A stretch of 64,000 bases of DNA from positions 310,001-374,000 of the forward strand of contig NZ_SZYH01000001.1 of NCBI RefSeq assembly GCF_005298175.1, read 5' to 3'. The translations under genes and the position numbers were made by a program. Source of the stretch: Marinobacter panjinensis. Lineage in GTDB: Bacteria > Pseudomonadota > Gammaproteobacteria > Pseudomonadales > Oleiphilaceae. The notes beneath the pieces were generated by a model. The model made no database searches and was not told the DNA's origin. It worked only from the letters and a program-made list of their open reading frames with translations. Of this stretch, positions 1 to 64,000 are shown piece by piece. Position 1 is the first letter of the stretch, and each line of letters opens with the position of its first letter.

Positions 1-204
1 GAGATCAAGCCTCATCGCAAGGAAATTGATCCCAAGTACGATTTCCTGATGGAAGCGCCGGAGCGTGATCCCGAGGGCAACCCGACGGTGATCCGTTACA
101 GCCGCAAGACCAAGGAGCAGTACGTCATGTCGGAGAAAGAAGGCAAGGCGACGGGCTGGTCGGCGTGGTATGTGAACGGAAAGTGGCAGCCGAAAGAAAA
201 GTGA
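1..204 (+). CDS. topA: DNA topoisomerase I, C-terminal end (partial)
   Basis: The window opens inside this gene; only the last 67 codons are visible and the start lies upstream. The tail contains [16 protein letters not shown] followed by [14 protein letters not shown], which closely resembles the extreme C-terminus of E. coli-type TopA (FSRKTKQQYVSSEKDG...YVDGKW). TopA is the type IA enzyme that relaxes negative supercoils behind RNA polymerase; this part is the basic C-terminal region involved in DNA and polymerase contact, not the catalytic tyrosine domain. It is followed directly by a hairpin terminator. The assignment rests on a short but distinctive stretch. Confidence 0.85.
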
Positions 205-217
205 TGGCTTGAAAGAA

Positions 218-252
218 AAACGGCAGGGTGGTTCCTCACCATCCTGCCGTTT
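218..252. terminator. bidirectional rho-independent terminator between topA and a convergent dehydrogenase gene
   Basis: A 14-bp stem (AAACGGCAGGGTGG pairing with CCATCCTGCCGTTT, one G-T pair) encloses a 7-nt loop. A and T runs on either side let it work on both strands, so it can end topA on the plus strand and the dehydrogenase on the minus strand. Confidence 0.85.
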
Positions 253-267
253 GTTGCAAAGTGAACG

Positions 268-1143
268 TCAGGATTTCTTGCGTAGCCGCTGAATCAGCGA
301 TGAAGTATCCCAGCGTTTCCCGCCCATCTGCTGAACATCCCCATAAAACTGATCCACCAGCGCCGCAACCGGCAGCCGGGCTCCATTCTTGCGCGCTTCC
401 TCCAGGCAGATCGCCAGGTCCTTACGCATCCAGTCAACGGCAAACCCATGCTCGAATTCGCCGTCAATCATGGTGCCGGAGCGGTTTTCCATCTGCCATG
501 ACTGGGCTGCACCCTTAGAGATAACATCCACGACTTTGCGTACATCGAGCTCTGCCTGCTCTGCAAAGTGAAGCGCCTCGGACAGTCCCTGTACCAGGCC
601 GGCGATGGCAATCTGGTTGACCATCTTGGTCTTCTGGCCACTGCCAACCGGGCCCATCAGGTTCAGGGCCTTGGAATAATGCTCCATCAGTGGCTTCGCT
701 TGCGAGAAGGGATCATTTTCGCCGCCGCACATGATCGTGAGCTTGCCGTTTTCAGCCCCTTGCTGGCCGCCGGAGACAGGTGCATCGATAAATTCAAGAT
801 TGCGTGCCCTGGCAAGCTGCGCCAGCTGTTCGGCAATGCCTGCAGAAGCCGTGGTGTGATCCACCAGAATGGCGCCGGGCTTGGCATTGGCGATGATGCC
901 CTCGGGCCCCTCGAAGACTTCCACAAGGTCGTGGTCAGCGCCGACGCAGGTAAATACGAAGTCGGCTTCCATCACGGTGCTGGCGATAGAGTCGCAGGCT
1001 TTGCCCGGGTATTTACCGGCCCAGGTAGCGGATTTTTCGGCGCTACGGTTCCAGACCCTTACGTCGATTCCTGCGTTTGCGAGATGGCCGGCCATGGGAT
1101 AACCCATGATGCCCAGGCCGATAAATGCTGCGGTTACGCTCAT
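268..1143 (-). CDS. NAD(P)-dependent beta-hydroxyacid dehydrogenase (3-hydroxyisobutyrate dehydrogenase family)
   Basis: A 291-residue soluble enzyme of the MmsB/GarR/YihU class. The N-terminus has the Rossmann motif GLGIMGYPMAGHL (residues about 9-21). The substrate loop DAPVSGGQQGAENGKL lies near 120, and GQKTKMVNQ near 168 contains the family's catalytic lysine. Length is normal (about 290-300). Such enzymes oxidise 3-hydroxyisobutyrate or reduce tartronate or succinic semialdehyde; sequence alone does not settle which, so no symbol is given. The gene is monocistronic, convergent with topA and separated from gltA by a terminator. Confidence 0.85.
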   Translation of the reverse strand: MSVTAAFIGLGIMGYPMAGHLANAGIDVRVWNRSAEKSATWAGKYPGKACDSIASTVMEADFVFTCVGADHDLVEVFEGPEGIIANAKPGAILVDHTTASAGIAEQLAQLARARNLEFIDAPVSGGQQGAENGKLTIMCGGENDPFSQAKPLMEHYSKALNLMGPVGSGQKTKMVNQIAIAGLVQGLSEALHFAEQAELDVRKVVDVISKGAAQSWQMENRSGTMIDGEFEHGFAVDWMRKDLAICLEEARKNGARLPVAALVDQFYGDVQQMGGKRWDTSSLIQRLRKKS

Positions 1144-1211
1144 ACAGTCTGTCTCCGGACTTTGGTTATTATTGGGAAATCAGCCTTAATCATTACAGAA
1201 TGAGCAGACAC

Positions 1212-1241
1212 AAAAAAGGCCGCTGTGCAGCGGCCTTTTTT
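1212..1241 (-). terminator. rho-independent terminator of gltA
   Basis: GGCCGCTG and CAGCGGCC form a perfect stem flanked by six A on one side and six T on the other, so it terminates in either direction. It lies 28 bp beyond the gltA stop and also insulates the upstream dehydrogenase gene. Confidence 0.85.
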
Positions 1242-1269
1242 GATAGCGGGTTTGATAACCCGGTTTTGC

Positions 1270-2544
1270 CTATTTTTCCGGATATTTCCGGGCTTCTTCG
1301 CCGGTGTACAACTGGCGCGGACGGCCAATGCGATAATCGCCGCTGACCATCTCGTTCCAGTGGGAGAACCAGCCAATGGTGCGGGACAGGGCAAAGATGA
1401 CGGTGAACATGGACGTCGGGATGCCGATTGCCTTGAGAATCAGGCCGGAATAGAAGTCCACGTTCGGGTAAAGCTTACGCTGGACGAAATATTCGTCTTC
1501 CAGTGCAATTTTTTCCAGTCGCTGGGCAATTCGCAGCAATGGGTCGTTCTCCAGGCCCAGTTCGGTCAGCACTTCGTAAGCCGTTTCCGCCATGACTTTG
1601 GCGCGCGGGTCGAAGTTCTTGTAAACCCGGTGACCAAAGCCCATCAGGCGGAATGGGTCGTCCTTGTCCTTGGCCTTGGCAATGAACTTCTCGATATTGG
1701 CCTCGTCGCCGATTTCCGCGAGCATGTCCAGAACCGCTTCGTTGGCGCCACCGTGAGCCGGGCCCCAAAGGGCAGCAATGCCGGAGGCAATGCACGCGTA
1801 CGGGTTGGCGCCGGTAGAGCCGGCGAGACGTACCGTGGAGGTGGACGCATTCTGCTCGTGGTCCGCGTGCAGGATGAAAATCTTGTCCATGGCTTTGGCC
1901 AGGATTGGGTTCGGCTTGTACTCCTCGCAGGGAACGCCAAACATCATCTGCAGGAAATTCTCGGCGTAGGACAGGTCGTTGCGGGGGTACACGAACGGCT
2001 GGCCAATACTGTACTTGTAACACCAGGCCGCAATGGTCGGCATTTTGGCAACCAGGCGGTGTGCAGTAATTTCACGCTGATGGGCATTGGTAACGTCCAT
2101 CTGGTCGTGATAGAACGCGGAAAGCGCCCCGACTACGCCACACATGATGGCCATTGGATGCGCATCCCGGCGGAAGCCCTGGAAGAAGTTGCGCATCTGG
2201 TCATGCAGCATGGTGTGGCTTTTGATCGTTTCGTGGAATTTCCTGTTTTCTTCCGGGGTGGGCAGCTCGCCATTGAGCAGCAGGTAGCAGACTTCGAGGT
2301 AGTCCGAATTTTCAGCCAGTTCCTCGATCGGGTAGCCCCGGTGCAGGAGAACACCGTTGGCGCCGTCAATGTAGGTGATCTGTGATTCACAGGCGGCAGT
2401 GGACACAAATCCGGGGTCGTAAGTAAAGACGCCTTCCTGGACCAGGCTTCTCACGTCAATGACGTCAGGGCCGACGGTGCCCGAGTAGATCGGTAGCTCG
2501 ATGGACTTGTCACCCACCGAAAGCGTGGCTTTCCTGTCGGTCAT
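1270..2544 (-). CDS. gltA: citrate synthase (type II)
   Basis: Condenses oxaloacetate and acetyl-CoA to citrate, the entry step of the TCA cycle. At 424 residues it has the usual length of the hexameric, NADH-sensitive Gram-negative type. Recognisable elements are the N-terminal small beta domain, the motif [12 protein letters not shown] with its active-site histidine, and [13 protein letters not shown] with the second catalytic histidine region. The ATG is preceded by AGGAG at good spacing. It is transcribed divergently from sdhCDAB, the same arrangement as in enterics and pseudomonads, and has its own strong promoter and terminator. Confidence 0.97.
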
Positions 2545-2611
2545 GGTGCTCTCCTATTTATCAGCATTTGGATGCGCTAGAAGGCGCGTATTATCGCAAA
2601 ACTGGCGGCAA

Positions 2612-2639
2612 AATATAGGGCGTTGGCTTTTTTTGTCAA
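2612..2639 (-). promoter_or_regulatory. sigma-70 promoter of gltA
   Basis: On the minus strand a perfect TTGACA (2639-2634) is followed after 16 bp by TATATT (2617-2612). The predicted start near 2605 leaves a leader of about 60 nt before the gltA ATG. Confidence 0.75.
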
Positions 2640-2789
2640 TGGAGGGGGCAATAAAACCCATTATTTGACACTCACTGTAAATCAGGGAAACCCGGAATAC
2701 GCCCTTAACGGAGGCTGAATTGAATTTGTCAATCATCTATATAGCGAGTCCGAAGCCCTGATTTAACGGGGTTTACCAAGGTTGTGCGT

Positions 2790-2818
2790 TTGTAATTGAC
2801 AGGGGTACTCCTTATAAT
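2790..2818 (+). promoter_or_regulatory. candidate sigma-70 promoter of the sdh operon
   Basis: A perfect TATAAT (2813-2818) sits 17 bp after TTGTAA (2790-2795). A second TTGACA at 2796-2801 is too close to the -10 to pair with it. The 455-bp gltA-sdhC interval holds this promoter, the gltA promoter and an sdh leader of about 175 nt; I see no gene in it. Confidence 0.55.
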
Positions 2819-2999
2819 CCCTATCCCGGAATCGGGGATACACTAGGCCGCAGCGTCAATATCAAAAGAACGCTTGCCGGTTTTTCTCCCTCCTTAGGCA
2901 ATCGTGTACCGAATTCGTTCAACACGATAATCCTTACATACCAACCATCCGCATCCGGTTCTTCCGGCCCGCGGGTCCAAAAGAGAGTGTGAGAGCGCT

Positions 3000-3374
3000 G
3001 TGAATAGCAAACGACCAGTAAATCTCGATCTCGGCAAGTTCCATTTTCCGCTGCCAGCCATCACGTCCATACTGCATCGCGTCAGTGGCATCATCATTTT
3101 TGTGGGTGTTGCTTTCATGCTGTACGGACTTCAGCTTTCCCTGTCCGGGGAAGAGGGCTTCAGCCGCGTTAGTGGATTGCTGGACAGTTTCCTTGCGAAG
3201 CTGATTACCTGGGGCATTCTGTCTGCCTTGCTGTACCACCTGGTTGCGGGTATCAAACACCTGCTGATGGATATGGGCATCGGCGAAGAGCTTGAAAGTG
3301 GCCGGCTCGCGGCGAAAGCCACAGTCGTGATTTCCGTTATTCTCATCCTTCTGGCAGGAGTCTGGGTATGGTAA
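3000..3374 (+). CDS. sdhC: succinate dehydrogenase cytochrome b556 subunit
   Basis: Membrane anchor subunit of complex II that helps bind haem b and quinone. The 124-residue protein starts with GTG and begins MNSKRPVNLDL. It carries the family motif FPLPAITSILHRVSG near residues 18-32, where the SxxHRxSG pattern contributes to the quinone site. Three hydrophobic segments follow, and the haem-ligand histidine is probably in LLYHLVAGIKHLLMD (about 79-93). The gene overlaps sdhD by 7 nt, which implies translational coupling, and heads sdhCDAB. Confidence 0.95.
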   Translation: MNSKRPVNLDLGKFHFPLPAITSILHRVSGIIIFVGVAFMLYGLQLSLSGEEGFSRVSGLLDSFLAKLITWGILSALLYHLVAGIKHLLMDMGIGEELESGRLAAKATVVISVILILLAGVWVW

Positions 3375-3712
3375 GCAGCGTAACGAACCTCGGACGCAGC
3401 GGCGTATTCGACTGGATGATCCAGCGCGTGACCGCCTACGTACTTGCTCTGTATACAATTTTTCTGTTCGGTTTCATGTTGACCTCTGACGTCAATTACG
3501 AGACGTGGTCCGCACTCTTCGATCAGACCTGGTTCCGCATCTTTACCTTGCTCGCACTGCTGTCAATCGGTGCGCATGCCTGGGTGGGGCTCTGGACAGT
3601 AACAACGGATTACATCAAGGCGACTCTGCCCCGGTTCCTGGTTCAGGCACTGTGTGGTTTGACAATGTTCGTGTATGTAGTCTGGGGCATTCAGATTCTT
3701 TGGGGGCTTTAA
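3368..3712 (+). CDS. sdhD: succinate dehydrogenase hydrophobic membrane anchor subunit
   Basis: Second membrane anchor of complex II, 114 residues with three predicted transmembrane helices. Residues around VFDWMIQRVTAYVLALY (about 14-30) match the SdhD quinone-site segment, and GAHAWVGLWTVTTDYIK (about 68-84) carries the haem-proximal histidine and the family DY motif. The start codon lies inside the sdhC end and the stop is 3 bp before sdhA, so the four sdh cistrons are tightly packed. Confidence 0.95.
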   Translation: MVSSVTNLGRSGVFDWMIQRVTAYVLALYTIFLFGFMLTSDVNYETWSALFDQTWFRIFTLLALLSIGAHAWVGLWTVTTDYIKATLPRFLVQALCGLTMFVYVVWGIQILWGL

Positions 3713-3715
3713 TTA

Positions 3716-5488
3716 ATGGCTAATATCAAGACCATGTCTTACGACGCGATTGTTATCGGTGGTGGCGGTGCCGGTATGCGTGCCGCCCTTCAGCTGACCG
3801 AATCCGGCGTCAATACTGCGTGTATCACCAAGGTGTTTCCGACACGTTCCCACACAGTGTCTGCCCAGGGCGGTATTACCTGTGCGATAGCCAGTGCCGA
3901 TCCCAATGATGACTGGCGCTGGCACATGTACGACACCGTCAAGGGCTCTGACTACATTGCCGATCAGGATGCCGTCGAGTACATGTGTTCAGTAGGCCCG
4001 CAGGCCGTTTTTGAGCTTGAGCACATGGGGCTGCCGTTCTCCCGTACCGAGCAGGGCCGTATCTATCAGCGTCCGTTCGGCGGCCAGTCCAAGGGTCCGG
4101 ACAACCCCACTCAGGCGGCGCGCACCTGTGCCGCTGCTGACCGTACCGGGCACGCATTGCTGCACACCCTGTATCAGGCAAACCTGAAAGGTGGCACAAC
4201 GTTCCTGAACGAGTGGTACGCGGTTGACCTGGTCAAGAACAGCAAAGACGAAGTCGTCGGTGTTGTTGCGATTGAAATCGAAACCGGTGAAGTGGCTTAC
4301 ATCAAAGCCAAGGCAACGGTTCTGGCCACCGGCGGTGCGGGTCGCATCTACGCCTCTACCACCAACGCCCTGATCAATACCGGCGACGGAATCGGCATGG
4401 CACTGCGTGCGGGCTTCCCGATGCAGGACATGGAGATGTGGCAGTTCCACCCCACCGGCATTCACGGTGCCGGCACGCTGGTGACCGAAGGTTGCCGGGG
4501 TGAGGGTGGTTATCTGATCAACTCCGAGGGTGAGCGTTTTATGGAGCGGTATGCTCCCAACGCGAAAGACCTGGCTGGTCGTGACGTTGTCGCGCGTTCG
4601 ATGGTCATCGAGATTCTTGAAGGCCGCGGCTGTGGCCCGGAGAAAGATCACGTTCTGCTGAAGCTGGATCATTTGGGTGAAGAAACCCTGAACCTGCGTC
4701 TGCCGGGTATCTGTGAGTTGTCACGTACCTTTGCACACGTGGACCCGGTCAAAGAGCCGGTTCCGGTTGTTCCGACCTGTCATTACATGATGGGCGGCAT
4801 TCCGACCAACGTCGGCGGTCAGGCTCTGAGCCAGGACGAAAACGGGAAAGACAAGCCCATTCCGGGTCTGTTCGCCTGCGGCGAAGCGGCCTGCGTATCC
4901 GTACACGGTGCCAACCGTCTGGGTGGCAACTCGCTGCTTGACCTTGTGGTGTTTGGCCGTGCGGCTGGCCTGCATATTGAAGAACAGCTCCGTGGCGGCT
5001 TCGAGGTTGACGGCGCCAGCGAGCAGGACATCAAGAATGCCATGGCTCGCCTTGACCGCCTTAACAGTGCGTCCGAAGGTGAAAGTGTTGCCGACGTTCG
5101 CAAGGACCTGCAGAGTTGCATGCAGCTGTACTTTGGCGTATTCCGTGACGGTAAGAGCATGGAAGAGGGGCTCAAGAAGCTGGAGACGATCGGTGAGCGT
5201 GTTCGTAACACCAAGCTGGCCGATACCAGTAACGCCTTCAACACCGCTCGTATCGAAGCGCTTGAACTCGATAATCTTTTCGAAGTGGCTCAGGCTACCG
5301 CCATTTCCGCGTTTGAACGTAAGGAAAGCCGCGGCGCCCACGCCCGTAACGACTTTACCGAGCGTGACGATGAGAACTGGCTCAAGCACTCTATGTATTA
5401 CCCGGTAGACAAGCGTGTCGGTAAGCGTGATGTGAATTTTGCGCCGAAGACAGTTGACACGTTTGAGCCGAAGGTCCGGACTTACTGA
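3716..5488 (+). CDS. sdhA: succinate dehydrogenase flavoprotein subunit
   Basis: Catalytic subunit of complex II, oxidising succinate to fumarate with covalently bound FAD. The 590-residue chain has the dinucleotide-binding [10 protein letters not shown] at about 15-24. The FAD-linking histidine is in [11 protein letters not shown] (His46). The substrate-site motif [12 protein letters not shown] is near 242-253, and the C-terminal FAD contact [21 protein letters not shown] follows. Length equals that of E. coli SdhA. It associates with the SdhB iron-sulfur protein on the cytoplasmic face of the inner membrane. Confidence 0.98.
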
Positions 5489-5501
5489 GGGGGACGTCAA
5501 A

Positions 5502-6206
5502 ATGTTAGTGAGCCTTTATCGTTATAACCCGGAAACCGACAACGCGCCTTACATGCAGGACGTGGAAGTCGAGGTTCCGGAAGGCAAGGACCTGATGGTC
5601 CTTGATGTGCTGAACCTCATTAAAGAGCGCGATCCTTCAATGGCCTACCGTCGTTCCTGCCGTGAGGGTGTTTGTGGCTCTGATGGCATGAACATGAATG
5701 GCAAGAACGGTCTTGCCTGCATCACTCCGATGTCGGAAGTGGTCAAGAACAACAAGCTGGTTCTGCGTCCGTTGCCCGGGCTGCCGGTCATTCGGGATCT
5801 GGTGGTCGACATGAGTCTTTTCTACAAACAGTATGAAAAGGTCATGCCGTACCTGGTTAACGACAATCCGGCACCTGCCATTGAACGTCTCCAATCTCCG
5901 GAAGATCGGGAGAAGCTGGATGGCCTGTACGAGTGTATTCTCTGTGCCTGCTGTTCCACGTCCTGTCCGTCGTTCTGGTGGAATCCGGACAAGTTCATCG
6001 GTCCTGCCGGCCTGCTCCAGGCCTACCGCTTCCTGGCGGACAGCCGCGATACGGCTCAGGAAGAACGGCTTGCCAATCTGGATGACCCCTTCAGCGTATT
6101 CCGCTGCCGCGGCATCATGAACTGTGTCAGTGTCTGTCCCAAAGGCCTGAACCCCACAAGGGCAATCGGCCATATCCGCAATCTTCTGCTTCAGCGGGCG
6201 ACGTAA
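5502..6206 (+). CDS. sdhB: succinate dehydrogenase iron-sulfur subunit
   Basis: Electron-transfer subunit linking SdhA flavin to quinone. I chose the ATG at 5502 because GAGGGGG lies just upstream and the protein then begins MLVSLYRYNP as usual (234 residues). The [2Fe-2S] cysteines are in SCREGVCGSDGMNMNG (about 53-68) with a further Cys in LACI. The [4Fe-4S] and [3Fe-4S] ligands are in CILCACCSTSCPS and CRGIMNCVSVCPKGLNP. It is the last gene of the sdh operon; a GC-rich hairpin follows at about 50 bp. Confidence 0.97.
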   Translation: MLVSLYRYNPETDNAPYMQDVEVEVPEGKDLMVLDVLNLIKERDPSMAYRRSCREGVCGSDGMNMNGKNGLACITPMSEVVKNNKLVLRPLPGLPVIRDLVVDMSLFYKQYEKVMPYLVNDNPAPAIERLQSPEDREKLDGLYECILCACCSTSCPSFWWNPDKFIGPAGLLQAYRFLADSRDTAQEERLANLDDPFSVFRCRGIMNCVSVCPKGLNPTRAIGHIRNLLLQRAT

Positions 6207-6258
6207 GCAGAATCTGGCACACGCGCTATACTGTGCTGACAAGCACGGCACCCGGGAT

Positions 6259-6278
6259 GGCCCGCAACGAGGCGGGCC
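6259..6278 (+). other. GC-rich hairpin after sdhB (possible attenuator or 3'-end stabiliser)
   Basis: GGCCCGC (6259-6265) pairs with GCGGGCC (6272-6278) around a 6-nt loop. No proper U tract follows (only CTTC), so it is not a convincing intrinsic terminator. It may protect the sdh transcript end or cause partial termination before sucA. It lies in the 309-bp interval between sdhB and sucA. Confidence 0.4.
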
Positions 6279-6339
6279 CTTCAACCAAAGGCTTATAGTC
6301 AAAAGTCTTAGCAGGGTGCACACTACGCAGGCCGTGACG

Positions 6340-6379
6340 GGAACTTATAAAGTTCCCCAGCGGCTTTGCTGAGTATAAT
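6340..6379 (+). promoter_or_regulatory. candidate sucA promoter with an overlapping inverted-repeat operator
   Basis: A perfect TATAAT lies at 6374-6379. The expected -35 position overlaps the perfect inverted repeat GGAACTT-ATA-AAGTTCC (6340-6356), and there is no good -35 hexamer. A weak -35 covered by a palindrome is the usual layout for a regulated promoter. The leader to the sucA ATG at 6516 would be about 130 nt. The regulator is unknown. Confidence 0.45.
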
Positions 6380-6515
6380 AACCACCGGGGAACGGAAAAC
6401 ATCCTTGTTGGGTGTGGTGGCCACAGTCGATCCCGTAAAAACCCGTATTGACTCAGATTTACCCCTGGCCGACCATAGCCAGCTCCCCGCACCAGCCCAA
6501 GGTGAGCTATTCAAA

Positions 6516-9353
6516 ATGCACGAAAGCATAATGGAGCAGTTATGGCAGACTTCCCACCTCCAAGGTGGAAATCTTGCCTATGTTGAGCAGCTTTTCGAAA
6601 CCTACCTGACAGACCCCAATGCCATTCCAGAAGAGTGGCGCAGCTACTTCGATAAACTTCCCAGTGTGGATGGCTACAAAGGCCGCGATATAGATCACTC
6701 ATCTATACGTCAACAGTTCGAGCACATTTCCCGTAATCAGCGTTTCCTTGCCTCCAGCGGTGTGCCTGCCAGCGCAACGGCGGATGCGGACAAGAAGCAG
6801 ATTCGTGTACTCCAGCTGATCAACGCCTTTCGTTTTCGTGGCCATCAGGAAGCCAGGCTTGACCCTCTCGGGGTCTGGAATCGTCCCCAGGTGGAAGACC
6901 TCGACCCCTCGTTCCATGAGCTCTCCGAGGCGGATTACGACCTCGAGTTCCAGACCGGCTCTCTGAACTTCGGTTCCGAGACCATGAAGCTCAAAGAAAT
7001 TGTGGGTGGTCTGCGTGAGACTTACTGTGGAAGTATTGGCGCCGAGTACATGCACGTTGTGGATACGCGGATCAAACGCTGGTTCCAGCAACGGATGGAA
7101 CCGGTTCGTTCCAGGCCCAACTACGAGGCCGGTACCCGCAAACATCTTCTGGAGCGTCTCACGGCTGCAGAGGGCCTGGAGAAGTATCTGGGTTCCCGCT
7201 ATCCGGGCGTGAAGCGTTTTGGCCTTGAAGGTGCCGAAACTCTCATCCCCTGCCTTGATGAGCTTATCCAGCGTGCGGGTAGCTATGGTGCCAAGGAAAT
7301 CGTGCTGGGCATGGCACACCGTGGCCGCCTGAACGTTCTGGTAAACACCCTCGGCAAAAACCCGAAAGAACTGTTTGACGAATTCGAGGGCAAGAAGCTC
7401 GCGGATTCCGGCTCCGGTGACGTCAAATACCACCAGGGTTTTTCATCCAACGTGATGACTGAAGGTGGTGAAATCCACCTGGCGCTGGCCTTTAACCCGT
7501 CACACCTGGAAATTGTCTCGCCAGTGGTTGTGGGTTCTGTTCGTGCCCGCCAGACCCGTCGTGAAGATCCCAACGGCACCCAGTGTGTACCCATTATCAT
7601 GCACGGTGACGCAGCCTTTGCAGGGCAGGGCGTGGTCATGGAAACCTTCCAGATGTCCCAGACCAGGGGCTACGGTGTTGGTGGAACCATCCATATCGTC
7701 ATTAACAACCAGGTCGGTTTCACCACCAGCAAACAGGAAGATGCCCGCTCTACGGAATACTGCACCGATGTGGCCAAGATGGTTCAGGCCCCGATTCTGC
7801 ACGTGAATGCGGATGATCCTGAAGCGGTCATGTTTGTGACCCAGATGGCCATGGATTATCGTCATGAATTCAAGAATGACGTGGTCATTGACCTGGTCTG
7901 CTATCGCCGCCGTGGCCACAACGAGGCGGATGAGCCGGCTGCTACCCAGCCGGTGATGTATGACAAAATTCGCAAGCTGACAACGACTCGTAACCTCTAC
8001 GCTGAAAAGCTGGTGGCGGACGGAATTATTACCGAGGAAGAGTCCAAGCAGATCGAGCTGGATTACCGTGATGAGCTGGACAAGGGCGACCATGTGGTCA
8101 AGGCGCTGGTCAAGGAACCTAACAAGGAGCTGTACGTAGACTGGACCCCCTATCTGGGCCACGAATGGACAGCGAAGTGCAAATCCAGTGTTGCTCTGAA
8201 GACGATCCAGAAGCTTGGCAAAAAGCTGACCCACGTGCCCGAGGGCTTCAGCATTCAGCGCCAGGTATCCAAGATCATCACTGATCGCGAGAAGATGACA
8301 GCCGGCGCACTGCCCATCAATTGGGGCTATGGCGAGATCATGGCCTACGCCACGCTGATCAATGAAGGGCACCCGGTCCGTATTACCGGGCAGGACGTAG
8401 GGCGCGGTACCTTCTCTCACCGTCATGCGGTTCTGCACAACCAGAAGGACGGCTCGACCCATATTGCCCTGGAGCATCTGGCCGAGGATCAGCCCGATTT
8501 CGAGATCTATGACTCGCTGCTGTCCGAAGAAGCCGTGATGGCCTTCGAATACGGTTATTCAACGACCGCTCCAAAGGGCCTGGTAGTCTGGGAGGCCCAG
8601 TTCGGCGACTTTGCCAACGGTGCTCAGGTGGTGATAGACCAGTTCCTGACCAGTGGCGAGCACAAATGGGGTCGCCTGTGTGGTCTGACCCTGCTGCTGC
8701 CTCATGGTTATGAAGGTCAGGGGCCTGAGCACAGCTCAGCTCGCCTTGAACGCTTCCTTCAGCTTTCTGCCGAGCACAATATTCAGGTATGTGTGCCGAC
8801 AACTCCGTCGCAGGTTTTTCACATGCTGCGCCGTCAGGTCAAGCGTCCGCTGCGCAAGCCGTTGGTCGCCATCACGCCGAAGAGTCTGTTGCGGCATAAA
8901 GAGGCAACCTCGGATCTTGACGATCTGACATCCGGCACTTTCAAGACAATTCTGCCGGAGAAAGAGCCTTCAGACCCGAAAAAAGTCAGTCGCCTGATAC
9001 TGTGCAGCGGCAAGGTCTATTTTGACCTGTTGGAGCGCAAGAAAGCTGACGAGCGGAATGATGTCGCTATCGTTCGTATTGAGCAGCTGTATCCATTCCC
9101 GGGGGATGACCTGGATGAGCTCCTGAGCCAGCACACTAAGCTCAAGCATGTAGTCTGGTGTCAGGAAGAGCCCATGAACCAGGGTGCCTGGTACTGCAGT
9201 CAGCATCACATGAGAAATGCACTGCATCGCCACAATCCCAAGTTGTATCTTCAGTACGCCGGTCGTGATGCTTCTGCTGCTCCGGCTTGTGGACACATGT
9301 CAGTCCACATTGAAGAGCAGAAAAAACTGGTTAACGACGCGTTTGAAATCTGA
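6516..9353 (+). CDS. sucA: 2-oxoglutarate dehydrogenase E1 component
   Basis: Thiamine-diphosphate-dependent decarboxylase that passes succinyl groups to the lipoyl arm of SucB. An in-frame reading extends 50 codons upstream, but I take the ATG at 6516, preceded by GGTGAG, because it gives MHESIMEQLWQTSHL and aligns with SucA N-termini such as the E. coli start. The 945-residue length compares with 933 in E. coli. Motifs include GMAHRGRLNVLVN (about 266-278), the cofactor region GDAAFAGQGVVMET, and the C-terminal transketolase-like half with GQDVGRGTFSHRHAVLHNQ. First gene of sucAB-lpd-sucCD. Confidence 0.97.
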   Translation: MHESIMEQLWQTSHLQGGNLAYVEQLFETYLTDPNAIPEEWRSYFDKLPSVDGYKGRDIDHSSIRQQFEHISRNQRFLASSGVPASATADADKKQIRVLQLINAFRFRGHQEARLDPLGVWNRPQVEDLDPSFHELSEADYDLEFQTGSLNFGSETMKLKEIVGGLRETYCGSIGAEYMHVVDTRIKRWFQQRMEPVRSRPNYEAGTRKHLLERLTAAEGLEKYLGSRYPGVKRFGLEGAETLIPCLDELIQRAGSYGAKEIVLGMAHRGRLNVLVNTLGKNPKELFDEFEGKKLADSGSGDVKYHQGFSSNVMTEGGEIHLALAFNPSHLEIVSPVVVGSVRARQTRREDPNGTQCVPIIMHGDAAFAGQGVVMETFQMSQTRGYGVGGTIHIVINNQVGFTTSKQEDARSTEYCTDVAKMVQAPILHVNADDPEAVMFVTQMAMDYRHEFKNDVVIDLVCYRRRGHNEADEPAATQPVMYDKIRKLTTTRNLYAEKLVADGIITEEESKQIELDYRDELDKGDHVVKALVKEPNKELYVDWTPYLGHEWTAKCKSSVALKTIQKLGKKLTHVPEGFSIQRQVSKIITDREKMTAGALPINWGYGEIMAYATLINEGHPVRITGQDVGRGTFSHRHAVLHNQKDGSTHIALEHLAEDQPDFEIYDSLLSEEAVMAFEYGYSTTAPKGLVVWEAQFGDFANGAQVVIDQFLTSGEHKWGRLCGLTLLLPHGYEGQGPEHSSARLERFLQLSAEHNIQVCVPTTPSQVFHMLRRQVKRPLRKPLVAITPKSLLRHKEATSDLDDLTSGTFKTILPEKEPSDPKKVSRLILCSGKVYFDLLERKKADERNDVAIVRIEQLYPFPGDDLDELLSQHTKLKHVVWCQEEPMNQGAWYCSQHHMRNALHRHNPKLYLQYAGRDASAAPACGHMSVHIEEQKKLVNDAFEI

Positions 9354-9378
9354 CGAGCTACCGAACTAAGGACCCGAG

Positions 9379-10629
9379 ATGTCAACTGAAATAAAAGCCC
9401 CCGTATTCCCAGAGTCGGTCGCAGAAGGCACCGTCGCGACCTGGCACAAACAGCCTGGCGAAGCCTGTTCACGTGACGAGCTGATTGTCGATATTGAAAC
9501 CGACAAGGTTGTGCTCGAAGTGGTTGCTCCGGCTGACGGCGTTATTGAGGAAATACTAAAGGGCGAAGGCGACACCGTAGAAAGCGGTGAGGTGGTCGGC
9601 AAGTTCAAGGAAGGCGCCACTGGCGAATCAAAGCCTGCCGCCAAGGATGAAGGCAAGAAAGAGGAAGGCAAGAAGGAAGAGGCGGCTGAAACATCGTCTG
9701 AAACGACTGCCGGATCCTCTGGCGAAGCCATTCTTAGCCCGGCTGCCCGCAAGCTGGCAGAAGAGAACAACATCAAGCCGGAGGCCGTTGAAGGTACCGG
9801 AAAAGATGGCCGTGTTACCAAGGAAGACGTTCAGAATCATATAGATGCTGGTAAGTCCTCAGGTACTACGTCAGCTCCTTCGGCCAAGCCTGCTGGTGAT
9901 ATGCCCCAGGTGGACGTGAGCTCCGGTGAGCGCCCTGAAAAGCGTGTGCCGATGACCCGTCTGCGCGCGAGCATTGCCAAGCGCCTGGTCAATGCCCAGC
10001 AAACCGCTGCCATGCTCACTACGTTTAATGAAGTGAACATGGGCCCGGTCATGGAGCTGCGCAAGCAGTACAAGGAAAGCTTCGAGAAGCGTCACGGAGT
10101 CAAGCTTGGCTTCATGTCGTTCTTCACCAAGGCTGCCACCGAGGCTCTGAAACGTTTCCCTGCCGTGAATGCCTCTATTGACGGTAACGACATGGTCTAC
10201 CATGGCTACCAGGATATCGGTATTGCCGTTTCAAGCGACCGTGGCCTGGTTGTCCCTGTCTTGCGCGACACTGATGCACTTGGTCTTGCGGGTATCGAAA
10301 AGAAGATTGTTGAGTACGGTACCAAGGCCAAAGAAGGCAAGCTTGGCATCGAAGAGATGACCGGTGGCACCTTCACCATTACCAACGGTGGTATTTTTGG
10401 ATCATTGATTTCCACGCCGATCCTGAATCCGCCACAGACAGCCATTCTGGGCATGCACAAGATCCAGGAGCGGCCGATGGCGGTGAACGGCAAGGTGGAA
10501 ATTCAGCCGATGATGTATCTGGCTCTTTCCTATGACCACCGCATGATCGATGGCAAGGAAGCGGTACAGTTCCTGGTGGCCATCAAGGAAATGCTTGAGG
10601 ATCCGGCGCGCATTCTGCTGGACGTCTGA
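9379..10629 (+). CDS. sucB: dihydrolipoyllysine succinyltransferase (2-oxoglutarate dehydrogenase E2)
   Basis: Core of the 2-oxoglutarate dehydrogenase complex. Residues 2-77 are a lipoyl domain with Lys43 ([10 protein letters not shown]) as the lipoylation site. An Ala/Lys/Glu-rich linker with [11 protein letters not shown] follows, then a peripheral subunit-binding domain (about 115-150). The catalytic acyltransferase domain ends with [13 protein letters not shown], where the histidine and aspartate are catalytic. Total 416 residues, slightly longer than E. coli (405) through the linker. AAGGAC lies before the ATG, and the gene is 25 bp after sucA. Confidence 0.97.
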
Positions 10630-10661
10630 GCCGACACTTAACGAATTGGAAAACGGGATAA

Positions 10662-12104
<1,443 letters not shown>

Positions 12105-12139
12105 CGCAAACCAGGAATTTTTAATTCGGGACATTGACT

Positions 12140-13306
12140 ATGAATTTGCATGAATATCAGGGCAAACAGCTGTTCGCTGAATATGGCCTGCCAGTATCCA
12201 AGGGCATTGCCTGCGATACCCCCAAGGAAGCAGTGGCTGCTGCTGACGAAATCGGCGGCGACGCCTGGGTTGTAAAGGCCCAGGTACACGCTGGTGGCCG
12301 CGGCAAAGCCGGCGGCGTAAAGCTGGTCAAGAGCAAAGATGAGATCCGTGCCTTCGCCGAAAAATGGCTTGGCGAGAAACTGGTGACCTACCAGACGGAC
12401 GAAAACGGCCAGCCGGTCAGCAAGATCCTTGTCGAGTCCCTTACCGACATCGACCAGGAGCTTTACCTGGGTGCCGTTGTTGACCGTGGCAGCCGTCGCA
12501 TCGTGTTCATGGCGTCCACCGAGGGTGGTGTCGAGATCGAGAAAGTGGCTGAAGAAACCCCGGAGAAAATCCTGCGGGCCGAAGTTGATCCACTGGTAGG
12601 CGCACAGCCATACCAGGGCCGCGAACTGGCGTTCAAGCTGGGCCTGGAAGGCAAGCAGATTGGCCAGTTCACCAAGATTTTCCTGGGCCTGGCAAAGCTG
12701 TTTGAAGACTGCGACCTCGCGCTGCTGGAAATCAACCCGCTGGTTATCACGCCAGCCGGCGACCTGCACTGCCTGGATGCCAAGATCGGTGTTGACGGTA
12801 ACGCCCTGTATCGCCAGAAGAAGATCCACGATATGCACGATCCCTCCCAGGAAGATTCCCGGGAAGCGGAAGCGGCAAAGTGGGAGCTCAACTACGTAGC
12901 GCTGGACGGCAACATTGGTTGCATGGTTAACGGCGCTGGTCTGGCCATGGGTACCATGGACATCATCAAGCTGTCCGGCGGCCAGCCTGCCAACTTCCTG
13001 GATGTTGGCGGCGGGGCTACCAAGGAACGCGTTTCCGAAGCGTTCAAGATCATTCTTTCTGACACCAACGTCAAGGCGGTTCTGGTTAACATCTTCGGCG
13101 GCATTGTGCGCTGTGACATGATTGCCGAGGGCATTATTGGTGCCGTGAAAGACGTCGGCGTCAAGGTTCCTGTGGTTGTGCGTCTGGAAGGTAACAATGC
13201 CGATAAGGGCACAAAAGTACTCGCCGACAGTGGCCTGAACATCATCGCTGCCACCAGTCTGTCCGATGCGGCAGAGCAAGTTGTTAAAGCCGCGGGGGGT
13301 AAATAA
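12140..13306 (+). CDS. sucC: succinate--CoA ligase, beta subunit (ADP-forming)
   Basis: ATP-grasp subunit of succinyl-CoA synthetase, which makes ATP or GTP from succinyl-CoA. A TTG two codons upstream also opens the frame, but the ATG at 12140 gives the standard [16 protein letters not shown] start and the standard 388 residues. Motifs include [18 protein letters not shown] (about 45-62) for nucleotide binding, [13 protein letters not shown] near 197, and the CoA-ligase region [16 protein letters not shown] near 317. The stop overlaps the sucD start by one base, so translation is coupled. Confidence 0.97.
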
Positions 13307-14178
13307 TGAGCATCCTGATCAACAAAGACACCAAAGTTATCTGCCAGGGCTTTACCGGCGCACAGGGTACTTTCCATTCTGAGCAGGCCATTGAGTACGG
13401 TACCAAAATGGTAGGCGGCGTCAGCCCCGGAAAGGGCGGCACCGAGCATCTTGGTCTGCCGGTATTCAACACCGTACGTGAAGCGGTCGAGAAGACCGGT
13501 GCAGAAGCCACCGTTATTTATGTACCGGCTCCGTTCTGCAAAGACGCCATCATCGAAGCCGCAGACGCTGGCATCGAGCTGATTGTGTGCATTACCGAGG
13601 GTATCCCGACCATCGACATGCTCTACGCAAAAGAGTATGTCGATCGCAAAGGCGTTCGCATGATCGGGCCGAACTGCCCGGGTGTGATCACGCCGGGTGA
13701 GAGCAAGATCGGTATTATGCCGGGCCATATTCACAAGCCGGGCAAAGTGGGCATTGTGTCCCGTTCAGGTACCCTGACTTACGAAGCGGTCAAGCAGACC
13801 ACGGACTTCGGCTACGGTCAGTCCAGCTGTGTTGGTATCGGTGGTGACCCGATTCCGGGCTCCAACTTTATCGATATCCTGCAACTGCTGCAGGACGACC
13901 CTCAGACAGAGGCCATCGTGATGATCGGCGAGATCGGCGGTACCGCCGAGGAAGAAGCCGCTGCCTTCATCAAGGAAAATGTCACCAAGCCAGTGGTTGC
14001 CTACATCGCTGGTGTGACAGCGCCTCCGGGCAAGCGTATGGGCCACGCCGGTGCGATCATCTCCGGTGGTAAGGGTACGGCAGACGAGAAGTTCGCTGCC
14101 CTGAACGATGCCGGTGTCAAGACCGTGCGTAGCCTGGCCGAAATTGGCAAGGCCCTGAAAGAAGTGACTGGCTGGTAA
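13306..14178 (+). CDS. sucD: succinate--CoA ligase, alpha subunit
   Basis: Carries CoA binding and the phosphohistidine. Residues 1-120 form a CoA-binding Rossmann domain ([16 protein letters not shown], about 15-30). The active-site histidine is in [16 protein letters not shown] (about 242-257). 290 residues, as in E. coli. It is the last gene of the 2-oxoglutarate/succinyl-CoA operon and is followed 20 bp later by a strong terminator. Confidence 0.97.
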
Positions 14179-14198
14179 AATACCGCCGGTTTAAAGAG

Positions 14199-14237
14199 AG
14201 CCCCCGGGTCTGCCTTGCGGACTGCCGGGGGCTTTTT
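14199..14237 (+). terminator. rho-independent terminator of the suc operon
   Basis: AGCCCCCGG (14199-14207) pairs with CCGGGGGCT (14225-14233), followed by a five-T run. It closes the TCA operon and separates it from trpS. Confidence 0.9.
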
Positions 14238-14274
14238 GTTTTCAGGCGCCAGTGGCAGGTTTTTGAAAGGTACC

Positions 14275-14304
14275 TTAACGCCGGGGGGCACATAAGACTA
14301 TAAT
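14275..14304 (+). promoter_or_regulatory. candidate sigma-70 promoter of trpS
   Basis: A perfect TATAAT (14299-14304) lies 18 bp after TTAACG (14275-14280). It stands just downstream of the suc terminator and about 55 bp before the trpS start, which fits a fresh transcription unit trpS-scpA-scpB-rluB. Confidence 0.55.
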
Positions 14305-14360
14305 GCCCGGTCAGCCTGCAATATGATGGCTGTTTCCTATAAACAGAAGGAGTTCATGCT

Positions 14361-15575
14361 TTGAGTTCTGTCGATTCCCAGCAACGGATTTTGTCCGGCA
14401 TGCGTCCCACCGGCAAGTTGCACCTTGGCCATTATCACGGTGTTCTGAAGAACTGGGTAAAACTCCAGCATGAATTCGAGTGCTTCTTCTTTGTCGCGGA
14501 CTGGCACGCACTGACCACAAACTACGACGACCCCAGCGGTATCCAGGAAAGCGTCTGGGATATGGTGATTGACTGGCTGGCGGCGGGTGTTAACCCCGGC
14601 TCGTCCACCATGTTCATCCAGTCCAAGGTGCCAGAGCATGCCGAATTGCACCTGCTGCTATCGATGATTACGCCTCTGGGGTGGCTTGAGCGCATCCCCA
14701 CCTACAAGGATCAGCAGGAAAAGCTGCGGGAGAAAGACCTGGCCACCTATGGCTTCCTGGGTTACCCATTGCTGCAGAGTGCGGACATTCTCATGTACCG
14801 GGCAGGGCGGGTGCCGGTAGGCGCGGACCAGGTATCCCACGTGGAGATCACCCGGGAAATTGCCCGTCGCTTCAACCACCTCTATGGTCGTGAACCGGGG
14901 TTCGAAGAGCAGGCGGAGGGCGCCATCGTCAAGATGGGCAAGAAGAATGCAAAGCTCTACCGCACTCTGAAGAAACGCTACCAGGAAGAAGGCGATATGG
15001 AGGCGCTGGAAACTGCCAGGGCCCTGCTCAAGGAACAGCAGAATATCTCCCTGGGAGATCGTGAGCGGCTGTACGGCTACATTGAAGGAGGCGGCAAGGT
15101 GATCCTTCCCGAGCCTCAGCCGTTGTTGACACCGGAATCGAAGATGCCAGGGCTGGATGGCCAGAAAATGTCCAAGTCCTACAACAACTACATTGGTCTG
15201 CGAGAGGACCCGGACAGCGTTGCCCAGAAGGTCCGTACCATGCAGACCGACCCGCAGCGTGTGCGTCGGACGGATCCGGGCGAACCGGAAAAGTGCCCGG
15301 TGTGGGGACTGCACAAAGTGTATTCCGATTCCGATACCCAGGAATGGGTGCAAACCGGGTGCCGCAGCGCGGGCATTGGCTGCCTGGAATGCAAGAAGCC
15401 ACTGATTGACTCGATCATCGAGGAACAGCGCCCGCTGCATGAGCGTGCCCGGGAGTATGAGAGTAATCCGGACCTGGTCCACGCCATTATTGAAGAGGGT
15501 TGTGAGCATGCCCGGGACGCGGCACGGGATACCCTGGAGGACGTCCGGGCGGCCATGGGGTTGAGCTACCGCTGA
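14361..15575 (+). CDS. trpS: tryptophan--tRNA ligase
   Basis: Class I aminoacyl-tRNA synthetase charging tRNA-Trp. It shows the HIGH-type signature GKLHLGHYHG (about 17-26) and a perfect KMSKS loop (GLDGQKMSKSYNN). The start must be TTG at 14361: AGGAG stands 8 nt before it, whereas the nearby ATG at 14355 reads only ATG-CTT-TGA. At 404 residues it is longer than the compact 330-residue TrpRS; an insertion around residues 190-245, rich in Lys and Glu (KKRYQEEGDMEALETARALL), accounts for it, as in the longer TrpRS of pseudomonads. Confidence 0.95.
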   Translation: MSSVDSQQRILSGMRPTGKLHLGHYHGVLKNWVKLQHEFECFFFVADWHALTTNYDDPSGIQESVWDMVIDWLAAGVNPGSSTMFIQSKVPEHAELHLLLSMITPLGWLERIPTYKDQQEKLREKDLATYGFLGYPLLQSADILMYRAGRVPVGADQVSHVEITREIARRFNHLYGREPGFEEQAEGAIVKMGKKNAKLYRTLKKRYQEEGDMEALETARALLKEQQNISLGDRERLYGYIEGGGKVILPEPQPLLTPESKMPGLDGQKMSKSYNNYIGLREDPDSVAQKVRTMQTDPQRVRRTDPGEPEKCPVWGLHKVYSDSDTQEWVQTGCRSAGIGCLECKKPLIDSIIEEQRPLHERAREYESNPDLVHAIIEEGCEHARDAARDTLEDVRAAMGLSYR

Positions 15576-15604
15576 GCATCGATGATGACGATTCTGGAGA
15601 CACC

Positions 15605-16450
15605 ATGACAGACGATACCGCAGGCAAAACAGCGGCTGAGGAGGGGGTGGAGGCACCCGTTCCGGTCGCTGAGCCGGCGCCGCTGGCACGGGTCTCCGGT
15701 AAACCGGTGGTTGACCTGCCACGTGACCTGTACATACCACCTGATGCCCTCGCGGTATTCCTGGAAGCGTTTGAAGGGCCGCTGGATCTGTTGTTGTACC
15801 TTATCCGGCGCCAGAACATGGATATTCTGGATATCGATGTCAGCGAAATCACCAAGCAGTACATGGATTACATTGGCGCCGTGGAAGCCATGCGGTTTGA
15901 GCTGGCTGCAGAATACCTGGTGATGGCGGCCACCCTGGCGGAGATCAAATCCCGGATGCTGCTGCCGCGGCAGGAAACCGAGGACGAAGAGGAGATTGAT
16001 CCCAGGGCCGAGCTGATCCGCCGCTTGCAGCAGTACGAGCGCTTCAAGCAGGCGGCCGAAGACATTGACCAGATGCCGCGGCTGGAACGGGACAATTTTA
16101 CGGGCTCGGCGGCATTGCCGAAAATGCCCTCCAGCCAGCCGCATCCGGATGTGGATCTGCGGGAAATTCTGCTGGCACTCCAGGGTGTACTGAAACGGGC
16201 GGACCTGTTCACCAGCCACCACGTTGAGAAAGAGCGGCTGTCCACCCGCGAGCGCATGTCGGCGATCCTGTCGGTGTTGCGGGACGACCAGTTCGTGACG
16301 TTCGAGAGCCTGTTTACACCGGAAGAGGGGCGACTGGGTGTTGTCGTCAGCTTCCTGGCGACTCTTGAGCTGGTCAAGGAGCAGCTGATCGAGGTGGTGC
16401 AGGCCGAAGTTCTCGGCCCGATTCATGTCAGGGCCAGAGCGTCCCGCTGA
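15605..16450 (+). CDS. scpA: segregation and condensation protein A
   Basis: Kleisin subunit that bridges SMC heads in the bacterial condensin. After a variable acidic/Pro-rich leader (residues 1-45) it shows the ScpA core FEGPLDLLLYLIRRQNMDILDIDVSEITKQY split over about 53-85, and MAATLAEIKSRMLLPR near 105-120. The winged-helix C-terminus follows. At 281 residues it is normal for gammaproteobacteria. It is the second gene after trpS and precedes scpB by 40 bp; the partner smc lies 3 kb downstream in another operon. Confidence 0.93.
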   Translation: MTDDTAGKTAAEEGVEAPVPVAEPAPLARVSGKPVVDLPRDLYIPPDALAVFLEAFEGPLDLLLYLIRRQNMDILDIDVSEITKQYMDYIGAVEAMRFELAAEYLVMAATLAEIKSRMLLPRQETEDEEEIDPRAELIRRLQQYERFKQAAEDIDQMPRLERDNFTGSAALPKMPSSQPHPDVDLREILLALQGVLKRADLFTSHHVEKERLSTRERMSAILSVLRDDQFVTFESLFTPEEGRLGVVVSFLATLELVKEQLIEVVQAEVLGPIHVRARASR

Positions 16451-16490
16451 CAGTCTGGCATCGTGCAATCCGATACCTGGTAGTGGAACC

Positions 16491-17153
16491 ATGAACGAAG
16501 AAAACCTCAAAAAGATTCAGGCGATTACCGAAGCGGCCCTGCTGGCTGCAGGCAAACCGATGTCGGTAGAGCAGTTGCGGGAACTGTTTGAAGAAGACGA
16601 ACGCCCGGCCCGCCAGATCATGGAGCATGTGCTGGTGTTGCTGGAGCAATCCTGCCAGGGGCGGGGCTTTGAGCTGAAGAAAGTGGCCAGCGGGTATCGG
16701 CTGCAAGTCAGGGAAGAATACGCGCCCTGGGTAGGGCGGTTATTCGAGGAGAAACCCCAGCGTTATTCCCGGGCATTGCTGGAAACGCTGGCTCTGGTGG
16801 CCTATCGCCAGCCCATTACCCGGGGTGAAATTGAGGATATCCGTGGCGTAACCGTCAGCAGCAACATCGTTCGCACATTGCTTGAGCGAGAATGGGTGCG
16901 GGTGGTCGGGCATCGGGATGTGCCTGGCCGGCCGGCGATGTACGCCACCACCAAACAGTTCCTGGATTATTTCAACCTGGAGGGGCTGGACCAGCTACCT
17001 CCGCTTTCCGAAATCCGGGATCTGGAAGAAATAGGTCGGGAGATTGAGAAGAACATACAGGCGGAGATCGAGTTTGAATCTCCCGCCCGCGATACTGGTG
17101 ACGACGACGGGGAAACATCACCGGAGTCCTCCCCAGGGCAGACACTTCACTGA
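16491..17153 (+). CDS. scpB: segregation and condensation protein B
   Basis: Dimeric winged-helix partner of ScpA in SMC-ScpAB. The ATG at 16491 gives MNEENLKKIQAITEAALLAA, matching family starts; an upstream in-frame ATG inside the scpA end is less likely. Signature segments are SRALLETLALVAYRQPITRGEIEDIRGV (in pieces near residues 93-120) and PGRPAMYATTKQFLDYFNL near 143-161. 220 residues including an acidic, disordered tail. Confidence 0.92.
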   Translation: MNEENLKKIQAITEAALLAAGKPMSVEQLRELFEEDERPARQIMEHVLVLLEQSCQGRGFELKKVASGYRLQVREEYAPWVGRLFEEKPQRYSRALLETLALVAYRQPITRGEIEDIRGVTVSSNIVRTLLEREWVRVVGHRDVPGRPAMYATTKQFLDYFNLEGLDQLPPLSEIRDLEEIGREIEKNIQAEIEFESPARDTGDDDGETSPESSPGQTLH

Positions 17154-17189
17154 TGCCGCCGGCATCAGCCACTTGTTAAGGAAAGATTC

Positions 17190-18161
17190 ATGGCGGCAGA
17201 TCGCCCCCGAAAGCCGGAAAAGAAACAGCCGGAAGAAAGCACAGCTTCCGCCCCGGAACGCATTCAGAAGTTGCTGGCCAGAGCCGGTGTGGGGTCACGC
17301 CGGGAAGTCGAGGGCTGGATTGAGGCCGGGCGTCTGGTGGTTAATGGACAGCCAGTGGCGCCAGGGCAGAAAGCGTCGGTCAGTGATCGTATTGAACTGG
17401 ATGGCAAGCGCCTTGATATCACTGCCGGTGCCGAAGTGCTCCGGCGCGTGCTGATCTACAACAAGCCGGAAGGTGAAGTGACCACACGACGGGACCCGGA
17501 AGGTCGCCCGACTGTCTTCGACAGCCTCCCCAGGCTTCGTGACCATCGCTGGATTGCGATCGGCCGCCTTGATATCAATACCACCGGACTGGTGCTGTTC
17601 ACCACCGACGGCGAACTCGCCAACCGGTTGATGCACCCCTCTCGCCAGATTGACCGTGAATACGCGGTGAGGGTGTTTGGTGAGGTAGACGAAGCCATGA
17701 TCAAGCGGCTTTCAGAGGGTGTCTTGCTGGATGATGGCATGGCGAAATTTTCCGACATCACTGAAGCCGGCGGCAAGGGGATCAACCAATGGTTCCACGT
17801 CACCCTGCTGGAGGGACGTAACCGGGAGGTTCGGCGGCTGTGGGAGTCTCAGGGCGTTCGTGTCAGTCGTCTCAAGCGGGTACGCTACGGGCCGATTTTC
17901 CTGCCCAGCCGACTGACGGTTGGCAAATGGGAAGAACTGGACCAGAAGGCGGTAGACTCGCTCAGCAAGTCGGTGGATTTGCAGCCGGTTGAGATTCCCG
18001 CGAAAACGCCCTCTGAGCAGAAGATTCATGATCGACAGCGCCGGAAGCAGCCAAGTTCCGCACCGCGGAAATCCGGCAATCCCCGTTGGCAGGTTGATAG
18101 CTCAGGTCCTGATCAGAAACCGGCCCGCAAGCCACCAACCCGCAAATCGCCGAAGCGATAA
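17190..18161 (+). CDS. rluB: 23S rRNA pseudouridine(2605) synthase RluB
   Basis: Isomerises U2605 of 23S rRNA. Residues about 25-75 form an S4 RNA-binding domain (RIQKLLARAGVGSRREVEGWI). The catalytic core has GRLDINTTGLVLFTTDGELA with the catalytic aspartate near 130, and the RsuA/RluB motif GRNREVRRLWESQG near 210. The last 60 residues are a basic Pro/Lys-rich tail, common in RluB. It follows scpB by 36 bp, the usual scpA-scpB-rluB order. Its stop codon abuts the stop of the convergent cyclase gene with no space. Confidence 0.92.
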   Translation: MAADRPRKPEKKQPEESTASAPERIQKLLARAGVGSRREVEGWIEAGRLVVNGQPVAPGQKASVSDRIELDGKRLDITAGAEVLRRVLIYNKPEGEVTTRRDPEGRPTVFDSLPRLRDHRWIAIGRLDINTTGLVLFTTDGELANRLMHPSRQIDREYAVRVFGEVDEAMIKRLSEGVLLDDGMAKFSDITEAGGKGINQWFHVTLLEGRNREVRRLWESQGVRVSRLKRVRYGPIFLPSRLTVGKWEELDQKAVDSLSKSVDLQPVEIPAKTPSEQKIHDRQRRKQPSSAPRKSGNPRWQVDSSGPDQKPARKPPTRKSPKR

Positions 18162-19091
18162 TCAGTTTCCGATAACGGCGAAAACCCGGGTGCAGTTACG
18201 ACCGTGGTCTTTCGCCCGGTACAGGGCTTCGTCGGCGCGGGCCAGCCATTGATCCGCGCTTTCATCAGGAAGGCGCTGGGCGACGCCACAACTGGTGGTG
18301 ACCGACACATCGACATCACCACAGTTCACGGAAATGCTCCTGATATACTCGAGAATCCGGTCGGCAACGGCCCGGGCATGGCATTCGTCTGTATGAGGCA
18401 GGAGGATGGCAAACTCCTCGCCGCCGAAGCGATAAACGCTGTCCGAATTCCGCACCGCCTTTTCCAGCTCGGCTGCTGCCAGCTTCAGGATGTGATCTCC
18501 CACTACGTGGCCATGTTGATCGTTAACGTCCTTGAAGTGGTCCAGATCACACAGAATCAGTGAATAGTTATCTCCATGGCGGTCGCCAAGGGAGCATGCG
18601 CGCGCCAGAACCTCGTCCATGGCCCGTTTGTTGGGTACTCCGGTCAGGGAGTCTGTCAGTGCGGCCTGTTCGATGGCAATGAACTGGCAGGCATTGCGAA
18701 CCGGGCAGATGGCCGCAGCCAGCATCAGTTCAATCCCTTCCAGTTCCTGCTCGGTAAATTTCTGGCGCCGGCTGAGAGACAAGGTGCCGTAGAAACTACC
18801 CTCCAGGTTGAGCCGATAATCGCAACGATGAGGCCCACCCATACCGGTGGCATACACAAATTCGCGGGCGGCTATCTGGTGCCGGTAGTTCATGCAGTCG
18901 AAGGGCACCACAGAGCTGAGTTCTTCCGCCAGAATGGCCAGCTGGGTTTCCAGCTTCAGCGTTGTCGAAAGCCTGCGGGTAAGCCGGGTAAGAACGTCCG
19001 GGGACTCACTCCACTCCCGGTGAGCCTGCCTGAGCGCGGCCAGCTTCTGGGGTTGGGGGCCAGACTTGTTGATCCTCGGGATATTTTTCAC
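18162..19091 (-). CDS. diguanylate cyclase with GAF-like N-terminal sensor
   Basis: Predicted soluble enzyme making cyclic di-GMP. Residues about 35-140 look like a GAF-type sensor without membrane segments. The GGDEF domain (about 143-305) has ALTDSLTGVPNKRAMD and the active-site motif RFGGEEFAILLP. RNSD five residues before GGEEF is a good inhibitory I-site, so product inhibition is likely. The signal sensed is unknown. It runs convergently with rluB, the two stop codons touching. Confidence 0.9.
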   Translation of the reverse strand: MKNIPRINKSGPQPQKLAALRQAHREWSESPDVLTRLTRRLSTTLKLETQLAILAEELSSVVPFDCMNYRHQIAAREFVYATGMGGPHRCDYRLNLEGSFYGTLSLSRRQKFTEQELEGIELMLAAAICPVRNACQFIAIEQAALTDSLTGVPNKRAMDEVLARACSLGDRHGDNYSLILCDLDHFKDVNDQHGHVVGDHILKLAAAELEKAVRNSDSVYRFGGEEFAILLPHTDECHARAVADRILEYIRSISVNCGDVDVSVTTSCGVAQRLPDESADQWLARADEALYRAKDHGRNCTRVFAVIGN

Positions 19092-19365
19092 TCTACGCGA
19101 CCTGTTAAAGATATTTTTTCTACTTTAAGCAAATATTTGGCCAATATGGTAATAAGCCATAAAACCAACGACATGTAAATTAGTTATAAAGTGATTTATA
19201 GAAGTTTTGAGGGTGAAAGTGAACAGTGTGTCAACAAACCGGCAGTAGTTTGCCGTGCCAGCCGGATCGTTAAAATGTCGGACAAGGGCCTTGGGCTGGT
19301 CTGTGCCTGTGGTAAACTTCTGCGCTTATTCTTTGCTGCCAAGTAGCGAGTGAGCGACGAACTTT

Positions 19366-20049
19366 ATGAGGTTTCAGGCCCCCGAAAGTCTTTCCGAGCA
19401 GATAGCCCAGCACATCGGGCAGCGCATTGTGACCGGTGATCTCAGGCCGGGCGAACGGATCCAGGAGCTCAAGGTAGCCGGAGAACTCAACGTCAGCCGC
19501 GGCTCCGTTCGCGAAGCCCTGTTGATTCTGCAGCGCCGCCATCTGGTGGAGATTTTCCCCCGCCGGGGCGCGGTGGTTTCCCGATTGACTCCGGAACTGG
19601 TGAACAGCCTCTACGATATCTATATCGACCTGCTGTGCATGCTGGGGCGCAAGGTGCTTGAGCGCTGGTCCGGCCAGCAGTTGTCCGGCGTCATGGGGCA
19701 GGTACGTGAGCTGCAGGCGGTGATCGATGCGCTGAACTCCTCTGGCGGCGACGCGGCGGAGCAGGTGATAGACGCGGGGTTCGGGGTCATGCATTACGCC
19801 TACGGCCTGGTAGAAAACCCGTTCCTGGAAGAGACCCTGGAAAACTTCCGGCCCGCCATCAGCCGTACCTATTTTGTCGCCCTCGAGAACTTCCGGGACG
19901 AACTGGAAGAAACCGGTCGCTTTTTCAGGCTGCTTGCTGACGCCGCTGTCCGCGGTGATTCCCCCGGCCTGGAACAGGCAATCTGCGAATTTGGTGAGCA
20001 TCAGCGCCAACAGGTATTGAGTATTCTCAGGGAAGAGGTGAGCACCTGA
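19366..20049 (+). CDS. GntR-family transcriptional regulator
   Basis: 227 residues with an N-terminal winged helix-turn-helix: SEQIAQHIGQRIVTGDLRPGERIQE (in parts, about 8-32) and LNVSRGSVREALLILQRRHLVE (in parts, about 42-63). The C-terminal ligand domain is all-alpha, of the FadR/FCD kind. The gene lies 1 nt before smc, in the order regulator-smc-zipA-ligA known from Pseudomonas. The effector is unknown. The 274-bp interval upstream is AT-rich and I see no other gene in it. Confidence 0.88.
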   Translation: MRFQAPESLSEQIAQHIGQRIVTGDLRPGERIQELKVAGELNVSRGSVREALLILQRRHLVEIFPRRGAVVSRLTPELVNSLYDIYIDLLCMLGRKVLERWSGQQLSGVMGQVRELQAVIDALNSSGGDAAEQVIDAGFGVMHYAYGLVENPFLEETLENFRPAISRTYFVALENFRDELEETGRFFRLLADAAVRGDSPGLEQAICEFGEHQRQQVLSILREEVST

Positions 20050-20050
20050 C

Positions 20051-23000
20051 ATGCGCCTGAAATCCATCAAACTGTCCGGTTTCAAGTCTTTCGTGGACCC
20101 TACCACGGTACCCTTTCCCTCCAACATGACCGCGGTGGTGGGCCCCAACGGCTGTGGCAAGTCCAATATCATTGATGCCGTGCGCTGGGTCATGGGTGAA
20201 AGCTCTGCCAAGTACCTCCGTGGTGAGTCCATGTCGGACGTCATTTTCAATGGCTCCAGTGCCCGCAAGCCGGTGGGCCAGGCATCTATCGAACTGGTCT
20301 TCGATAACAGCGACGGCTCGGCGCCCGGTGAATTCGTTCGCTTCAACGAAATCTCGGTCCGACGCCGGGTCTCACGCGAAGGTCAGTCGGAATACTTCCT
20401 CAACGGCTCCAAATGCCGTCGCCGCGACATCACCGATCTGTTTCTGGGCACCGGCCTGGGTCCGCGCAGCTACGCCATCATCGAACAGGGCATGATTTCC
20501 CGGCTGATTGAAGCCAAGCCTGAGGAACTGCGGGTGTATATCGAAGAGGCGGCGGGCATCTCCAAGTACAAGGAACGCCGCAAGGAAACCGAGAGCCGCA
20601 TACGCCGGACCCAGGAGAACCTTGAGCGCCTGACCGATCTACGGGAAGAGCTGGGGCGCCAGTTGCAGCACCTGGAGCGACAGGCCCAGGCGGCTGAAAA
20701 GTACAAGGCCTACAAGCAGGAAGAGCGCCAGAAGAAAGCCGAGCTGACTGTGCTGCGCTGGCAGACCCTGGACAAGGACCTGCAAACCTGGCGCTCCCGC
20801 ATCCGCGATACCGAACTGGAACTGGAAAAACAGCTGTCTGAGCGTGTCGGTCTGGAAACCTCCCTGGAATCCCTGCGGGGAAGCCATCAGGAGCGGAACG
20901 AGCACTTCAACAGGGCCCAGGCCCGCTATTACGAAGCCGGTGCCGACATAGCCCGCATCGAACAGAGCCTGGAACACCAGCGTGAACGCAGCCGACAGAC
21001 GGCCACAGAACTGGACCAGGCCATGGCCAACCAGCGCGAACTGGCCCGTGAGCTCGAGCAGGACCAGGAAAAGCTGTCCGGCATTCAGGCAGACCTGGAT
21101 ATGCTGGAGCCCGAGCAGGAGTCGTTGACGCTGAAATCCGAGGAGTCCGGCGAAAAGCTTCAAAGTGCCGAAGATGCCATGAGTGAATGGCAGCATAACT
21201 GGGAGGATTTCAGTGCCCGTTCGGCAGATTCCCGTCGGCAGGCGGAACTGGCGCAGTCCCGTATACGCTCTCTGGAAAACGCGATTGAACAACTACTGAC
21301 CCGTCAGCAAAGACTCAAAGACGAGCAGGAGCTGCTTGAGAGCCAGCTTGACCGCGCCGAACTGGATGACTTCCTTGAGCAGCAGGAAACCCTGGAATTG
21401 CAGCGGGAAGAAGCCTCGGAGCGAATCGAAGCAGTTCAGGATGAGCTCCAGGAGGCGCGCCACCAGCAGCGGGATGCCGAACAGGCAACAACCGACGCCC
21501 GCCAACAGGTCCAGAGCCTGAGAGCATCACTGGAATCCCAGCAGGCATTGCTGGAAGAGCAGATGGGCGGCCACGACGATGCCCTGCAGGCGTGGCTGAA
21601 TGAGCGGGGTCTGAGCAACAGCCCGCGGCTGGCCAGGCAGCTCCGGATCGAGGATGGCTGGGAATTTGCGGTAGAGCAGGTGATCGGCCGGTTCACCCAG
21701 GGGCTCAGCGTTCCGGGCCTGGGTTCGGTGCAATCGGAGATGGCCGCTGCCCCCCGTGGCTTGGCGCTGGTAAGCAGTGAATCAGGCAGTGCCGGGCCAT
21801 CAGAAGGGCTTGCCGGCAAAGTAACCGGCGCCGGTGGTATGGCTTCCGTGCTCGCGCTGGTGGAGACCGCGGAGTCTATGGAGGAAGCCCTTGGTCGCCA
21901 AAGCACGCTGGAGACAGGCAAGAGCATTATTACGCGCGAGGGCGCCTGGCTGTCGGCTGACTGGATCCTGATGCCGGATTCCGATGCCGCACAGGTTGGT
22001 GTGATTGAGCGTCAGAAAAAGGTCACCGCACTGGCAGAGGAGCTGGAGCAGGCAGAGGCTGCCCTGGAAACCGCAACGGATAACCTGGACCGCTTGCTGG
22101 AACGGTCGGAACGAGCGGAAGCTGCCAGAGACGAAGCCCAGGCCCGCCTCGCGGCTGCCGACCGGGAGCTGGCCACGCTGTCATCAAAGATCAGTGGTCT
22201 GAAAGCCCGTGCGGAACAGATTGATGCCCGCCTGCAGCGCATCCGCGACGATCTGGCGGATGTGTCCATGAACCTGGAAGAGCAGCAGGAACAGCTGCAG
22301 GAAACCCGGGAAGAATGGCAGCAGGCTCTCGCTTCCACGGAAGACTCTGACGAAGAGAAAGAGCGCTTGCTTGAGCGCCGGGACCTGCTGCGCGAAAACC
22401 TGGACCGGCTGCGCCAGGAGGCCCGGCATGATCGCGACCATGCCCATCAGTTGCAGCTCCAGTTACAGTCCCTGAACAGCCAGCGAGACGGCCTGCACCA
22501 GACCATCGAGCGCACGCAGCTGCAGAAAGAGCGAATCGACGAACGTCTGGACATCCTTCGGGAAAGCCGCGAAAACGCGGAAGAGCCCATTGAAGACCTG
22601 CAGATGCAGCTGGAAGGGTTGCTGGATCGTCGTCTCGCTGAAGAGGAAAAACTGGGCGTAGCGCGGGATGCGCTTGAAGAAATCGATCAGGAAGTGCGTG
22701 AGAGGGAACAAAGGCGCAGCCGCATAGAACATACCATCCAGGACGTCAGGGCCGATCTGGAAAAGCTGAAGATGGAGTCCCAGGCACTGGAAATCCGCGC
22801 CGGCAACCACCTGGAACAGCTTGAAGAACTGGATGTCCGCCTGCAGGAAGTCCTCTCGACATTGCCGGAGGACGCCAGCGAGAAGGGTTGGGCCGATGAG
22901 CTGGAAAAGCTTGCCTCACGGATCCAGCGCCTGGGGGCCATTAACCTGGCTGCCATTGAGGAGTACCAGGTACAGAGTGAACGCAAGACCTACCTGGACA

Positions 23001-23545
23001 GCCAGCACGAAGACCTGATGGAAGCCCTGGAAACACTGGACACGGCTATCCGCAAGATCGACCGGGAAACCCGTCAGCGCTTCAAGGAAACCTTTGATCA
23101 GGTGAACGGAGGCCTGCAGGCGCTGTTTCCGAAAGTATTCGGGGGCGGCAATGCCTACCTGGAGCTGACCGGTGAAGATCTGCTGGAAACCGGCGTGGCG
23201 ATCATGGCCCGGCCGCCGGGCAAGAAAAACAGCACGATCCATCTGCTTTCCGGTGGTGAAAAGGCTCTGACGGCGATTGCGCTGGTGTTTTCGATTTTCC
23301 AGCTCAATCCGGCTCCGTTCTGTATGCTGGACGAGGTGGACGCGCCTCTGGACGACGCCAACGTGGGACGTTATGCCAACCTGGTGAAGGAAATGTCCAA
23401 ACAGGTGCAGTTCATCTACATTACCCACAACAAGATCGCCATGGAAATGGCCGATCAGTTAATGGGTGTTACCATGCATGAGCAGGGTTGTTCACGACTG
23501 GTATCGGTTGATGTGGAAGAGGCGACCGCATTGGCGGAAGCCTGA
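20051..23545 (+). CDS. smc: chromosome segregation protein SMC
   Basis: ATPase of the SMC-ScpAB condensin that compacts and segregates chromosomes. The N-terminal head has Walker A GPNGCGKSNIIDAVRWVMG (about 32-50). Two long coiled coils (about 170-500 and 660-980), rich in Glu, Gln and Arg, flank a hinge at about 505-650. The C-terminal head carries the ABC signature LLSGGEKALTAIAL and Walker B CMLDEVDAPLDD. 1164 residues, normal. Together with scpA and scpB in this window all three subunits are present, so the cell uses SMC-ScpAB; MukBEF is not visible here. Confidence 0.97.
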   Translation: MRLKSIKLSGFKSFVDPTTVPFPSNMTAVVGPNGCGKSNIIDAVRWVMGESSAKYLRGESMSDVIFNGSSARKPVGQASIELVFDNSDGSAPGEFVRFNEISVRRRVSREGQSEYFLNGSKCRRRDITDLFLGTGLGPRSYAIIEQGMISRLIEAKPEELRVYIEEAAGISKYKERRKETESRIRRTQENLERLTDLREELGRQLQHLERQAQAAEKYKAYKQEERQKKAELTVLRWQTLDKDLQTWRSRIRDTELELEKQLSERVGLETSLESLRGSHQERNEHFNRAQARYYEAGADIARIEQSLEHQRERSRQTATELDQAMANQRELARELEQDQEKLSGIQADLDMLEPEQESLTLKSEESGEKLQSAEDAMSEWQHNWEDFSARSADSRRQAELAQSRIRSLENAIEQLLTRQQRLKDEQELLESQLDRAELDDFLEQQETLELQREEASERIEAVQDELQEARHQQRDAEQATTDARQQVQSLRASLESQQALLEEQMGGHDDALQAWLNERGLSNSPRLARQLRIEDGWEFAVEQVIGRFTQGLSVPGLGSVQSEMAAAPRGLALVSSESGSAGPSEGLAGKVTGAGGMASVLALVETAESMEEALGRQSTLETGKSIITREGAWLSADWILMPDSDAAQVGVIERQKKVTALAEELEQAEAALETATDNLDRLLERSERAEAARDEAQARLAAADRELATLSSKISGLKARAEQIDARLQRIRDDLADVSMNLEEQQEQLQETREEWQQALASTEDSDEEKERLLERRDLLRENLDRLRQEARHDRDHAHQLQLQLQSLNSQRDGLHQTIERTQLQKERIDERLDILRESRENAEEPIEDLQMQLEGLLDRRLAEEEKLGVARDALEEIDQEVREREQRRSRIEHTIQDVRADLEKLKMESQALEIRAGNHLEQLEELDVRLQEVLSTLPEDASEKGWADELEKLASRIQRLGAINLAAIEEYQVQSERKTYLDSQHEDLMEALETLDTAIRKIDRETRQRFKETFDQVNGGLQALFPKVFGGGNAYLELTGEDLLETGVAIMARPPGKKNSTIHLLSGGEKALTAIALVFSIFQLNPAPFCMLDEVDAPLDDANVGRYANLVKEMSKQVQFIYITHNKIAMEMADQLMGVTMHEQGCSRLVSVDVEEATALAEA

Positions 23546-23619
23546 CATCATGCCCGTCGGTCAATGTTCGTGCAAAGATGACAAAAACGCCATCTGGCCT
23601 GTGTTTGCGTTGTATTCAT

Positions 23620-23648
23620 TACAGGCTTTTCTTAGAGTAGCAACGATA
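23620..23648 (+). promoter_or_regulatory. possible sigma-70 promoter of zipA-ligA
   Basis: TTGTAT (23620-23625) and TAGAGT (23643-23648) are 17 bp apart in the 131-bp gap between smc and zipA. The match is moderate, so read-through from smc may also contribute. Confidence 0.4.
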
Positions 23649-23676
23649 TCTGATCTGCAAACAGGACAGCACCAAT

Positions 23677-26759
<3,083 letters not shown>

Positions 26760-26904
26760 AACCACCGTGCCCGCTATGACCAGACCGTGATCAGAATCTG
26801 AGAACTCGCGCAGATCCCGCCTCCGGGAAATTGATTACCATGAGATTGTTCTGTAACGGTGTGTAAAGCACCTATAAAAACAATGCTCTGAAACGGACTT
26901 TTTC

Positions 26905-29655
26905 ATGCGCGCCGATTCGTTACCCCGCTTTTCCCCCCGGGCAGGCTGTCTGGCCCTGTTATCCCTGTTTGTTGTGGCCGCTGCCGGTTGTAAAACCGAA
27001 AGGGATGCGGACGATCCGATCATTCTCGGTGTGCCACCGGTGGATGCCTACCTGGGTGTAGAGTACGCCTATAATTTTGGCGCCTTCGACAGCGATGACA
27101 TACTCGATTACTCCCTCACCAATGCACCCTCCTGGCTGGCTCTGGAAGATACCAGCAACAAGGCCCGGCAAGGTGTGATCATGCGGGGGGTTCCGGGGCT
27201 GACAGGTGGCAATCGCGAACGCGATGACCTTGGCACTACGGAGAACATCACGCTTGTTGCCAACGATGGCCGTGCTTCGGGATCACAGTCGTTTGAAATT
27301 GAAGTACAGGAAAACGTTCTCAGCCTCGCGGTGGAAGATTTTACCGAGGGTGAGGCAGCGGAGGTTCCCGAAGAAAGAGACAACCGCTGTGAAGCGCCGG
27401 AACTGGGTGAGCTTGGTAGCCATTCCTATGAGGCGAATATCTATGGCGATGATGGCTCTGTCACCGGTACCGAACAGCGCACAAGGGATACCTATCCGGT
27501 ACTGGTACGTGTTCTGCTGGACCAGCCCTCGGTTACCCGCGTAGCGGTGGCTTTCGAGCTGGACTCCAGCTTCAATCCGCAACGCTGTGATGATGGCTTC
27601 GATGCGCCTCACCAGCGCTGTGAAAACGGCGCAGCCAATGATAACGAAGCCATTATCGGCAAGGATATCGTTGGCCTGGGCAGCGGCAGTGAAGGCGCAT
27701 TGCCCGTACCTTCCTATCTCGAATACCAGCCCGGGGACGACGGCTTTCTGTCCAAGGGTGTCATCACCCTGGAGCCGGGTATCACCGAGTGCTACATAAG
27801 GCTGGAAGTGATCGAGGATGCCGAGGCCGAGCCCCTTGAAACCCTCAACATGAGGCTGATTGAAGTGCGTTCCGGACTGGCAGGGCTGGGCAGCTCCAAT
27901 TCCGGAGTCAGAGAACTGCTGCGCATCAAGGACAACGAACCTTCTGTGCGCCTTGAAACCGTGGCCGGTGGTACCCGCGATGCTATCAATGTCGGCCAGA
28001 CCCGTGAATATCGGGCGCTGATCAGTGGTGAACGCCTGGGTACCTACAGCGTAAAACTGGGCGAAGACGATGATTCGGAAGCAGTGCTCGGAGAGGATTT
28101 CTTTATCGAGGTTCGTAACACTGAGGGCCAATGGGACGACGGGGATATTCTGGCGTTCAGAGAGGGCATTGAAGAAGTCGGCTTCCGTATCAGGGTGCCG
28201 GCCACTTACACCAATGGTCAGCTCGAGAACGACCGTGCCATTCTGCTAGGCCTCGACGAGCGCTACCAGGCCGGGCGGGAAAATTTTGCGGCGTCTGCTG
28301 ATGCTGACAAGTTGCGGGTCAATATCAATGAACTGACCTCGCCGCTTGCCGCCGGCACCGAAAACGGGTTTGTTCCCACCGATACAGCGATCGGGCACAA
28401 CGGCCGGCTTTTCGTGGCCGGTTATCGCGCCGACGATAGCAACCGGCCGTGGGTTCGGATCTACAGCCAGAAGGGTAATATGACGGAGCAACAGCTATCG
28501 GTTGCCTCGGTGTCGGTGGAAGCTCCTCCGGTGATTGGCTTCGCGGAACGCGAGGTGGAAGAAGGCGGCGATAACGTTACCCGCTACGAGTTCGTGGTGT
28601 CTTTCGGCAGCGAGCAGACTGCCGCCGGCGACCCCGGTGGCAACGGTGTCGACTTTCATACCCTGCTGTACTTTTTCGATACGGCGCAGGATCCGGACAG
28701 CTATGTGCCGGTATGGGAAACGGTTGTTGGAACCTCAGGTAATGATTTCCCGCGGTGGACCGGGATTGATCCGGACACCGGCTTTGTTGTTAATGCCGGT
28801 GAGACCAGCGGCCAGTGGCCGGGCGAGTCCGCAGCCGGTGGCGTCGACAGCTTCCTCCAGCGCATTGATACCGAAAAAAATGGCGATTTATTGACACCGA
28901 AAGTGGCCTGGACCAGACAGGTTGGTTCGGCTCGCCATGATAAGTCCGTGGTTGGCGGCAGCGCCGAAACCAGCAGCCCGCTACTGCTGGGAAGTTCGGC
29001 CGGCGCGGTCATGGGGCAGCTTCAGAAAGGTGGCGAGGATGCATTCTTTTATATCGCCAGCAGCAAGGATAGCGATATCACTGTGAATCAACGTGGCACC
29101 ACAGGCAATGAAACGCTTGCCGATGGCATCTACGGCATCAATAACGTGTGGCTGGTGGGGAACAGTGATGGCGACTACCGGGTCGACTCGGATGAGGGTG
29201 ACCGTTCACTGGAGCGCAGTCAGCTTGGCAGCCAGGCCGGGTTCGTCCTGTCCTACACGGTTGTCGGGGATGTCACCCGGGGATTTACGTTCAACGACCA
29301 GGATGACGCTTCGAAGGAAGTTCTGAACGCGGTCATAACCTACGAGGAGGACATCCTGGTAGCGGGAAGCACCAACGGTGACTTCGTCGACAGTGCGGGT
29401 AATAGCCTTGTTCAGCCGATTATCGCCCGGATCTCCCTCAGTGAAGACAGCAGTGACGGAGAAGAAGACGGCGACGAGACGGACAGCAGTCGCGAGTGGC
29501 GGAAGCAGGTGTCCGTTGGCAGCGAAGACGCCGGGATTGTCCACCTTGAAAACTACCGGGACGATGAAATAATAGCGCTCGTCAAAGTATCCGGCGCTAC
29601 CTCAGACCGCTGGGAAGTGCGACTGTTTACGGGGGAAGGGCGCTCACTGCACTGA
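26905..29655 (+). CDS. large predicted lipoprotein with Ig-like, Calx-beta-like and propeller-like regions
   Basis: 916 residues. A signal peptide ends in the lipobox VAAAGC (Cys near 29), so it is probably lipid-anchored in the envelope. Residues about 45-135 resemble a putative Ig (He_PIG/cadherin-like) domain (PPVDAYLGVEYAYNFGAF). Residues about 195-350 resemble a Calx-beta module, ending IKDNEPSV. The second half (about 480-916) has strand-rich repeats of the SBBP propeller type, such as GFVVNAGETSG and ILVAGSTNGDFVD. Acidic throughout, as for extracellular Ca2+-binding modules. No catalytic motif is seen; adhesion or surface display is inference. Confidence 0.7.
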   Translation: MRADSLPRFSPRAGCLALLSLFVVAAAGCKTERDADDPIILGVPPVDAYLGVEYAYNFGAFDSDDILDYSLTNAPSWLALEDTSNKARQGVIMRGVPGLTGGNRERDDLGTTENITLVANDGRASGSQSFEIEVQENVLSLAVEDFTEGEAAEVPEERDNRCEAPELGELGSHSYEANIYGDDGSVTGTEQRTRDTYPVLVRVLLDQPSVTRVAVAFELDSSFNPQRCDDGFDAPHQRCENGAANDNEAIIGKDIVGLGSGSEGALPVPSYLEYQPGDDGFLSKGVITLEPGITECYIRLEVIEDAEAEPLETLNMRLIEVRSGLAGLGSSNSGVRELLRIKDNEPSVRLETVAGGTRDAINVGQTREYRALISGERLGTYSVKLGEDDDSEAVLGEDFFIEVRNTEGQWDDGDILAFREGIEEVGFRIRVPATYTNGQLENDRAILLGLDERYQAGRENFAASADADKLRVNINELTSPLAAGTENGFVPTDTAIGHNGRLFVAGYRADDSNRPWVRIYSQKGNMTEQQLSVASVSVEAPPVIGFAEREVEEGGDNVTRYEFVVSFGSEQTAAGDPGGNGVDFHTLLYFFDTAQDPDSYVPVWETVVGTSGNDFPRWTGIDPDTGFVVNAGETSGQWPGESAAGGVDSFLQRIDTEKNGDLLTPKVAWTRQVGSARHDKSVVGGSAETSSPLLLGSSAGAVMGQLQKGGEDAFFYIASSKDSDITVNQRGTTGNETLADGIYGINNVWLVGNSDGDYRVDSDEGDRSLERSQLGSQAGFVLSYTVVGDVTRGFTFNDQDDASKEVLNAVITYEEDILVAGSTNGDFVDSAGNSLVQPIIARISLSEDSSDGEEDGDETDSSREWRKQVSVGSEDAGIVHLENYRDDEIIALVKVSGATSDRWEVRLFTGEGRSLH

Positions 29656-29675
29656 GGGGATGTCAGGCTGCCTCC

Positions 29676-30308
29676 CTACACGCTGCCCTCGTGCCTGCCT
29701 GCGCTGGCGTAAAGCCGGAGATAATCAGTACTCGTTACAATGCCGGAAGGCTGGCCGGTTTCATCGATGACCAGCGCAGCATTGAGCTGGTGGGCGAGCA
29801 TCAGCCTGGCCAGCTGATGTGCATCGGTTTCCGGAGAGGCCGTGAGGAACGCGGGTAACTCGATATTCACAAAACCGGAACCCAGAGCATTGGCGCCGGA
29901 TTGGTGCAGCCAGACCAGCAGCCATCTCAGATCCACAAGCCCCGCCACGTTGCCCTCGGCGGAAATGACAATGTGATGGATACCGTTTTCTTCCATGGTA
30001 TCCAGTGCGTCGGCCACAGTGGCGGTAGCGGGCAACGAAAACAGAGCCGGTGTGCAGATCTGGGAAACCGGTAGATACGCTCGCCGTTCTTTGGGCTCCC
30101 CGGCTGCGGCAGCACCGTATTCCTCAAGCGCACGATGACGGCCGGACCTGGCTGCCTGCTGAAACTCGGCATCGGTGGTGTCGCTGTGGCTGATATCGAT
30201 GTTGTGGGATTCCGTCAGTTCTGTGACGTTGCCCACGCGGCGGCCCCGAAATATCTCCGGAAGGCGTGTACCGATCGGGCGGCCGGGCTCACTGACATGA
30301 ATGGACAT
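29676..30308 (-). CDS. tandem CBS-domain protein
   Basis: 210 residues. The N-terminal 75 residues have no recognised fold and are partly charged. Two CBS motifs follow: about 81-135 (VSQICTPALFSLPATATVADALDTM) and about 150-205 (ASPETDAHQLARLMLAHQLNAALVID), the second ending GIVTSTDYLRLYA. CBS pairs bind adenosyl nucleotides and regulate partners, but no effector domain is fused here. A GGAG Shine-Dalgarno sequence precedes the ATG. It lies 60 bp after mnmC in the same direction and may be co-transcribed. Confidence 0.82.
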   Translation of the reverse strand: MSIHVSEPGRPIGTRLPEIFRGRRVGNVTELTESHNIDISHSDTTDAEFQQAARSGRHRALEEYGAAAAGEPKERRAYLPVSQICTPALFSLPATATVADALDTMEENGIHHIVISAEGNVAGLVDLRWLLVWLHQSGANALGSGFVNIELPAFLTASPETDAHQLARLMLAHQLNAALVIDETGQPSGIVTSTDYLRLYASAGRHEGSV

Positions 30309-30368
30309 AATGCTGTGCTCCGGTAATAACAGGGCCTTTTCAGGTTATCGGCCGGATGTTGGATTCCT

Positions 30369-32276
30369 TCAGACGCCAATAGTTTCCGATTGCGGTATTT
30401 CCCGCTTGTGGCAGCGTTGGGTCGCCACCCGCCGGGCCAGGGAAGCTGGAAGGCACTGTGGCTGGTCGGTGATCCGGTCGGCCAGATACTCCGCCAGCAG
30501 TGGCGCGTAGCTAAGCCCTTTGCTGCCCAACCCGGTAAACAGGTCGATGCCTTCAAGGGGGCGGCCCGCCGGGTCTGTGAGGGGGCCGGCCACCGGCTGG
30601 TAATCGTGGGTTGTGCAGCGAAATCCCACTTTTCCCTCAAGCAGCGCTGGGTCTGGCTGCTCTGCCGCACTGTTGAGCGCAGCAGGCACCATGGACGTCA
30701 GCATCGAGAGATTTTCGCGGTGGCTTTCAGCAGAAAGCCCCGGCGAGTGATCGTGAAGATCGAAGCTTGCGCCTGTCAGCGCTATACCCTTGTAAGCAGG
30801 ATTGATGTATCCCGGTCCGCAGAGCACAACGGCGGGGTTGTTAAGTGAGGATGCCGGTAAATGGGAAACCTGGCCACGAATGGTCCGGAAGCGGAATTCG
30901 TTGCGCAGCGGTATCAATTTCGGGCTGAGGTGTCCGGCACATATCACCACCCGGTCGGCAACCACATCCTGCTCACCGTTTCCTGCGATGTGCCACTTGC
31001 CATTGCAGGGAGTCAGCCGGTGTACATCAAAGCCGAAACAGCGATGTATCCGTGGGTGGCTTGCCAGCGAGCGGCACAGCCTGCCTGGCTCCAGCCAGCC
31101 ACTGTGGGGAAACCAGAGGCCGCCGCTTTGAAGCGGGATGCCGGCTAATCGGGTGGCCTCGGTGGCATCGACGGAGCGGAGTACGGCCGACGGGTAATCG
31201 TTGCGTGCAGTGAATCGGGCCTGTCGGTCTGCTTCCACGTCGCTGTAGGCCAGTTGGATAAGGCCGGTCGGATGCCAGCAATCGCTGCCGGATTGAGCGT
31301 AATAGCGCTGACTGAACAGCAATGAACTCAGTCCAAGTTTTGCCTGATCGTTGAACTCCACGCCGAGCTTCACGTACAGGGCGCCCTGGTAGTTGCCGGA
31401 TGCGGCTGTTCCCGCGTCCGATGCCTTGTCTATCAGTGTCACCTCAAGGCCACGCTCGGCGAGGTTGCGAGCCAGCAGGCTACCGGCTACGCCTGCTCCA
31501 ATGATGGCGATGGAGCGGGAGGATGTGGAGCACTCCCGGGCAGGCACGTCCGGGGCCATGGGAAGTTCTCCGGCGAGCATCTCCGGCCTGCTGCCGAATC
31601 CGGGTGTTTCCCATAACGAGAATCCGGCGTTCACCAGCAGCCTGCGTACGTCGCCAGCCGAAGTGGCAGTGGCGATCGTGGTGCCAGGGCGGCTGTGCTT
31701 TCTCAGTGCTGTGATCGCCGCTTCGTCCCACATGCGGGGATTTCTGGCCGGGACAAAGCCATCGAGAAACCACGCATCCGCCTGGAAGTCGAGTTCGCGC
31801 CAGGCTTCCAGCACATCGCCGAAAAACAGTGTCAGCCGGATGCGCCCGCCGGCGAGTACCAGGCGATGAGCGCCCTGGACCGGTGGGGGATAGTGTTCCA
31901 GCAGTTCCGCTGCGTAGTTTTCGAGCTCCGGCCACAAGGAAAGGGCCTGGCTGAGATCGTTGCGGTCAAGAGGGTAACGTTCAGCGGAAATAAAGTGCAG
32001 GCAGGCGTTGTCGCCGGGGTTCGATGCTTCCCAGGTCTGCCAGGCGGCCAGAAAATTCAGCCCGGTGCCAAAACCCGTTTCGGCGATAACAAAGGCGCTG
32101 CCGGCCGGAACCCTGGAAAACCTGTCAGCCAGCCGATTGTGGCCAATAAAGCCGTGACGGGCTTCTTCAAGACCGTCATCACGGCTGAAATAGACATCGG
32201 CAAACCGTGTGGAACAGGGAACACCGTCACGCCACTCGATGTTGGCGGTTTCTATGGAGGGGGGCCTGATATCCAT
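30369..32276 (-). CDS. mnmC: bifunctional tRNA mnm5s2U34 biosynthesis protein MnmC
   Basis: Completes 5-methylaminomethyl-2-thiouridine at the wobble base of tRNA. The N-terminal methyltransferase (MnmC2, residues about 1-240) has the SAM motif ETGFGTGLNFLAAWQ and DAWFLDGFVPARNPRMW. The C-terminal FAD oxidoreductase (MnmC1) begins with IAIIGAGVAGSLLARNLAERG near 258 and has the later motif GLGSKGLSYAPLLAE. 635 residues from the ATG at 32276; a GTG two codons upstream is also possible and neither has a good Shine-Dalgarno. The leader is unusually purine-rich. Confidence 0.93.
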   Translation of the reverse strand: MDIRPPSIETANIEWRDGVPCSTRFADVYFSRDDGLEEARHGFIGHNRLADRFSRVPAGSAFVIAETGFGTGLNFLAAWQTWEASNPGDNACLHFISAERYPLDRNDLSQALSLWPELENYAAELLEHYPPPVQGAHRLVLAGGRIRLTLFFGDVLEAWRELDFQADAWFLDGFVPARNPRMWDEAAITALRKHSRPGTTIATATSAGDVRRLLVNAGFSLWETPGFGSRPEMLAGELPMAPDVPARECSTSSRSIAIIGAGVAGSLLARNLAERGLEVTLIDKASDAGTAASGNYQGALYVKLGVEFNDQAKLGLSSLLFSQRYYAQSGSDCWHPTGLIQLAYSDVEADRQARFTARNDYPSAVLRSVDATEATRLAGIPLQSGGLWFPHSGWLEPGRLCRSLASHPRIHRCFGFDVHRLTPCNGKWHIAGNGEQDVVADRVVICAGHLSPKLIPLRNEFRFRTIRGQVSHLPASSLNNPAVVLCGPGYINPAYKGIALTGASFDLHDHSPGLSAESHRENLSMLTSMVPAALNSAAEQPDPALLEGKVGFRCTTHDYQPVAGPLTDPAGRPLEGIDLFTGLGSKGLSYAPLLAEYLADRITDQPQCLPASLARRVATQRCHKREIPQSETIGV

Positions 32277-32349
32277 GGTCACTGTCTTGTCACCGTTTTG
32301 TCACTCTCTCGCAGCTTTCTCGCTTTCGCGCTTTCTCTCTGCTCTTTCA

Positions 32350-32982
32350 CTATTCTGTAGCACTGTCGGCTTTTCTCTGGGACACGCTGTGAATAACGAT
32401 GGGTTCGTTTGGCACATCGGCCATGCCACGAGACTGGCCGGTTTGTTTGCCGGCGATGGCATCTACAACGCCCATGCCGCCGGTGACCTTGCCAAACACG
32501 GCATAGCCAGGGCCGCGAACACCGGCATCCAGAAAGCTGTTGTCGGTCAGGTTAATGAAGAACTGTGACGTAGCGGAATCCGGCGAGCTGGTGCGGGCCA
32601 TGGCAATGGTGCCGCGCAGGTTTTTGGCCGTTGGTCTGGCCTCGTTGCGCACCGGATCACCGGTCTCCTTGCGGCTGAGGTTTTCGTCAAAGCCGCCACC
32701 CTGGATCATGAAGCCCGGAATAACCCGGTGGAAGATGGTGCCTTCGTAGAACCCGTTCTGGACGTATGTAAGGAAATTCTCAACGGTTGCCGGTGCGATG
32801 TCCGGGCGCAGCGTTACTTCAATCACACCCTCGCTGGTTTCAATGATCACCTGCGGCAGTTCATTCTGACGCTCCTGGGCAGACAGTGATGAGGCAATGC
32901 CCAGCAACAGGGTTACACAGAGAACGATCTGCATCACATATCGAAACGGTTTAACGGGATTTGTCATTCTATAATGGCTCAC
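32350..32982 (-). CDS. periplasmic cyclophilin-type peptidyl-prolyl cis-trans isomerase
   Basis: Speeds proline isomerisation during envelope protein folding. A signal peptide (to about residue 35, cleavage after SLSA) is followed by a cyclophilin domain with [22 protein letters not shown] and [10 protein letters not shown], matching the PpiA class. 210 residues. The GTG at 32982 is preferred because GGAG lies 7 nt ahead; ATG at 32967 is the alternative. It lies 73 bp upstream of mnmC on the same strand, separated by a purine-rich leader with phased repeats. Confidence 0.9.
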
Positions 32983-33184
32983 GTGTTAGCTCCGGGTTCA
33001 CTTGCTGCCATACTCTGATGACCGCTGTCTGAGGGCGGATATTAGCAGATATCGGCGGTCAGGTCGGCCAGAAACCATGTGGAGTTTATGAGTATAAAGT
33101 AACCTTTTACCACGTCAGCGGCGCTGATGTGTCCAGACCGGGCCGGGTTGTACGGCAATCACAGTGAGTACAGGGAGGCATACC

Positions 33185-33931
33185 GTGAAAATCCGTCAGG
33201 GTTTTGAAGAGAAATCCCGCCTTGGCCGGTTGCTGATCAACCGGGGCTATCTTTCCGAAAGTCAGTTGGAGGAAGGTCTGCGACTCCAGCATGAAACCGG
33301 CCAGCGATTGGGTGAAGTGTTCGTCCAGTCCGGCTGGATTACCGAACGTGAGCTGCACCGGGTTCTGAAGCACCAGTCGCGGTACCGCAACGCTGCTGCA
33401 CTGGTCACCATGGCCGTTCTGCCATTCCAGCCTCTGGTGAGCTTTGCCGCAGGCAATAATGCGGGTGAATCCCGTGATCTTTCTGAAGCCGGCCAGCTTT
33501 ACGAGCGGTCCGGGTTTGCGCCGATGAATGATAACGAGCTGGCCGGGGTTACGGGGCAGGGGGATCCGTCCTTACTGGACCGGGTTGCCACAGTGTCGGC
33601 CATGGCCGGGGTAAGTGATGATCAGGGTAATGCCGGAGAGGTTGAACCTGATGTGATCGAGGGGTTGAAACTGACCGCCAACCTGTTTGTGCCGGTGCTG
33701 AATTTTCTGGATTCGGATCTGACTATTACCGGTGTGCACTATCGAGACGATGAACCGCGCTATGAAGTGCTGGCAAGTGGCGGCCTGCGCATGGCCTTTC
33801 CGGAGCGGATCGAACAGATCCGCATGGACAATATTCGTGTCAGTGGAACCCAGGGACCGTCCATGGGCAATATCGCCATCGACAACATCCGTTTTCACCC
33901 GGATTCACAGATGACCATCTATACCCGCTAA
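33185..33931 (+). CDS. hybrid protein: MshEN-like N-terminus plus pilus-associated FilA/DUF6160-like C-terminus
   Basis: 248 residues. I choose GTG at 33185, 7 nt after GGGAGG, over the upstream GTG at 33164. Residues about 8-62 (SRLGRLLINRGYLSESQLEEGL, in parts) resemble the N-terminal domain of GspE/MshE ATPases, the fold that binds cyclic di-GMP in MshE. A hydrophobic stretch (about 68-88) could be a membrane segment. The rest contains NDNELAGVTGQG, reminiscent of the SAVTGQ-type motif of FilA/DUF6160 proteins. No ATPase motif is present. Family calls are by eye and tentative. Confidence 0.5.
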   Translation: MKIRQGFEEKSRLGRLLINRGYLSESQLEEGLRLQHETGQRLGEVFVQSGWITERELHRVLKHQSRYRNAAALVTMAVLPFQPLVSFAAGNNAGESRDLSEAGQLYERSGFAPMNDNELAGVTGQGDPSLLDRVATVSAMAGVSDDQGNAGEVEPDVIEGLKLTANLFVPVLNFLDSDLTITGVHYRDDEPRYEVLASGGLRMAFPERIEQIRMDNIRVSGTQGPSMGNIAIDNIRFHPDSQMTIYTR

Positions 33932-33959
33932 TGCCAGCGGGTTGGATGGTCATGCAGGA

Positions 33960-34430
33960 TCAGGCACTTGCAAGAATGGTGCTGTAGGAAACCGCCTTCT
34001 GTTCGCCCTGGGCTCCGTAGAGCTTCTGGTGTCCGGTAACACCACGGAATATATCAGTCAGGCGGGAAAGGCGCTTCTGGAGATGGCTGATAACTCTGCC
34101 ATTGGTCTGGTTCATTTCCTGACAGCTTCGCAGGCGACGGTCAGCGTCCTCCCACAGTTCGAGCAGGTCCGGCAGCCCCGCGCTGCGTATGAACCGCGAC
34201 GGTTCGCCACTTTCGGGGCGAAAGCCCATGGCAACCAACAAGCGGATTTTGCGTTTTGCACTTTCCCGGATCCGTTCCAGCAACCTGTTCTTATCGCCGG
34301 TCAGCGATTCAAGCTGGCGGATGTCAGAGCCGGACAGGCAGGCTTTTTCCTGGTTGAGTACATCCGCCAGTGTTTCCAGTTGGCGGATATCGTCAGCAAG
34401 AAGATCTTTCAGTTCATCGATTGCGGCCAT
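33960..34430 (-). CDS. flgN: flagellar export chaperone FlgN
   Basis: Chaperone for the hook-filament junction proteins FlgK and FlgL. The 156-residue chain is almost entirely helical (IDELKDLLADDIRQLETLADVLNQE, in parts, at residues 4-28) with the heptad pattern and length of FlgN. It follows flgM by 7 bp on the same strand, and that context supports the weakly conserved sequence. Confidence 0.85.
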   Translation of the reverse strand: MAAIDELKDLLADDIRQLETLADVLNQEKACLSGSDIRQLESLTGDKNRLLERIRESAKRKIRLLVAMGFRPESGEPSRFIRSAGLPDLLELWEDADRRLRSCQEMNQTNGRVISHLQKRLSRLTDIFRGVTGHQKLYGAQGEQKAVSYSTILASA

Positions 34431-34437
34431 GATTTAC

Positions 34438-34764
34438 TCACCCGAAAATGCTTTCATCCATCTCAAGCATTTTCTGGGCCAGTTTCTCGGCATCAATCTT
34501 GTAGGAGCCGTCTTCCAGGGCAGAGCGGATCTGTTCGATGCGATCATCGTCCATTTCCGGGTAGTTGCCCAGTTTCTGTTCAAGCTGCTTCAGGTCTTTT
34601 GCCTGGCTGCTCAAATTAACATTCTCTCCCCGGGCACCCTGTGCCTGAGCTTTCGCCTGCTCCCCTGTGGAGGGCTGGGCAGGCTGGGCACCGGAGGATT
34701 TGTCGGCCGTGGTTTTCTGGGTGTTGACCTGGCCTGGGCCTATTCCATTAAAGTCAACTGACAT
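34438..34764 (-). CDS. flgM: negative regulator of flagellin synthesis (anti-sigma-28)
   Basis: Binds FliA and holds back late flagellar genes until it is exported through the finished hook. 108 residues. The N-terminal half is disordered (Gln, Ala, Ser, Lys-rich), as expected for an export substrate. The C-terminal helices hold the FliA contact region VNLSSQAKDLKQLEQKL and the conserved DDDRIEQIRSALEDGSYKID. A sigma-28 promoter lies about 60 bp upstream, so FlgM is made under control of the factor it inhibits. Confidence 0.92.
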   Translation of the reverse strand: MSVDFNGIGPGQVNTQKTTADKSSGAQPAQPSTGEQAKAQAQGARGENVNLSSQAKDLKQLEQKLGNYPEMDDDRIEQIRSALEDGSYKIDAEKLAQKMLEMDESIFG

Positions 34765-34822
34765 AACGTTACCTGCTTAGCTGATCAGCCGCAGTGGGCG
34801 GCTCCACGAGTTTCATACCTGT

Positions 34823-34849
34823 CTATCGGCATGCCTTTACATTTCTTTA
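34823..34849 (-). promoter_or_regulatory. sigma-28 (FliA) promoter of flgM-flgN
   Basis: The minus strand reads TAAAGAAA-N11-GCCGATAG, close to the FliA consensus TAAAGTTT-N11-GCCGATAA with the exact 11-bp spacer. The rest of the 184-bp flgA-flgM gap has a perfect inverted repeat CGGCAAA-TG-TTTGCCG (34899-34914), possibly a terminator stem for flgA although it lacks a U tract. Confidence 0.8.
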
Positions 34850-34948
34850 GCAAATTTTTACACAGTGGACATTACAAGTCAGTCATCTGTCCCGTCTGCG
34901 GCAAATGTTTGCCGGCCATGCGGCCACCGAGTGCCGTGGCAGCGGGCC

Positions 34949-35653
34949 TTACATTGGGATTTCGACGCGGCCCGGTGCCGTCACACGGGCACGGACGGTG
35001 CGGGATGAAGACAGGTTTTCCACCAGAACCTGTTCGCCGATGCCACCACTGGCCAGGGCCTTTCCGCGGGAGTTAACCGAGAAGTTTCCGCTGCGGGCGC
35101 TGATAATAACATGATCTCCCCGCTCTATTGCCGCGGGGGTCAGCAGCAGATCGGGGGTGAATACGGTGCCAGCGTTAACCCCCCGTCGCATTTCCATCCC
35201 GATCAGTTGCTCCTCGCTGGTGATGGCGCCGCGCCGGATCGAGTTCACTACCACCGAGTCGGTGCGTAACGCGCTCTCGGTCAGTCTCTCCCCCCGGCCA
35301 AGCGTGCGGGACGCCACCAGAGCATTACCGGTGATAGTGACGGACACCGGCAGGAACATGCGCCAGGGCCGGTCGCCTTCACAGGAAACCAGCAGAGACG
35401 GTTGCGTGGTCTTCCAGGGATCGCCGCTGAAAGATACGTCCAGTGGCGTGTCGCAGGTGGCGAGGGAAAGGCGGGCGTCCGGTTTGCCGCTATCGTGGGT
35501 CACAGAGAAGCCTTCATCCGCCTGCTTTTCGGCAAATGCCTCCAGGAACTGCCCGGCCGCGGAATAGATTTGCTCCGCTGTGGTATTGGAGGCCATCACG
35601 GTCTCTGCATTGGCAGACATTAGCAGAGCGGTAACGAAAATGGTGATGCGCAT
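34949..35653 (-). CDS. flgA: flagellar basal body P-ring formation protein FlgA
   Basis: Periplasmic chaperone for assembly of the FlgI P ring. 234 residues with a signal peptide (about 1-21). The C-terminal SAF-like part has GRGERLTESALRTDSV (about 125-140), MEMRRGVNAGTVFTPDLL and the closing GRVEIPM. It precedes flgM on the same strand. The 197-bp gap to the divergent cheV contains no other gene. Confidence 0.92.
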   Translation of the reverse strand: MRITIFVTALLMSANAETVMASNTTAEQIYSAAGQFLEAFAEKQADEGFSVTHDSGKPDARLSLATCDTPLDVSFSGDPWKTTQPSLLVSCEGDRPWRMFLPVSVTITGNALVASRTLGRGERLTESALRTDSVVVNSIRRGAITSEEQLIGMEMRRGVNAGTVFTPDLLLTPAAIERGDHVIISARSGNFSVNSRGKALASGGIGEQVLVENLSSSRTVRARVTAPGRVEIPM

Positions 35654-35850
35654 ACGCTGCAGATTGTCCTATGCTGTCAATAATCGGGTAAGGGCTGGAA
35701 AATCGGCAAATTCCTAATGATTTCCGATTCCGGCCGTTAAGCCCATTCAGGAGTCAATAAACCGGCACATTAGCCGTGCCGGGTGACGTATAACAGCTAC
35801 GCAGCAAGATGCGTGCCGGCAGCAAATCGTTGCGAGCAGGAGAACAGACG

Positions 35851-36783
35851 ATGGCAGGGGTATTGGACAGTGTTAATCAGCGTACGCAGCTGGTGGGACA
35901 AAACCGCCTGGAACTTCTGCTGTTCCGGCTTCGTGACCGGCAGATGTATGGCATCAACGTGTTCAAGGTCAAGGAAGTTCTTCAGTGCCCGAAACTGTCG
36001 TCCCTTCCGAACAGCCGGCCCATGGTGTGTGGTGTCGCACATATCCGGGGCGAGACTATCCCGATCATTGATCTTGCCATGTCGATACGGCTCCCGGGCA
36101 TTCCCCGGGAAGAGTTGGCAAACTGCTTTGTGATCATTACCGAGTACAACCGCAAGACCCAGGGCTTCCTGGTCGGCGGTGTCGATCGCATCGTGAACAT
36201 GAACTGGGAAGACATACTTCCGCCGCCCAAGGGAGCCGGTACGGACGGCTACCTTACGGCGGTGACCCGTATTGATGACAGAATTGTCGAGATCATCGAT
36301 GTGGAGAAAATCCTTTCCGAGGTTTCACCGCTCGAACAGGACGTGGGCGAGGACATTCGCACCAGGAGTGCAGAACGTGCACCGGGCCACCTGCCGGTAT
36401 TGGTGGTAGATGATTCGTCCGTTGCCAGACGACAGATTGAACGATGCCTGACCGCCATTGGCATGGAAGTCGTTACCAGGAACGATGGCAAGCAGGCTTA
36501 CGACTACCTTAAGGAAATCACAGCCGACGGGTCCCGTGCGGCAGACCACCTGTCACTGATTATCTCGGATGTCGAAATGCCGGAAATGGATGGGTACACT
36601 CTGGTTACCAGGTGCAAGAACGACCCTGCCATCAGGGATGTGTATATCATGCTGCATACTTCGCTCAGTGGCGTCTTCAACAAGGCCATGGTGCAGAAAG
36701 TAGGTGCGGACGATTTCATGGCCAAATTCAGTCCCGATGAACTGGCGGAAAGAGTCATGGAGATTATTGACCGAGAGCAGTGA
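35851..36783 (+). CDS. cheV: chemotaxis coupling protein CheV (CheW-receiver hybrid)
   Basis: Couples chemoreceptors to CheA and can be phosphorylated for adaptation. The ATG at 35851 follows AGGAGA and yields 310 residues beginning MAGVLDSVNQRTQLVGQNRL. Residues about 15-165 are a CheW-like domain (GVAHIRGETIPIIDLA). Residues about 180-305 are a response-regulator receiver with VLVVDDSSVARRQI, the phosphoacceptor aspartate in LIISDVEMPEMDG, and the threonine and lysine of MLHTSLSG and MAKFSPDE. It forms cheV-cheR next to divergent flgAMN, as in Pseudomonas. Confidence 0.95.
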   Translation: MAGVLDSVNQRTQLVGQNRLELLLFRLRDRQMYGINVFKVKEVLQCPKLSSLPNSRPMVCGVAHIRGETIPIIDLAMSIRLPGIPREELANCFVIITEYNRKTQGFLVGGVDRIVNMNWEDILPPPKGAGTDGYLTAVTRIDDRIVEIIDVEKILSEVSPLEQDVGEDIRTRSAERAPGHLPVLVVDDSSVARRQIERCLTAIGMEVVTRNDGKQAYDYLKEITADGSRAADHLSLIISDVEMPEMDGYTLVTRCKNDPAIRDVYIMLHTSLSGVFNKAMVQKVGADDFMAKFSPDELAERVMEIIDREQ

Positions 36784-36822
36784 CGTTGCTGTCGCTTCCG
36801 ACTCACCCAATATTGAGATCCA

Positions 36823-37650
36823 ATGAAAGCTGAAATAACGCCACAGGAATACGAGGCCTTCAAAACATTCCTGCAGGATGCGTGTGGCATTTTGCTCGGG
36901 GAGAACAAGCAGTACCTGGTCAAAAGCCGCCTGCGCCGAATCATGGAAGAGAACAAGCTGACCACCCTGGGTGAGCTGCTGGAGCGGGTGAAGCGTTCCG
37001 GCCGGAGCAGTCTGAAAGAAGTGGTTATCGATGCGATGACCACCAACGAAACCCTGTGGTTCCGTGACAATCACCCGTTCCGTATCCTGCAGGAAAAACT
37101 GCTGCCGGAATTCGGTGACCGGAAGGGGGCACAGTCCCTGCGCATCTGGTCTGCGGCCTGTTCGACCGGCCAGGAACCTTATTCCGTGGCCATGATTACC
37201 GAAGAGTTCCGGCGCCAGCGGCCGGGTAAGCTACGGGATGTGAAAATCACCGCCACCGATATCTCCAAAAGCGTGCTGGAAGTGGCTCGCCGTGGCGAAT
37301 ACGAGATGATTGCCATTGGCCGCGGCCTGTCGCCCGAACGGCAAAAGCAGTTCTTTACCCCGGCCATGAATGGTAGTTGGCAGATCCGGCCGCAAATCAA
37401 AAGCATGGTCGAGTTCCGGGAACTGAACCTGCTTGAGCGCTACATGCTTGGCAAGTTCGATATCGTGATGTGCCGAAACGTGCTGATCTACTTTTCGGCA
37501 GAATTGAAAAAAGACATTTTGACCCGTATTCATGCCACCCTCAATCCCGGGGGCTACCTGATACTGGGAGCGTCCGAATCGCTGAACGGGCTGCCTCACC
37601 TCTATGAAATGGTGCAGTGCCACCCCGGGATCATCTACCGGAAGAAATAG
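36823..37650 (+). CDS. cheR: chemotaxis protein methyltransferase CheR
   Basis: Methylates glutamates on chemoreceptors using S-adenosylmethionine. The N-terminal all-alpha domain covers residues 1-75, followed by TTNETLWFRDNHPF (about 71-84). The SAM-binding core has RIWSAACSTGQEPYSVAM (about 107-124), KITATDISKSVLEVAR and DIVMCRNVLIYFS. 275 residues, standard. It follows cheV by 39 bp and probably shares its transcript. Confidence 0.95.
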   Translation: MKAEITPQEYEAFKTFLQDACGILLGENKQYLVKSRLRRIMEENKLTTLGELLERVKRSGRSSLKEVVIDAMTTNETLWFRDNHPFRILQEKLLPEFGDRKGAQSLRIWSAACSTGQEPYSVAMITEEFRRQRPGKLRDVKITATDISKSVLEVARRGEYEMIAIGRGLSPERQKQFFTPAMNGSWQIRPQIKSMVEFRELNLLERYMLGKFDIVMCRNVLIYFSAELKKDILTRIHATLNPGGYLILGASESLNGLPHLYEMVQCHPGIIYRKK

Positions 37651-37659
37651 GTCCGTCCT

Positions 37660-38847
37660 ATGCCCCTCAATGTATGGATACTGGTCGCCGCCCAGGCGCT
37701 TGCCATGTGTACAGCGCCTTTCATTGTATTTATCGGAAGTATTCACGGCCGCCTGCTGGCACCCTCACCGGAACTGGCGACTCTGCCGGTGGGGCTGGTG
37801 GTTGTGGGCACTGTGCTGGCAATCAAACCTGCTACCTGGTTGATGGAACGTATCGGACGCAAGCCGGTGATGCTGCTGGGCACCCTGGCCGGAACCCTTG
37901 CGGGCAGCCTGGGTGCACTGGCAGCCTGGACAGCCAGTTTTCCGTTGCTGTGTGTGGCGGCCGTGGTGGGCGGAACAGGGCTGGCCGTGGTGCATCAGTA
38001 TCGTTTTGCGGCCATGGAATCGGTGTCCTCCGACATGGCGGGTTCCGCTGCAGCCAGAGTGCTGCTGGGCGGGTTGGTAGCGGCCTGGCTGGGACCTGAA
38101 ATTGCACTGGCCGGTGGTGGCGGGCAGGCCCAGTACCCCTTCATGGGCGGATGGCTTGCCCTGGGTGCGGTTCAGGTGCTGGCCATGGTCGTACTGACGT
38201 TCGGTTATCGTGCCAGCGGAGAACACGTGCGTGGGGCCGCAGTCGGTGGCGGTCGCCCCATGACCGCCATTCTGAAACAGCCCGTCATCTGGGCTGCGAT
38301 CAGTGCTGCTGCTGTCGGTTACGCGATCATGAGCTTTATCATGACGGCAACTCCCCTGAGTATGACTGAAATAGCCAGTCATCCGCTCGAGGATGCCAAA
38401 CGGGTTATCCAGCTTCACATCATGGCCATGTACCTGCCATCGCTGGTCAGCGGGTGGTTGATCCGGGTTGTGGGGATTCCACGAATGATGGCGCTGGGGT
38501 TACTGGCGTATCTCGGATGTGTGGTGCTGGCCTTCAGCGGGATCACGTTCCATCATTATCTGTCGGCTTTGATCCTGCTCGGTATTGGCTGGAATTTCCT
38601 GTTTGTGGGTGGCACCACGTTACTGCCGAAGGGGTATCAGGATGAAGAGCGTTTCCGGGTACAGGGGCTGAATGACCTGATGGTGTTCGGTTCACAGGCA
38701 ACGGCGGCACTGAGTGCCGGTGCGGTATTGGCGGCGTTCCACTGGACCGGGTTGTTACTGATTGCCGTGCCCTTCCTGGTGCTCCATGGTGTACTGATGG
38801 CAATATGGCTGATGGGCCGTCGGGCACCGACCGGGTTGCCAGAATAG
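37660..38847 (+). CDS. major facilitator superfamily transporter
   Basis: 395 residues with about 12 hydrophobic helices and the MFS loop motif WLMERIGRKPVMLLG (about 61-75) between helices 2 and 3. Substrate unknown. It starts 9 bp after the cheR stop, so it is likely co-transcribed, though a chemotaxis role cannot be inferred. It is convergent with the sodium symporter gene, with a hairpin between them. Confidence 0.85.
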   Translation: MPLNVWILVAAQALAMCTAPFIVFIGSIHGRLLAPSPELATLPVGLVVVGTVLAIKPATWLMERIGRKPVMLLGTLAGTLAGSLGALAAWTASFPLLCVAAVVGGTGLAVVHQYRFAAMESVSSDMAGSAAARVLLGGLVAAWLGPEIALAGGGGQAQYPFMGGWLALGAVQVLAMVVLTFGYRASGEHVRGAAVGGGRPMTAILKQPVIWAAISAAAVGYAIMSFIMTATPLSMTEIASHPLEDAKRVIQLHIMAMYLPSLVSGWLIRVVGIPRMMALGLLAYLGCVVLAFSGITFHHYLSALILLGIGWNFLFVGGTTLLPKGYQDEERFRVQGLNDLMVFGSQATAALSAGAVLAAFHWTGLLLIAVPFLVLHGVLMAIWLMGRRAPTGLPE

Positions 38848-38878
38848 CAGGGAAGGGGGCGCCGACGCTCGGTCAGAG

Positions 38879-38896
38879 CGCCAGCACCCGCTGGCG
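38879..38896. terminator. hairpin between convergent transporter genes
   Basis: CGCCAGC (38879-38885) pairs perfectly with GCTGGCG (38890-38896) around ACCC. It ends 1 bp before the stop codon of the minus-strand gene and lacks a clear U tract on either strand, so it is only a possible bidirectional terminator. Confidence 0.35.
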
Positions 38897-38897
38897 A

Positions 38898-40304
38898 TCA
38901 AACCAGGTTGTAGATGAACACGATGGCCACGGCGATCGGTGTGAAATAACGCAGCACCCGATACCAGACGGTAAAGCCCCCCGGTGACATGGACAGCTCC
39001 TCCTCCAGGGCATTGCGAGACAGGAACCAGCCGACAAATACCGCTACCAGCAGTCCGCCAAGCGGCAACAGGATGCTGGCGGTCAGGAAGTCCAGCAGAT
39101 CGAAGATGGTCTTACCTTCGAACATTGCGAACATGCCCAGTGGTGTCACATCAGACCACAGGTTCAGTGACAGTATCGAGGCGATGCCCAGCAGCCAGCA
39201 GGCGATGCCTGCGCCAAGCGTGCTGAGGGTACGGTTCATGCCTTTCTGTTCCTCGAGCCATTCCACCAGCGGTTCCAGCAACGAAATACCGGACGTCCAG
39301 GCGGCGAAAATCAGCAACACAAAGAACAGCGTGCCAAACAGGCTGCCCATGGGCATCTGGCCGAACGCCAGCGGCAGGGTCTGGAAGATCAGCCCCGGGC
39401 CCGCACCCGGCTCAAGACCGTTGGCGAAGACAATCGGGAAAATTGCCAGTCCGGCCAGCAGAGCCACCATGGTGTCCATCACCGAGACAGCGACAGAGGT
39501 TTTGGCGATGGAGATGTTTTTCGGCAGGTAAGAGCCGTAAGCCATCATGATGCCCATGCCCAGGCTGAGTGTGAAAAAGGCATGACCCAGGGCCACGAGG
39601 ACACCGGAGGTGGTAAGTTTGGAGAAGTCCGGCTGGAACAGGAAGCTTACCGCCTGACCGAAATGGCCGGTAGTCATGGCGTAGCCGACAACGATGAGCA
39701 GCAGCACGAACAGTGCCGGCATCAGGATACTCACGGCCCGCTCCAGCCCGGAACGAACCCCGCGAGCAACCACGACCATGACCAGTGCCATGAACAGGGT
39801 GTGCCACATCAGCAGCTTCATGGGATCGCCCAGCAGTCCCGTGAAGATCGCACCGATGGATTCGGCACTCTGGCCCGCGAGTTGCCCGGTGGCGGCGGTG
39901 CCCACATAGGAGATGGCCCAGCCACCAATCACCGAATAAAACGACAGGATCAGGAACCCGGCCAATACGCCGATGGCGGCCACCCAGCTCCATGCCGGCT
40001 TCAGGCCTTCCTGCCTGGTGATGGCCCGCATGCTGTTGACGGGGCTATGGCCACCACGGCGGCCGATCAGGACCTCGGCCATCATGATCGGCACGCCAAC
40101 GGCGGCGATGCACAGCAGGTAAACAAGAACAAAGGCGCCACCACCGTTCTCACCGGTGATGTAGGGGAACTTCCAGATATTACCAAGGCCTACCGCAGAA
40201 CCGGTGGCCGCCAGAATAAAGGCAAGGCGCGAAGACCAGAGCCCACGCGCGGCTGCTGCCTTGTCCATGGCACCGCCGGAGGAGGATGAAGAAGCATTAC
40301 TCAT
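38898..40304 (-). CDS. sodium-dependent amino-acid transporter (neurotransmitter:sodium symporter family)
   Basis: 468 residues from the ATG at 40304, which has CCAGGAGAA upstream; the frame extends further but without a ribosome site. The NSS signature SRLAFILAATGSAVGLGNIWKFPYIT (in parts, about 26-51) contains the sodium and substrate-binding unwound helix 1. About 12 helices are visible. Family members such as TnaT, MhsT and LeuT import hydrophobic or aromatic amino acids with Na+. It sits just downstream of a leucine-type dehydrogenase, which suggests joint amino-acid catabolism. Confidence 0.9.
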   Translation of the reverse strand: MSNASSSSSGGAMDKAAAARGLWSSRLAFILAATGSAVGLGNIWKFPYITGENGGGAFVLVYLLCIAAVGVPIMMAEVLIGRRGGHSPVNSMRAITRQEGLKPAWSWVAAIGVLAGFLILSFYSVIGGWAISYVGTAATGQLAGQSAESIGAIFTGLLGDPMKLLMWHTLFMALVMVVVARGVRSGLERAVSILMPALFVLLLIVVGYAMTTGHFGQAVSFLFQPDFSKLTTSGVLVALGHAFFTLSLGMGIMMAYGSYLPKNISIAKTSVAVSVMDTMVALLAGLAIFPIVFANGLEPGAGPGLIFQTLPLAFGQMPMGSLFGTLFFVLLIFAAWTSGISLLEPLVEWLEEQKGMNRTLSTLGAGIACWLLGIASILSLNLWSDVTPLGMFAMFEGKTIFDLLDFLTASILLPLGGLLVAVFVGWFLSRNALEEELSMSPGGFTVWYRVLRYFTPIAVAIVFIYNLV

Positions 40305-40368
40305 TGTATTCTCCTGGTTACTGTTTTTGTTTTCGGGGGAATGAGAGATAGCAGCGTGACCGCCGCCA

Positions 40369-41430
40369 TCAACGGGATATATGTCTGAATCGTTCCTCTG
40401 CCAGCTGGTTGGCGATCTGTCCGGTGGGCAAACCGTCGCGGTGTGACCGCTCGAAAATTTCCTGCAGCGTGTCTCCGATGGTGTCCACGTGCTTCCGGAC
40501 CGCATCCGGATCCGGGCCGGTGCGCTCGTAGTAGACGTCGATGATGCCACCGGCGTTGATCACGAAATCCGGTGCGTAGAGCACGCCATGTTTCCAAAGC
40601 ACCTCGTCGTGACGCGGGCTGGCCAGCTGGTTGTTGGCAGCGCCGGCAACGATGGGGGCCTGAAGCTTTGCAATGGATTGGTCATTCAGCACTGCGCCCA
40701 TGGCACAGGGCGCCACCACATCCACCGGCAGGTACAGGATTTCCTCTGCGGTGGCCGGTGTGGCGCCGAGTTCAGCCACTGCCCGGTCCATCTGATCCTG
40801 ATGGGTGTCATACACCCACAGTTTTGCGCCGGCTTCAGTGAGATGCCGGGCGAGGCGATAACCCACATTGCCAATGCCCTGGACAGCGACTGTCAGACCT
40901 TCAAGGTCACTGCGACCGAGTTTGTGTTTTACTGCTGCCTGTAGGCCTACAAAGGTACCCCAGGCCGTGGCGGGAGACGGGTCACCATTGCTTGGTCGGC
41001 CATCGAACCCGGGACGCTCCTTTATTCCCGCGACATTGGAGGTCTGGCGGCCCATGATTTTCAGGTCGGCCACACTGGTGCCGGAGTCTTCCGCTGCAAT
41101 GTAGAGTCCACCAAGCTGCTCCAGAAAGCGTCCCATGGATTCCAGCAGGGCTTCGGTTTTGTGCTGGCGAGGATCGCCAATGATCACTGATTTGCCACCA
41201 CCCAGGTTGAGATTGGCGAGAGCGGACTTGTAAGTCATGCCCCGCGACAATCTCAATACATCACGGAGTGCCTCTTCGTCGCTGGCATAGGGGAACATGC
41301 GGCAACCGCCAAGGGCAGGGCCGCGGGCTGTGTTGTGGACGGCAATGATGGCGCGCAGGCCCGTTTCAGGGTCGCAGCAGAAAGTGAGGTGTTCGTGCTT
41401 GTCGAATTCAGGATGCGTAAATACAGTCAT
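40369..41430 (-). CDS. leucine/valine/phenylalanine-type amino-acid dehydrogenase
   Basis: NAD-dependent oxidative deaminase of the Glu/Leu/Phe/Val dehydrogenase family. 353 residues fit leucine or valine dehydrogenase rather than glutamate dehydrogenase. The catalytic lysine is in [15 protein letters not shown] (about 73-87), and the Rossmann motif is [15 protein letters not shown] near 184. AAGGAA precedes the ATG. It is followed by the sodium symporter, plausibly an uptake partner. Exact substrate (Leu, Val or Phe) cannot be fixed by eye. Confidence 0.88.
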
Positions 41431-41825
41431 TGTTCAGGTTCCTTCTAACGCGTTTGCATAGGGAGCCACCCTGGTTGCGGATGCCTGCGCTGATGGCGGA
41501 CACAGCCGAAACTGGATTGGTGACGGGTGACGGACCGGTCAAATGCCAGATTGAGGCTGCGCTAATCGCGCAAAGAGGGCACTTGGCAGCTGGTTCGATC
41601 GACTCGATCGTGAAGCAAAAGCAGGACGCGTAAAGAAGGATGTAATCGAGAGTTGCAGGATACGGGCAGGAAAGCCCATCATCAGGGACTGATTTACCGG
41701 TGACATACTGAAATCCTCTTCCACCAGGCCGGATCACGGCGTTCGTGGTCGTTTTGTTGTTGTGCCCCGGCGGGTTGGCCGGCAGGCATGATTTCATCGG
41801 GTGGGGCCCTTTTGAGGCCCGACGG
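41431..41825 (-). other. long untranslated leader of the amino-acid dehydrogenase
   Basis: About 395 nt separate the predicted transcription start from the dehydrogenase ATG. Frames here are shadow-like. A 55-codon frame starting at 41706 with an AGAGGA ahead is possible but has no recognisable sequence. A small GGGCC/GGCCC hairpin lies near 41806-41818. I see no known riboswitch. Confidence 0.35.
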
Positions 41826-41830
41826 AAAAA

Positions 41831-41859
41831 AGACTAGATAGCTTTTCCACCCTCGTCAA
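41831..41859 (-). promoter_or_regulatory. candidate sigma-70 promoter of the amino-acid dehydrogenase
   Basis: On the minus strand TTGACG (41859-41854) and TAGTCT (41836-41831) are separated by exactly 17 bp. The start would be near 41824. Confidence 0.45.
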
Positions 41860-41925
41860 TGGTTGGAAATCACACATTTTTCAGTGAATTTGAAAAGTTT
41901 AACGGTAACAATCAGATAGCTCTAC

Positions 41926-41941
41926 TTTACGTAAACGTAAA
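41926..41941. promoter_or_regulatory. LiuR-like operator palindrome
   Basis: TTTACGTAAACGTAAA is a perfect inverted repeat (TTTACGT / ACGTAAA around AA). It resembles, from memory, the published LiuR (MerR-family regulator of branched-chain amino-acid degradation) motif of proteobacteria. It lies 63 bp before the lipocalin ATG and 67 bp upstream of the dehydrogenase -35. Which gene it controls is open. Confidence 0.55.
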
Positions 41942-42003
41942 TTTTCAGGTTGGCCGGAACTGGCGGCAGAATCCGGCTTTTACCTCCTTCAGGAAACCCC
42001 TTT

Positions 42004-42531
42004 ATGCCTGTTTCAAAATGCTTGATCATTTCGGCTGTTCTCCTGGTCGCTGGATGCACTGGAGTACCCGATGGAATTGAACCGGTGAGTCATCTGGATG
42101 TAGAGCGCTATAAGGGCACCTGGTATGAGATCGCGCGCCTGGATCATTCTTTTGAGGAAGGCTTGTCCAACGTAACGGCTGACTATTCACTTCAGGACGA
42201 TGGCAGCATCCGCGTGATCAATCGGGGTTATTCGGAGGAGGACGAGCAGTGGGAGGAAGCGGAAGGCCGCGCCGTTTTTGTGGATGAGGAGAACAACGGG
42301 CACCTGAAAGTCTCGTTTTTCGGCCCCTTTTACGCATCTTACGTAGTCTTCGAGCTTGATGAGGACTACCGCTACGCCTACATCACCGGGTACGACCGGG
42401 ATTATCTCTGGTTTCTGTCCAAGACGCCCAGCGTGAGCGACGAGGCCCTGGCGGAATTCAGAACGGTGGCGACAGAAAAAGGCTTCGATCTTGAAGAGCT
42501 GATTGTTGTTGATCAGAGCCGCAACCGGTAA
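42004..42531 (+). CDS. blc: outer-membrane lipoprotein of the lipocalin family (Blc-like)
   Basis: Binds lipophilic ligands such as lysophospholipids at the outer membrane. The ATG at 42004 has AGGAAA upstream and gives 175 residues starting MPVSKCLIISAVLLVAGC, where VAGC is the lipobox (Cys18). The lipocalin signature YKGTWYEIARLDHSFE occurs at about 34-49, and GYDRDYLWFLSKTP near 125-138 is the second structurally conserved region. The LiuR-like palindrome sits in its promoter zone. The name follows the E. coli homologue by resemblance only. Confidence 0.88.
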   Translation: MPVSKCLIISAVLLVAGCTGVPDGIEPVSHLDVERYKGTWYEIARLDHSFEEGLSNVTADYSLQDDGSIRVINRGYSEEDEQWEEAEGRAVFVDEENNGHLKVSFFGPFYASYVVFELDEDYRYAYITGYDRDYLWFLSKTPSVSDEALAEFRTVATEKGFDLEELIVVDQSRNR

Positions 42532-42553
42532 ACCTTCAGGGCACCGTCAGCAA

Positions 42554-43204
42554 TCAGACGGGAAGGTGGCCGGTTTTCACCCAGATCACCGTTTCTTCGT
42601 CGACAAAGGGGTGGTGCTGGCTCATGTGCGGGCTTCGCATCCAGGTACCGGCGGGGTAGCGTCCGTTCTCGTCACAGAACTCGCCCGATAGCACCAGTAT
42701 CTCCTCGCCACCGAAGTGCCGGTGGGGCTGGAACTTTTCCTTTGCAGGCCATTTCACCAGCGCCACGTGCTCGTGTTCGAACTCATGCAGGGGCATCACC
42801 TCGAGGCCACCAATGCCTGGCAACCACTCGGCGGTGTTGGTATCGATGCGCACGGTGGCGGTGTCGCGCTCATCGAACTGATGGAGCTTCACAAACAGAA
42901 CGCAGCCTTTCTCGCTGAACGGGGCATGGCCGCTGCCGGGTGGGTTGCGCAGGTAAAACCCTTTGCCATAATCACCCGTCTCATCGGAGAACACCCCCTC
43001 AAGAACCAGAATTTCTTCACCCAGGGGGTGTTCATGGCGCTTGAAACTGGCGCCTGGCTCATACCGGACAATGCTGGTGGCGTGGCCACGTTCAGCTTCC
43101 TCACGCGCCAGGGGTTTACGGAGCACCCCACCGGCCGGGCTGGGAATCCACTCCTGGCTGGCGCTCTGAATGACGATTCTCTGGTTGAAATCCATGTTGA
43201 GCAT
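42554..43204 (-). CDS. two-cupin (ChrR-type) protein
   Basis: 216 residues in two cupin halves. The first has RHEHPLGEEILVLEGVFSDE (about 56-75), with histidines and glutamate for metal binding. The second has PHRHFGGEEILVLSGEFCDE (about 158-177). This duplication and the phrase EEILVLxGxFxDExG match the anti-ECF sigma ChrR cupin family, but the N-terminal zinc anti-sigma domain is missing. A stand-alone cupin sensor or enzyme is more likely than an anti-sigma factor. It lies 14 bp downstream of the isochorismatase-like gene. Confidence 0.75.
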   Translation of the reverse strand: MLNMDFNQRIVIQSASQEWIPSPAGGVLRKPLAREEAERGHATSIVRYEPGASFKRHEHPLGEEILVLEGVFSDETGDYGKGFYLRNPPGSGHAPFSEKGCVLFVKLHQFDERDTATVRIDTNTAEWLPGIGGLEVMPLHEFEHEHVALVKWPAKEKFQPHRHFGGEEILVLSGEFCDENGRYPAGTWMRSPHMSQHHPFVDEETVIWVKTGHLPV

Positions 43205-43218
43205 AGGAACTCCGGCCT

Positions 43219-43749
43219 CTATTTGATCAGCTTCTGAATCTCACGGAAAGCAGGGTGTTCACAATGCTGCATCCACTCGAAGGCGACCATTTCCACGGTA
43301 ACGATGGTGGCTCCTGCCTGCTGCAGGCGCTCCAGGGCCGCGTCGCGGTCGTTGTCATGACGGGAGCCGGTTGCGTTCTCCACCACCCATACGCCGAAAC
43401 CGGCGGCCAACAGTGACAGGGCAGTTTGCAGCAGGCAGACGTGAGCCTCGCAACCACCAATGATGACCTGTTTCCGGTCATCGGGGATGGCGTCCACCAA
43501 ACCGCCACCGCAGGCATCGAAGTGAATCTTGGTTACGGTCTGGTCGGCGAGGCCGGCAATTTCGTCATCGTTGTGTCCCAGTTTTTCCGGAATCTGTTCC
43601 GTGGCAATAACGGGCACGTCCATAAGTCTGGCGATACGAGCGAGCCTGGCACTTTCGAACAATACCGAGTCGCCCTGGCTGATCACAGGCATCAGTTTTT
43701 TCTGAAGGTCTATCAGCACCAGTGTTGATTGTTCGGCGTTCATCAGCAT
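43219..43749 (-). CDS. isochorismatase-family cysteine hydrolase
   Basis: 176 residues of the isochorismatase/YcaC fold. LVLIDLQKKLMP (about 10-21) carries the catalytic aspartate. The catalytic cysteine is in QVIIGGCEAHVCLLQTAL (about 94-111; the nucleophile is the Cys of AHVC), matching VxVxGxxxxxCV. Substrate unknown. GGAG lies 6 nt before the ATG. Same strand as the carboxylase upstream and the cupin downstream, possibly one transcript. Confidence 0.85.
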   Translation of the reverse strand: MLMNAEQSTLVLIDLQKKLMPVISQGDSVLFESARLARIARLMDVPVIATEQIPEKLGHNDDEIAGLADQTVTKIHFDACGGGLVDAIPDDRKQVIIGGCEAHVCLLQTALSLLAAGFGVWVVENATGSRHDNDRDAALERLQQAGATIVTVEMVAFEWMQHCEHPAFREIQKLIK

Positions 43750-43832
43750 AACAGTCTCCTTCCCGAGGCAGGCGGGTTATGGTCTTTTTCCAGTATCGCA
43801 CAAACCCGCAGACGGTTGCTGCGGCAGCTGGC

Positions 43833-46800
43833 CTACCAGGTATCAATCATCGGCCGGGCAAGGCCGCGCAAAGATTCCGGATCAACAGAGTTGAGGCCCC
43901 TGATCAGCCAGTCCCGGGTATCGGCAGGATCAATCACGGCATCGATTTCCAGGAAGCTTGCCATACTGACCCCTTTGCCACGCTCGTAGAGTTGTCCTAC
44001 GAGTTTGTCGAACAGGGCTTTGCGCTCTTGTTCGTTCTCGACGGCCGCCAACTCCCTGGCAAAGCCCAGACGCACCGCTCCCTCCAGCCCCATGGCCCCG
44101 AATTCACTGCTGGGCCAGCCGATGGTAAACATCGGGGCATGGAAACTGCCAGCGGCCATGGCCTGGGCGCCCAGGCCGTAGCCTTTGCGTAACACCACGG
44201 TGAAGAAGGGCACGGTCATGCTGGCGGCGGTGACGAACATGCGTGACACATGGCGCACGGTCGCCTGTTTTTCTGCATCAGGGCCTACCATGAAGCCAGG
44301 CGTGTCGCACAGGGAGAGCAGGGGCAGGCCGTGGGCATCGCACAGCTGCATGAAATGGGCGGCCTTGTCTGCGGCGACAGCGTCAATGGCACCGCCCAGA
44401 TGCATGGGGTTGTTGGCGATCAACCCGAAAGCATTGCCGTGGATGCGAACCAGTGCGGTAATCATCCCCGGTGCGAAGTGTTTGCGCAGTTCAATCACTG
44501 AACCCCGGTCTGCCAAGGTGTCGATTACTGTGTGGATGTCGTAGACACGCAGGCGGTTTTCCGGAATCAGGTGCCGCAGCTTCCGCTGATCCTTGGCTTC
44601 ACCCGGGGCAATGTCACCCTGGAAACAGGCCAGGTATTGTTTGGCGATTCGGGTGGCATCTGCCTCGTCCCGGGCGACAATATCAACCACACCGTTGCGG
44701 CTTTGGGTCGAGACCGGGCCGACTTCCTCGGGCATGAATCTACCCAGTCCACCGCCTTCAATCATTGCCGGGCCTGCCATGCCGATGGTGGCATTTTCGG
44801 TGGCAATAATGACGTCGCAACACCCCAGCAGGGCCGCATTGCCCGCGAAACAGCGGCCGGAGGCAATACCGATCAGCGGCACAGTCCCGCTGAGCCGGGC
44901 CATGCGCATAAAAGTGGTGCAATCCAGCCCCGCCACGCCTACCCAGTCCACATCGCCGGGCCGCCCACCTCCGCCTTCTGTGAAAAACACCAGGGGTAGT
45001 CGCTGCTTTTCCGCCAGCTCCAGCATGCGGTCGGTTTTCTTGTGGTTCATAACACCCTGGGTGCCGGCGAATACGGTGTAGTCGTAGCTCATGGCCATGC
45101 AACGGGCTACTTCAGGGCCGAACTGTTGACCGTTGACCGTGCCGATACCGGCGACCAGTCCGTCCGCCGGGCTGAGGGCCTGCAGTTCCTCAGGGCTGCG
45201 GCGGGTGCTCTGAGCGGCAAGGGCCAGGGCACCGTATTCCATGAAACTGCCATCATCCAGCAAGTCCGCCAGGTTCTCGCGGGCGGTTCTCTGGCCGGTT
45301 TTACGGCGTTTTGCCACAGCGTGGGGCCGTTTTTCATCAGTAAGCTGGTCGTGGATTGCAAGAACCTGATGCAGGTCCTGACGGATGTGGTCGAGATCCA
45401 CGGATTCTTCCGTGACAATTTCCGTCGCGGTGACCTCCTCCGGTTCGATAAACAGCAGTGGATGGTCTTCGTAAACAGCATCGCCAGCGGAAGCGGCCAG
45501 CGCAACCACGCGCCCGCTTTGCCCGGCCCTGATCACGAACTCCATTTTCATGGCTTCCAGCACGGCAACCTGTTGTCCCTCAACAACGACCTGTCCACTT
45601 TCCACGTCGATACTGACCACAATGCCCTGGGCCGGAGATGTTATCGGATCCGAACCCTCCGGCCCGGCGGGCATGGCTGATTGAGCTGCTTCGGCCGGGC
45701 CTGTTTCACGGAAGTACAGATCGGGATGAGAACCGGCTTCATCCGGGAGTAGTTCCTTCGCATGGGTGTCGATAAACCTGGTAGTCAGGTTGTTCTGCTG
45801 GACCTGATTGTGTTGAAGCAGGTTCTGCAGGAACGGGATATTGCTGGGAACGCCCTCGAGTCGGAATTCGCACAGGGCGCGATAGGCGAGGCGGAGCAGG
45901 GTCGTGTAGCTGCCTTCGGAATGGACGATCAGTTTCGCCAACAGGGAGTCATAGGCCGGGCTGGTGCTGTAACCGCTGTAGCCATAACCGTCGACCCTTA
46001 TGCCCGGGCCGCTGGGTGGTTCGTAGGCTTCTATTCGCCCGCCCGCGGGCCGGGCATTGCCATCACCTGCCATGGTTTCGAGGTTGATCCGCAACTGAAT
46101 CGCCTGGCCCCTGGGTACCGGTACGCTGGCAAGTCCGGCTTCAGCGAGGGTCATGCCGGCAGCAACGCGGATCTGGAGTTGCACCAGATCCAGCCCGGTA
46201 ATGGCTTCGGTGATCGTGTGCTCGACCTGCACACGGGGATTCGCTTCCAGGAATACGTACTGGCCGGCTCGTGTGTCCACCAGGAACTCGATGGTACAGA
46301 GTCCGCGATAGCCGACTGCGCGGGTCAGCATTTCCGCATCGGCCAACAACTGATCGCGCAGGGCCGTTGCAAGACCGGGAGCCGGCGCCATTTCCATGAC
46401 TTTCTGATTGCGCCTTTGCAGGGTGCAGTCCCGTTCCCACAGGTGCGTGACGTCCGTGCCGTCACCGATAATCTGAACTTCAATGTGTCGGGCCCCGGGA
46501 ATCAGCTGCTCGACGTAAAGATCGCCATTACCAAAGGCCGCTGACGCCTCCGACCGGCAGCGGTGGAATGCTGGCTCCAGTTCCTCAGGTGAATGGACCG
46601 GCCTCATGCCCCTCCCGCCGCCACCGGCGATTGCCTTGAGCATAACGGCCCCGCCTTCGCCTAGGGATTCCATGAAGGCGCTGGCTGACTCGAGGCTGGT
46701 GGGTTCGTTCGTACCATGAATAAGTGGTACCCCGTGCTTCTTTGCCAGCTGGCGGGCGCTTGCCTTGTCGCCAAAGACATCGAGCACCGCCGGAGAAGGC

Positions 46801-47111
46801 CCGATAAAGAAGATGCCGGCCTTTTCACACAGCCTTGCAAATTCCGCACTCTCACTGAGAAACCCGTAACCCGGGTGGATGGCATCACAGTGATACTCTC
46901 TGGCAATGCTGAGCAGTTGCTCCCCGTTCAGGTAGGCTGCTGGTCCGGTTTGGTTGAGGGCCACCGCAACGTCCGCTTTTCGTATGTGCAGTGACTGGGC
47001 GTCATCCGTTGCGTAAACCGCCACCGTCGGTATATCCAGTTCAGCCGCAGCTTGTGCAACACGGATGGCAATTTCACCACGATTGGCAATCAGCAGGCGT
47101 TGGAAGGGCAT
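43833..47111 (-). CDS. single-chain biotin-dependent acyl-CoA carboxylase (BC-BCCP-CT fusion)
   Basis: 1092 residues that combine all activities of an acyl-CoA carboxylase. Residues 1-450 are biotin carboxylase (LLIANRGEIAIRV at 6-18, ATP-grasp AGGGGRGMR near 165, EANPRVQVEHTITE near 280). Residues about 490-565 are the biotin carrier with Lys522 in VLEAMKMEF. Residues about 590-1092 are the carboxyltransferase (TARENLADLLDDGSFMEYG, then GPAMIEGGGLGRFMPEEVG and GYGLGAQAM). This is the layout of long-chain acyl-CoA carboxylase, not the split AccADBC or PccAB. The natural substrate is unknown. Confidence 0.9.
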   Translation of the reverse strand: MPFQRLLIANRGEIAIRVAQAAAELDIPTVAVYATDDAQSLHIRKADVAVALNQTGPAAYLNGEQLLSIAREYHCDAIHPGYGFLSESAEFARLCEKAGIFFIGPSPAVLDVFGDKASARQLAKKHGVPLIHGTNEPTSLESASAFMESLGEGGAVMLKAIAGGGGRGMRPVHSPEELEPAFHRCRSEASAAFGNGDLYVEQLIPGARHIEVQIIGDGTDVTHLWERDCTLQRRNQKVMEMAPAPGLATALRDQLLADAEMLTRAVGYRGLCTIEFLVDTRAGQYVFLEANPRVQVEHTITEAITGLDLVQLQIRVAAGMTLAEAGLASVPVPRGQAIQLRINLETMAGDGNARPAGGRIEAYEPPSGPGIRVDGYGYSGYSTSPAYDSLLAKLIVHSEGSYTTLLRLAYRALCEFRLEGVPSNIPFLQNLLQHNQVQQNNLTTRFIDTHAKELLPDEAGSHPDLYFRETGPAEAAQSAMPAGPEGSDPITSPAQGIVVSIDVESGQVVVEGQQVAVLEAMKMEFVIRAGQSGRVVALAASAGDAVYEDHPLLFIEPEEVTATEIVTEESVDLDHIRQDLHQVLAIHDQLTDEKRPHAVAKRRKTGQRTARENLADLLDDGSFMEYGALALAAQSTRRSPEELQALSPADGLVAGIGTVNGQQFGPEVARCMAMSYDYTVFAGTQGVMNHKKTDRMLELAEKQRLPLVFFTEGGGGRPGDVDWVGVAGLDCTTFMRMARLSGTVPLIGIASGRCFAGNAALLGCCDVIIATENATIGMAGPAMIEGGGLGRFMPEEVGPVSTQSRNGVVDIVARDEADATRIAKQYLACFQGDIAPGEAKDQRKLRHLIPENRLRVYDIHTVIDTLADRGSVIELRKHFAPGMITALVRIHGNAFGLIANNPMHLGGAIDAVAADKAAHFMQLCDAHGLPLLSLCDTPGFMVGPDAEKQATVRHVSRMFVTAASMTVPFFTVVLRKGYGLGAQAMAAGSFHAPMFTIGWPSSEFGAMGLEGAVRLGFARELAAVENEQERKALFDKLVGQLYERGKGVSMASFLEIDAVIDPADTRDWLIRGLNSVDPESLRGLARPMIDTW

Positions 47112-47306
47112 GGATCAGGGTATCCTCTGGAAATTATTGTTCGAAGCAACACAATAGCCTAGACCGGTCCTGCCAGGGCTTGAAGTGATCTTTACTTATT
47201 GCGGAATATCAACGGTATTGATGGCTTAAGCGATTCATCATCGACGTGGTGGCAGAATGACACTCCCGCTGCCCAAAGGCTTCGACACACGATTTGAAAA
47301 TTGGAG

Positions 47307-47335
47307 TTGCCAAACCGGGATAAAACCATTAGAGT
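47307..47335 (+). promoter_or_regulatory. promoter of tRNA-Ser
   Basis: TTGCCA (47307-47312) and TAGAGT (47330-47335) have a 17-bp spacer, followed by a GC-rich discriminator (GCGCCC), typical of stable-RNA promoters under stringent control. The rest of the 283-bp interval before the tRNA contains no gene I can support. Confidence 0.65.
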
Positions 47336-47394
47336 TTGCGCCCTCAAATGAGCGACGACGTTGCTGATTTGGAACGGTTTATTTAAAGAGTATT

Positions 47395-47485
47395 GGAGAG
47401 GTGGCCGAGTGGCTGAAGGCGCACGCCTGGAAAGTGTGTAAACGTTAATAGCGTTTCGAGGGTTCGAATCCCTCCCTCTCCGCCA
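47395..47485 (+). tRNA. tRNA-Ser(GGA)
   Basis: A 91-nt cloverleaf: acceptor GGAGAGG pairs with CCTCTCC, followed by discriminator G and an encoded CCA. Anticodon GGA lies in loop CTGGAAA, and the long class II variable arm (GTAAACGTTAATAGCGTTTC) marks serine. The T arm has GGTTCGAATCC. A terminator follows directly. Confidence 0.98.
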
Positions 47486-47490
47486 ACACA

Positions 47491-47520
47491 AAACCCCAGC
47501 AAAATTTGCTGGGGTTTTTT
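47491..47520 (+). terminator. rho-independent terminator of tRNA-Ser
   Basis: AACCCCAGCAAA pairs with TTTGCTGGGGTT and is followed by a T run. It starts 5 nt after the tRNA CCA. Confidence 0.92.
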
Positions 47521-47545
47521 ATTGGCCGATTGGTAGGGTAAGAAG

Positions 47546-47638
47546 AACCCTCGCGGGTTTGACCGAAGCCTGCGCTGCAGGCTGAGGAACGTCGGAGCAA
47601 CGCGACGACGGCCCCGAAGGGGTGAGGCACGGAGTGCC
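47546..47638. repeat. five-hairpin structured mini-element
   Basis: Within 93 bp there are five consecutive perfect stem-loops: AACCC/GGGTT (47546-47559), AGCCTGC/GCAGGCT (47567-47583), CGTCG/CGACG (47590-47607), CCCC/GGGG (47612-47622) and GGCAC/GTGCC (47626-47638). No reading frame explains this. It looks like a dispersed palindromic repeat or structured RNA of the REP/MITE kind, inserted between tRNA-Ser and the cyclase gene. Confidence 0.6.
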
Positions 47639-47653
47639 GAATAATCCCTCCCT

Positions 47654-48670
47654 CTATTTCCTCCCAGCAGTGTCCTTTCGCCTGGCCTTCTTCGCCAGAT
47701 ACATCGCCTCATCCGCTCGAGCCAACAACGCTTCTGGATTTTTCATCCCGGGGTCTGACGTCACGACTCCAATACTGGCCCCTCCATAGTCGATGCTGGT
47801 GGTGCCGAGGAAAAAGGTTCCTTTGCTCAGATCCTCAAGCCGTGCCCTAATTGCCGTTCGGCTTCCTTCGTAATCACCTGAAAAGGCGCTACCGAACACG
47901 ACAAACTCATCGCCTCCGATGCGCGCCATGAAATCGCCTTCGCGAAGGCCGGCTTTGATTGTTTTCGACATCTCAATCAAGAACCGGTCACCGGCATCGT
48001 GTCCGTAATTGTCGTTAATGGATTTGAAGCCATCCAGATCAATAAAAGCCAGGTGAATGAGGCTGTTGGCACGGTCTGCGTTAGCCAGTGACCGTTTAAG
48101 CTCGGCATCCATCGCGCGACGGTTGGGAATACCGGTGAGCGGATCGGAGAGGGCGAACTCCTGGAGTGTTATATGTTCGCGCCTGAGCGTTGCAAGCAAC
48201 TGATCCCTTTCCAGTTGGCGAGCGATGAGACGGCTGAACATGGCGAGCAACCGCTGTGCGTCCTTTGATACCTGCACTTTCTGTCTGCTGGCGCCGCACA
48301 GAGTGCCGTACAGTTCATTGTCGCCAATGTGCACCGGCTCACTGATGTACGTCGTGAGCCCCAGAGCTTTTGCGGCCTCTGAATCTCCCCACAGATGTCT
48401 GACATTGTCTGAGTACATCTGGCCTTCATCAAGTGCACGCTTGCAAAGGGTGTCACCCCAGGGAACCGTAAGCCCCTCGGGGATACTCAGCTCTTTGCTG
48501 TTGCGGGCAAACACGATTCTCTGGACACCGGTCGCCATATCAATATGTGTCAGAAAAGTGGATTCCAGCCCTGTAACCGTCTCAAGGAGTTCCAGTAGTG
48601 ACTGGACCAGTGTCTCGAGGTCATCATCTTCAGAGACAGCGACTGCCAGTTTCTTCAAAACGTTATTCAT
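47654..48670 (-). CDS. GAF-GGDEF diguanylate cyclase
   Basis: 338 residues. Residues about 15-160 form a GAF-like sensor (GVQRIVFARNSKELSIPEGL, VPWGDTLCKRAL). The GGDEF domain (about 172-330) has DPLTGIPNRRAMDAEL, DLDGFKSINDNYGH and the active motif ARIGGDEFVVFG. REGD five residues before GGDEF is an I-site. No membrane helices, so the signal is cytoplasmic and unknown. The stop codon lies in the second 13-bp repeat beside the tRNA-Ser element. The 117-bp AT-rich upstream gap presumably holds its promoter. Confidence 0.9.
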   Translation of the reverse strand: MNNVLKKLAVAVSEDDDLETLVQSLLELLETVTGLESTFLTHIDMATGVQRIVFARNSKELSIPEGLTVPWGDTLCKRALDEGQMYSDNVRHLWGDSEAAKALGLTTYISEPVHIGDNELYGTLCGASRQKVQVSKDAQRLLAMFSRLIARQLERDQLLATLRREHITLQEFALSDPLTGIPNRRAMDAELKRSLANADRANSLIHLAFIDLDGFKSINDNYGHDAGDRFLIEMSKTIKAGLREGDFMARIGGDEFVVFGSAFSGDYEGSRTAIRARLEDLSKGTFFLGTTSIDYGGASIGVVTSDPGMKNPEALLARADEAMYLAKKARRKDTAGRK

Positions 48671-48787
48671 TACTTTTACTCTGTGCCGTTCGAATTCCAG
48701 CCTATGGCCTCGATCAGTTCTCTAACCTTATTTCGCATTGTAAATGCTATTTATAAGAGATGCATTGGTAGGTGGGGCCACAGCCAG

Positions 48788-49735
48788 TCAGGCAACGCCT
48801 GCGGTACGCAGTACAAAGACGCCGATAGTCACCGTCACGCTGGCCATAAGAGTAGTCAGCGCGACGATATTAGCGGCCAGGCGATCATTGCCACCCAGCG
48901 CTTTGACCATGACAAAGCTGGCTGCCGCTGTGGGGCTGGCAAAGAACAGGAACATCAGCCCGAGCTCCCGACCTTCGAATCCGGCCAGCCAGGCCGCCAG
49001 TGTGCACAGCACGGGCAGGGTAATCATTTTCAGGACGCTGGCGCTGATGGCCAGTTTGCGGTCGCTGCGCATGGCGCTCAGGGACAGCGTGCCACCAATG
49101 CACATCAACGCCAGCGGCAGGGTGAGGGAGGCGAAATAGTCACCTGTCGTCATCAGCCAGTCCGGCAAGCCCAGGCCGGACCAGGCGAACGGAACGGCAA
49201 CCACAACTGCAAGTATCAGGGGGTTGCGGAGGATGTCACCCAGGATGCGCCCCCAACTGGCCGCTTGCCCTGGCTGGTAGGTGGTCAGCACAATCACCGA
49301 CAGAGTGTTGTAGGAAATGATCACCACACCGAGAAGGAGACCGCCGGCAGAGAGGCCGTAGTCGCCGTAGAGGCTGGCGGCCAGGGCCAGGCCGACAATG
49401 CCGCAGTTACCCCGGAACGCGCCCTGAACGTAAACGCCCCGATCTGCCGGCGGCACAGCCCGCAGGGACCAGAGCCAGCAGAAGAGGAAGCTGGCCACCG
49501 TGGCAATAGCGAAAAACCCCAGCAGGGCAGGGTTGAGTGTTGTATCAAGGTCTGCCCTTACAATGCTGAGAAATATCAGTGTAGGCAGGGTGGCGCGGAA
49601 GACCAGCGCGGAAGCGGTATTGATGAAGGTGGCGTCTATCCAGCCAAGGCGCCTGAGGCCCAGGCCGATAAACACCATGGCGAATACCGGCAGGGTGATC
49701 TCGAGGGTATGTAGAAAGGTGTCGAGGAGCGCCAT
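48788..49735 (-). CDS. AEC-family transporter (auxin efflux carrier-like permease)
   Basis: 315 residues with about ten hydrophobic helices in a 5+5 pattern, typical of the AEC/bile-acid-like fold. Segments such as GNCGIVGLALAASLYGDYG (about 109-127, with the conserved Asn) and FFASPTAAASFVMVKALGGN near 265-284 match the family. Bacterial members export or import malate and other carboxylates; the substrate here cannot be named. It lies 11 bp downstream of acyP, probably in one transcript. Confidence 0.85.
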   Translation of the reverse strand: MALLDTFLHTLEITLPVFAMVFIGLGLRRLGWIDATFINTASALVFRATLPTLIFLSIVRADLDTTLNPALLGFFAIATVASFLFCWLWSLRAVPPADRGVYVQGAFRGNCGIVGLALAASLYGDYGLSAGGLLLGVVIISYNTLSVIVLTTYQPGQAASWGRILGDILRNPLILAVVVAVPFAWSGLGLPDWLMTTGDYFASLTLPLALMCIGGTLSLSAMRSDRKLAISASVLKMITLPVLCTLAAWLAGFEGRELGLMFLFFASPTAAASFVMVKALGGNDRLAANIVALTTLMASVTVTIGVFVLRTAGVA

Positions 49736-49746
49736 CCTGTTGGTGG

Positions 49747-50022
49747 TTACCGGGTCTCGAAACTGGTGAATTCACCAGTAGCCGGGCTTTCGGTGGCGTC
49801 GACCCTGTCTACGTCTGCTGCGGGTGGTCCGTCGTTACACCATTGCCTGAGGGAATCCAGTGCTGGCTGCGGGCCCTCGGCTACCAGTTCCACACGCCCG
49901 TCAGGCAGGTTTTTCGCGTAGCCCGTCACGCCGAGTTCGGAGGCTTTTTCAGCTGCCGAGGCGCGGTAAAAAACACCCTGCACCTTGCCGCTGATCAGCA
50001 TTGACAGTCTCTGATGGCTCAT
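49747..50022 (-). CDS. acyP: acylphosphatase
   Basis: Small enzyme hydrolysing carboxyl-phosphate bonds. The ATG at 50022 has GGGAGG 8 nt ahead, giving 91 residues. The active-site motif GKVQGVFYRASAAEKASELG (about 13-32) contains the catalytic arginine, and GYAKNLPDGRVELVAEG (about 34-50) has the catalytic asparagine. Gene order with AEC and DUF938 neighbours is on one strand. Confidence 0.93.
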   Translation of the reverse strand: MSHQRLSMLISGKVQGVFYRASAAEKASELGVTGYAKNLPDGRVELVAEGPQPALDSLRQWCNDGPPAADVDRVDATESPATGEFTSFETR

Positions 50023-50052
50023 GGCCTGATCCTCCCTTTGTCCCATGACTAT

Positions 50053-50652
50053 TTACAGTTTACGCCACACCAGCAATCGATTGTTGGCCGGCAACGGGTT
50101 ATCACTTTCCAGCCGGAAACCCGTCCGATCAGCCAGTTTCAGCAGGTCATCCATATCGCGGATGCCCATGTGTGGTGCCTGGGTGCGAAGGTGCCGGTCG
50201 AACTGACGATTGCTGTCGCTGGTATGCGTTCCACCGTAGCTGAACGGGCCGTAAAGGCAAAACGGCGCCTCTGTGTCCATTCGCTTTACGAGGCCGGAGA
50301 ACATCGCCTCGACTTCTTCCCATGCCATGATGTGAGCGGTGTTTGCCGAGTAGGCGCCATCGATGCTGTCTACTGGCCAGCTTCCTGACGCTACATCCAG
50401 TTCTACCGGCGGCCGGATGTTGGCTAGGTCAGAATCTCTGATCCAGCCAAGACAGTGCTGGCTCGCACCAGGGCGGTCGCTGGGCTGCCACACCAGATGG
50501 GGCAGTGCCGCCGCGAAATGGACCGCATGCTGGCCGGTACCGCTGCCGATTTCCAGTATTGTTCCCGGGCTGGTGAACGTCTCCCTGATGCAATCGAGAA
50601 TAGGCTGCTTGTTGTTTTCGCAGGCCTGGGAGAAAGGCTTGTCGAGCGCCAT
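50053..50652 (-). CDS. DUF938 SAM-dependent methyltransferase-like protein
   Basis: 199 residues with a SAM-binding motif ILEIGSGTGQHAVHFAAALP (about 32-51). The family-typical WQPSDRPGASQHCLGWI and NTAHIMAWEEVEAMF, and the long CLYGPFSYGGTHTSDSNRQFD near 132-152, also fit. These match the DUF938 proteins of proteobacteria, whose substrate I do not know. It ends 30 bp before acyP and starts 3 bp after azlD, so it is likely part of the azlCD transcript. Confidence 0.85.
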   Translation of the reverse strand: MALDKPFSQACENNKQPILDCIRETFTSPGTILEIGSGTGQHAVHFAAALPHLVWQPSDRPGASQHCLGWIRDSDLANIRPPVELDVASGSWPVDSIDGAYSANTAHIMAWEEVEAMFSGLVKRMDTEAPFCLYGPFSYGGTHTSDSNRQFDRHLRTQAPHMGIRDMDDLLKLADRTGFRLESDNPLPANNRLLVWRKL

Positions 50653-50655
50653 AAT

Positions 50656-50994
50656 TTACACCTGTATCAGGTCCAGTTGCAGTATCGCCATATAGGCTAT
50701 GGTGCCAGAGGCGATGGATAAAAGCGCGTTGCGGCGCCAAAGGTGAACGACGACCACCAGAATGGCGGGTAACAACGCATCCAACCCCGGCAGAGAACTG
50801 TTCCATGTGGCGGAGCGCTGAAGAAACACAGTTGCCAGCAGGGCCATGACCGCTGCAGGCAGGTAACGGCCAAGGTGCCTGACAAGTGGGTGTTCAGTGT
50901 GCCTCTGGAAGAACAGGAACGGAATCACCCGGGTCAGGAAAGTGGCAACCGCTGCCACCGCGATAAATCCTGCCAGATAACCGGTATCAGCCAT
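50656..50994 (-). CDS. azlD: AzlD-type branched-chain amino-acid transport subunit
   Basis: 112 residues with four hydrophobic helices and the family motif FLTRVIPFLFF (about 18-28). AzlD is the small partner of AzlC in exporters of branched-chain amino acids or analogues. The ATG at 50994 lies inside the azlC end (8-nt overlap), which supports coupled translation. The MRGVPT extension upstream is unlikely. Confidence 0.88.
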   Translation of the reverse strand: MADTGYLAGFIAVAAVATFLTRVIPFLFFQRHTEHPLVRHLGRYLPAAVMALLATVFLQRSATWNSSLPGLDALLPAILVVVVHLWRRNALLSIASGTIAYMAILQLDLIQV

Positions 50995-51691
50995 GGTCGG
51001 CACCCCCCGCACCCGCGCTGTGGCGAAGCTTGCGATACTGAATCAGCAATACCACGCTGACCACCACAATGGCTCCGATCAGTTGATGCGCCTCAGGCAG
51101 TACAAGAATCGCGAGTGCTGCAGCAGCAGCCCCGGCGATCACCGGAAAGGCATCCGCAAGCGCTTTGTACTGTTCGATGGTGAGGACGATGAACAGTGCC
51201 ACCAGCGCGAATTCGATACCGCTGCTGTTGAACGCCACGTTGGCACCCAGAAGCGCCCCGAGGGCACAGCCCACTACCCAGTAGCACTGGTTAAAGAACG
51301 TGATGCGAAAATCCACCGCCTGCTCGTGATGCCGGTCCGCCGACCGTGCGCGGCTGGTCAGCAGGGAATAGGTTTCGTCAGTCAGGCCAAAAATCAGGTA
51401 GGCCTTGCGCCAGCCGGCGCCATGAAACTGGCCCAGCAGGGACAGCCCGTAGAACAGGTGGCGGGCATTCAGCACAAACATGGCAATGAACACTTCCAGC
51501 AACCCGGCCTGGGCTGCCAGCAGGCTGACCGCAAGAATCTGCCCGGCACCTGCGTAGATAAGGATGCCCATGGCCGGGGCCGCCCACCAGGGATAATCCA
51601 GCTGGGTGGTAAACAGCACACCAAAGGCCATGCCCAGAGGCAGGTAGCCGAACAGGATAGGCAGTGTCAGGCGGAAAACGGACTGATTCAT
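50987..51691 (-). CDS. azlC: AzlC-type branched-chain amino-acid permease subunit
   Basis: 234 residues. The N-terminal signature LPILFGYLPLGMAFGVLF (about 10-27) and YAGAGQILAVSLLAAQAG (about 46-63) match AzlC/YgaZ exporters, with about five to six helices. Together with AzlD it probably exports valine or leucine. With the dehydrogenase and sodium symporter 10 kb away, the window carries several branched-chain amino-acid functions, though not in one operon. Confidence 0.9.
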   Translation of the reverse strand: MNQSVFRLTLPILFGYLPLGMAFGVLFTTQLDYPWWAAPAMGILIYAGAGQILAVSLLAAQAGLLEVFIAMFVLNARHLFYGLSLLGQFHGAGWRKAYLIFGLTDETYSLLTSRARSADRHHEQAVDFRITFFNQCYWVVGCALGALLGANVAFNSSGIEFALVALFIVLTIEQYKALADAFPVIAGAAAAALAILVLPEAHQLIGAIVVVSVVLLIQYRKLRHSAGAGGADHG

Positions 51692-51809
51692 AGGGCCCCG
51701 GACAACGGAAAGCAGGGCATGATAGAGAATCCCGCCGGTGTTGAGAAGTCAGGCCTTCTACATCTGCTTCAAACCCATTACCATCGGGTGTTTGAGGCAG
51801 AGCAGATAA

Positions 51810-52070
51810 ATGACCGACGAAACAGGGCAGGAGCCCCAGCCGGATCCCCGGGAAGAGAAATTCGTGGTAGACACGGAACTGCTTTCGGACGACCAGCTTG
51901 ACGGGCTCGTTGACGAGTACTGCACCCGCTATCACGGGCTCAATGATACCGAGAACCCCATGGCAGAGCGGGAGCGTGTGAAATCTGCGGTCCGGCGCCG
52001 GGACCTGGTGGTCTGGTTTGACCCGGTTGAGAACACGGCAAGCCTGGGCGGACCGGGAAAAACCGTGTGA
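51810..52070 (+). CDS. YheU-like (UPF0270) small protein
   Basis: 86 residues. The core ELLSDDQLDGLVDEYCTRYHG (in parts, residues 23-43) and RRRDLVVWFDPVENTASL (about 63-80) resemble the E. coli YheU/UPF0270 family (LSPETLENLIESFVLREG... GEAVLVWSELHETVNI). Function is unknown in the family. It runs opposite to azlC and precedes the response-regulator gene by 94 bp. Confidence 0.75.
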   Translation: MTDETGQEPQPDPREEKFVVDTELLSDDQLDGLVDEYCTRYHGLNDTENPMAERERVKSAVRRRDLVVWFDPVENTASLGGPGKTV

Positions 52071-52164
52071 CAAGGGCCCGGTATTGGTGGATGCACCTAC
52101 CGCCGGGCACCCTTAAACGGTACAATTCCACAATTCCCATACTAAGCCGCGTGCGAGGTGAGTT

Positions 52165-52830
52165 TTGATCAGGGTATTGGTTGTAGACGACCATGAACTG
52201 GTCAGGTCCGGTATTAGCCGGATGCTGGCCGACAACCCGGACATTGACGTCATCGGCGAAGCCTCCTCAGGTGAGGAAGCGATTGATTTTGTGCGCAAAG
52301 ACAGCCCGGACATCGTTTTGATGGATATCCGTATGCCGGGTATTGGCGGGCTGGAGGCGACGCGCCGTATTCTGCGTATTGATGACGCCATTCGTGTCAT
52401 TGTCGTGACTGCCTGCGCGGATGACCCTTACCCCACACGGGTTATGCAGGCCGGTGCTTCGGCTTATATCACCAAGGGTGCTGACATCAAGGAAATGGTG
52501 CGGGCGATTCGCATGGCTCATTCCGGACAGCGCTATATCAGCCCCGAGATTGCCCAGAAGATGGCGCTCAAACAGCTTGGGGGTGGTGATGCACGGGACG
52601 AGGATGGCGAGCTAACGCTCTTTGACCGGCTGTCCGAGCGGGAAATGCAGATTGCCCTGATGGTGGTGGACTGCCAGAAAGTGCAGGACATTTCCGACAA
52701 GCTTTGTCTCAGCCCCAAAACCGTAAACAGCTACCGCTATCGGATTTTCGAGAAGCTGGAAATTTCCAGTGATGTTGAGTTGGCGCTGATGGCGGTCAGG
52801 CTCGGGTTGCTTGATGCCGACAGGGCCTGA
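52165..52830 (+). CDS. uvrY: GacA/UvrY-family response regulator
   Basis: Output regulator of the GacS/BarA two-component pathway that activates small RNAs antagonising CsrA/RsmA. 221 residues. The receiver domain has VLVVDDHELVRSGI (4-17), Asp54 in IVLMDIRMPG, and AGASAYITKGA with the conserved lysine. A LuxR-type helix-turn-helix (LSEREMQIALMVVDCQKVQD and LCLSPKTVNSYRYRIFEKL) ends the protein. The start is TTG, as in many gacA genes, with GAGGTG ahead. It overlaps uvrC by 17 nt in the classic gacA/uvrY-uvrC-pgsA order. Confidence 0.93.
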   Translation: MIRVLVVDDHELVRSGISRMLADNPDIDVIGEASSGEEAIDFVRKDSPDIVLMDIRMPGIGGLEATRRILRIDDAIRVIVVTACADDPYPTRVMQAGASAYITKGADIKEMVRAIRMAHSGQRYISPEIAQKMALKQLGGGDARDEDGELTLFDRLSEREMQIALMVVDCQKVQDISDKLCLSPKTVNSYRYRIFEKLEISSDVELALMAVRLGLLDADRA

Positions 52831-54691
52831 CTCTCCAGCTGGTACTGCCGAGGCAGAGAATGGAAGGGAGTTCGACACCAAAAGCTTCCTGAAACAACTG
52901 ACCGAAAGGCCTGGCGTATACCGCATGTACGACGCCAGCGGCAACGTGCTGTATGTGGGCAAGGCCCGCAACCTCAAAAAGCGCGTTACCAGTTACTTTC
53001 GCAAGTCCGGCCTGGCCCCGAAAACCGAGGCGCTGGTTTCCCGGATAAACTCAATCGAAGTGACCATCACCAGCAGCGAAACCGAAGCGCTGCTGCTTGA
53101 ACAGAACCTGATCAAATCCCTGCGGCCGCCCTACAATATCCTGCTGCGGGATGATAAATCCTACCCCTATATCTATCTGTCATCACACGACGATTACCCG
53201 TCGCTGACGTTCCGTCGGGGGCGCACGAAAAAGGGTGGCGGCACCTGGTACGGGCCCTTTCCAAGTTCCGGGGCGGTCAAGGAAAGTCTTAACATTCTAC
53301 AGAAGATATTCCGCATAAGATCCTGTAGTGAAAGCTATTTCAGAAACCGGACGCGCCCCTGCCTGCAATATCAGATCAACCGGTGCACGGCCCCCTGTGT
53401 GGAGTTCATTTCGCCGGAGGACTACCGGGAGGACATGCGTCACGCCACCATGTTCCTCGAAGGCAAGAACCCCGCGATCCTGCAGGACCTGATGGCAGCC
53501 ATGGAAACAGCGTCGAAGAATCTCGAGTTCGAGAAAGCCGCTGCCTACCGGGATCAGATCAACCACCTCCGCCACGTACAGGAACAGCAGAGCGTCGACG
53601 GTGAAGGTGGTGATGCGGACGTTGTCGCCATTGCCCAGGATGCCGGGGTGGTCTGTATTGTGGTCATTATCGTGCGCGGTGGCCGGGTGCTGGGCACCAA
53701 GGATTATTTCCCCCGATACAGTATCGAGCAGTCGGAAGGCGAGCTGTTGAGCGCGTTCCTGGGGCAGTACTACTTCGGTGGCAGCACGCGGCGTGAAATC
53801 CCACCCGATATCCTGGTGCCGGTGGATGTGGAAGGGCAGGAACTGTTGTCACAGGCGCTGACGGAATCCGCCGGTCGCGATACCCGGGTCCGCAAGAATG
53901 TGCGGGGCGAACGCCGGCGCTGGCTTGAGCTGGCTATGACCAATGCCCGCCAGACCCTGCTGTCACATCTGGCCAGTAAAGAAACCGTGTACCGCCGCCT
54001 GCTGGCCCTGCGGGACCTGCTCGAGCTGGCGGAAACCCCGTCCCGCATGGAATGTTTCGATATCAGCCATAGCCATGGTGAAAACACGGTCGCATCCTGC
54101 GTGGTTTTCGACGAGAATGGGCCGCTGAAGAGCGACTACCGACTTTACAATATCGAAGGCGTTACTGCCGGGGATGACTATGGCGCCATGCGCCAGGTAC
54201 TGACACGGCGATACAAGCGCATGGTGGCAGGCGAGGGCAAGCGCCCGGACCTGGTGTTCATTGACGGTGGTAAGGGCCAGTTGAACATTGCCCGGGAAGT
54301 GTTTGATGAGCTTGGTGTTACGGATATTCCCCTGATCGGTGTGGCCAAGGGTGTGACGCGGCGTGCGGGTATGGAGCAGTTGATTGATGCCCTGACCGGA
54401 GACCTGTACCGGGTGCCGGCAGACTCCCCGGCACTGCACCTTATCCAGCATATCCGGGACGAGTCACATCGCTTTGCGATTACCGGCCACCGGGCGAGGC
54501 GTGACAAGAAGCGCCGACAGTCTACCCTTGAAGGTATCGAGGGGGTCGGGCCCAAGCGGCGCCGTGACCTGATTCGTTACTTCGGTGGTATTCAGGAGCT
54601 TCGCAAGGCCAGCGTTGACGAAATGTCCAAGGTTCAGGGAATCAGCAGGAACCTTGCCGAAACCATCTACGCAGTACTGCATGACGAATAG
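52814..54691 (+). CDS. uvrC: excinuclease ABC subunit C
   Basis: Makes both incisions in nucleotide-excision repair. 625 residues from the ATG at 52814; a TTG one codon earlier is in frame. The GIY-YIG nuclease (about 30-110) has GVYRMYDASGNVLYVGKARNLKKRV in pieces. A UVR motif lies near 215-240, the RNase H-like nuclease has FDISHSHGENTVASCVVF near 415, and the C-terminal helix-hairpin-helix domain has IEGVGPKRRRDLIRYFGG. It overlaps the response-regulator gene and is followed by pgsA. Confidence 0.96.
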   Translation: MPTGPDSPAGTAEAENGREFDTKSFLKQLTERPGVYRMYDASGNVLYVGKARNLKKRVTSYFRKSGLAPKTEALVSRINSIEVTITSSETEALLLEQNLIKSLRPPYNILLRDDKSYPYIYLSSHDDYPSLTFRRGRTKKGGGTWYGPFPSSGAVKESLNILQKIFRIRSCSESYFRNRTRPCLQYQINRCTAPCVEFISPEDYREDMRHATMFLEGKNPAILQDLMAAMETASKNLEFEKAAAYRDQINHLRHVQEQQSVDGEGGDADVVAIAQDAGVVCIVVIIVRGGRVLGTKDYFPRYSIEQSEGELLSAFLGQYYFGGSTRREIPPDILVPVDVEGQELLSQALTESAGRDTRVRKNVRGERRRWLELAMTNARQTLLSHLASKETVYRRLLALRDLLELAETPSRMECFDISHSHGENTVASCVVFDENGPLKSDYRLYNIEGVTAGDDYGAMRQVLTRRYKRMVAGEGKRPDLVFIDGGKGQLNIAREVFDELGVTDIPLIGVAKGVTRRAGMEQLIDALTGDLYRVPADSPALHLIQHIRDESHRFAITGHRARRDKKRRQSTLEGIEGVGPKRRRDLIRYFGGIQELRKASVDEMSKVQGISRNLAETIYAVLHDE

Positions 54692-54698
54692 GGACAGC

Positions 54699-55256
54699 AT
54701 GAATCTACCCAATATCCTCACTCTTTCCCGCATCCTGATGATCCCGGTTTTCGTGATCATCTATTACCTGCCGGCCTACTGGAGCTACCTTGTCAGCGCC
54801 GGTATTTTTGGCCTGGCTGCGGCTACGGACTGGCTGGACGGGTATCTGGCGAGAAAGCTGGACCAGAGCACTCCCTTCGGAGCCTTTCTGGACCCGGTTG
54901 CGGACAAGCTGATGGTTGCGGTTGCTTTGACAGTGCTTATTGAATCCCATGCCAGTTTTATCCTTACCATCCCGGCCACGGTGATTATTGGTCGCGAGAT
55001 CGTGATCTCGGCACTGCGGGAATGGATGGCGGAAATCGGTAGCCGGGGGAGTGTCGCGGTATCCTATATCGGTAAAATCAAAACCACGGCACAGATGGTG
55101 GCGATTATCATGTTGCTGGCGTTCCCGCCAGGTGTCGTCTGGAACCACGTGGGAACGGTATTGCTGTATGTGGCGGCCGTGCTGACCCTCTGGTCAATGG
55201 TTCTCTACCTCAAGGCCGCCTGGCCAGACCTGTTTCCCGAGAAGCAAGCCGACTGA
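54699..55256 (+). CDS. pgsA: phosphatidylglycerophosphate synthase
   Basis: Inner-membrane enzyme joining CDP-diacylglycerol and glycerol-3-phosphate. The ATG at 54699 has AGGGAC upstream and gives 185 residues starting MNLPNILTLSRI. The CDP-alcohol phosphotransferase motif DG-AR-G-D-D is visible as DWLDGYLARKLDQSTPFGAF followed by LDPVADK (about 52-78). Several membrane helices. It lies 7 bp after uvrC. In related genomes tRNA-Gly and tRNA-Cys follow pgsA directly; here the lipid-transport operon lies between. Confidence 0.95.
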   Translation: MNLPNILTLSRILMIPVFVIIYYLPAYWSYLVSAGIFGLAAATDWLDGYLARKLDQSTPFGAFLDPVADKLMVAVALTVLIESHASFILTIPATVIIGREIVISALREWMAEIGSRGSVAVSYIGKIKTTAQMVAIIMLLAFPPGVVWNHVGTVLLYVAAVLTLWSMVLYLKAAWPDLFPEKQAD

Positions 55257-55262
55257 CACAGC

Positions 55263-55865
55263 TCAGATCTTAGCCACCGTCCAGTTGATTACCTGCCTGG
55301 CCAGTTCACTGCTGGCCTGCCCGAAGGCTTCCACCACACTTTCGATAGACTCACCGCCTGCCGCGTGGCTGGTCTCGAATTGTTTGCTTGCAACGGGTTT
55401 ACGGCTGCGCTCGTCAATCAGCTGCAGATTCAGTTCCAGGTGGATAACCGGTTTGCCATCCTGATACTCCGCCTGGAACCGGGTCAGGTCGCCGGTCAGG
55501 GTTAGGTCACTAGGTACGGCGCTGGTATCGGTCACCACCGTTGCCACCCGCCCGTCCCGCCGGAAGGCTTCCAGCAGATAAGCGCCAACAAGCACCGGCG
55601 CCCGGTTGCTCCAGCGTGAACCCTGATAGGCACGGATTTCATGGGGCGTCGGTTTGACCAGAATACGGGGGCTGTCAATCGGCGCCACCGCCAGAGGGGT
55701 CGATATGCGCAGAGTGCGATCGATGGTTTCAGCGGTGGTCACCGGGGCTTTGGGTGCCGGTAACTGGAAAATCTGATGGGCCGGTTGGTCCGGAAACACG
55801 GTGCAGCCGGCCAGCGACATCGTCGCTACGGTGGCAATCAGTAAACGCGTCAATGCGATTGTCAC
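55263..55865 (-). CDS. ABC-type transport auxiliary lipoprotein (PqiC/MlaB-position component)
   Basis: 200 residues with a lipobox MSLAGC (Cys21). The body (RTLRISTPLAVAPIDSPRILVKP, in parts, about 50-72; YQGSRWSNRAPVLVGAYLLEAF, in parts, about 79-100) matches the ABC-transport auxiliary (DUF330/PqiC-like) family found with MCE proteins. It probably sits at the outer membrane and docks the MCE protein. It overlaps the MCE gene by four bases, the last gene of a four-gene operon. Confidence 0.85.
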   Translation of the reverse strand: MTIALTRLLIATVATMSLAGCTVFPDQPAHQIFQLPAPKAPVTTAETIDRTLRISTPLAVAPIDSPRILVKPTPHEIRAYQGSRWSNRAPVLVGAYLLEAFRRDGRVATVVTDTSAVPSDLTLTGDLTRFQAEYQDGKPVIHLELNLQLIDERSRKPVASKQFETSHAAGGESIESVVEAFGQASSELARQVINWTVAKI

Positions 55866-56800
55866 GGGTTAAACTCCTGGATTGGCTCGCGGCCCAGCAA
55901 CAGGCCAGACGGGTCGTCTTCGAATCGGTAGATCACACTATTGAGGCCTCGCAGGGTGTTGCGTAACTCCCGCATTGCCGGAGCAAGTTCAGCGGCGCCC
56001 TGCATACCCTGGTCCAGAGCGCCCTCATTTTTCGCCGTAAGCTCATCCAGTCGGGCGGTGGAAGCCTCCAGAGAATCCATGGCGCTTTGTGCGGTCGTGA
56101 ATAGCTGGCGGCCTTCGTTATCCAGCAGGGCATTGGCCGTCGAGCCAAAACGGCGAAAGGTTTCCATCGTGGCTTCGGTCTGGCCACTGAGCTGGTCGAA
56201 ACTGGTCACCAGGTTTCTCAGCGCTTCCCGCTGTTCCAGGAGGCCTGTCGAAATGGTCTCGATGTTTTCCAGGCTGCGCGTGAGGTGGCGGGCGTTCTCC
56301 GGCGACACCAACGCATTGGCGTTCGTCATTACCAGGTCAAGCTTGGCAAAGAGTTTTTCGCTGGTGGCCATCAGAGTGCTGAAGGCCGATGGCTCGGCGT
56401 GGATGGACGGCGGAGACGTACGGTTACCCTCCAGCGTGCGGCTTTCTGGATTACCACCCTGAAGCTCAATGCTCATGCTGCCAGTGATGTTGGTCAGGGC
56501 CAGACCGGCCCGGGTGTCTTCCTTGATAGGGACATCACTGTAGACCCGGATGAGCGCCCGGACATTGCGAGGGTCCTCCGGGTCCAGCCGGAGTTCGTAA
56601 ACATCGCCTACCTCAATCCCACTGTATTTGACCGGGCTGCCTTCGGATAGCCCGCTCACACCACGATCAAAAATAACCTCGTACCAGGCGTACTCCCGGT
56701 CGGTGCTGGCTTTGGCCAACCACAGCGCAAACAGCAATGCGCTGGCCATAAAAAACAGCGTGAATAGCCCGATGAGGACATGATGTGCTCTGGGTTCCAT
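55862..56800 (-). CDS. MCE/MlaD-domain lipid-transport protein
   Basis: 312 residues. An N-terminal membrane helix (about 9-29, VLIGLFTLFFMASALLFALWLA) anchors a single MCE domain (about 40-118, with FDRGVSGLSEGSPVKYSGIEVG in parts). A long helical tail (about 150-300) probably forms a periplasmic barrel or needle. Such proteins carry phospholipids across the periplasm. It works with the ATPase and permease encoded just upstream. Confidence 0.9.
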   Translation of the reverse strand: MEPRAHHVLIGLFTLFFMASALLFALWLAKASTDREYAWYEVIFDRGVSGLSEGSPVKYSGIEVGDVYELRLDPEDPRNVRALIRVYSDVPIKEDTRAGLALTNITGSMSIELQGGNPESRTLEGNRTSPPSIHAEPSAFSTLMATSEKLFAKLDLVMTNANALVSPENARHLTRSLENIETISTGLLEQREALRNLVTSFDQLSGQTEATMETFRRFGSTANALLDNEGRQLFTTAQSAMDSLEASTARLDELTAKNEGALDQGMQGAAELAPAMRELRNTLRGLNSVIYRFEDDPSGLLLGREPIQEFNP

Positions 56801-56818
56801 CTCAGCGATTCTCCTGAT

Positions 56819-57628
56819 TCATCCGACTTCTCTGCCGCTTGCTGACCGCGATCGTTGGGCAGCCCGGCCTCGTGGCCCGTGAAAATAGTCGCGGATCCAG
56901 GGGTCGTCGGTGTTTTCGACGATGTCCAGAGGACCTTCAACCAGAACCTGTTTGTCTGACAGCACAGCCACCCGGTCACAGGTACTGTATAGCGTATCCA
57001 GGTCGTGAGTGACCAGAAACACGCTGAAGCCCAGCGCGTCCCTCAGCGTCACAATCAGCCGGTCAAACGCTGCTGCACCGATGGGGTCAAGCCCTGCTGT
57101 GGGTTCATCGAGGAACAGAACTTCCGGGTCCAGTGCGATTGCTCGTGCCAGTGAGGCCCGTTTCACCATACCGCCGGAGAGCTGCGCGGGCACCATGGTG
57201 TAGGCGTTGGCAGGCAGGCCCACCAGTGCCAGCTTCATTCTGGCGAGATACTCTGCGTCCTCCCTGGAGAGCCTGGCGTGTTCGATCAGCGGCAGGGCAA
57301 CATTTTCCTGCAGCGTCAGGGATGTGAAGAGGGCGCCACCCTGGAACAGCACACCAAAACGCCGCTCCACCCGGGACCGCTGGTCCGGGGAGAGCGCCTG
57401 CAACTCCTCTCCGAAGACCTCAATGACGCCTGAATCGGGCTGATGGAGGCCAACAATACTGCGTAACAGCACAGACTTGCCGGTGCCCGAGCCGCCAACA
57501 ACACCGAGTATTTCCCGGCGGCTGAGGTCGAGATTCAGATTCGTGTGGACGTCGTTAGTGCCAAACCGGTTGCATAGCGCCCGGACCCTGATAACCACAT
57601 CCTGTTGCGAGGCCCGTTGATTCACCAA
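56819..57628 (-). CDS. ABC transporter ATP-binding protein (MlaF-like)
   Basis: 269 residues. Walker A GGSGTGKSVLLRSIVG (about 45-60), signature AQLSGGMVKRASLARAIAL and Walker B VLFLDEPTAGLD near 172 define an ABC ATPase. The sequence pattern EVFG and GLDPIGAAAFD is that of the MlaF group that powers phospholipid or toluene-tolerance transporters. It overlaps the permease gene by 7 nt. Confidence 0.92.
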   Translation of the reverse strand: MVNQRASQQDVVIRVRALCNRFGTNDVHTNLNLDLSRREILGVVGGSGTGKSVLLRSIVGLHQPDSGVIEVFGEELQALSPDQRSRVERRFGVLFQGGALFTSLTLQENVALPLIEHARLSREDAEYLARMKLALVGLPANAYTMVPAQLSGGMVKRASLARAIALDPEVLFLDEPTAGLDPIGAAAFDRLIVTLRDALGFSVFLVTHDLDTLYSTCDRVAVLSDKQVLVEGPLDIVENTDDPWIRDYFHGPRGRAAQRSRSASGREVG

Positions 57629-58746
57629 CCCATCTCCATGAAGAAAATTGCCGCTATGGAGTCCAGCAGGATGACCATAAAGATCGACTGTACCACGGCA
57701 GAGGTGGTGTGCTCACCGACGGATTCGGCACTGCCACTGGCCTTGAAACCTTCAAGACAGCCGATCACTGCGATAACAAAGGCGAATACAGGCGCTTTAC
57801 CAAGCCCGACCAGAAAGTGAACGACGGCGACGTCGGTTTCCAGAATGTTGGTGATCTGGGGAATTGAAATGTCCAATACCAATACACAGACCAGTGAACC
57901 ACCGACGATGCCACTGATCATGCCGACAAAGGTCAGTATCGGCAGGGAGATGGCCATGGCCAGAACCCGGGGGATAACCAGAAGTTCAATCGGGCTGAGC
58001 CCGAAGGTTCGCAGCGCGTCGATCTCCTCATTCGCTTTCATGGAGCCGAGCTGTGCCGTGAAGGCGCTGGCAGTTCTGCCTGCCAGCAGAATGGCCGCCA
58101 ACAGCACGCCAAACTCCCGCAGGAACGAGAATGCCACCAGGTTGACGGTATAGATAGTTGCGCCGAACTCATCAAGAACGGTGGCACCCAGAAACGCGAC
58201 CACCGCGCCCACCAGAAAGGTAAGCAGGGCGACAATCGGCAGCGCATTGAGCCCGGTCTGGTGGATATGGGCCACCAGTGAGGTCATACGCCAACGCCGG
58301 GGTGTGGGCAGGATGGTTGCCATCGTTGCAAGTATCTGCCCGGTGAAACCCATCAGCAGGCGTTGCTGGCCCCAGTATTCCGCAACCTGTTCACCCACCC
58401 GTGCAAGGAATGCGATAATCGCAGACCCCTGATGGGGCGGTTCTTCAACTGGCGAGGCAAGGGCCTCGCCTACGAGTCGTAAAAGATCCCGGCGCTCCGG
58501 CGGAAGCCCTGAATTATCACCGATGAGCTCCAGTAATCGTTGGGCGCCAAGAAGATCTGCCAGCAACGAGGCGCCGGCCGTATCCAATGCTTCAATGGCA
58601 GTCAGGTCCGGGGCGTGGTCCCCCGCTTTCCGTGAGGCGAGGGCGGTGCCAACTTCCTGCCTGAGCCTGGCATAGTTCGGCAGTGTCCAGTCGCCTGTGA
58701 CGACGAGGCGATCGGCTTGATAGTCTAGCTGGCCGGGTGAGGGCAT
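57622..58746 (-). CDS. MlaE-type permease with N-terminal STAS domain
   Basis: 374 residues. Residues 1-95 form a STAS-like domain (VTGDWTLPNYARLRQEVG, with DTAGASLLADLL), a function given by separate MlaB in the Mla system. Residues about 120-374 are the MlaE permease with five helices and the motif EFGVLLAAILLAGRTASAFTAQLGSM (in parts) before NEEIDALRTFGLSP. First gene of the four-gene MCE operon. Fused STAS-permease forms are common in paralogous Mla/Pqi-like systems, so I do not assign mla symbols. Confidence 0.9.
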   Translation of the reverse strand: MPSPGQLDYQADRLVVTGDWTLPNYARLRQEVGTALASRKAGDHAPDLTAIEALDTAGASLLADLLGAQRLLELIGDNSGLPPERRDLLRLVGEALASPVEEPPHQGSAIIAFLARVGEQVAEYWGQQRLLMGFTGQILATMATILPTPRRWRMTSLVAHIHQTGLNALPIVALLTFLVGAVVAFLGATVLDEFGATIYTVNLVAFSFLREFGVLLAAILLAGRTASAFTAQLGSMKANEEIDALRTFGLSPIELLVIPRVLAMAISLPILTFVGMISGIVGGSLVCVLVLDISIPQITNILETDVAVVHFLVGLGKAPVFAFVIAVIGCLEGFKASGSAESVGEHTTSAVVQSIFMVILLDSIAAIFFMEMGW

Positions 58747-58884
58747 CCGGGGTTCCTGTGCCTGTGTTCAGGGAAATTTGTGGTGTGTCCCTGATACTAG
58801 CTGAAATTCTACCATCGGGCTGCCTCTTACTTGTGTGAATAATAATCAAGAACCTGAAGCAAAACAGAAAGTTGAAAAAAGAGG

Positions 58885-58912
58885 TTGACGCAAACGGCCG
58901 AATCCGTAGAAT
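58885..58912 (+). promoter_or_regulatory. promoter of tRNA-Gly/tRNA-Cys
   Basis: TTGACG (58885-58890) and TAGAAT (58907-58912) are 16 bp apart with a GC-rich discriminator (ACGCCC), as for stringently controlled stable RNA. It lies 17 bp before tRNA-Gly. Confidence 0.75.
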
Positions 58913-58929
58913 ACGCCCTCGTTGACCAA

Positions 58930-59005
58930 GCGGGAATAGCTCAGTTGGTAGAGCACAACCTTGCCAAGGTTGGGGTCGCGAGTTCGAATCTCGTTTCCCG
59001 CTCCA
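58930..59005 (+). tRNA. tRNA-Gly(GCC)
   Basis: 76-nt cloverleaf. Acceptor GCGGGAA pairs with TTCCCGC, discriminator T, encoded CCA. The anticodon loop TTGCCAA gives GCC; the T arm has GAGTTCGAATCTC. It stands 66 bp before tRNA-Cys, likely co-transcribed. Confidence 0.98.
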
Positions 59006-59071
59006 ATCAACACAGTCTCTCAATGCCCACCTGAGAGCATAAAAGTGTCGAATCCCCTTCGAACTTTTACC

Positions 59072-59145
59072 GGCGCGGTGGCAGAGTGGTTATGCAGCGG
59101 ACTGCAACTCCGTTAACGCCGGTTCGATTCCGACCCGCGCCTCCA
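59072..59145 (+). tRNA. tRNA-Cys(GCA)
   Basis: 74-nt cloverleaf. Acceptor GGCGCGG pairs with CCGCGCC, discriminator T, encoded CCA. The anticodon loop CTGCAAC gives GCA; the T arm has CGGTTCGATTCCG. The accessory region with gene debris starts immediately after it. No clear terminator is seen. Confidence 0.98.
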
Positions 59146-59276
59146 TTATTTTTCCATCTACTTATTCCCCCAAGCAATTCTTCACTTGCTTGCGTCTGTC
59201 GACGCTTGATTCGACCCTGAGCTGTTTTCCTGAAATCTGATGCATCGACTCCAGGCGCCCCTGCAGAAACACCTGA

Positions 59277-59654
59277 ATCACTACCTTTGACTGTTTTTTA
59301 GAAGCTTCGCTTGAAGTGGATGAGCAGCTACGGCCGGGAACCTTCAGCCGGGGCACCGAGCTTGGGCTGATCACCGATCTGAGCTTTGGCGCCCGGGAAC
59401 AGATGGGCCTCATCAGCCATCTGGCCTATTCCGATCTGCTGCGGGAAGCAGGAAGGCCAACGCTGGTGATCCTGGACGACACCCTGGTGCGCAGTGATAG
59501 CGACCGCCTGGAAGACATGAAACGCATCCTGTTCGATGCGGCCAGTCGACATCAGATAGTGCTGTTTACTTGCCATCCAGAGAAATGGCAGGACCTGAGC
59601 GTGCCGCCTGTGGCTATTCAGGCATCGAAGGAACAGCGAACTCAGCCCCTGTAG
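59277..59654 (+). pseudogene. C-terminal remnant of a large AAA/SMC-like ATPase
   Basis: About 125 codons follow an in-frame TGA at 59274. The peptide contains TDLSFGAREQMGLISHLAYS (an ABC/SMC-type signature), then LVILDDTLVRSDSDRLEDMK (Walker B and D-loop) and IVLFTCHPEKWQDL. This is the end of a RecF/SMC/YhaN-like ATPase, usually a protein of 700-900 residues. Walker A and all coiled coil are missing. A GTG at 59316 could start a short product, but the lack of an N-terminus makes it a relic. Its junction with unrelated sequence lies near 59298. Confidence 0.75.
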
Positions 59655-59760
59655 CCGGCTTGGTGAGGTTAACACCTAAAAGTCTGTTGGCCGCGTCTTG
59701 TCCGCCTGGTAGCCTGGTCCAGATAGACTTCAGGCTAATTAGTTGCAAGGGAACCATTTA

Positions 59761-62700
59761 ATGAAGGATACGCTGGCCTATTACAACAACAATGCCGATG
59801 CGTTTGTGGAATCAACGTTTCTGGTCAGCATGGAAGAGCTTTACCAGGAGTTCCTGCCGCAAGTTCCTAACGGTGGACACATTCTTGATGCGGGCTGTGG
59901 CTCTGGCCGGGATGCATTGTTCTTCAAGCAGAAGGGTTACCGTGTTTCTGCGTTTGATGGTTCAGACGCCATCGCCTCTCTAGCCCGCGAAAAGACCGGC
60001 TTATCGGTTCAGCATCGCTATTTCTCGGATATATACGAATCCAGTACTTACGATGGTATATGGGCCTGTGCAAGCCTCCTTCACTTGCCACTTGCCGAGG
60101 TACCCGAAGCCATTGGCCGATTGTGGCGTGCCCTGAAACCGGATGGCGTTCTCTACATGAGTTTCAAAATTGGGAAGGGGGAACGCAACCACAATGGCCG
60201 GCACTTTACCGACGCTGATGAATCGATAACCCAGCAGTGGATTCAGGACCTGACGGGATTGGAAGCCTGTCGGATGTGGCGCACTGATGACCAACGACCC
60301 GATAGGAATGAGCAGTGGTTGAACATTCTTTTGACCAAGGTGCCGGTTTCACCGGATAAGTTAACTACGGGCGGTAAAGAACATCATTTTTTGCCGAAAT
60401 TGTGCCAGGCAATTAAAGCTGCTGATCAGGTAGATATGGCAGTAGCGTTTGTAAAAACCACTGGCTTGAATCTCCTGTTCCCGGATTTGGTGGGCGCGCT
60501 GCAGCGGTCCCCTGATCCGGCCCGAATCCGCATTCTCACCAGCGATTATCTGGATATTACCGACACAGAGGCCCTTCGAAAGCTTGTTCTGTTGCATGAC
60601 CATGGTGCCAAAGTGCGTGTCTATCAGAGCAAGGGGAGTAGCTTTCATCTGAAAGCCTATCTCTTCGCTGGTCATGCCGAGAATCAGCAAATGTGGGGCA
60701 GGGCGTTTATCGGCTCCAGCAATATCAGCCGACAAGCGCTTCAGGCCGGGTTGGAATGGAATTATCAGGTGGATTTCCCGCCCGACTCTGGGTACCTCGA
60801 GGCTGCCAGCAGGTTCGATGAACTGTTTCAGCACCCAAACGTGGTGCCACTCACTGACAACTGGATCGATGATTACGAGAAAAGGAGGAAGCCACCAGAA
60901 CAGTCACTGGAACCAGGCAGTGATGAGAAGCAGGAAGTTCCAACACCTAATGAAGTGCAACAGGAAGCGCTAGAGGCGCTGGATCTGACCCGCCAAGAGG
61001 GTTACCGAAGAGGTCTGGTCGTGTTGGCAACGGGGCTGGGTAAAACCTGGTTGTCTGCCTTTGATGCCGTGCAAATGGGCGCACGCCGAATTCTGTTTGT
61101 CGCCCACCGTGAGGAAATTCTTTATCAAGCGGCTGAGACGTACCTGCGGATCAAGCCGAATAGCCGTGTTGGTTTTTACATGGGTAAGCAGCGCGATCGA
61201 ACAGTGGACATCCTTTGTGCTTCGGTGCAAACACTCGGCAAAGAAACGCATCTGGACCGATTCGACCCCCGGCATTTTGACTATATCGTGGTCGATGAAT
61301 TTCACCATGCCGCAGCACCCATCTACCATCGGCTTTTAAGTTACTTTGCGCCCCAATTTCTGCTGGGATTAACGGCAACCCCAGACCGGACAGACCGCTC
61401 GGATATTCTGTCGTTGTGTGACGACAACTTGGTTTTCGAATACCCGCTGTTTGACGGTGTTAAGGGCCAATTCCTGGTGCCGTTTCATTACTACGGTATC
61501 TACGACGAGACGGTCGACTATGCTGAGATCCCCTGGCGCAACGGAAAGTTCGATCCCAATCTGCTTGCCAATAAGCTGGCTACTTATGGACGCGCCAAAC
61601 ACGTTCTCAAAGTATGGAGTGAAGAGAAGCAAAGCCGGACCTTGGCCTTTTGCGTTTCACGGGTTCATGCTGATTTTATGGCGAGCCAGTTTGTAAAAAA
61701 AGGAATCAGGGCGGCAGCCGTTCACGGTGAATCTGAGATGTCTCGTGGCGAAGCCTTGGAGAATTTGGAAAACGGTCAACTCGATGTGATTTTCTCTGTC
61801 GACCTGTTCAACGAGGGTGTCGACCTGCCCGCCATTGATACGGTGCTGCTCTTGCGCCCGACGGAATCCAAAATCCTGTTTCTTCAGCAAATTGGCCGGG
61901 GTCTACGGAAAAGCGTGCCCACTGGGAAAGACAAGCTCGTGATCCTGGATTTTGTGGGTAACCACCAGAGTTTCCTGCATAAACCTCAGGCCCTCATTGG
62001 CCAGGCGATGAATCACCGACAATTAGCCGAGTTTGCCAGGAAAGCTGAAAAGAATCAGTTGGACCTGCCAGACGGATGCTTTATCAATTACGATCTGGAG
62101 GTGATCGACTTCCTGAAGGGTCTTGATCATCAGGGCGCTGAAAAAGACTATCAGGTATTGAAAGATACATTGGGTCGTCGTCCAACACTCAGCGAGTACT
62201 ATCGTTTCGGTGCCAGTATCGCTAAAACTCGCAAGTTGCACGGAAGCTGGTTTGGATTGGTTCGGGACATGGAAGATCTCGCCGAGATTGAGGCAGAACT
62301 ATTGTCCCGCTACGAAACGTTTCTGCTGGAAGTTGAAACGACGGCCATGAGCAAATCGTTCAAAATGATATTGCTAGACGCGTTCCAGCAGTTAGGCGGA
62401 TGGCGTAGTCCACCAAAGCTCTCAAAACTGGCCCAAACATCCTGGGAGACACTGAAACGCCGCCCCAGGCTTTATCAAGAAATTGCTACTTCAGTGAAGG
62501 ACGCGGATGGTTCCTCGGCGCAATGGCAGCAATACTGGAAGAAGAACCCAGTCGATCATTGGACCAATAAGTCGCCAGCTGTTTTTGAGATCGAGAACGA
62601 TCAATTTAAGCCTGTTATTGGGCTGGAAGGTGAGCAGATACCGCCTTTCGAGGAGATGGTGCAAGAGTTAATTGATTATCGTCTGGCTTCCTACGAAGCA

Positions 62701-63603
62701 CGGCAATCTTCCAAGCAAGAGCAGTCTTCGTCTGAAAATGTAGTCCCGGTCACTCCTTCTGGAGCGGAGTTGCCTTACTTCCCATCCTTGAAGATCGCGT
62801 GTGGCCACTTTAGAAGCAGTAACGCTGAAGAACCGGAGTACAGGTCCGTCGGATTGGGTCATGGGCGAATAGAGCCAACTCGCCATTTCATTGCCAGAGC
62901 TTCGGGTAACTCCATGAATGGCGGAAAGCAGCCGATCCAAGACGGTGATTATCTGTTGCTTGAGCGGATCAAGCCGAATCAGGCTGGATCGATAACAGAC
63001 AACACGCTTGCGATTGAACGGATGGATGAGACAGGCGACACGCAATATCTTCTTCGGACGGTTCGTAAATCCCCCGTAGGTGAATATCGGCTCGAAGCTG
63101 CTAATCCAGAGTATGAAGACATTATTGTAACTCCAGAGCTTCTAGAACAGTTTCGAACGTTCGCACGCTTTCGTGAAATTATCGATCCATTGGAAATGGC
63201 TCTCGGACAGGAAATCCCGCGAGAGGAGATTCCGGAGCTATTCGGAGTGACTTTTAATCCCGGCAATTGGCAAAGCGGTCACGTCTTTCTGAAAGATGCG
63301 AATGCGCATGTTTTGCTTGTAACGTTAAACAAGCAGGGCAAAGGGGTCCAGCACCGCTATGTCGATCATTGGATTGATGAGCAAACATTTCATTGGCAGA
63401 GTCAGAACTCAACCACGCCTCAAAACAAGCGCGGTCGGGAACTGGTCGAACACAAAAAGCTTGGACTCTCAGTGCACCTATTTGTCCGCGAGAATAAGCT
63501 GCGTAATGGCAAAGCTGCGCCCTTCACGTATTTTGGTCCAGTTGAATACCAGAGCCATGAAGGTAGCAATCCAATGAGTGTGATATTCAAGCTCAGGAGT
63601 TAG
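59761..63603 (+). CDS. methyltransferase-PLD-SF2 helicase-S24-DUF3427 fusion protein (candidate defence protein)
   Basis: 1280 residues from the ATG at 59761 (AAGGGA ahead). Residues 1-195 are a class I SAM methyltransferase (LDAGCGSGRD at 42-51), without DNA-methylase NPPY/DPPY. Residues about 205-375 resemble a PLD domain (SSFHLKAYLF near 294-303, FIGSSNIS near 316-323). Residues about 400-730 are an SF2 helicase: Walker A ATGLGKT (423-429), DEFHH (512-516), GLTATPDRTD (from 535), QQIGRGLRK (709-717). About 1010-1140 resemble a LexA/S24 domain (ASGNSMNGG, Ser1051). The C-terminus (about 1150-1280: HRYVDHWIDEQTFHWQSQN, in parts) is DUF3427-like. AT-richer codon use and position after tRNAs and debris suggest transfer. 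Confidence 0.85.
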   Translation: MKDTLAYYNNNADAFVESTFLVSMEELYQEFLPQVPNGGHILDAGCGSGRDALFFKQKGYRVSAFDGSDAIASLAREKTGLSVQHRYFSDIYESSTYDGIWACASLLHLPLAEVPEAIGRLWRALKPDGVLYMSFKIGKGERNHNGRHFTDADESITQQWIQDLTGLEACRMWRTDDQRPDRNEQWLNILLTKVPVSPDKLTTGGKEHHFLPKLCQAIKAADQVDMAVAFVKTTGLNLLFPDLVGALQRSPDPARIRILTSDYLDITDTEALRKLVLLHDHGAKVRVYQSKGSSFHLKAYLFAGHAENQQMWGRAFIGSSNISRQALQAGLEWNYQVDFPPDSGYLEAASRFDELFQHPNVVPLTDNWIDDYEKRRKPPEQSLEPGSDEKQEVPTPNEVQQEALEALDLTRQEGYRRGLVVLATGLGKTWLSAFDAVQMGARRILFVAHREEILYQAAETYLRIKPNSRVGFYMGKQRDRTVDILCASVQTLGKETHLDRFDPRHFDYIVVDEFHHAAAPIYHRLLSYFAPQFLLGLTATPDRTDRSDILSLCDDNLVFEYPLFDGVKGQFLVPFHYYGIYDETVDYAEIPWRNGKFDPNLLANKLATYGRAKHVLKVWSEEKQSRTLAFCVSRVHADFMASQFVKKGIRAAAVHGESEMSRGEALENLENGQLDVIFSVDLFNEGVDLPAIDTVLLLRPTESKILFLQQIGRGLRKSVPTGKDKLVILDFVGNHQSFLHKPQALIGQAMNHRQLAEFARKAEKNQLDLPDGCFINYDLEVIDFLKGLDHQGAEKDYQVLKDTLGRRPTLSEYYRFGASIAKTRKLHGSWFGLVRDMEDLAEIEAELLSRYETFLLEVETTAMSKSFKMILLDAFQQLGGWRSPPKLSKLAQTSWETLKRRPRLYQEIATSVKDADGSSAQWQQYWKKNPVDHWTNKSPAVFEIENDQFKPVIGLEGEQIPPFEEMVQELIDYRLASYEARQSSKQEQSSSENVVPVTPSGAELPYFPSLKIACGHFRSSNAEEPEYRSVGLGHGRIEPTRHFIARASGNSMNGGKQPIQDGDYLLLERIKPNQAGSITDNTLAIERMDETGDTQYLLRTVRKSPVGEYRLEAANPEYEDIIVTPELLEQFRTFARFREIIDPLEMALGQEIPREEIPELFGVTFNPGNWQSGHVFLKDANAHVLLVTLNKQGKGVQHRYVDHWIDEQTFHWQSQNSTTPQNKRGRELVEHKKLGLSVHLFVRENKLRNGKAAPFTYFGPVEYQSHEGSNPMSVIFKLRS

Positions 63604-63752
63604 GCGTTCAATTTCAATCGTTACGGTACCGTCCGCGCTGAAGCATTTCATTATCGCGAGAAACAGCCCCAGGCTCAAAGACCGCCTTTGCGTAAACCAC
63701 GGTTAGAACGGAGAATTGCCAAAGCATCACGACCATCACGGGAAGTTTATTC

Positions 63753-64000
63753 ATGCAAAACGCTCGCATCGCCATTGTTGGCGCCGGTCTGGCGGGTTTA
63801 TACGCCGCTTATTCTCTTGAGAAGAAGGGCATCAAAGACTATGTCATTCTGGAGGCCAGGGAGATTCTTGGTGGGCGGATTGCTTCTACGATCCACTATG
63901 ACGGTAGATCGGATTTGTCAGGAGCGGAGGGTTTCGATCTAGGGCCCGCCTGGTTCTGGCCTGCATTCCAGACCGATATGGCACGACTGGTAGACGAACT
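63753..64000 (+). CDS. FAD-dependent amine oxidase-like protein (partial)
   Basis: The first 82 codons are visible and the window ends inside the gene. The N-terminus ARIAIVGAGLAGLYAAYSLE is a FAD Rossmann motif, followed by ILEARE and LGGRIAST, the GG doublet typical of flavin monoamine oxidases. Further on, AEGFDLGPAWFWP matches the amine oxidase substrate-side loop. GGGAAG precedes the ATG. It lies 149 bp after the fusion gene; the gap contains no supported gene. Substrate unknown. Confidence 0.85.
   Translation, partial: MQNARIAIVGAGLAGLYAAYSLEKKGIKDYVILEAREILGGRIASTIHYDGRSDLSGAEGFDLGPAWFWPAFQTDMARLVDE

What the first reader, a model, noticed from the sequence alone, without database searches (positions are those of the whole stretch)
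59761..63603. Five-module 1280-residue fusion: methyltransferase, PLD nuclease-like, SF2 helicase, S24-like and DUF3427-like in one chain
The sequence shows intact motifs for SAM binding, a PLD-like HxK/GSSN pair, a full SF2 helicase set and two C-terminal modules. PLD-helicase-DUF3427 proteins are known as a domain family. A methyltransferase welded to the front and a LexA-like module inserted before DUF3427 look unusual. The methyltransferase lacks DNA-methylase motifs and resembles small-molecule or TehB-like enzymes, so this is not a classic restriction-modification enzyme. A helicase plus nuclease plus a LexA-type sensor in a single gene downstream of tRNAs suggests a stand-alone anti-phage or DNA-damage response system (inference).
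Basis: partly seen in the sequence, partly recalled or inferred. Interest (0 to 1): 0.88.

Follow-up and report, generated by a model that had tools for sequence, protein, structure and literature searches.

The report
SauUSI-like restriction enzyme with extra modules
This single bacterial gene looks like a DNA-cutting immune enzyme that attacks foreign DNA carrying chemically modified bases, and in dozens of bacterial groups it carries two extra parts, a methyltransferase and a disabled-looking SOS-type protease domain, whose roles are unknown.

Summary
Window 59761-63603 (+) is one intact 1280-residue ORF in a Marinobacter genome: class-I SAM methyltransferase, PLD nuclease, SF2 ATPase, helical coupler, UmuD/LexA-fold (S24) domain, and a C-terminal DUF3427 half that is an SRA modified-base reader. 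PLD-SF2-coupler-SRA is the architecture of SauUSI, a Type IV restriction enzyme, so the core is a new variant of a known kind. The fusion is not an error: 71 loci carry it in one frame, from Marinobacter and Pseudomonas to Thauera, Limnohabitans and Desulfuromonadales. New here: (1) nearly every evaluable S24-bearing homologue has a methyltransferase, fused or in an adjacent gene, and a distant S24-less SauUSI-like clade also has one next door (22 of 22 in this genus), so the pairing arose more than once. (2) The S24 domain keeps the nucleophile Ser and a UmuD-like Cys-Gly site, but the catalytic Lys is Arg in about 100 homologues, so a working LexA-type self-cleaving sensor is not supported. 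(3) Marinobacter genomes with the gene carry fewer cytosine-C5 methylases (4/26 vs 34/71, p=0.004, phylogeny uncorrected), and one broken copy adjoins such a methylase gene. Best reading: modification-dependent anti-phage/anti-plasmid nuclease; roles of the two extra modules unknown.

The parts
59761..63603 (+). complete CDS, 1280 aa, MTase-PLD-SF2-coupler-S24-SRA
59761..60342 (+). class-I SAM methyltransferase module (RPA2492/TehB-like); SAM motif I DAGCGSGRD at 59887-59913; no DPPY or PCQ motif
   Evidence: Pfam; hmmsearch 3e23 E 7e-39; Foldseek 3e23 TM(target) 0.91
60343..60918 (+). PLD-family nuclease module; HLK at 60646-60654, GSSN at 60712-60723
   Evidence: PLDc_2; Foldseek to the SauUSI nuclease domain; motifs
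60928..61992 (+). SF2 helicase-like ATPase (GLGKT, DEFH, TATP, QQIGRGLR)
   Evidence: ResIII and Helicase_C; SauUSI 7clg phmmer 8.6e-86 over residues 206-760
62005..62697 (+). mostly helical coupler linking ATPase to the C-terminal modules
   Evidence: AlphaFold helices, pLDDT mostly 77-94; counterpart of the SauUSI coupler 618-805 (PMC7913695)
62752..63162 (+). S24 (UmuD/LexA-fold) domain: ACG at 62797-62805, SGNSM at 62902-62916, Arg of QYLLR at 63055-63057 in the place of the dyad Lys
   Evidence: Pfam PF00717 in 32/32 members; UmuD 8gmt
63193..63600 (+). SRA modified-base reader (C-terminal half of DUF3427); pocket counterparts D1208 and W1218 invariant, H1180 in place of SauUSI Tyr831
   Evidence: Foldseek SauUSI, SUVH6, MspJI, ScoMcrA, SUVH5; hmmsearch 7clg 1e-8 with alignment
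59237..59654 (+). remnant (last ~130 of 879 codons, frameshifted, no start) of an SMC-like AAA ATPase gene that is full length directly upstream of the gene or of its operon in sister species
58930..59145 (+). tRNA-Gly(GCC) and tRNA-Cys(GCA) just upstream, a probable integration site
   Evidence: same tRNA pair in L048, L054, L058

Best explanation
The gene encodes a single-chain, ATP-dependent, modification-dependent (Type IV) restriction nuclease of the SauUSI kind. Proposed cycle: the C-terminal SRA domain flips out a modified cytosine in incoming phage or plasmid DNA; the coupler passes the signal to the SF2 motor; the motor translocates; the PLD domains of a dimer cut the DNA near the site. 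Shown here by sequence and fold comparison: the module order, intact nuclease and ATPase motifs, the SRA fold and two pocket residues. Inferred from SauUSI biochemistry (PMC7913695): the catalytic cycle. The methyltransferase is a conserved functional partner rather than cargo, because it occurs fused or as an adjacent gene; I think it most likely modifies or licenses the complex or its target in a SAM-dependent way and is not a classical protective DNA methylase (about 0.45). The UmuD-like domain most likely acts as a non-cleaving regulatory or docking domain between motor and reader (about 0.5), because the dyad Lys is Arg.
For: PADLOC Type IV REase 1.9e-109 and 7e-83. SauUSI crystal chain 7clg is the best PDB match for the core and for the SRA module by profile and by fold. 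SauUSI domain layout and chemistry: PMC7913695. Marinobacter genomes with the intact gene carry PF00145 C5-cytosine methylases less often (4/26) than genomes with neither form (34/71), Fisher p 0.0045. In G139 only a fragment of the gene's C-terminus survives, and a C5-methylase gene with a Vsr-like gene lies about 0.2-0.5 kb beyond it. Neighbour proteins hit 81 and 116 PADLOC families (95 and 97 proteins) against 4 for 46 control proteins; HmaA and GajB-like neighbours. Methyltransferase partner: 71 fused and 9 in a separate adjacent gene among 86 S24-bearing loci, and 22/22 in S24-less SauUSI-like loci of the genus, two of them degraded; tree.
Against: No cleavage data for any member. The residue corresponding to SauUSI Tyr831, proposed to contact the methyl group, is an invariant His, so the recognised base may not be m5C. 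The C5-methylase depletion is not corrected for phylogeny and ignores site specificity; four genomes hold both genes. The neighbourhood comparison counts model families, not proteins. The presence of a methyltransferase is atypical for Type IV systems.
Confidence: 0.75

Rival explanations
1. The S24 domain is a live, UmuD/LexA-type self-cleaving switch: on DNA damage or motor stalling the chain is cut at Cys-Gly between coupler and reader, separating the SRA reader from the nuclease and turning restriction off (built-in restriction alleviation) or on.
For: Cys-Gly is present in 99 of 102 aligned members and the Ser in 101, both aligned to the UmuD cleavage site and nucleophile. The domain sits exactly between motor/coupler and reader. 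The neighbouring Schlafen-type helicase in sister species carries an S24 domain with apparently intact Ser, Lys and Ala-Gly.
Against: The general-base Lys is Arg in the profile-profile alignment and in about 100 members; no LexA boxes upstream (7 near-matches, 7.45 expected).
Confidence: 0.15
2. The methyltransferase makes a DNA mark and the nuclease reads it or is blocked by it: a restriction-modification system in one chain, or a two-gene pair in relatives.
For: The methyltransferase accompanies the nuclease in fused, upstream, downstream and convergent arrangements, as modification enzymes do; the SAM-binding DAGCG core is invariant in 34 members.
Against: No DPPY/PCQ motifs; nearest solved relatives are 3e23 (unknown function), small-molecule and TehB enzymes; close stand-alone relatives have no such nuclease within the fetched flank (L217-L219); most S24-less SauUSI-like proteins outside the genus lack it.
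Confidence: 0.2
3. Housekeeping DNA repair or recombination enzyme rather than immunity.
For: Weak helicase similarity to RadD/YejH; a UmuD-like domain.
Against: Patchy: 26 of 124 genomes of the genus and 15 of 369 in the class sample by the S24+SRA query; variable sites next to different tRNAs; broken copies; Type IV restriction best match.
Confidence: 0.05
4. Acts only together with the SMC-like AAA / MazG / Schlafen-helicase operon found upstream in sister species, so the window copy is a decaying orphan.
For: Conserved order in L047, L048, L049, L051, L064 and partly in L057, L061; the window keeps only the AAA tail.
Against: The other homologues examined carry the gene without this operon; the window ORF is intact and shares the family's conserved motifs.
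Confidence: 0.1

Closest known systems
SauUSI (PDB 7clg), Type IV restriction enzyme of Staphylococcus aureus; Pfam DUF3427 proteins
   Same: PLD nuclease, SF2 ATPase, helical coupler and SRA reader in one chain and the same order; D858/W868 pocket counterparts kept
   Different: extra N-terminal methyltransferase, extra S24 domain between coupler and SRA, Tyr831 to His, about 330 residues longer
Own-genus SauUSI-like proteins of about 1010-1090 aa (L006-L027)
   Same: PLD-SF2-coupler-SRA core with an RPA2492-like methyltransferase gene directly downstream (22/22, two degraded)
   Different: no S24 domain, methyltransferase not fused, distant branch of the helicase tree
UmuD / LexA (Peptidase S24)
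   Same: fold family, SGxSM nucleophile motif and a Cys-Gly dipeptide before it
   Different: Lys of the dyad is Arg; embedded in a nuclease-motor; no LexA box upstream
RPA2492 (PDB 3e23) and TehB-like SAM methyltransferases
   Same: fold and SAM motif; HMM E 7e-39 to 3e23
   Different: fused to a restriction nuclease; substrate of this module and of RPA2492 unknown

Membership tests
SauUSI-type Type IV restriction enzyme | PLD nuclease with HxK and GSSN motifs | tested here: met
SauUSI-type Type IV restriction enzyme | SF2 helicase-like ATPase directly after the nuclease | tested here: met
SauUSI-type Type IV restriction enzyme | C-terminal SRA target-recognition domain | tested here: met
SauUSI-type Type IV restriction enzyme | methyl-cytosine pocket residues Tyr831, Asp858, Trp868 | tested here: inconclusive
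   Asp and Trp invariant, Tyr replaced by invariant His
SauUSI-type Type IV restriction enzyme | ATP-dependent cleavage of m5C/hm5C DNA only | not testable with these tools
   indirect support only: C5-methylase depletion
Classical DNA restriction-modification enzyme | DNA methylase catalytic motif (DPPY-like or PCQ) | tested here: not met
   absent from the module; no DNA-methylase Pfam hit
LexA/UmuD self-cleaving (S24) proteins | Ser nucleophile in the SGxSM motif | tested here: met
   101/102
LexA/UmuD self-cleaving (S24) proteins | general-base Lys | tested here: not met
   Arg at that position by hhalign and in the family alignment; MAFFT misplaced LexA in this stretch
LexA/UmuD self-cleaving (S24) proteins | Cys/Ala-Gly cleavage site before the Ser | tested here: met
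   CG in 99/102, aligned to UmuD
LexA-regulated SOS genes | LexA box upstream | tested here: not met

The most novel reading that the evidence does not exclude
A large family of Type IV restriction nucleases carries its own UmuD-derived switch between motor and reader, plus an obligate SAM methyltransferase partner, so that modification-dependent restriction is turned on or off inside one chain by damage, stalling or SAM state; this would be a self-contained form of restriction alleviation that I found described nowhere.
Probability: 0.2. Interest if true: 0.82.

Novelty: new variant of a known kind. Interest (0 to 1): 0.6.

Why it matters
Type IV restriction enzymes are usually thought of as stand-alone cutters. 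A lineage spread over Beta- and Gammaproteobacteria and some Desulfuromonadales that nearly always travels with a non-DNA-type methyltransferase and an SOS-derived domain implies an unrecognised layer of control over how bacteria cut modified DNA without harming themselves. The pairing with a methyltransferase is seen in two distant branches, which makes the methyltransferase a testable functional partner. These enzymes may also be barriers to transformation in Marinobacter, Pseudomonas, Azotobacter and Thauera.

Tried and rejected
Sequencing-error or adjacent-gene fusion artefact: rejected. LexA regulation: no boxes. Phage-borne origin: no relatives in viral contigs (one search likewise for the Schlafen-type S24). 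Structure of the S24 domain by AlphaFold: only low confidence (pLDDT mostly 52-78), so the Ser-Arg geometry could not be read, and the whole chain (over 1200 aa) could not be folded. Automatic MAFFT alignment of LexA against the family put the Lys region wrongly; hhalign against eight Lys-bearing S24 domains was used instead. Reciprocal test from the methyltransferase side: close stand-alone relatives occur with no PLD-helicase in the fetched flank, so the methyltransferase family is not exclusive to this system. Literature searches for the architecture gave no description in the held library; in the SauUSI paper and the Type IV and modified-base reviews, searches for the relevant terms found no mention of it. 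The AAA remnant gives no Pfam hit on its own and was identified only through sister genomes.

Full report
Observation. The ORF at 59761-63603 is intact and 1280 residues long. GC of the gene is 51% against 58% for the rest of the window, as expected for an acquired gene. The genome is a Marinobacter by inference: the closest named relatives of the gene are in M. orientalis, M. sediminum and M. koreensis.

What the modules are. SauUSI (PDB 7clg) is the best solved match for residues 206-760 (8.6e-86), and PADLOC's best match is a Type IV methyl-directed restriction enzyme (1.9e-109). In SauUSI the C-terminal domain (806-953) is an SRA fold, modelled to flip 5-methylcytosine, and is joined to the ATPase by a helical coupler (PMC7913695). 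The matching part of this protein has the same fold: an AlphaFold model of residues 750-1286 finds SauUSI, SUVH6, MspJI, ScoMcrA and SUVH5 SRA domains, and a profile of 32 members hits SauUSI at 1e-8. In that alignment SauUSI Asp858 and Trp868 correspond to invariant D1208 and W1218, while Tyr831 corresponds to an invariant His (H1180). Residue numbers count from the in-frame TTG; subtract 6 for the ATG.

The fusion is a family trait. In the genus, about 26 of 124 genomes carry this form and 22 a shorter SauUSI-like form; none carries both. A scan of 84,980 species genomes with the S24+SRA profile, which contained no methyltransferase, found 325 relatives; of the 80 kept, 66 match all six blocks in one ORF. 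Including other loci, 71 are fused in frame. Hosts include Marinobacter, Alcanivorax, Pseudomonas, Azotobacter, Ectothiorhodospira, Thauera, Azoarcus, Limnohabitans, Accumulibacter and Desulfuromonadales.

The methyltransferase is a separable partner. Among 86 S24-bearing loci, 71 have it fused and 9 have it as an adjacent gene: upstream (L045, L067, L107, L166, L168, L169) or downstream on the opposite strand (L133, L139, L167). Six show none: four are at or near contig ends (L084, L086, L101, L214), one has a truncated ORF (L113), and one looks like a real exception (L100). The Aeromonas locus L068 also has it upstream, but no S24 match. All 22 S24-less SauUSI-like loci of the genus have a related methyltransferase directly downstream, 20 full and 2 degraded. 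Outside the genus most S24-less members lack it. On a tree of the ATPase module the separate-gene state needs at least three changes on well-supported branches, and the two methyltransferase-bearing lineages lie in distant clades. Repeated pairing implies function (inference). The enzyme resembles RPA2492 (3e23) and TehB, not DNA methylases. Close stand-alone relatives exist with no such nuclease in the fetched flank, so the methyltransferase family has other lives.

The S24 domain is probably not a working protease. It is strongly conserved (mean column identity 73% in 32 diverse members), with a Cys-Gly dipeptide in 99 and the nucleophile Ser in 101 of 102 sequences. Both align to the UmuD cleavage site and nucleophile. 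But the general-base Lys is Arg: a profile-profile alignment with S24 domains that do have Ser, Lys and Ala-Gly (the Schlafen-helicase neighbour and an HNH protein) puts R1105 opposite the Lys. MAFFT with LexA misplaced this stretch, so the point rests on hhalign and on manual reading and needs a structure. There is no LexA-box enrichment upstream.

Context. The gene lies after tRNA-Gly/tRNA-Cys. Three sister species have it near the same tRNA pair, others near different tRNA or tmRNA genes, so it looks mobile rather than housekeeping. In seven sister loci an operon precedes it, complete or partly eroded: SMC-like AAA ATPase, MazG-like protein, Schlafen-group-3 helicase with an S24 tail. The window keeps only the AAA tail, frameshifted (59237-59654). 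In L036 and L054 the full AAA gene sits directly upstream. Neighbour proteins hit 81 and 116 PADLOC families against 4 in a control set half that size. This is a family count, not a protein count, but it agrees with individual neighbours such as HmaA, a GajB-like helicase and a second SauUSI-like gene in L107. The Pseudoalteromonas plasmid copy lies beside an ABC-three-component system.

Indirect test of specificity. If the enzyme cuts m5C DNA, host C5-cytosine methylases should be rare beside it. In the genus 4 of 26 genomes with the gene carry PF00145, against 34 of 71 without either form (p 0.0045); the shorter form gives 7 of 22 (p 0.22). In G139 only a C-terminal fragment of the gene remains, next to a C5-methylase gene and a Vsr-like gene ('Vsr-like' is read from the sequence, not tested). 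Phylogeny and site specificity are not controlled, so this is supportive, not decisive.

Verdict. A SauUSI-type modification-dependent restriction nuclease: a new variant of a known kind. What is new is the conserved methyltransferase partnership and the inserted, apparently non-catalytic UmuD-like domain. Their roles are inference. No description of this architecture was found in the held literature, which lacks most subscription journals.

Noticed in passing
L047:3097-8583 (also L048, L049, L051, L064; partly L057, L061): Operon of SMC-like AAA ATPase, MazG-like protein and Schlafen-group-3 helicase with a C-terminal S24 domain that keeps Ser, Lys and Ala-Gly, directly upstream of the five-module gene in sister Marinobacter; candidate defence operon with a possibly live self-cleaving domain.
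   Followed up: partly
L165:1390-3063: 558-aa HNH_4 nuclease with a C-terminal S24 domain with Ser, Lys and Ala-Gly; a second case of an S24 tail on a probable defence nuclease.
   Followed up: no
L038:7974-11668 (G139): Remnant of the five-module gene beside a C5-cytosine methylase gene and a gene with a Vsr-like N-terminus: an m5C system next to a broken m5C-type restriction gene.
   Followed up: partly
   Followed up: no
L079/L064 (Marinobacter similis): The five-module gene is frameshifted inside the methyltransferase module, and the upstream AAA gene is also spread over three frames.
   Followed up: no
L219:4643-8670: Stand-alone relative of the methyltransferase followed by two co-directional genes (309 and 847 aa) of unknown family.
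   Followed up: no
L107:4900-12146: Rhodocyclus purpureus carries the S24-bearing gene immediately followed by a second, S24-less SauUSI-like gene on the same strand.
   Followed up: no

Follow-up and report, generated by a model that had tools for sequence, protein, structure and literature searches.

An S24 module with arginine at the catalytic lysine position within a predicted SauUSI-type restriction enzyme

The 64,000-nt stretch of Marinobacter panjinensis DNA analysed here (the window) carries an open reading frame on the forward strand (59743–63603) that spans 1286 codons from a TTG at 59743 or 1280 codons from an ATG at 59761, with the sequence AAGGGA just 5′ of the ATG. We place the gene at 59761–63603 (+), with the TTG as an alternative start, and the 1280-aa product is arranged as methyltransferase (MTase), PLD nuclease, SF2 ATPase, coupler, S24 module and SRA domain. 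Residues are numbered here from the TTG as position 1, and numbers counted from the ATG are six lower (Ser1057, Arg1105 and Lys1109 become Ser1051, Arg1099 and Lys1103). The peptides quoted in an earlier, sequence-only reading of this DNA lie in frame in this ORF, and the residue numbers given there are exact for the ATG start.

The N terminus is formed by a class I SAM methyltransferase domain (59761–60342, +; Pfam match at residues 47–140) that matches Methyltransf_25/11, is TehB-like and is related to PDB 3e23; by eye, it contains no motif IV of the DNA-methyltransferase type. It is followed by a PLDc_2 nuclease domain (60406–60828, +; residues 222–362) with an HxK motif (H302, K304) and a GSxN motif, in which the H, K, S, N and E residues are invariant in 35/35 aligned rows, and by an SF2 helicase-like ATPase (60946–61911, +; ResIII and Helicase_C, residues 402–723). 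The S24 module (62755–63210, +; Peptidase_S24, residues 1039–1134) is of the LexA/UmuD type, as judged by Pfam, alignment and predicted fold, and has Arg in place of the catalytic Lys; we call it S24R. The C terminus is the final part of DUF3427 (63196–63594, +; residues 1152–1284), an SRA-like target recognition domain. Upstream lies the C-terminal remnant of an AAA ATPase gene (59277–59654, +), which flanks the restriction gene, is outside the system and is represented by a 904-codon ORF in locus L040. A tRNA-Gly and a tRNA-Cys precede this remnant (58930–59654 for the whole group). The upstream AAA gene clusters in six loci, and across the loci compared no conserved neighbour was found besides the methyltransferase.

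By homology, the product of this gene is a SauUSI-type (type IV, modification-dependent) restriction helicase. PADLOC assigns it to mREase_IV (1.9e-109), its best solved relative by sequence is SauUSI (PDB 7clg, 8.6e-86), and 7clg is also the top Foldseek match (8.4e-43) of a model of residues 206–1286, which omits the methyltransferase and in which the placement of the domains relative to each other is weak (pTM 0.53). Like SauUSI, the protein combines a PLD nuclease carrying HxK with an SF2 ATPase in one chain, followed by a helical coupler and a C-terminal SRA-like domain in the same order. An enzyme of this type would be expected to cut DNA containing 5-methyl- or 5-hydroxymethylcytosine in an ATP-dependent manner. 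DUF3427 is matched in Pfam at 1.8e-20, and the SRA-domain profile aligns to residues 816–919 of 7clg at 9e-10. D1208 and W1218 align with Asp-858 and Trp-868 of SauUSI, an equivalence set by profile alignment and counting back from Trp-868, and both are invariant in 15/15 aligned proteins, four of which lack S24. In the SauUSI structure paper, the enzyme is modelled to use this Asp and Trp on the flipped base (PMC7913695). The sequence-only reading had described the protein as a helicase; the helicase-like ATPase is indeed present, but the whole is better described as a restriction enzyme.

The window protein differs from SauUSI by the inserted S24 module and by the N-terminal methyltransferase, neither of which is described for SauUSI in the accessible part of that paper (PMC7913695), where the term 's24' has 0 occurrences. 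A search of the open-licence literature, limited in scope and thus no proof of novelty, found no S24 module in a SauUSI-like or DUF3427 enzyme. The SauUSI identity, the SRA domain, the methyltransferase and the conserved putative scissile pair described below extend the sequence-only reading.

The module was proposed in that reading to follow LexA and UmuD, and this holds up in both profile and structure comparisons. Pfam Peptidase_S24 matches the window module at 1.4e-9 to 4.4e-8, above the curated cut-off, and is found in 51/51 non-redundant modules. An AlphaFold model of the module built with 51 sequences (pLDDT 85.5) superposes on the LexA C-terminal domain (1jhe_A) with Z 15.9 and 2.3 Å over 124 residues, and the predicted fold is that of a LexA-like C-terminal domain. 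A sequence search of the PDB with the module gave 0 matches at E 0.01, and the best PDB profile match, UmuD at E 0.011, puts the Cys-Gly pair of the module on Cys24-Gly25 of UmuD. The modest score of the isolated module against Pfam S24 (37.8 to 38.1 bits) and the empty PDB sequence search would suit the view that the region is not S24 at all, or that a local mutation or a sequencing error in a single genome accounts for its Arg; we regard this view, to which we assign next to no probability, as refuted by the fold match at Z 15.9, the UmuD match at E 0.011 and the recurrence of the Arg in 89/89 modules.

The module shares with UmuD, LexA and lambda CI the fold, the nucleophile Ser, an Ala/Cys-Gly scissile pair and the DGD and N-P-x-Y motifs, but has Arg for the catalytic Lys and Leu for the Thr that precedes it. 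Compared with UmuD and LexA, the alignment also shows two extra residues in a GGK loop that follows Ser-Met. Those proteins are joined to a DNA-binding repressor domain or to a translesion polymerase, whereas S24R modules are joined to nucleases. The five best structural matches of the module model (Z 15.1–15.9) are structures with a docked cleavage loop or bound to RecA, states that we take from PMC12984324 and PMC10020695. Several other LexA entries score 11.8–12.7, and this bias towards the docked state is at most suggestive, since rows within 1 Z are ties and further LexA entries reach 14.1–14.2.

In the active site, Cys1020-Gly1021 (62800–62805, +) aligns with Cys24-Gly25 of UmuD and Ala84-Gly85 of LexA and forms the putative scissile pair, a position occupied by Ala or Cys and then Gly in 44/44 LexA/UmuD sequences. 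Ser1057 (codon TCC, 62911–62913, +) aligns with the nucleophile Ser of all 44, and Arg1105 (codon CGG, 63055–63057, +) falls in the column of the catalytic Lys, which is Lys in 24/24 UmuD and 20/20 LexA sequences from the same taxonomic order, these controls being the top-scoring matches of their searches. Both assignments had been made from the sequence alone, and both are upheld across the family. Outside the window, 96 ORFs collapse to 89 distinct modules, of which 89/89 have the Arg, 89/89 the Ser and 88/89 the Cys. In a set of 87 modules (86 ORFs and the window, with one gene counted twice as L023/L049), the Arg, the Ser and Gly1021 are each present in 87 and Cys1020 in 86. The exception to Cys-Gly is L092, which has Arg-Gly and lies on a 557-codon ORF with the methyltransferase on another ORF.

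The Arg is encoded by 81 CGN and 8 AGR codons, so the residue has been held while the codon varied, and its presence in 89/89 distinct modules can be ascribed to neither chance nor a sequencing slip. The change from Lys to Arg in the S24R module is an old and fixed one. The Thr two residues before the Lys, present in 20/20 LexA and 17/24 UmuD sequences, is Leu in 51/51 modules, which indicates that the base pocket has been rebuilt. The count for Cys-Gly is partly built in, because the patterns of the GTDB scan included ACG[HY]F and ASG[ND], one of which was enough for a match, and Ser1057 and Arg1105 lie outside both; the 14/14 loci found without such patterns (L023–L028, L128–L130 and L225–L229) have Cys-Gly, Ser and Arg. 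Invariant positions are concentrated in the scissile segment (4/6 versus 20/146 elsewhere, Fisher p 0.006), an excess that fits retained chemistry. Of the features of an active S24 enzyme, the module thus has the nucleophile Ser and the Ala/Cys-Gly scissile bond and lacks the general-base Lys. Active S24 enzymes are further marked by RecA-stimulated self-cleavage.

The sequence-only reading had also raised a shifted lysine, in which case the module would be an ordinary S24 peptidase with Lys1109 (63067–63069, +) or Lys1062 as its new general base. Lys1109 is Lys in 86/87 modules and Lys1062 in 83/87. However, Lys1109 lies four residues along the strand beyond Arg1105 at the base position, and its column is Arg or Lys in 19/20 LexA sequences that also have the real Lys. 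Both lysines are missing from L025, where they are T and D and where the Ser, Cys-Gly and Arg are otherwise intact. No column of the module is Lys throughout, which makes a shifted lysine unlikely, and taken with these counts we consider it very improbable.

Arginine at the base position is found elsewhere in the S24 family. In a set of 38 further S24 proteins from the same genomes, hand-picked from lower-scoring rows and often unaligned in the scissile column, the base position is Lys in 29, Arg in 3 and another residue in 6, and all three with Arg are without the Ser. Phage 186 CI, as described in PMC12984324, has an S24-like fold without a canonical active site, has Arg152 at the base position and is without part of the nucleophile segment; its C-terminal domain (2fjr, 2fkd) matches the module at Z 8.9 and 9.2, but the S24R module has its Ser and scissile pair intact. 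Arg alone thus usually marks a dead S24 site, and in S24R modules the remaining site is kept. We found no experiment on LexA K156R in print. Separately, L212 is a LexA-family protein that retains the Ser but has His where the catalytic Lys would be. This Ser/His arrangement recalls the Ser-His signal peptidases.

The module is sparsely distributed. With the genome of the window included, it occurs in 7/194 genomes of the order, 7/369 of the class and 6/398 of the phylum; an eighth match in the class, G602, was rejected as a relative, being a UmuD with Lys. A scan across GTDB species genomes turned up 316 relatives; 80 of these were retained, almost all of them from gamma- and betaproteobacteria. 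Plasmid records match in 3/72,556 cases. A phage origin was rejected, as 37 pattern matches in viral contigs included no relative and none was present among 50,697 phage records.

Most S24R modules reside in proteins like that of the window. The order MTase-PLD-helicase-S24R-SRA accounts for 64/96 module ORFs plus one at a contig edge, and PLD-helicase-S24R-SRA for 8/96 plus two at an edge; four intact proteins (L027, L129, L130 and L232) are PLD-helicase-S24R without SRA, one (L028) is HNH-S24R with the module at its C terminus, and 16/96 ORFs are cut by contig edges or broken. The module is therefore mobile between nucleases, having recombined with PLD-helicases and with an HNH nuclease. When LexA and UmuD are included in the tree, the 51 modules group in a single clade (100/100). 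With midpoint rooting, the HNH and two SRA-less members lie near the base of this clade and a third SRA-less member is nested, positions which imply that the SRA domain was gained or lost more than once.

HNH relatives occur in 5/194 genomes of the order and 1/339 of the class. Within the order set, only the genome of L028 has the module on an HNH gene; the HNH match in the class set (G662) is a 372-aa frame, too short for both HNH and S24R, and none of the 18 plasmid records that matched the HNH-S24R query did so over 80% of the fusion.

These architectures bear on a further reading, in which the module acts in target recognition or recruitment, alongside SRA or instead of it, for example by binding a protein-DNA complex specific to infection or damage. 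The four SRA-less proteins and the HNH nuclease carrying S24R alone at its C terminus speak for such a role, as does the position of the module at the place expected for a recognition domain. Yet in most members an SRA domain is present as well, complete with the Asp and Trp of SauUSI, and we know of no DNA-binding activity of S24 domains, which leaves this role unlikely in our estimation.

The methyltransferase accompanies the module in most cases. After three duplicates were dropped, it is fused in 64 of 93 loci and directly upstream in 14, while 8 loci are cut by contig ends and 7 are without it, so that it is fused or adjacent in 78/85 assessable loci. Three of the apparently separate cases (L062, L076 and L092) are on upstream ORFs of 763–890 codons, a length that suggests broken fused genes. 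The methyltransferase may belong to the core of this family of defence genes. Sibling TehB-like methyltransferases, corresponding to 59761–60342 of the window, are found at 6065–6775 in L027 and 6863–7465 in L028, and also in L129, L130, L234, L235 and L236.

A related arrangement exists on Pseudoalteromonas and other plasmids, where HNH nucleases related to that of L028 stand beside a HIT gene or a methyltransferase related to the N terminus of the window protein; unlike L028, they are without the S24R module. In two Pseudoalteromonas plasmids, the methyltransferase is directly 5′ of the HNH gene. In L018 and L237, a HIT-family gene is directly upstream of the HNH relative, where the methyltransferase would be, and in L018 the HIT gene comes after a SauUSI-like gene. 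The HNH relative in L238, on an Acinetobacter baumannii plasmid, directly adjoins a BREX locus.

Regulation of the gene by the SOS response is not supported. Upstream of S24R genes, LexA boxes are not enriched (8/75 with at most one mismatch, versus 12.9% expected in shuffled sequences), and in the positive control a LexA box is present at 19/20 lexA loci. Docking of RecA by the module would not require SOS expression of the gene.

A type IV restriction enzyme has to spare the DNA of its host, and the known brakes, such as ClpXP restriction alleviation and oligomer switches, have been described for other systems. An S24 fold fused to a type IV enzyme would link that enzyme to the machinery for sensing RecA filaments, or would represent a reuse of the fold for another partner. 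With the cutting machinery otherwise kept, the Arg-altered module suggests a molecular switch that has been repurposed or is unusual.

We build our model on the domain identities, the predicted fold, the fixed Arg, the retained Ser and Cys-Gly and the recombination of the module with other nucleases. The PLD nuclease, the translocating ATPase and the SRA reader of modified cytosine form a SauUSI-type restriction helicase, linked to a methyltransferase and with the S24R module set between the coupler and the SRA domain. The reading that we favour, and to which we give about an even chance, is of a UmuD-like module that has become fixed in a state of no or very slow cleavage and serves as a docking or relay domain controlling the nuclease. 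The module most likely would no longer cleave itself at a useful rate, with its scissile loop kept docked in the Ser/Arg groove, and by docking or relaying a signal it may control or aim the nuclease and so affect DNA cleavage. By homology, its likeliest partner would be either a RecA-ssDNA filament or, within a dimer, another S24 module, and RecA filaments are the obvious candidate. A pseudoprotease with a docked loop is favoured, given that Arg serves poorly as a base and that the preceding Thr has been lost, and the earlier suggestion of a sensor without self-cleavage is compatible with these sequence data. What argues against this reading is that a purely structural module need not keep the Ser and Cys-Gly for so long; their invariance implies a continuing function of the active-site groove.

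The intact Ser and scissile pair keep alive an alternative in which the module works as an active switch and cleaves itself through a Ser-Arg dyad, or through the Ser with help from water and substrate. A signal such as RecA-ssDNA would trigger the cut at Cys1020-Gly1021, part the nuclease-ATPase from S24R-SRA, or the HNH from the module, and thereby disarm or unleash the nuclease. All module-bearing architectures keep the Ser, Cys-Gly and Arg together and have the scissile site at the N-terminal edge of their module, so that cleavage would always free the nuclease. The concentration of invariance in the scissile segment and the docked-state or RecA-bound character of the five top structural matches also fit such a switch. 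The weakness of Arg as a general base, the loss of the LexA Thr before the Lys and the loss of Ser wherever Arg is otherwise seen at the base position (3/3) count against it, and we judge it somewhat unlikely. Were it true, the restriction enzyme would carry its own proteolytic fuse, and its module would be an S24 peptidase that works without a lysine. Whichever reading holds, a natural Lys-to-Arg S24 lineage that keeps its Ser and scissile bond offers a direct test of whether Arg can replace Lys in the dyad.

In one genome, the S24R gene is itself split within the module by about 37.5 kb (L131 at about 8500 and L132 at about 5982). The ORFs adjoining one break are MuA/MuB-like by eye and AATCAT is present at both, as if a Mu-like prophage had inserted there.
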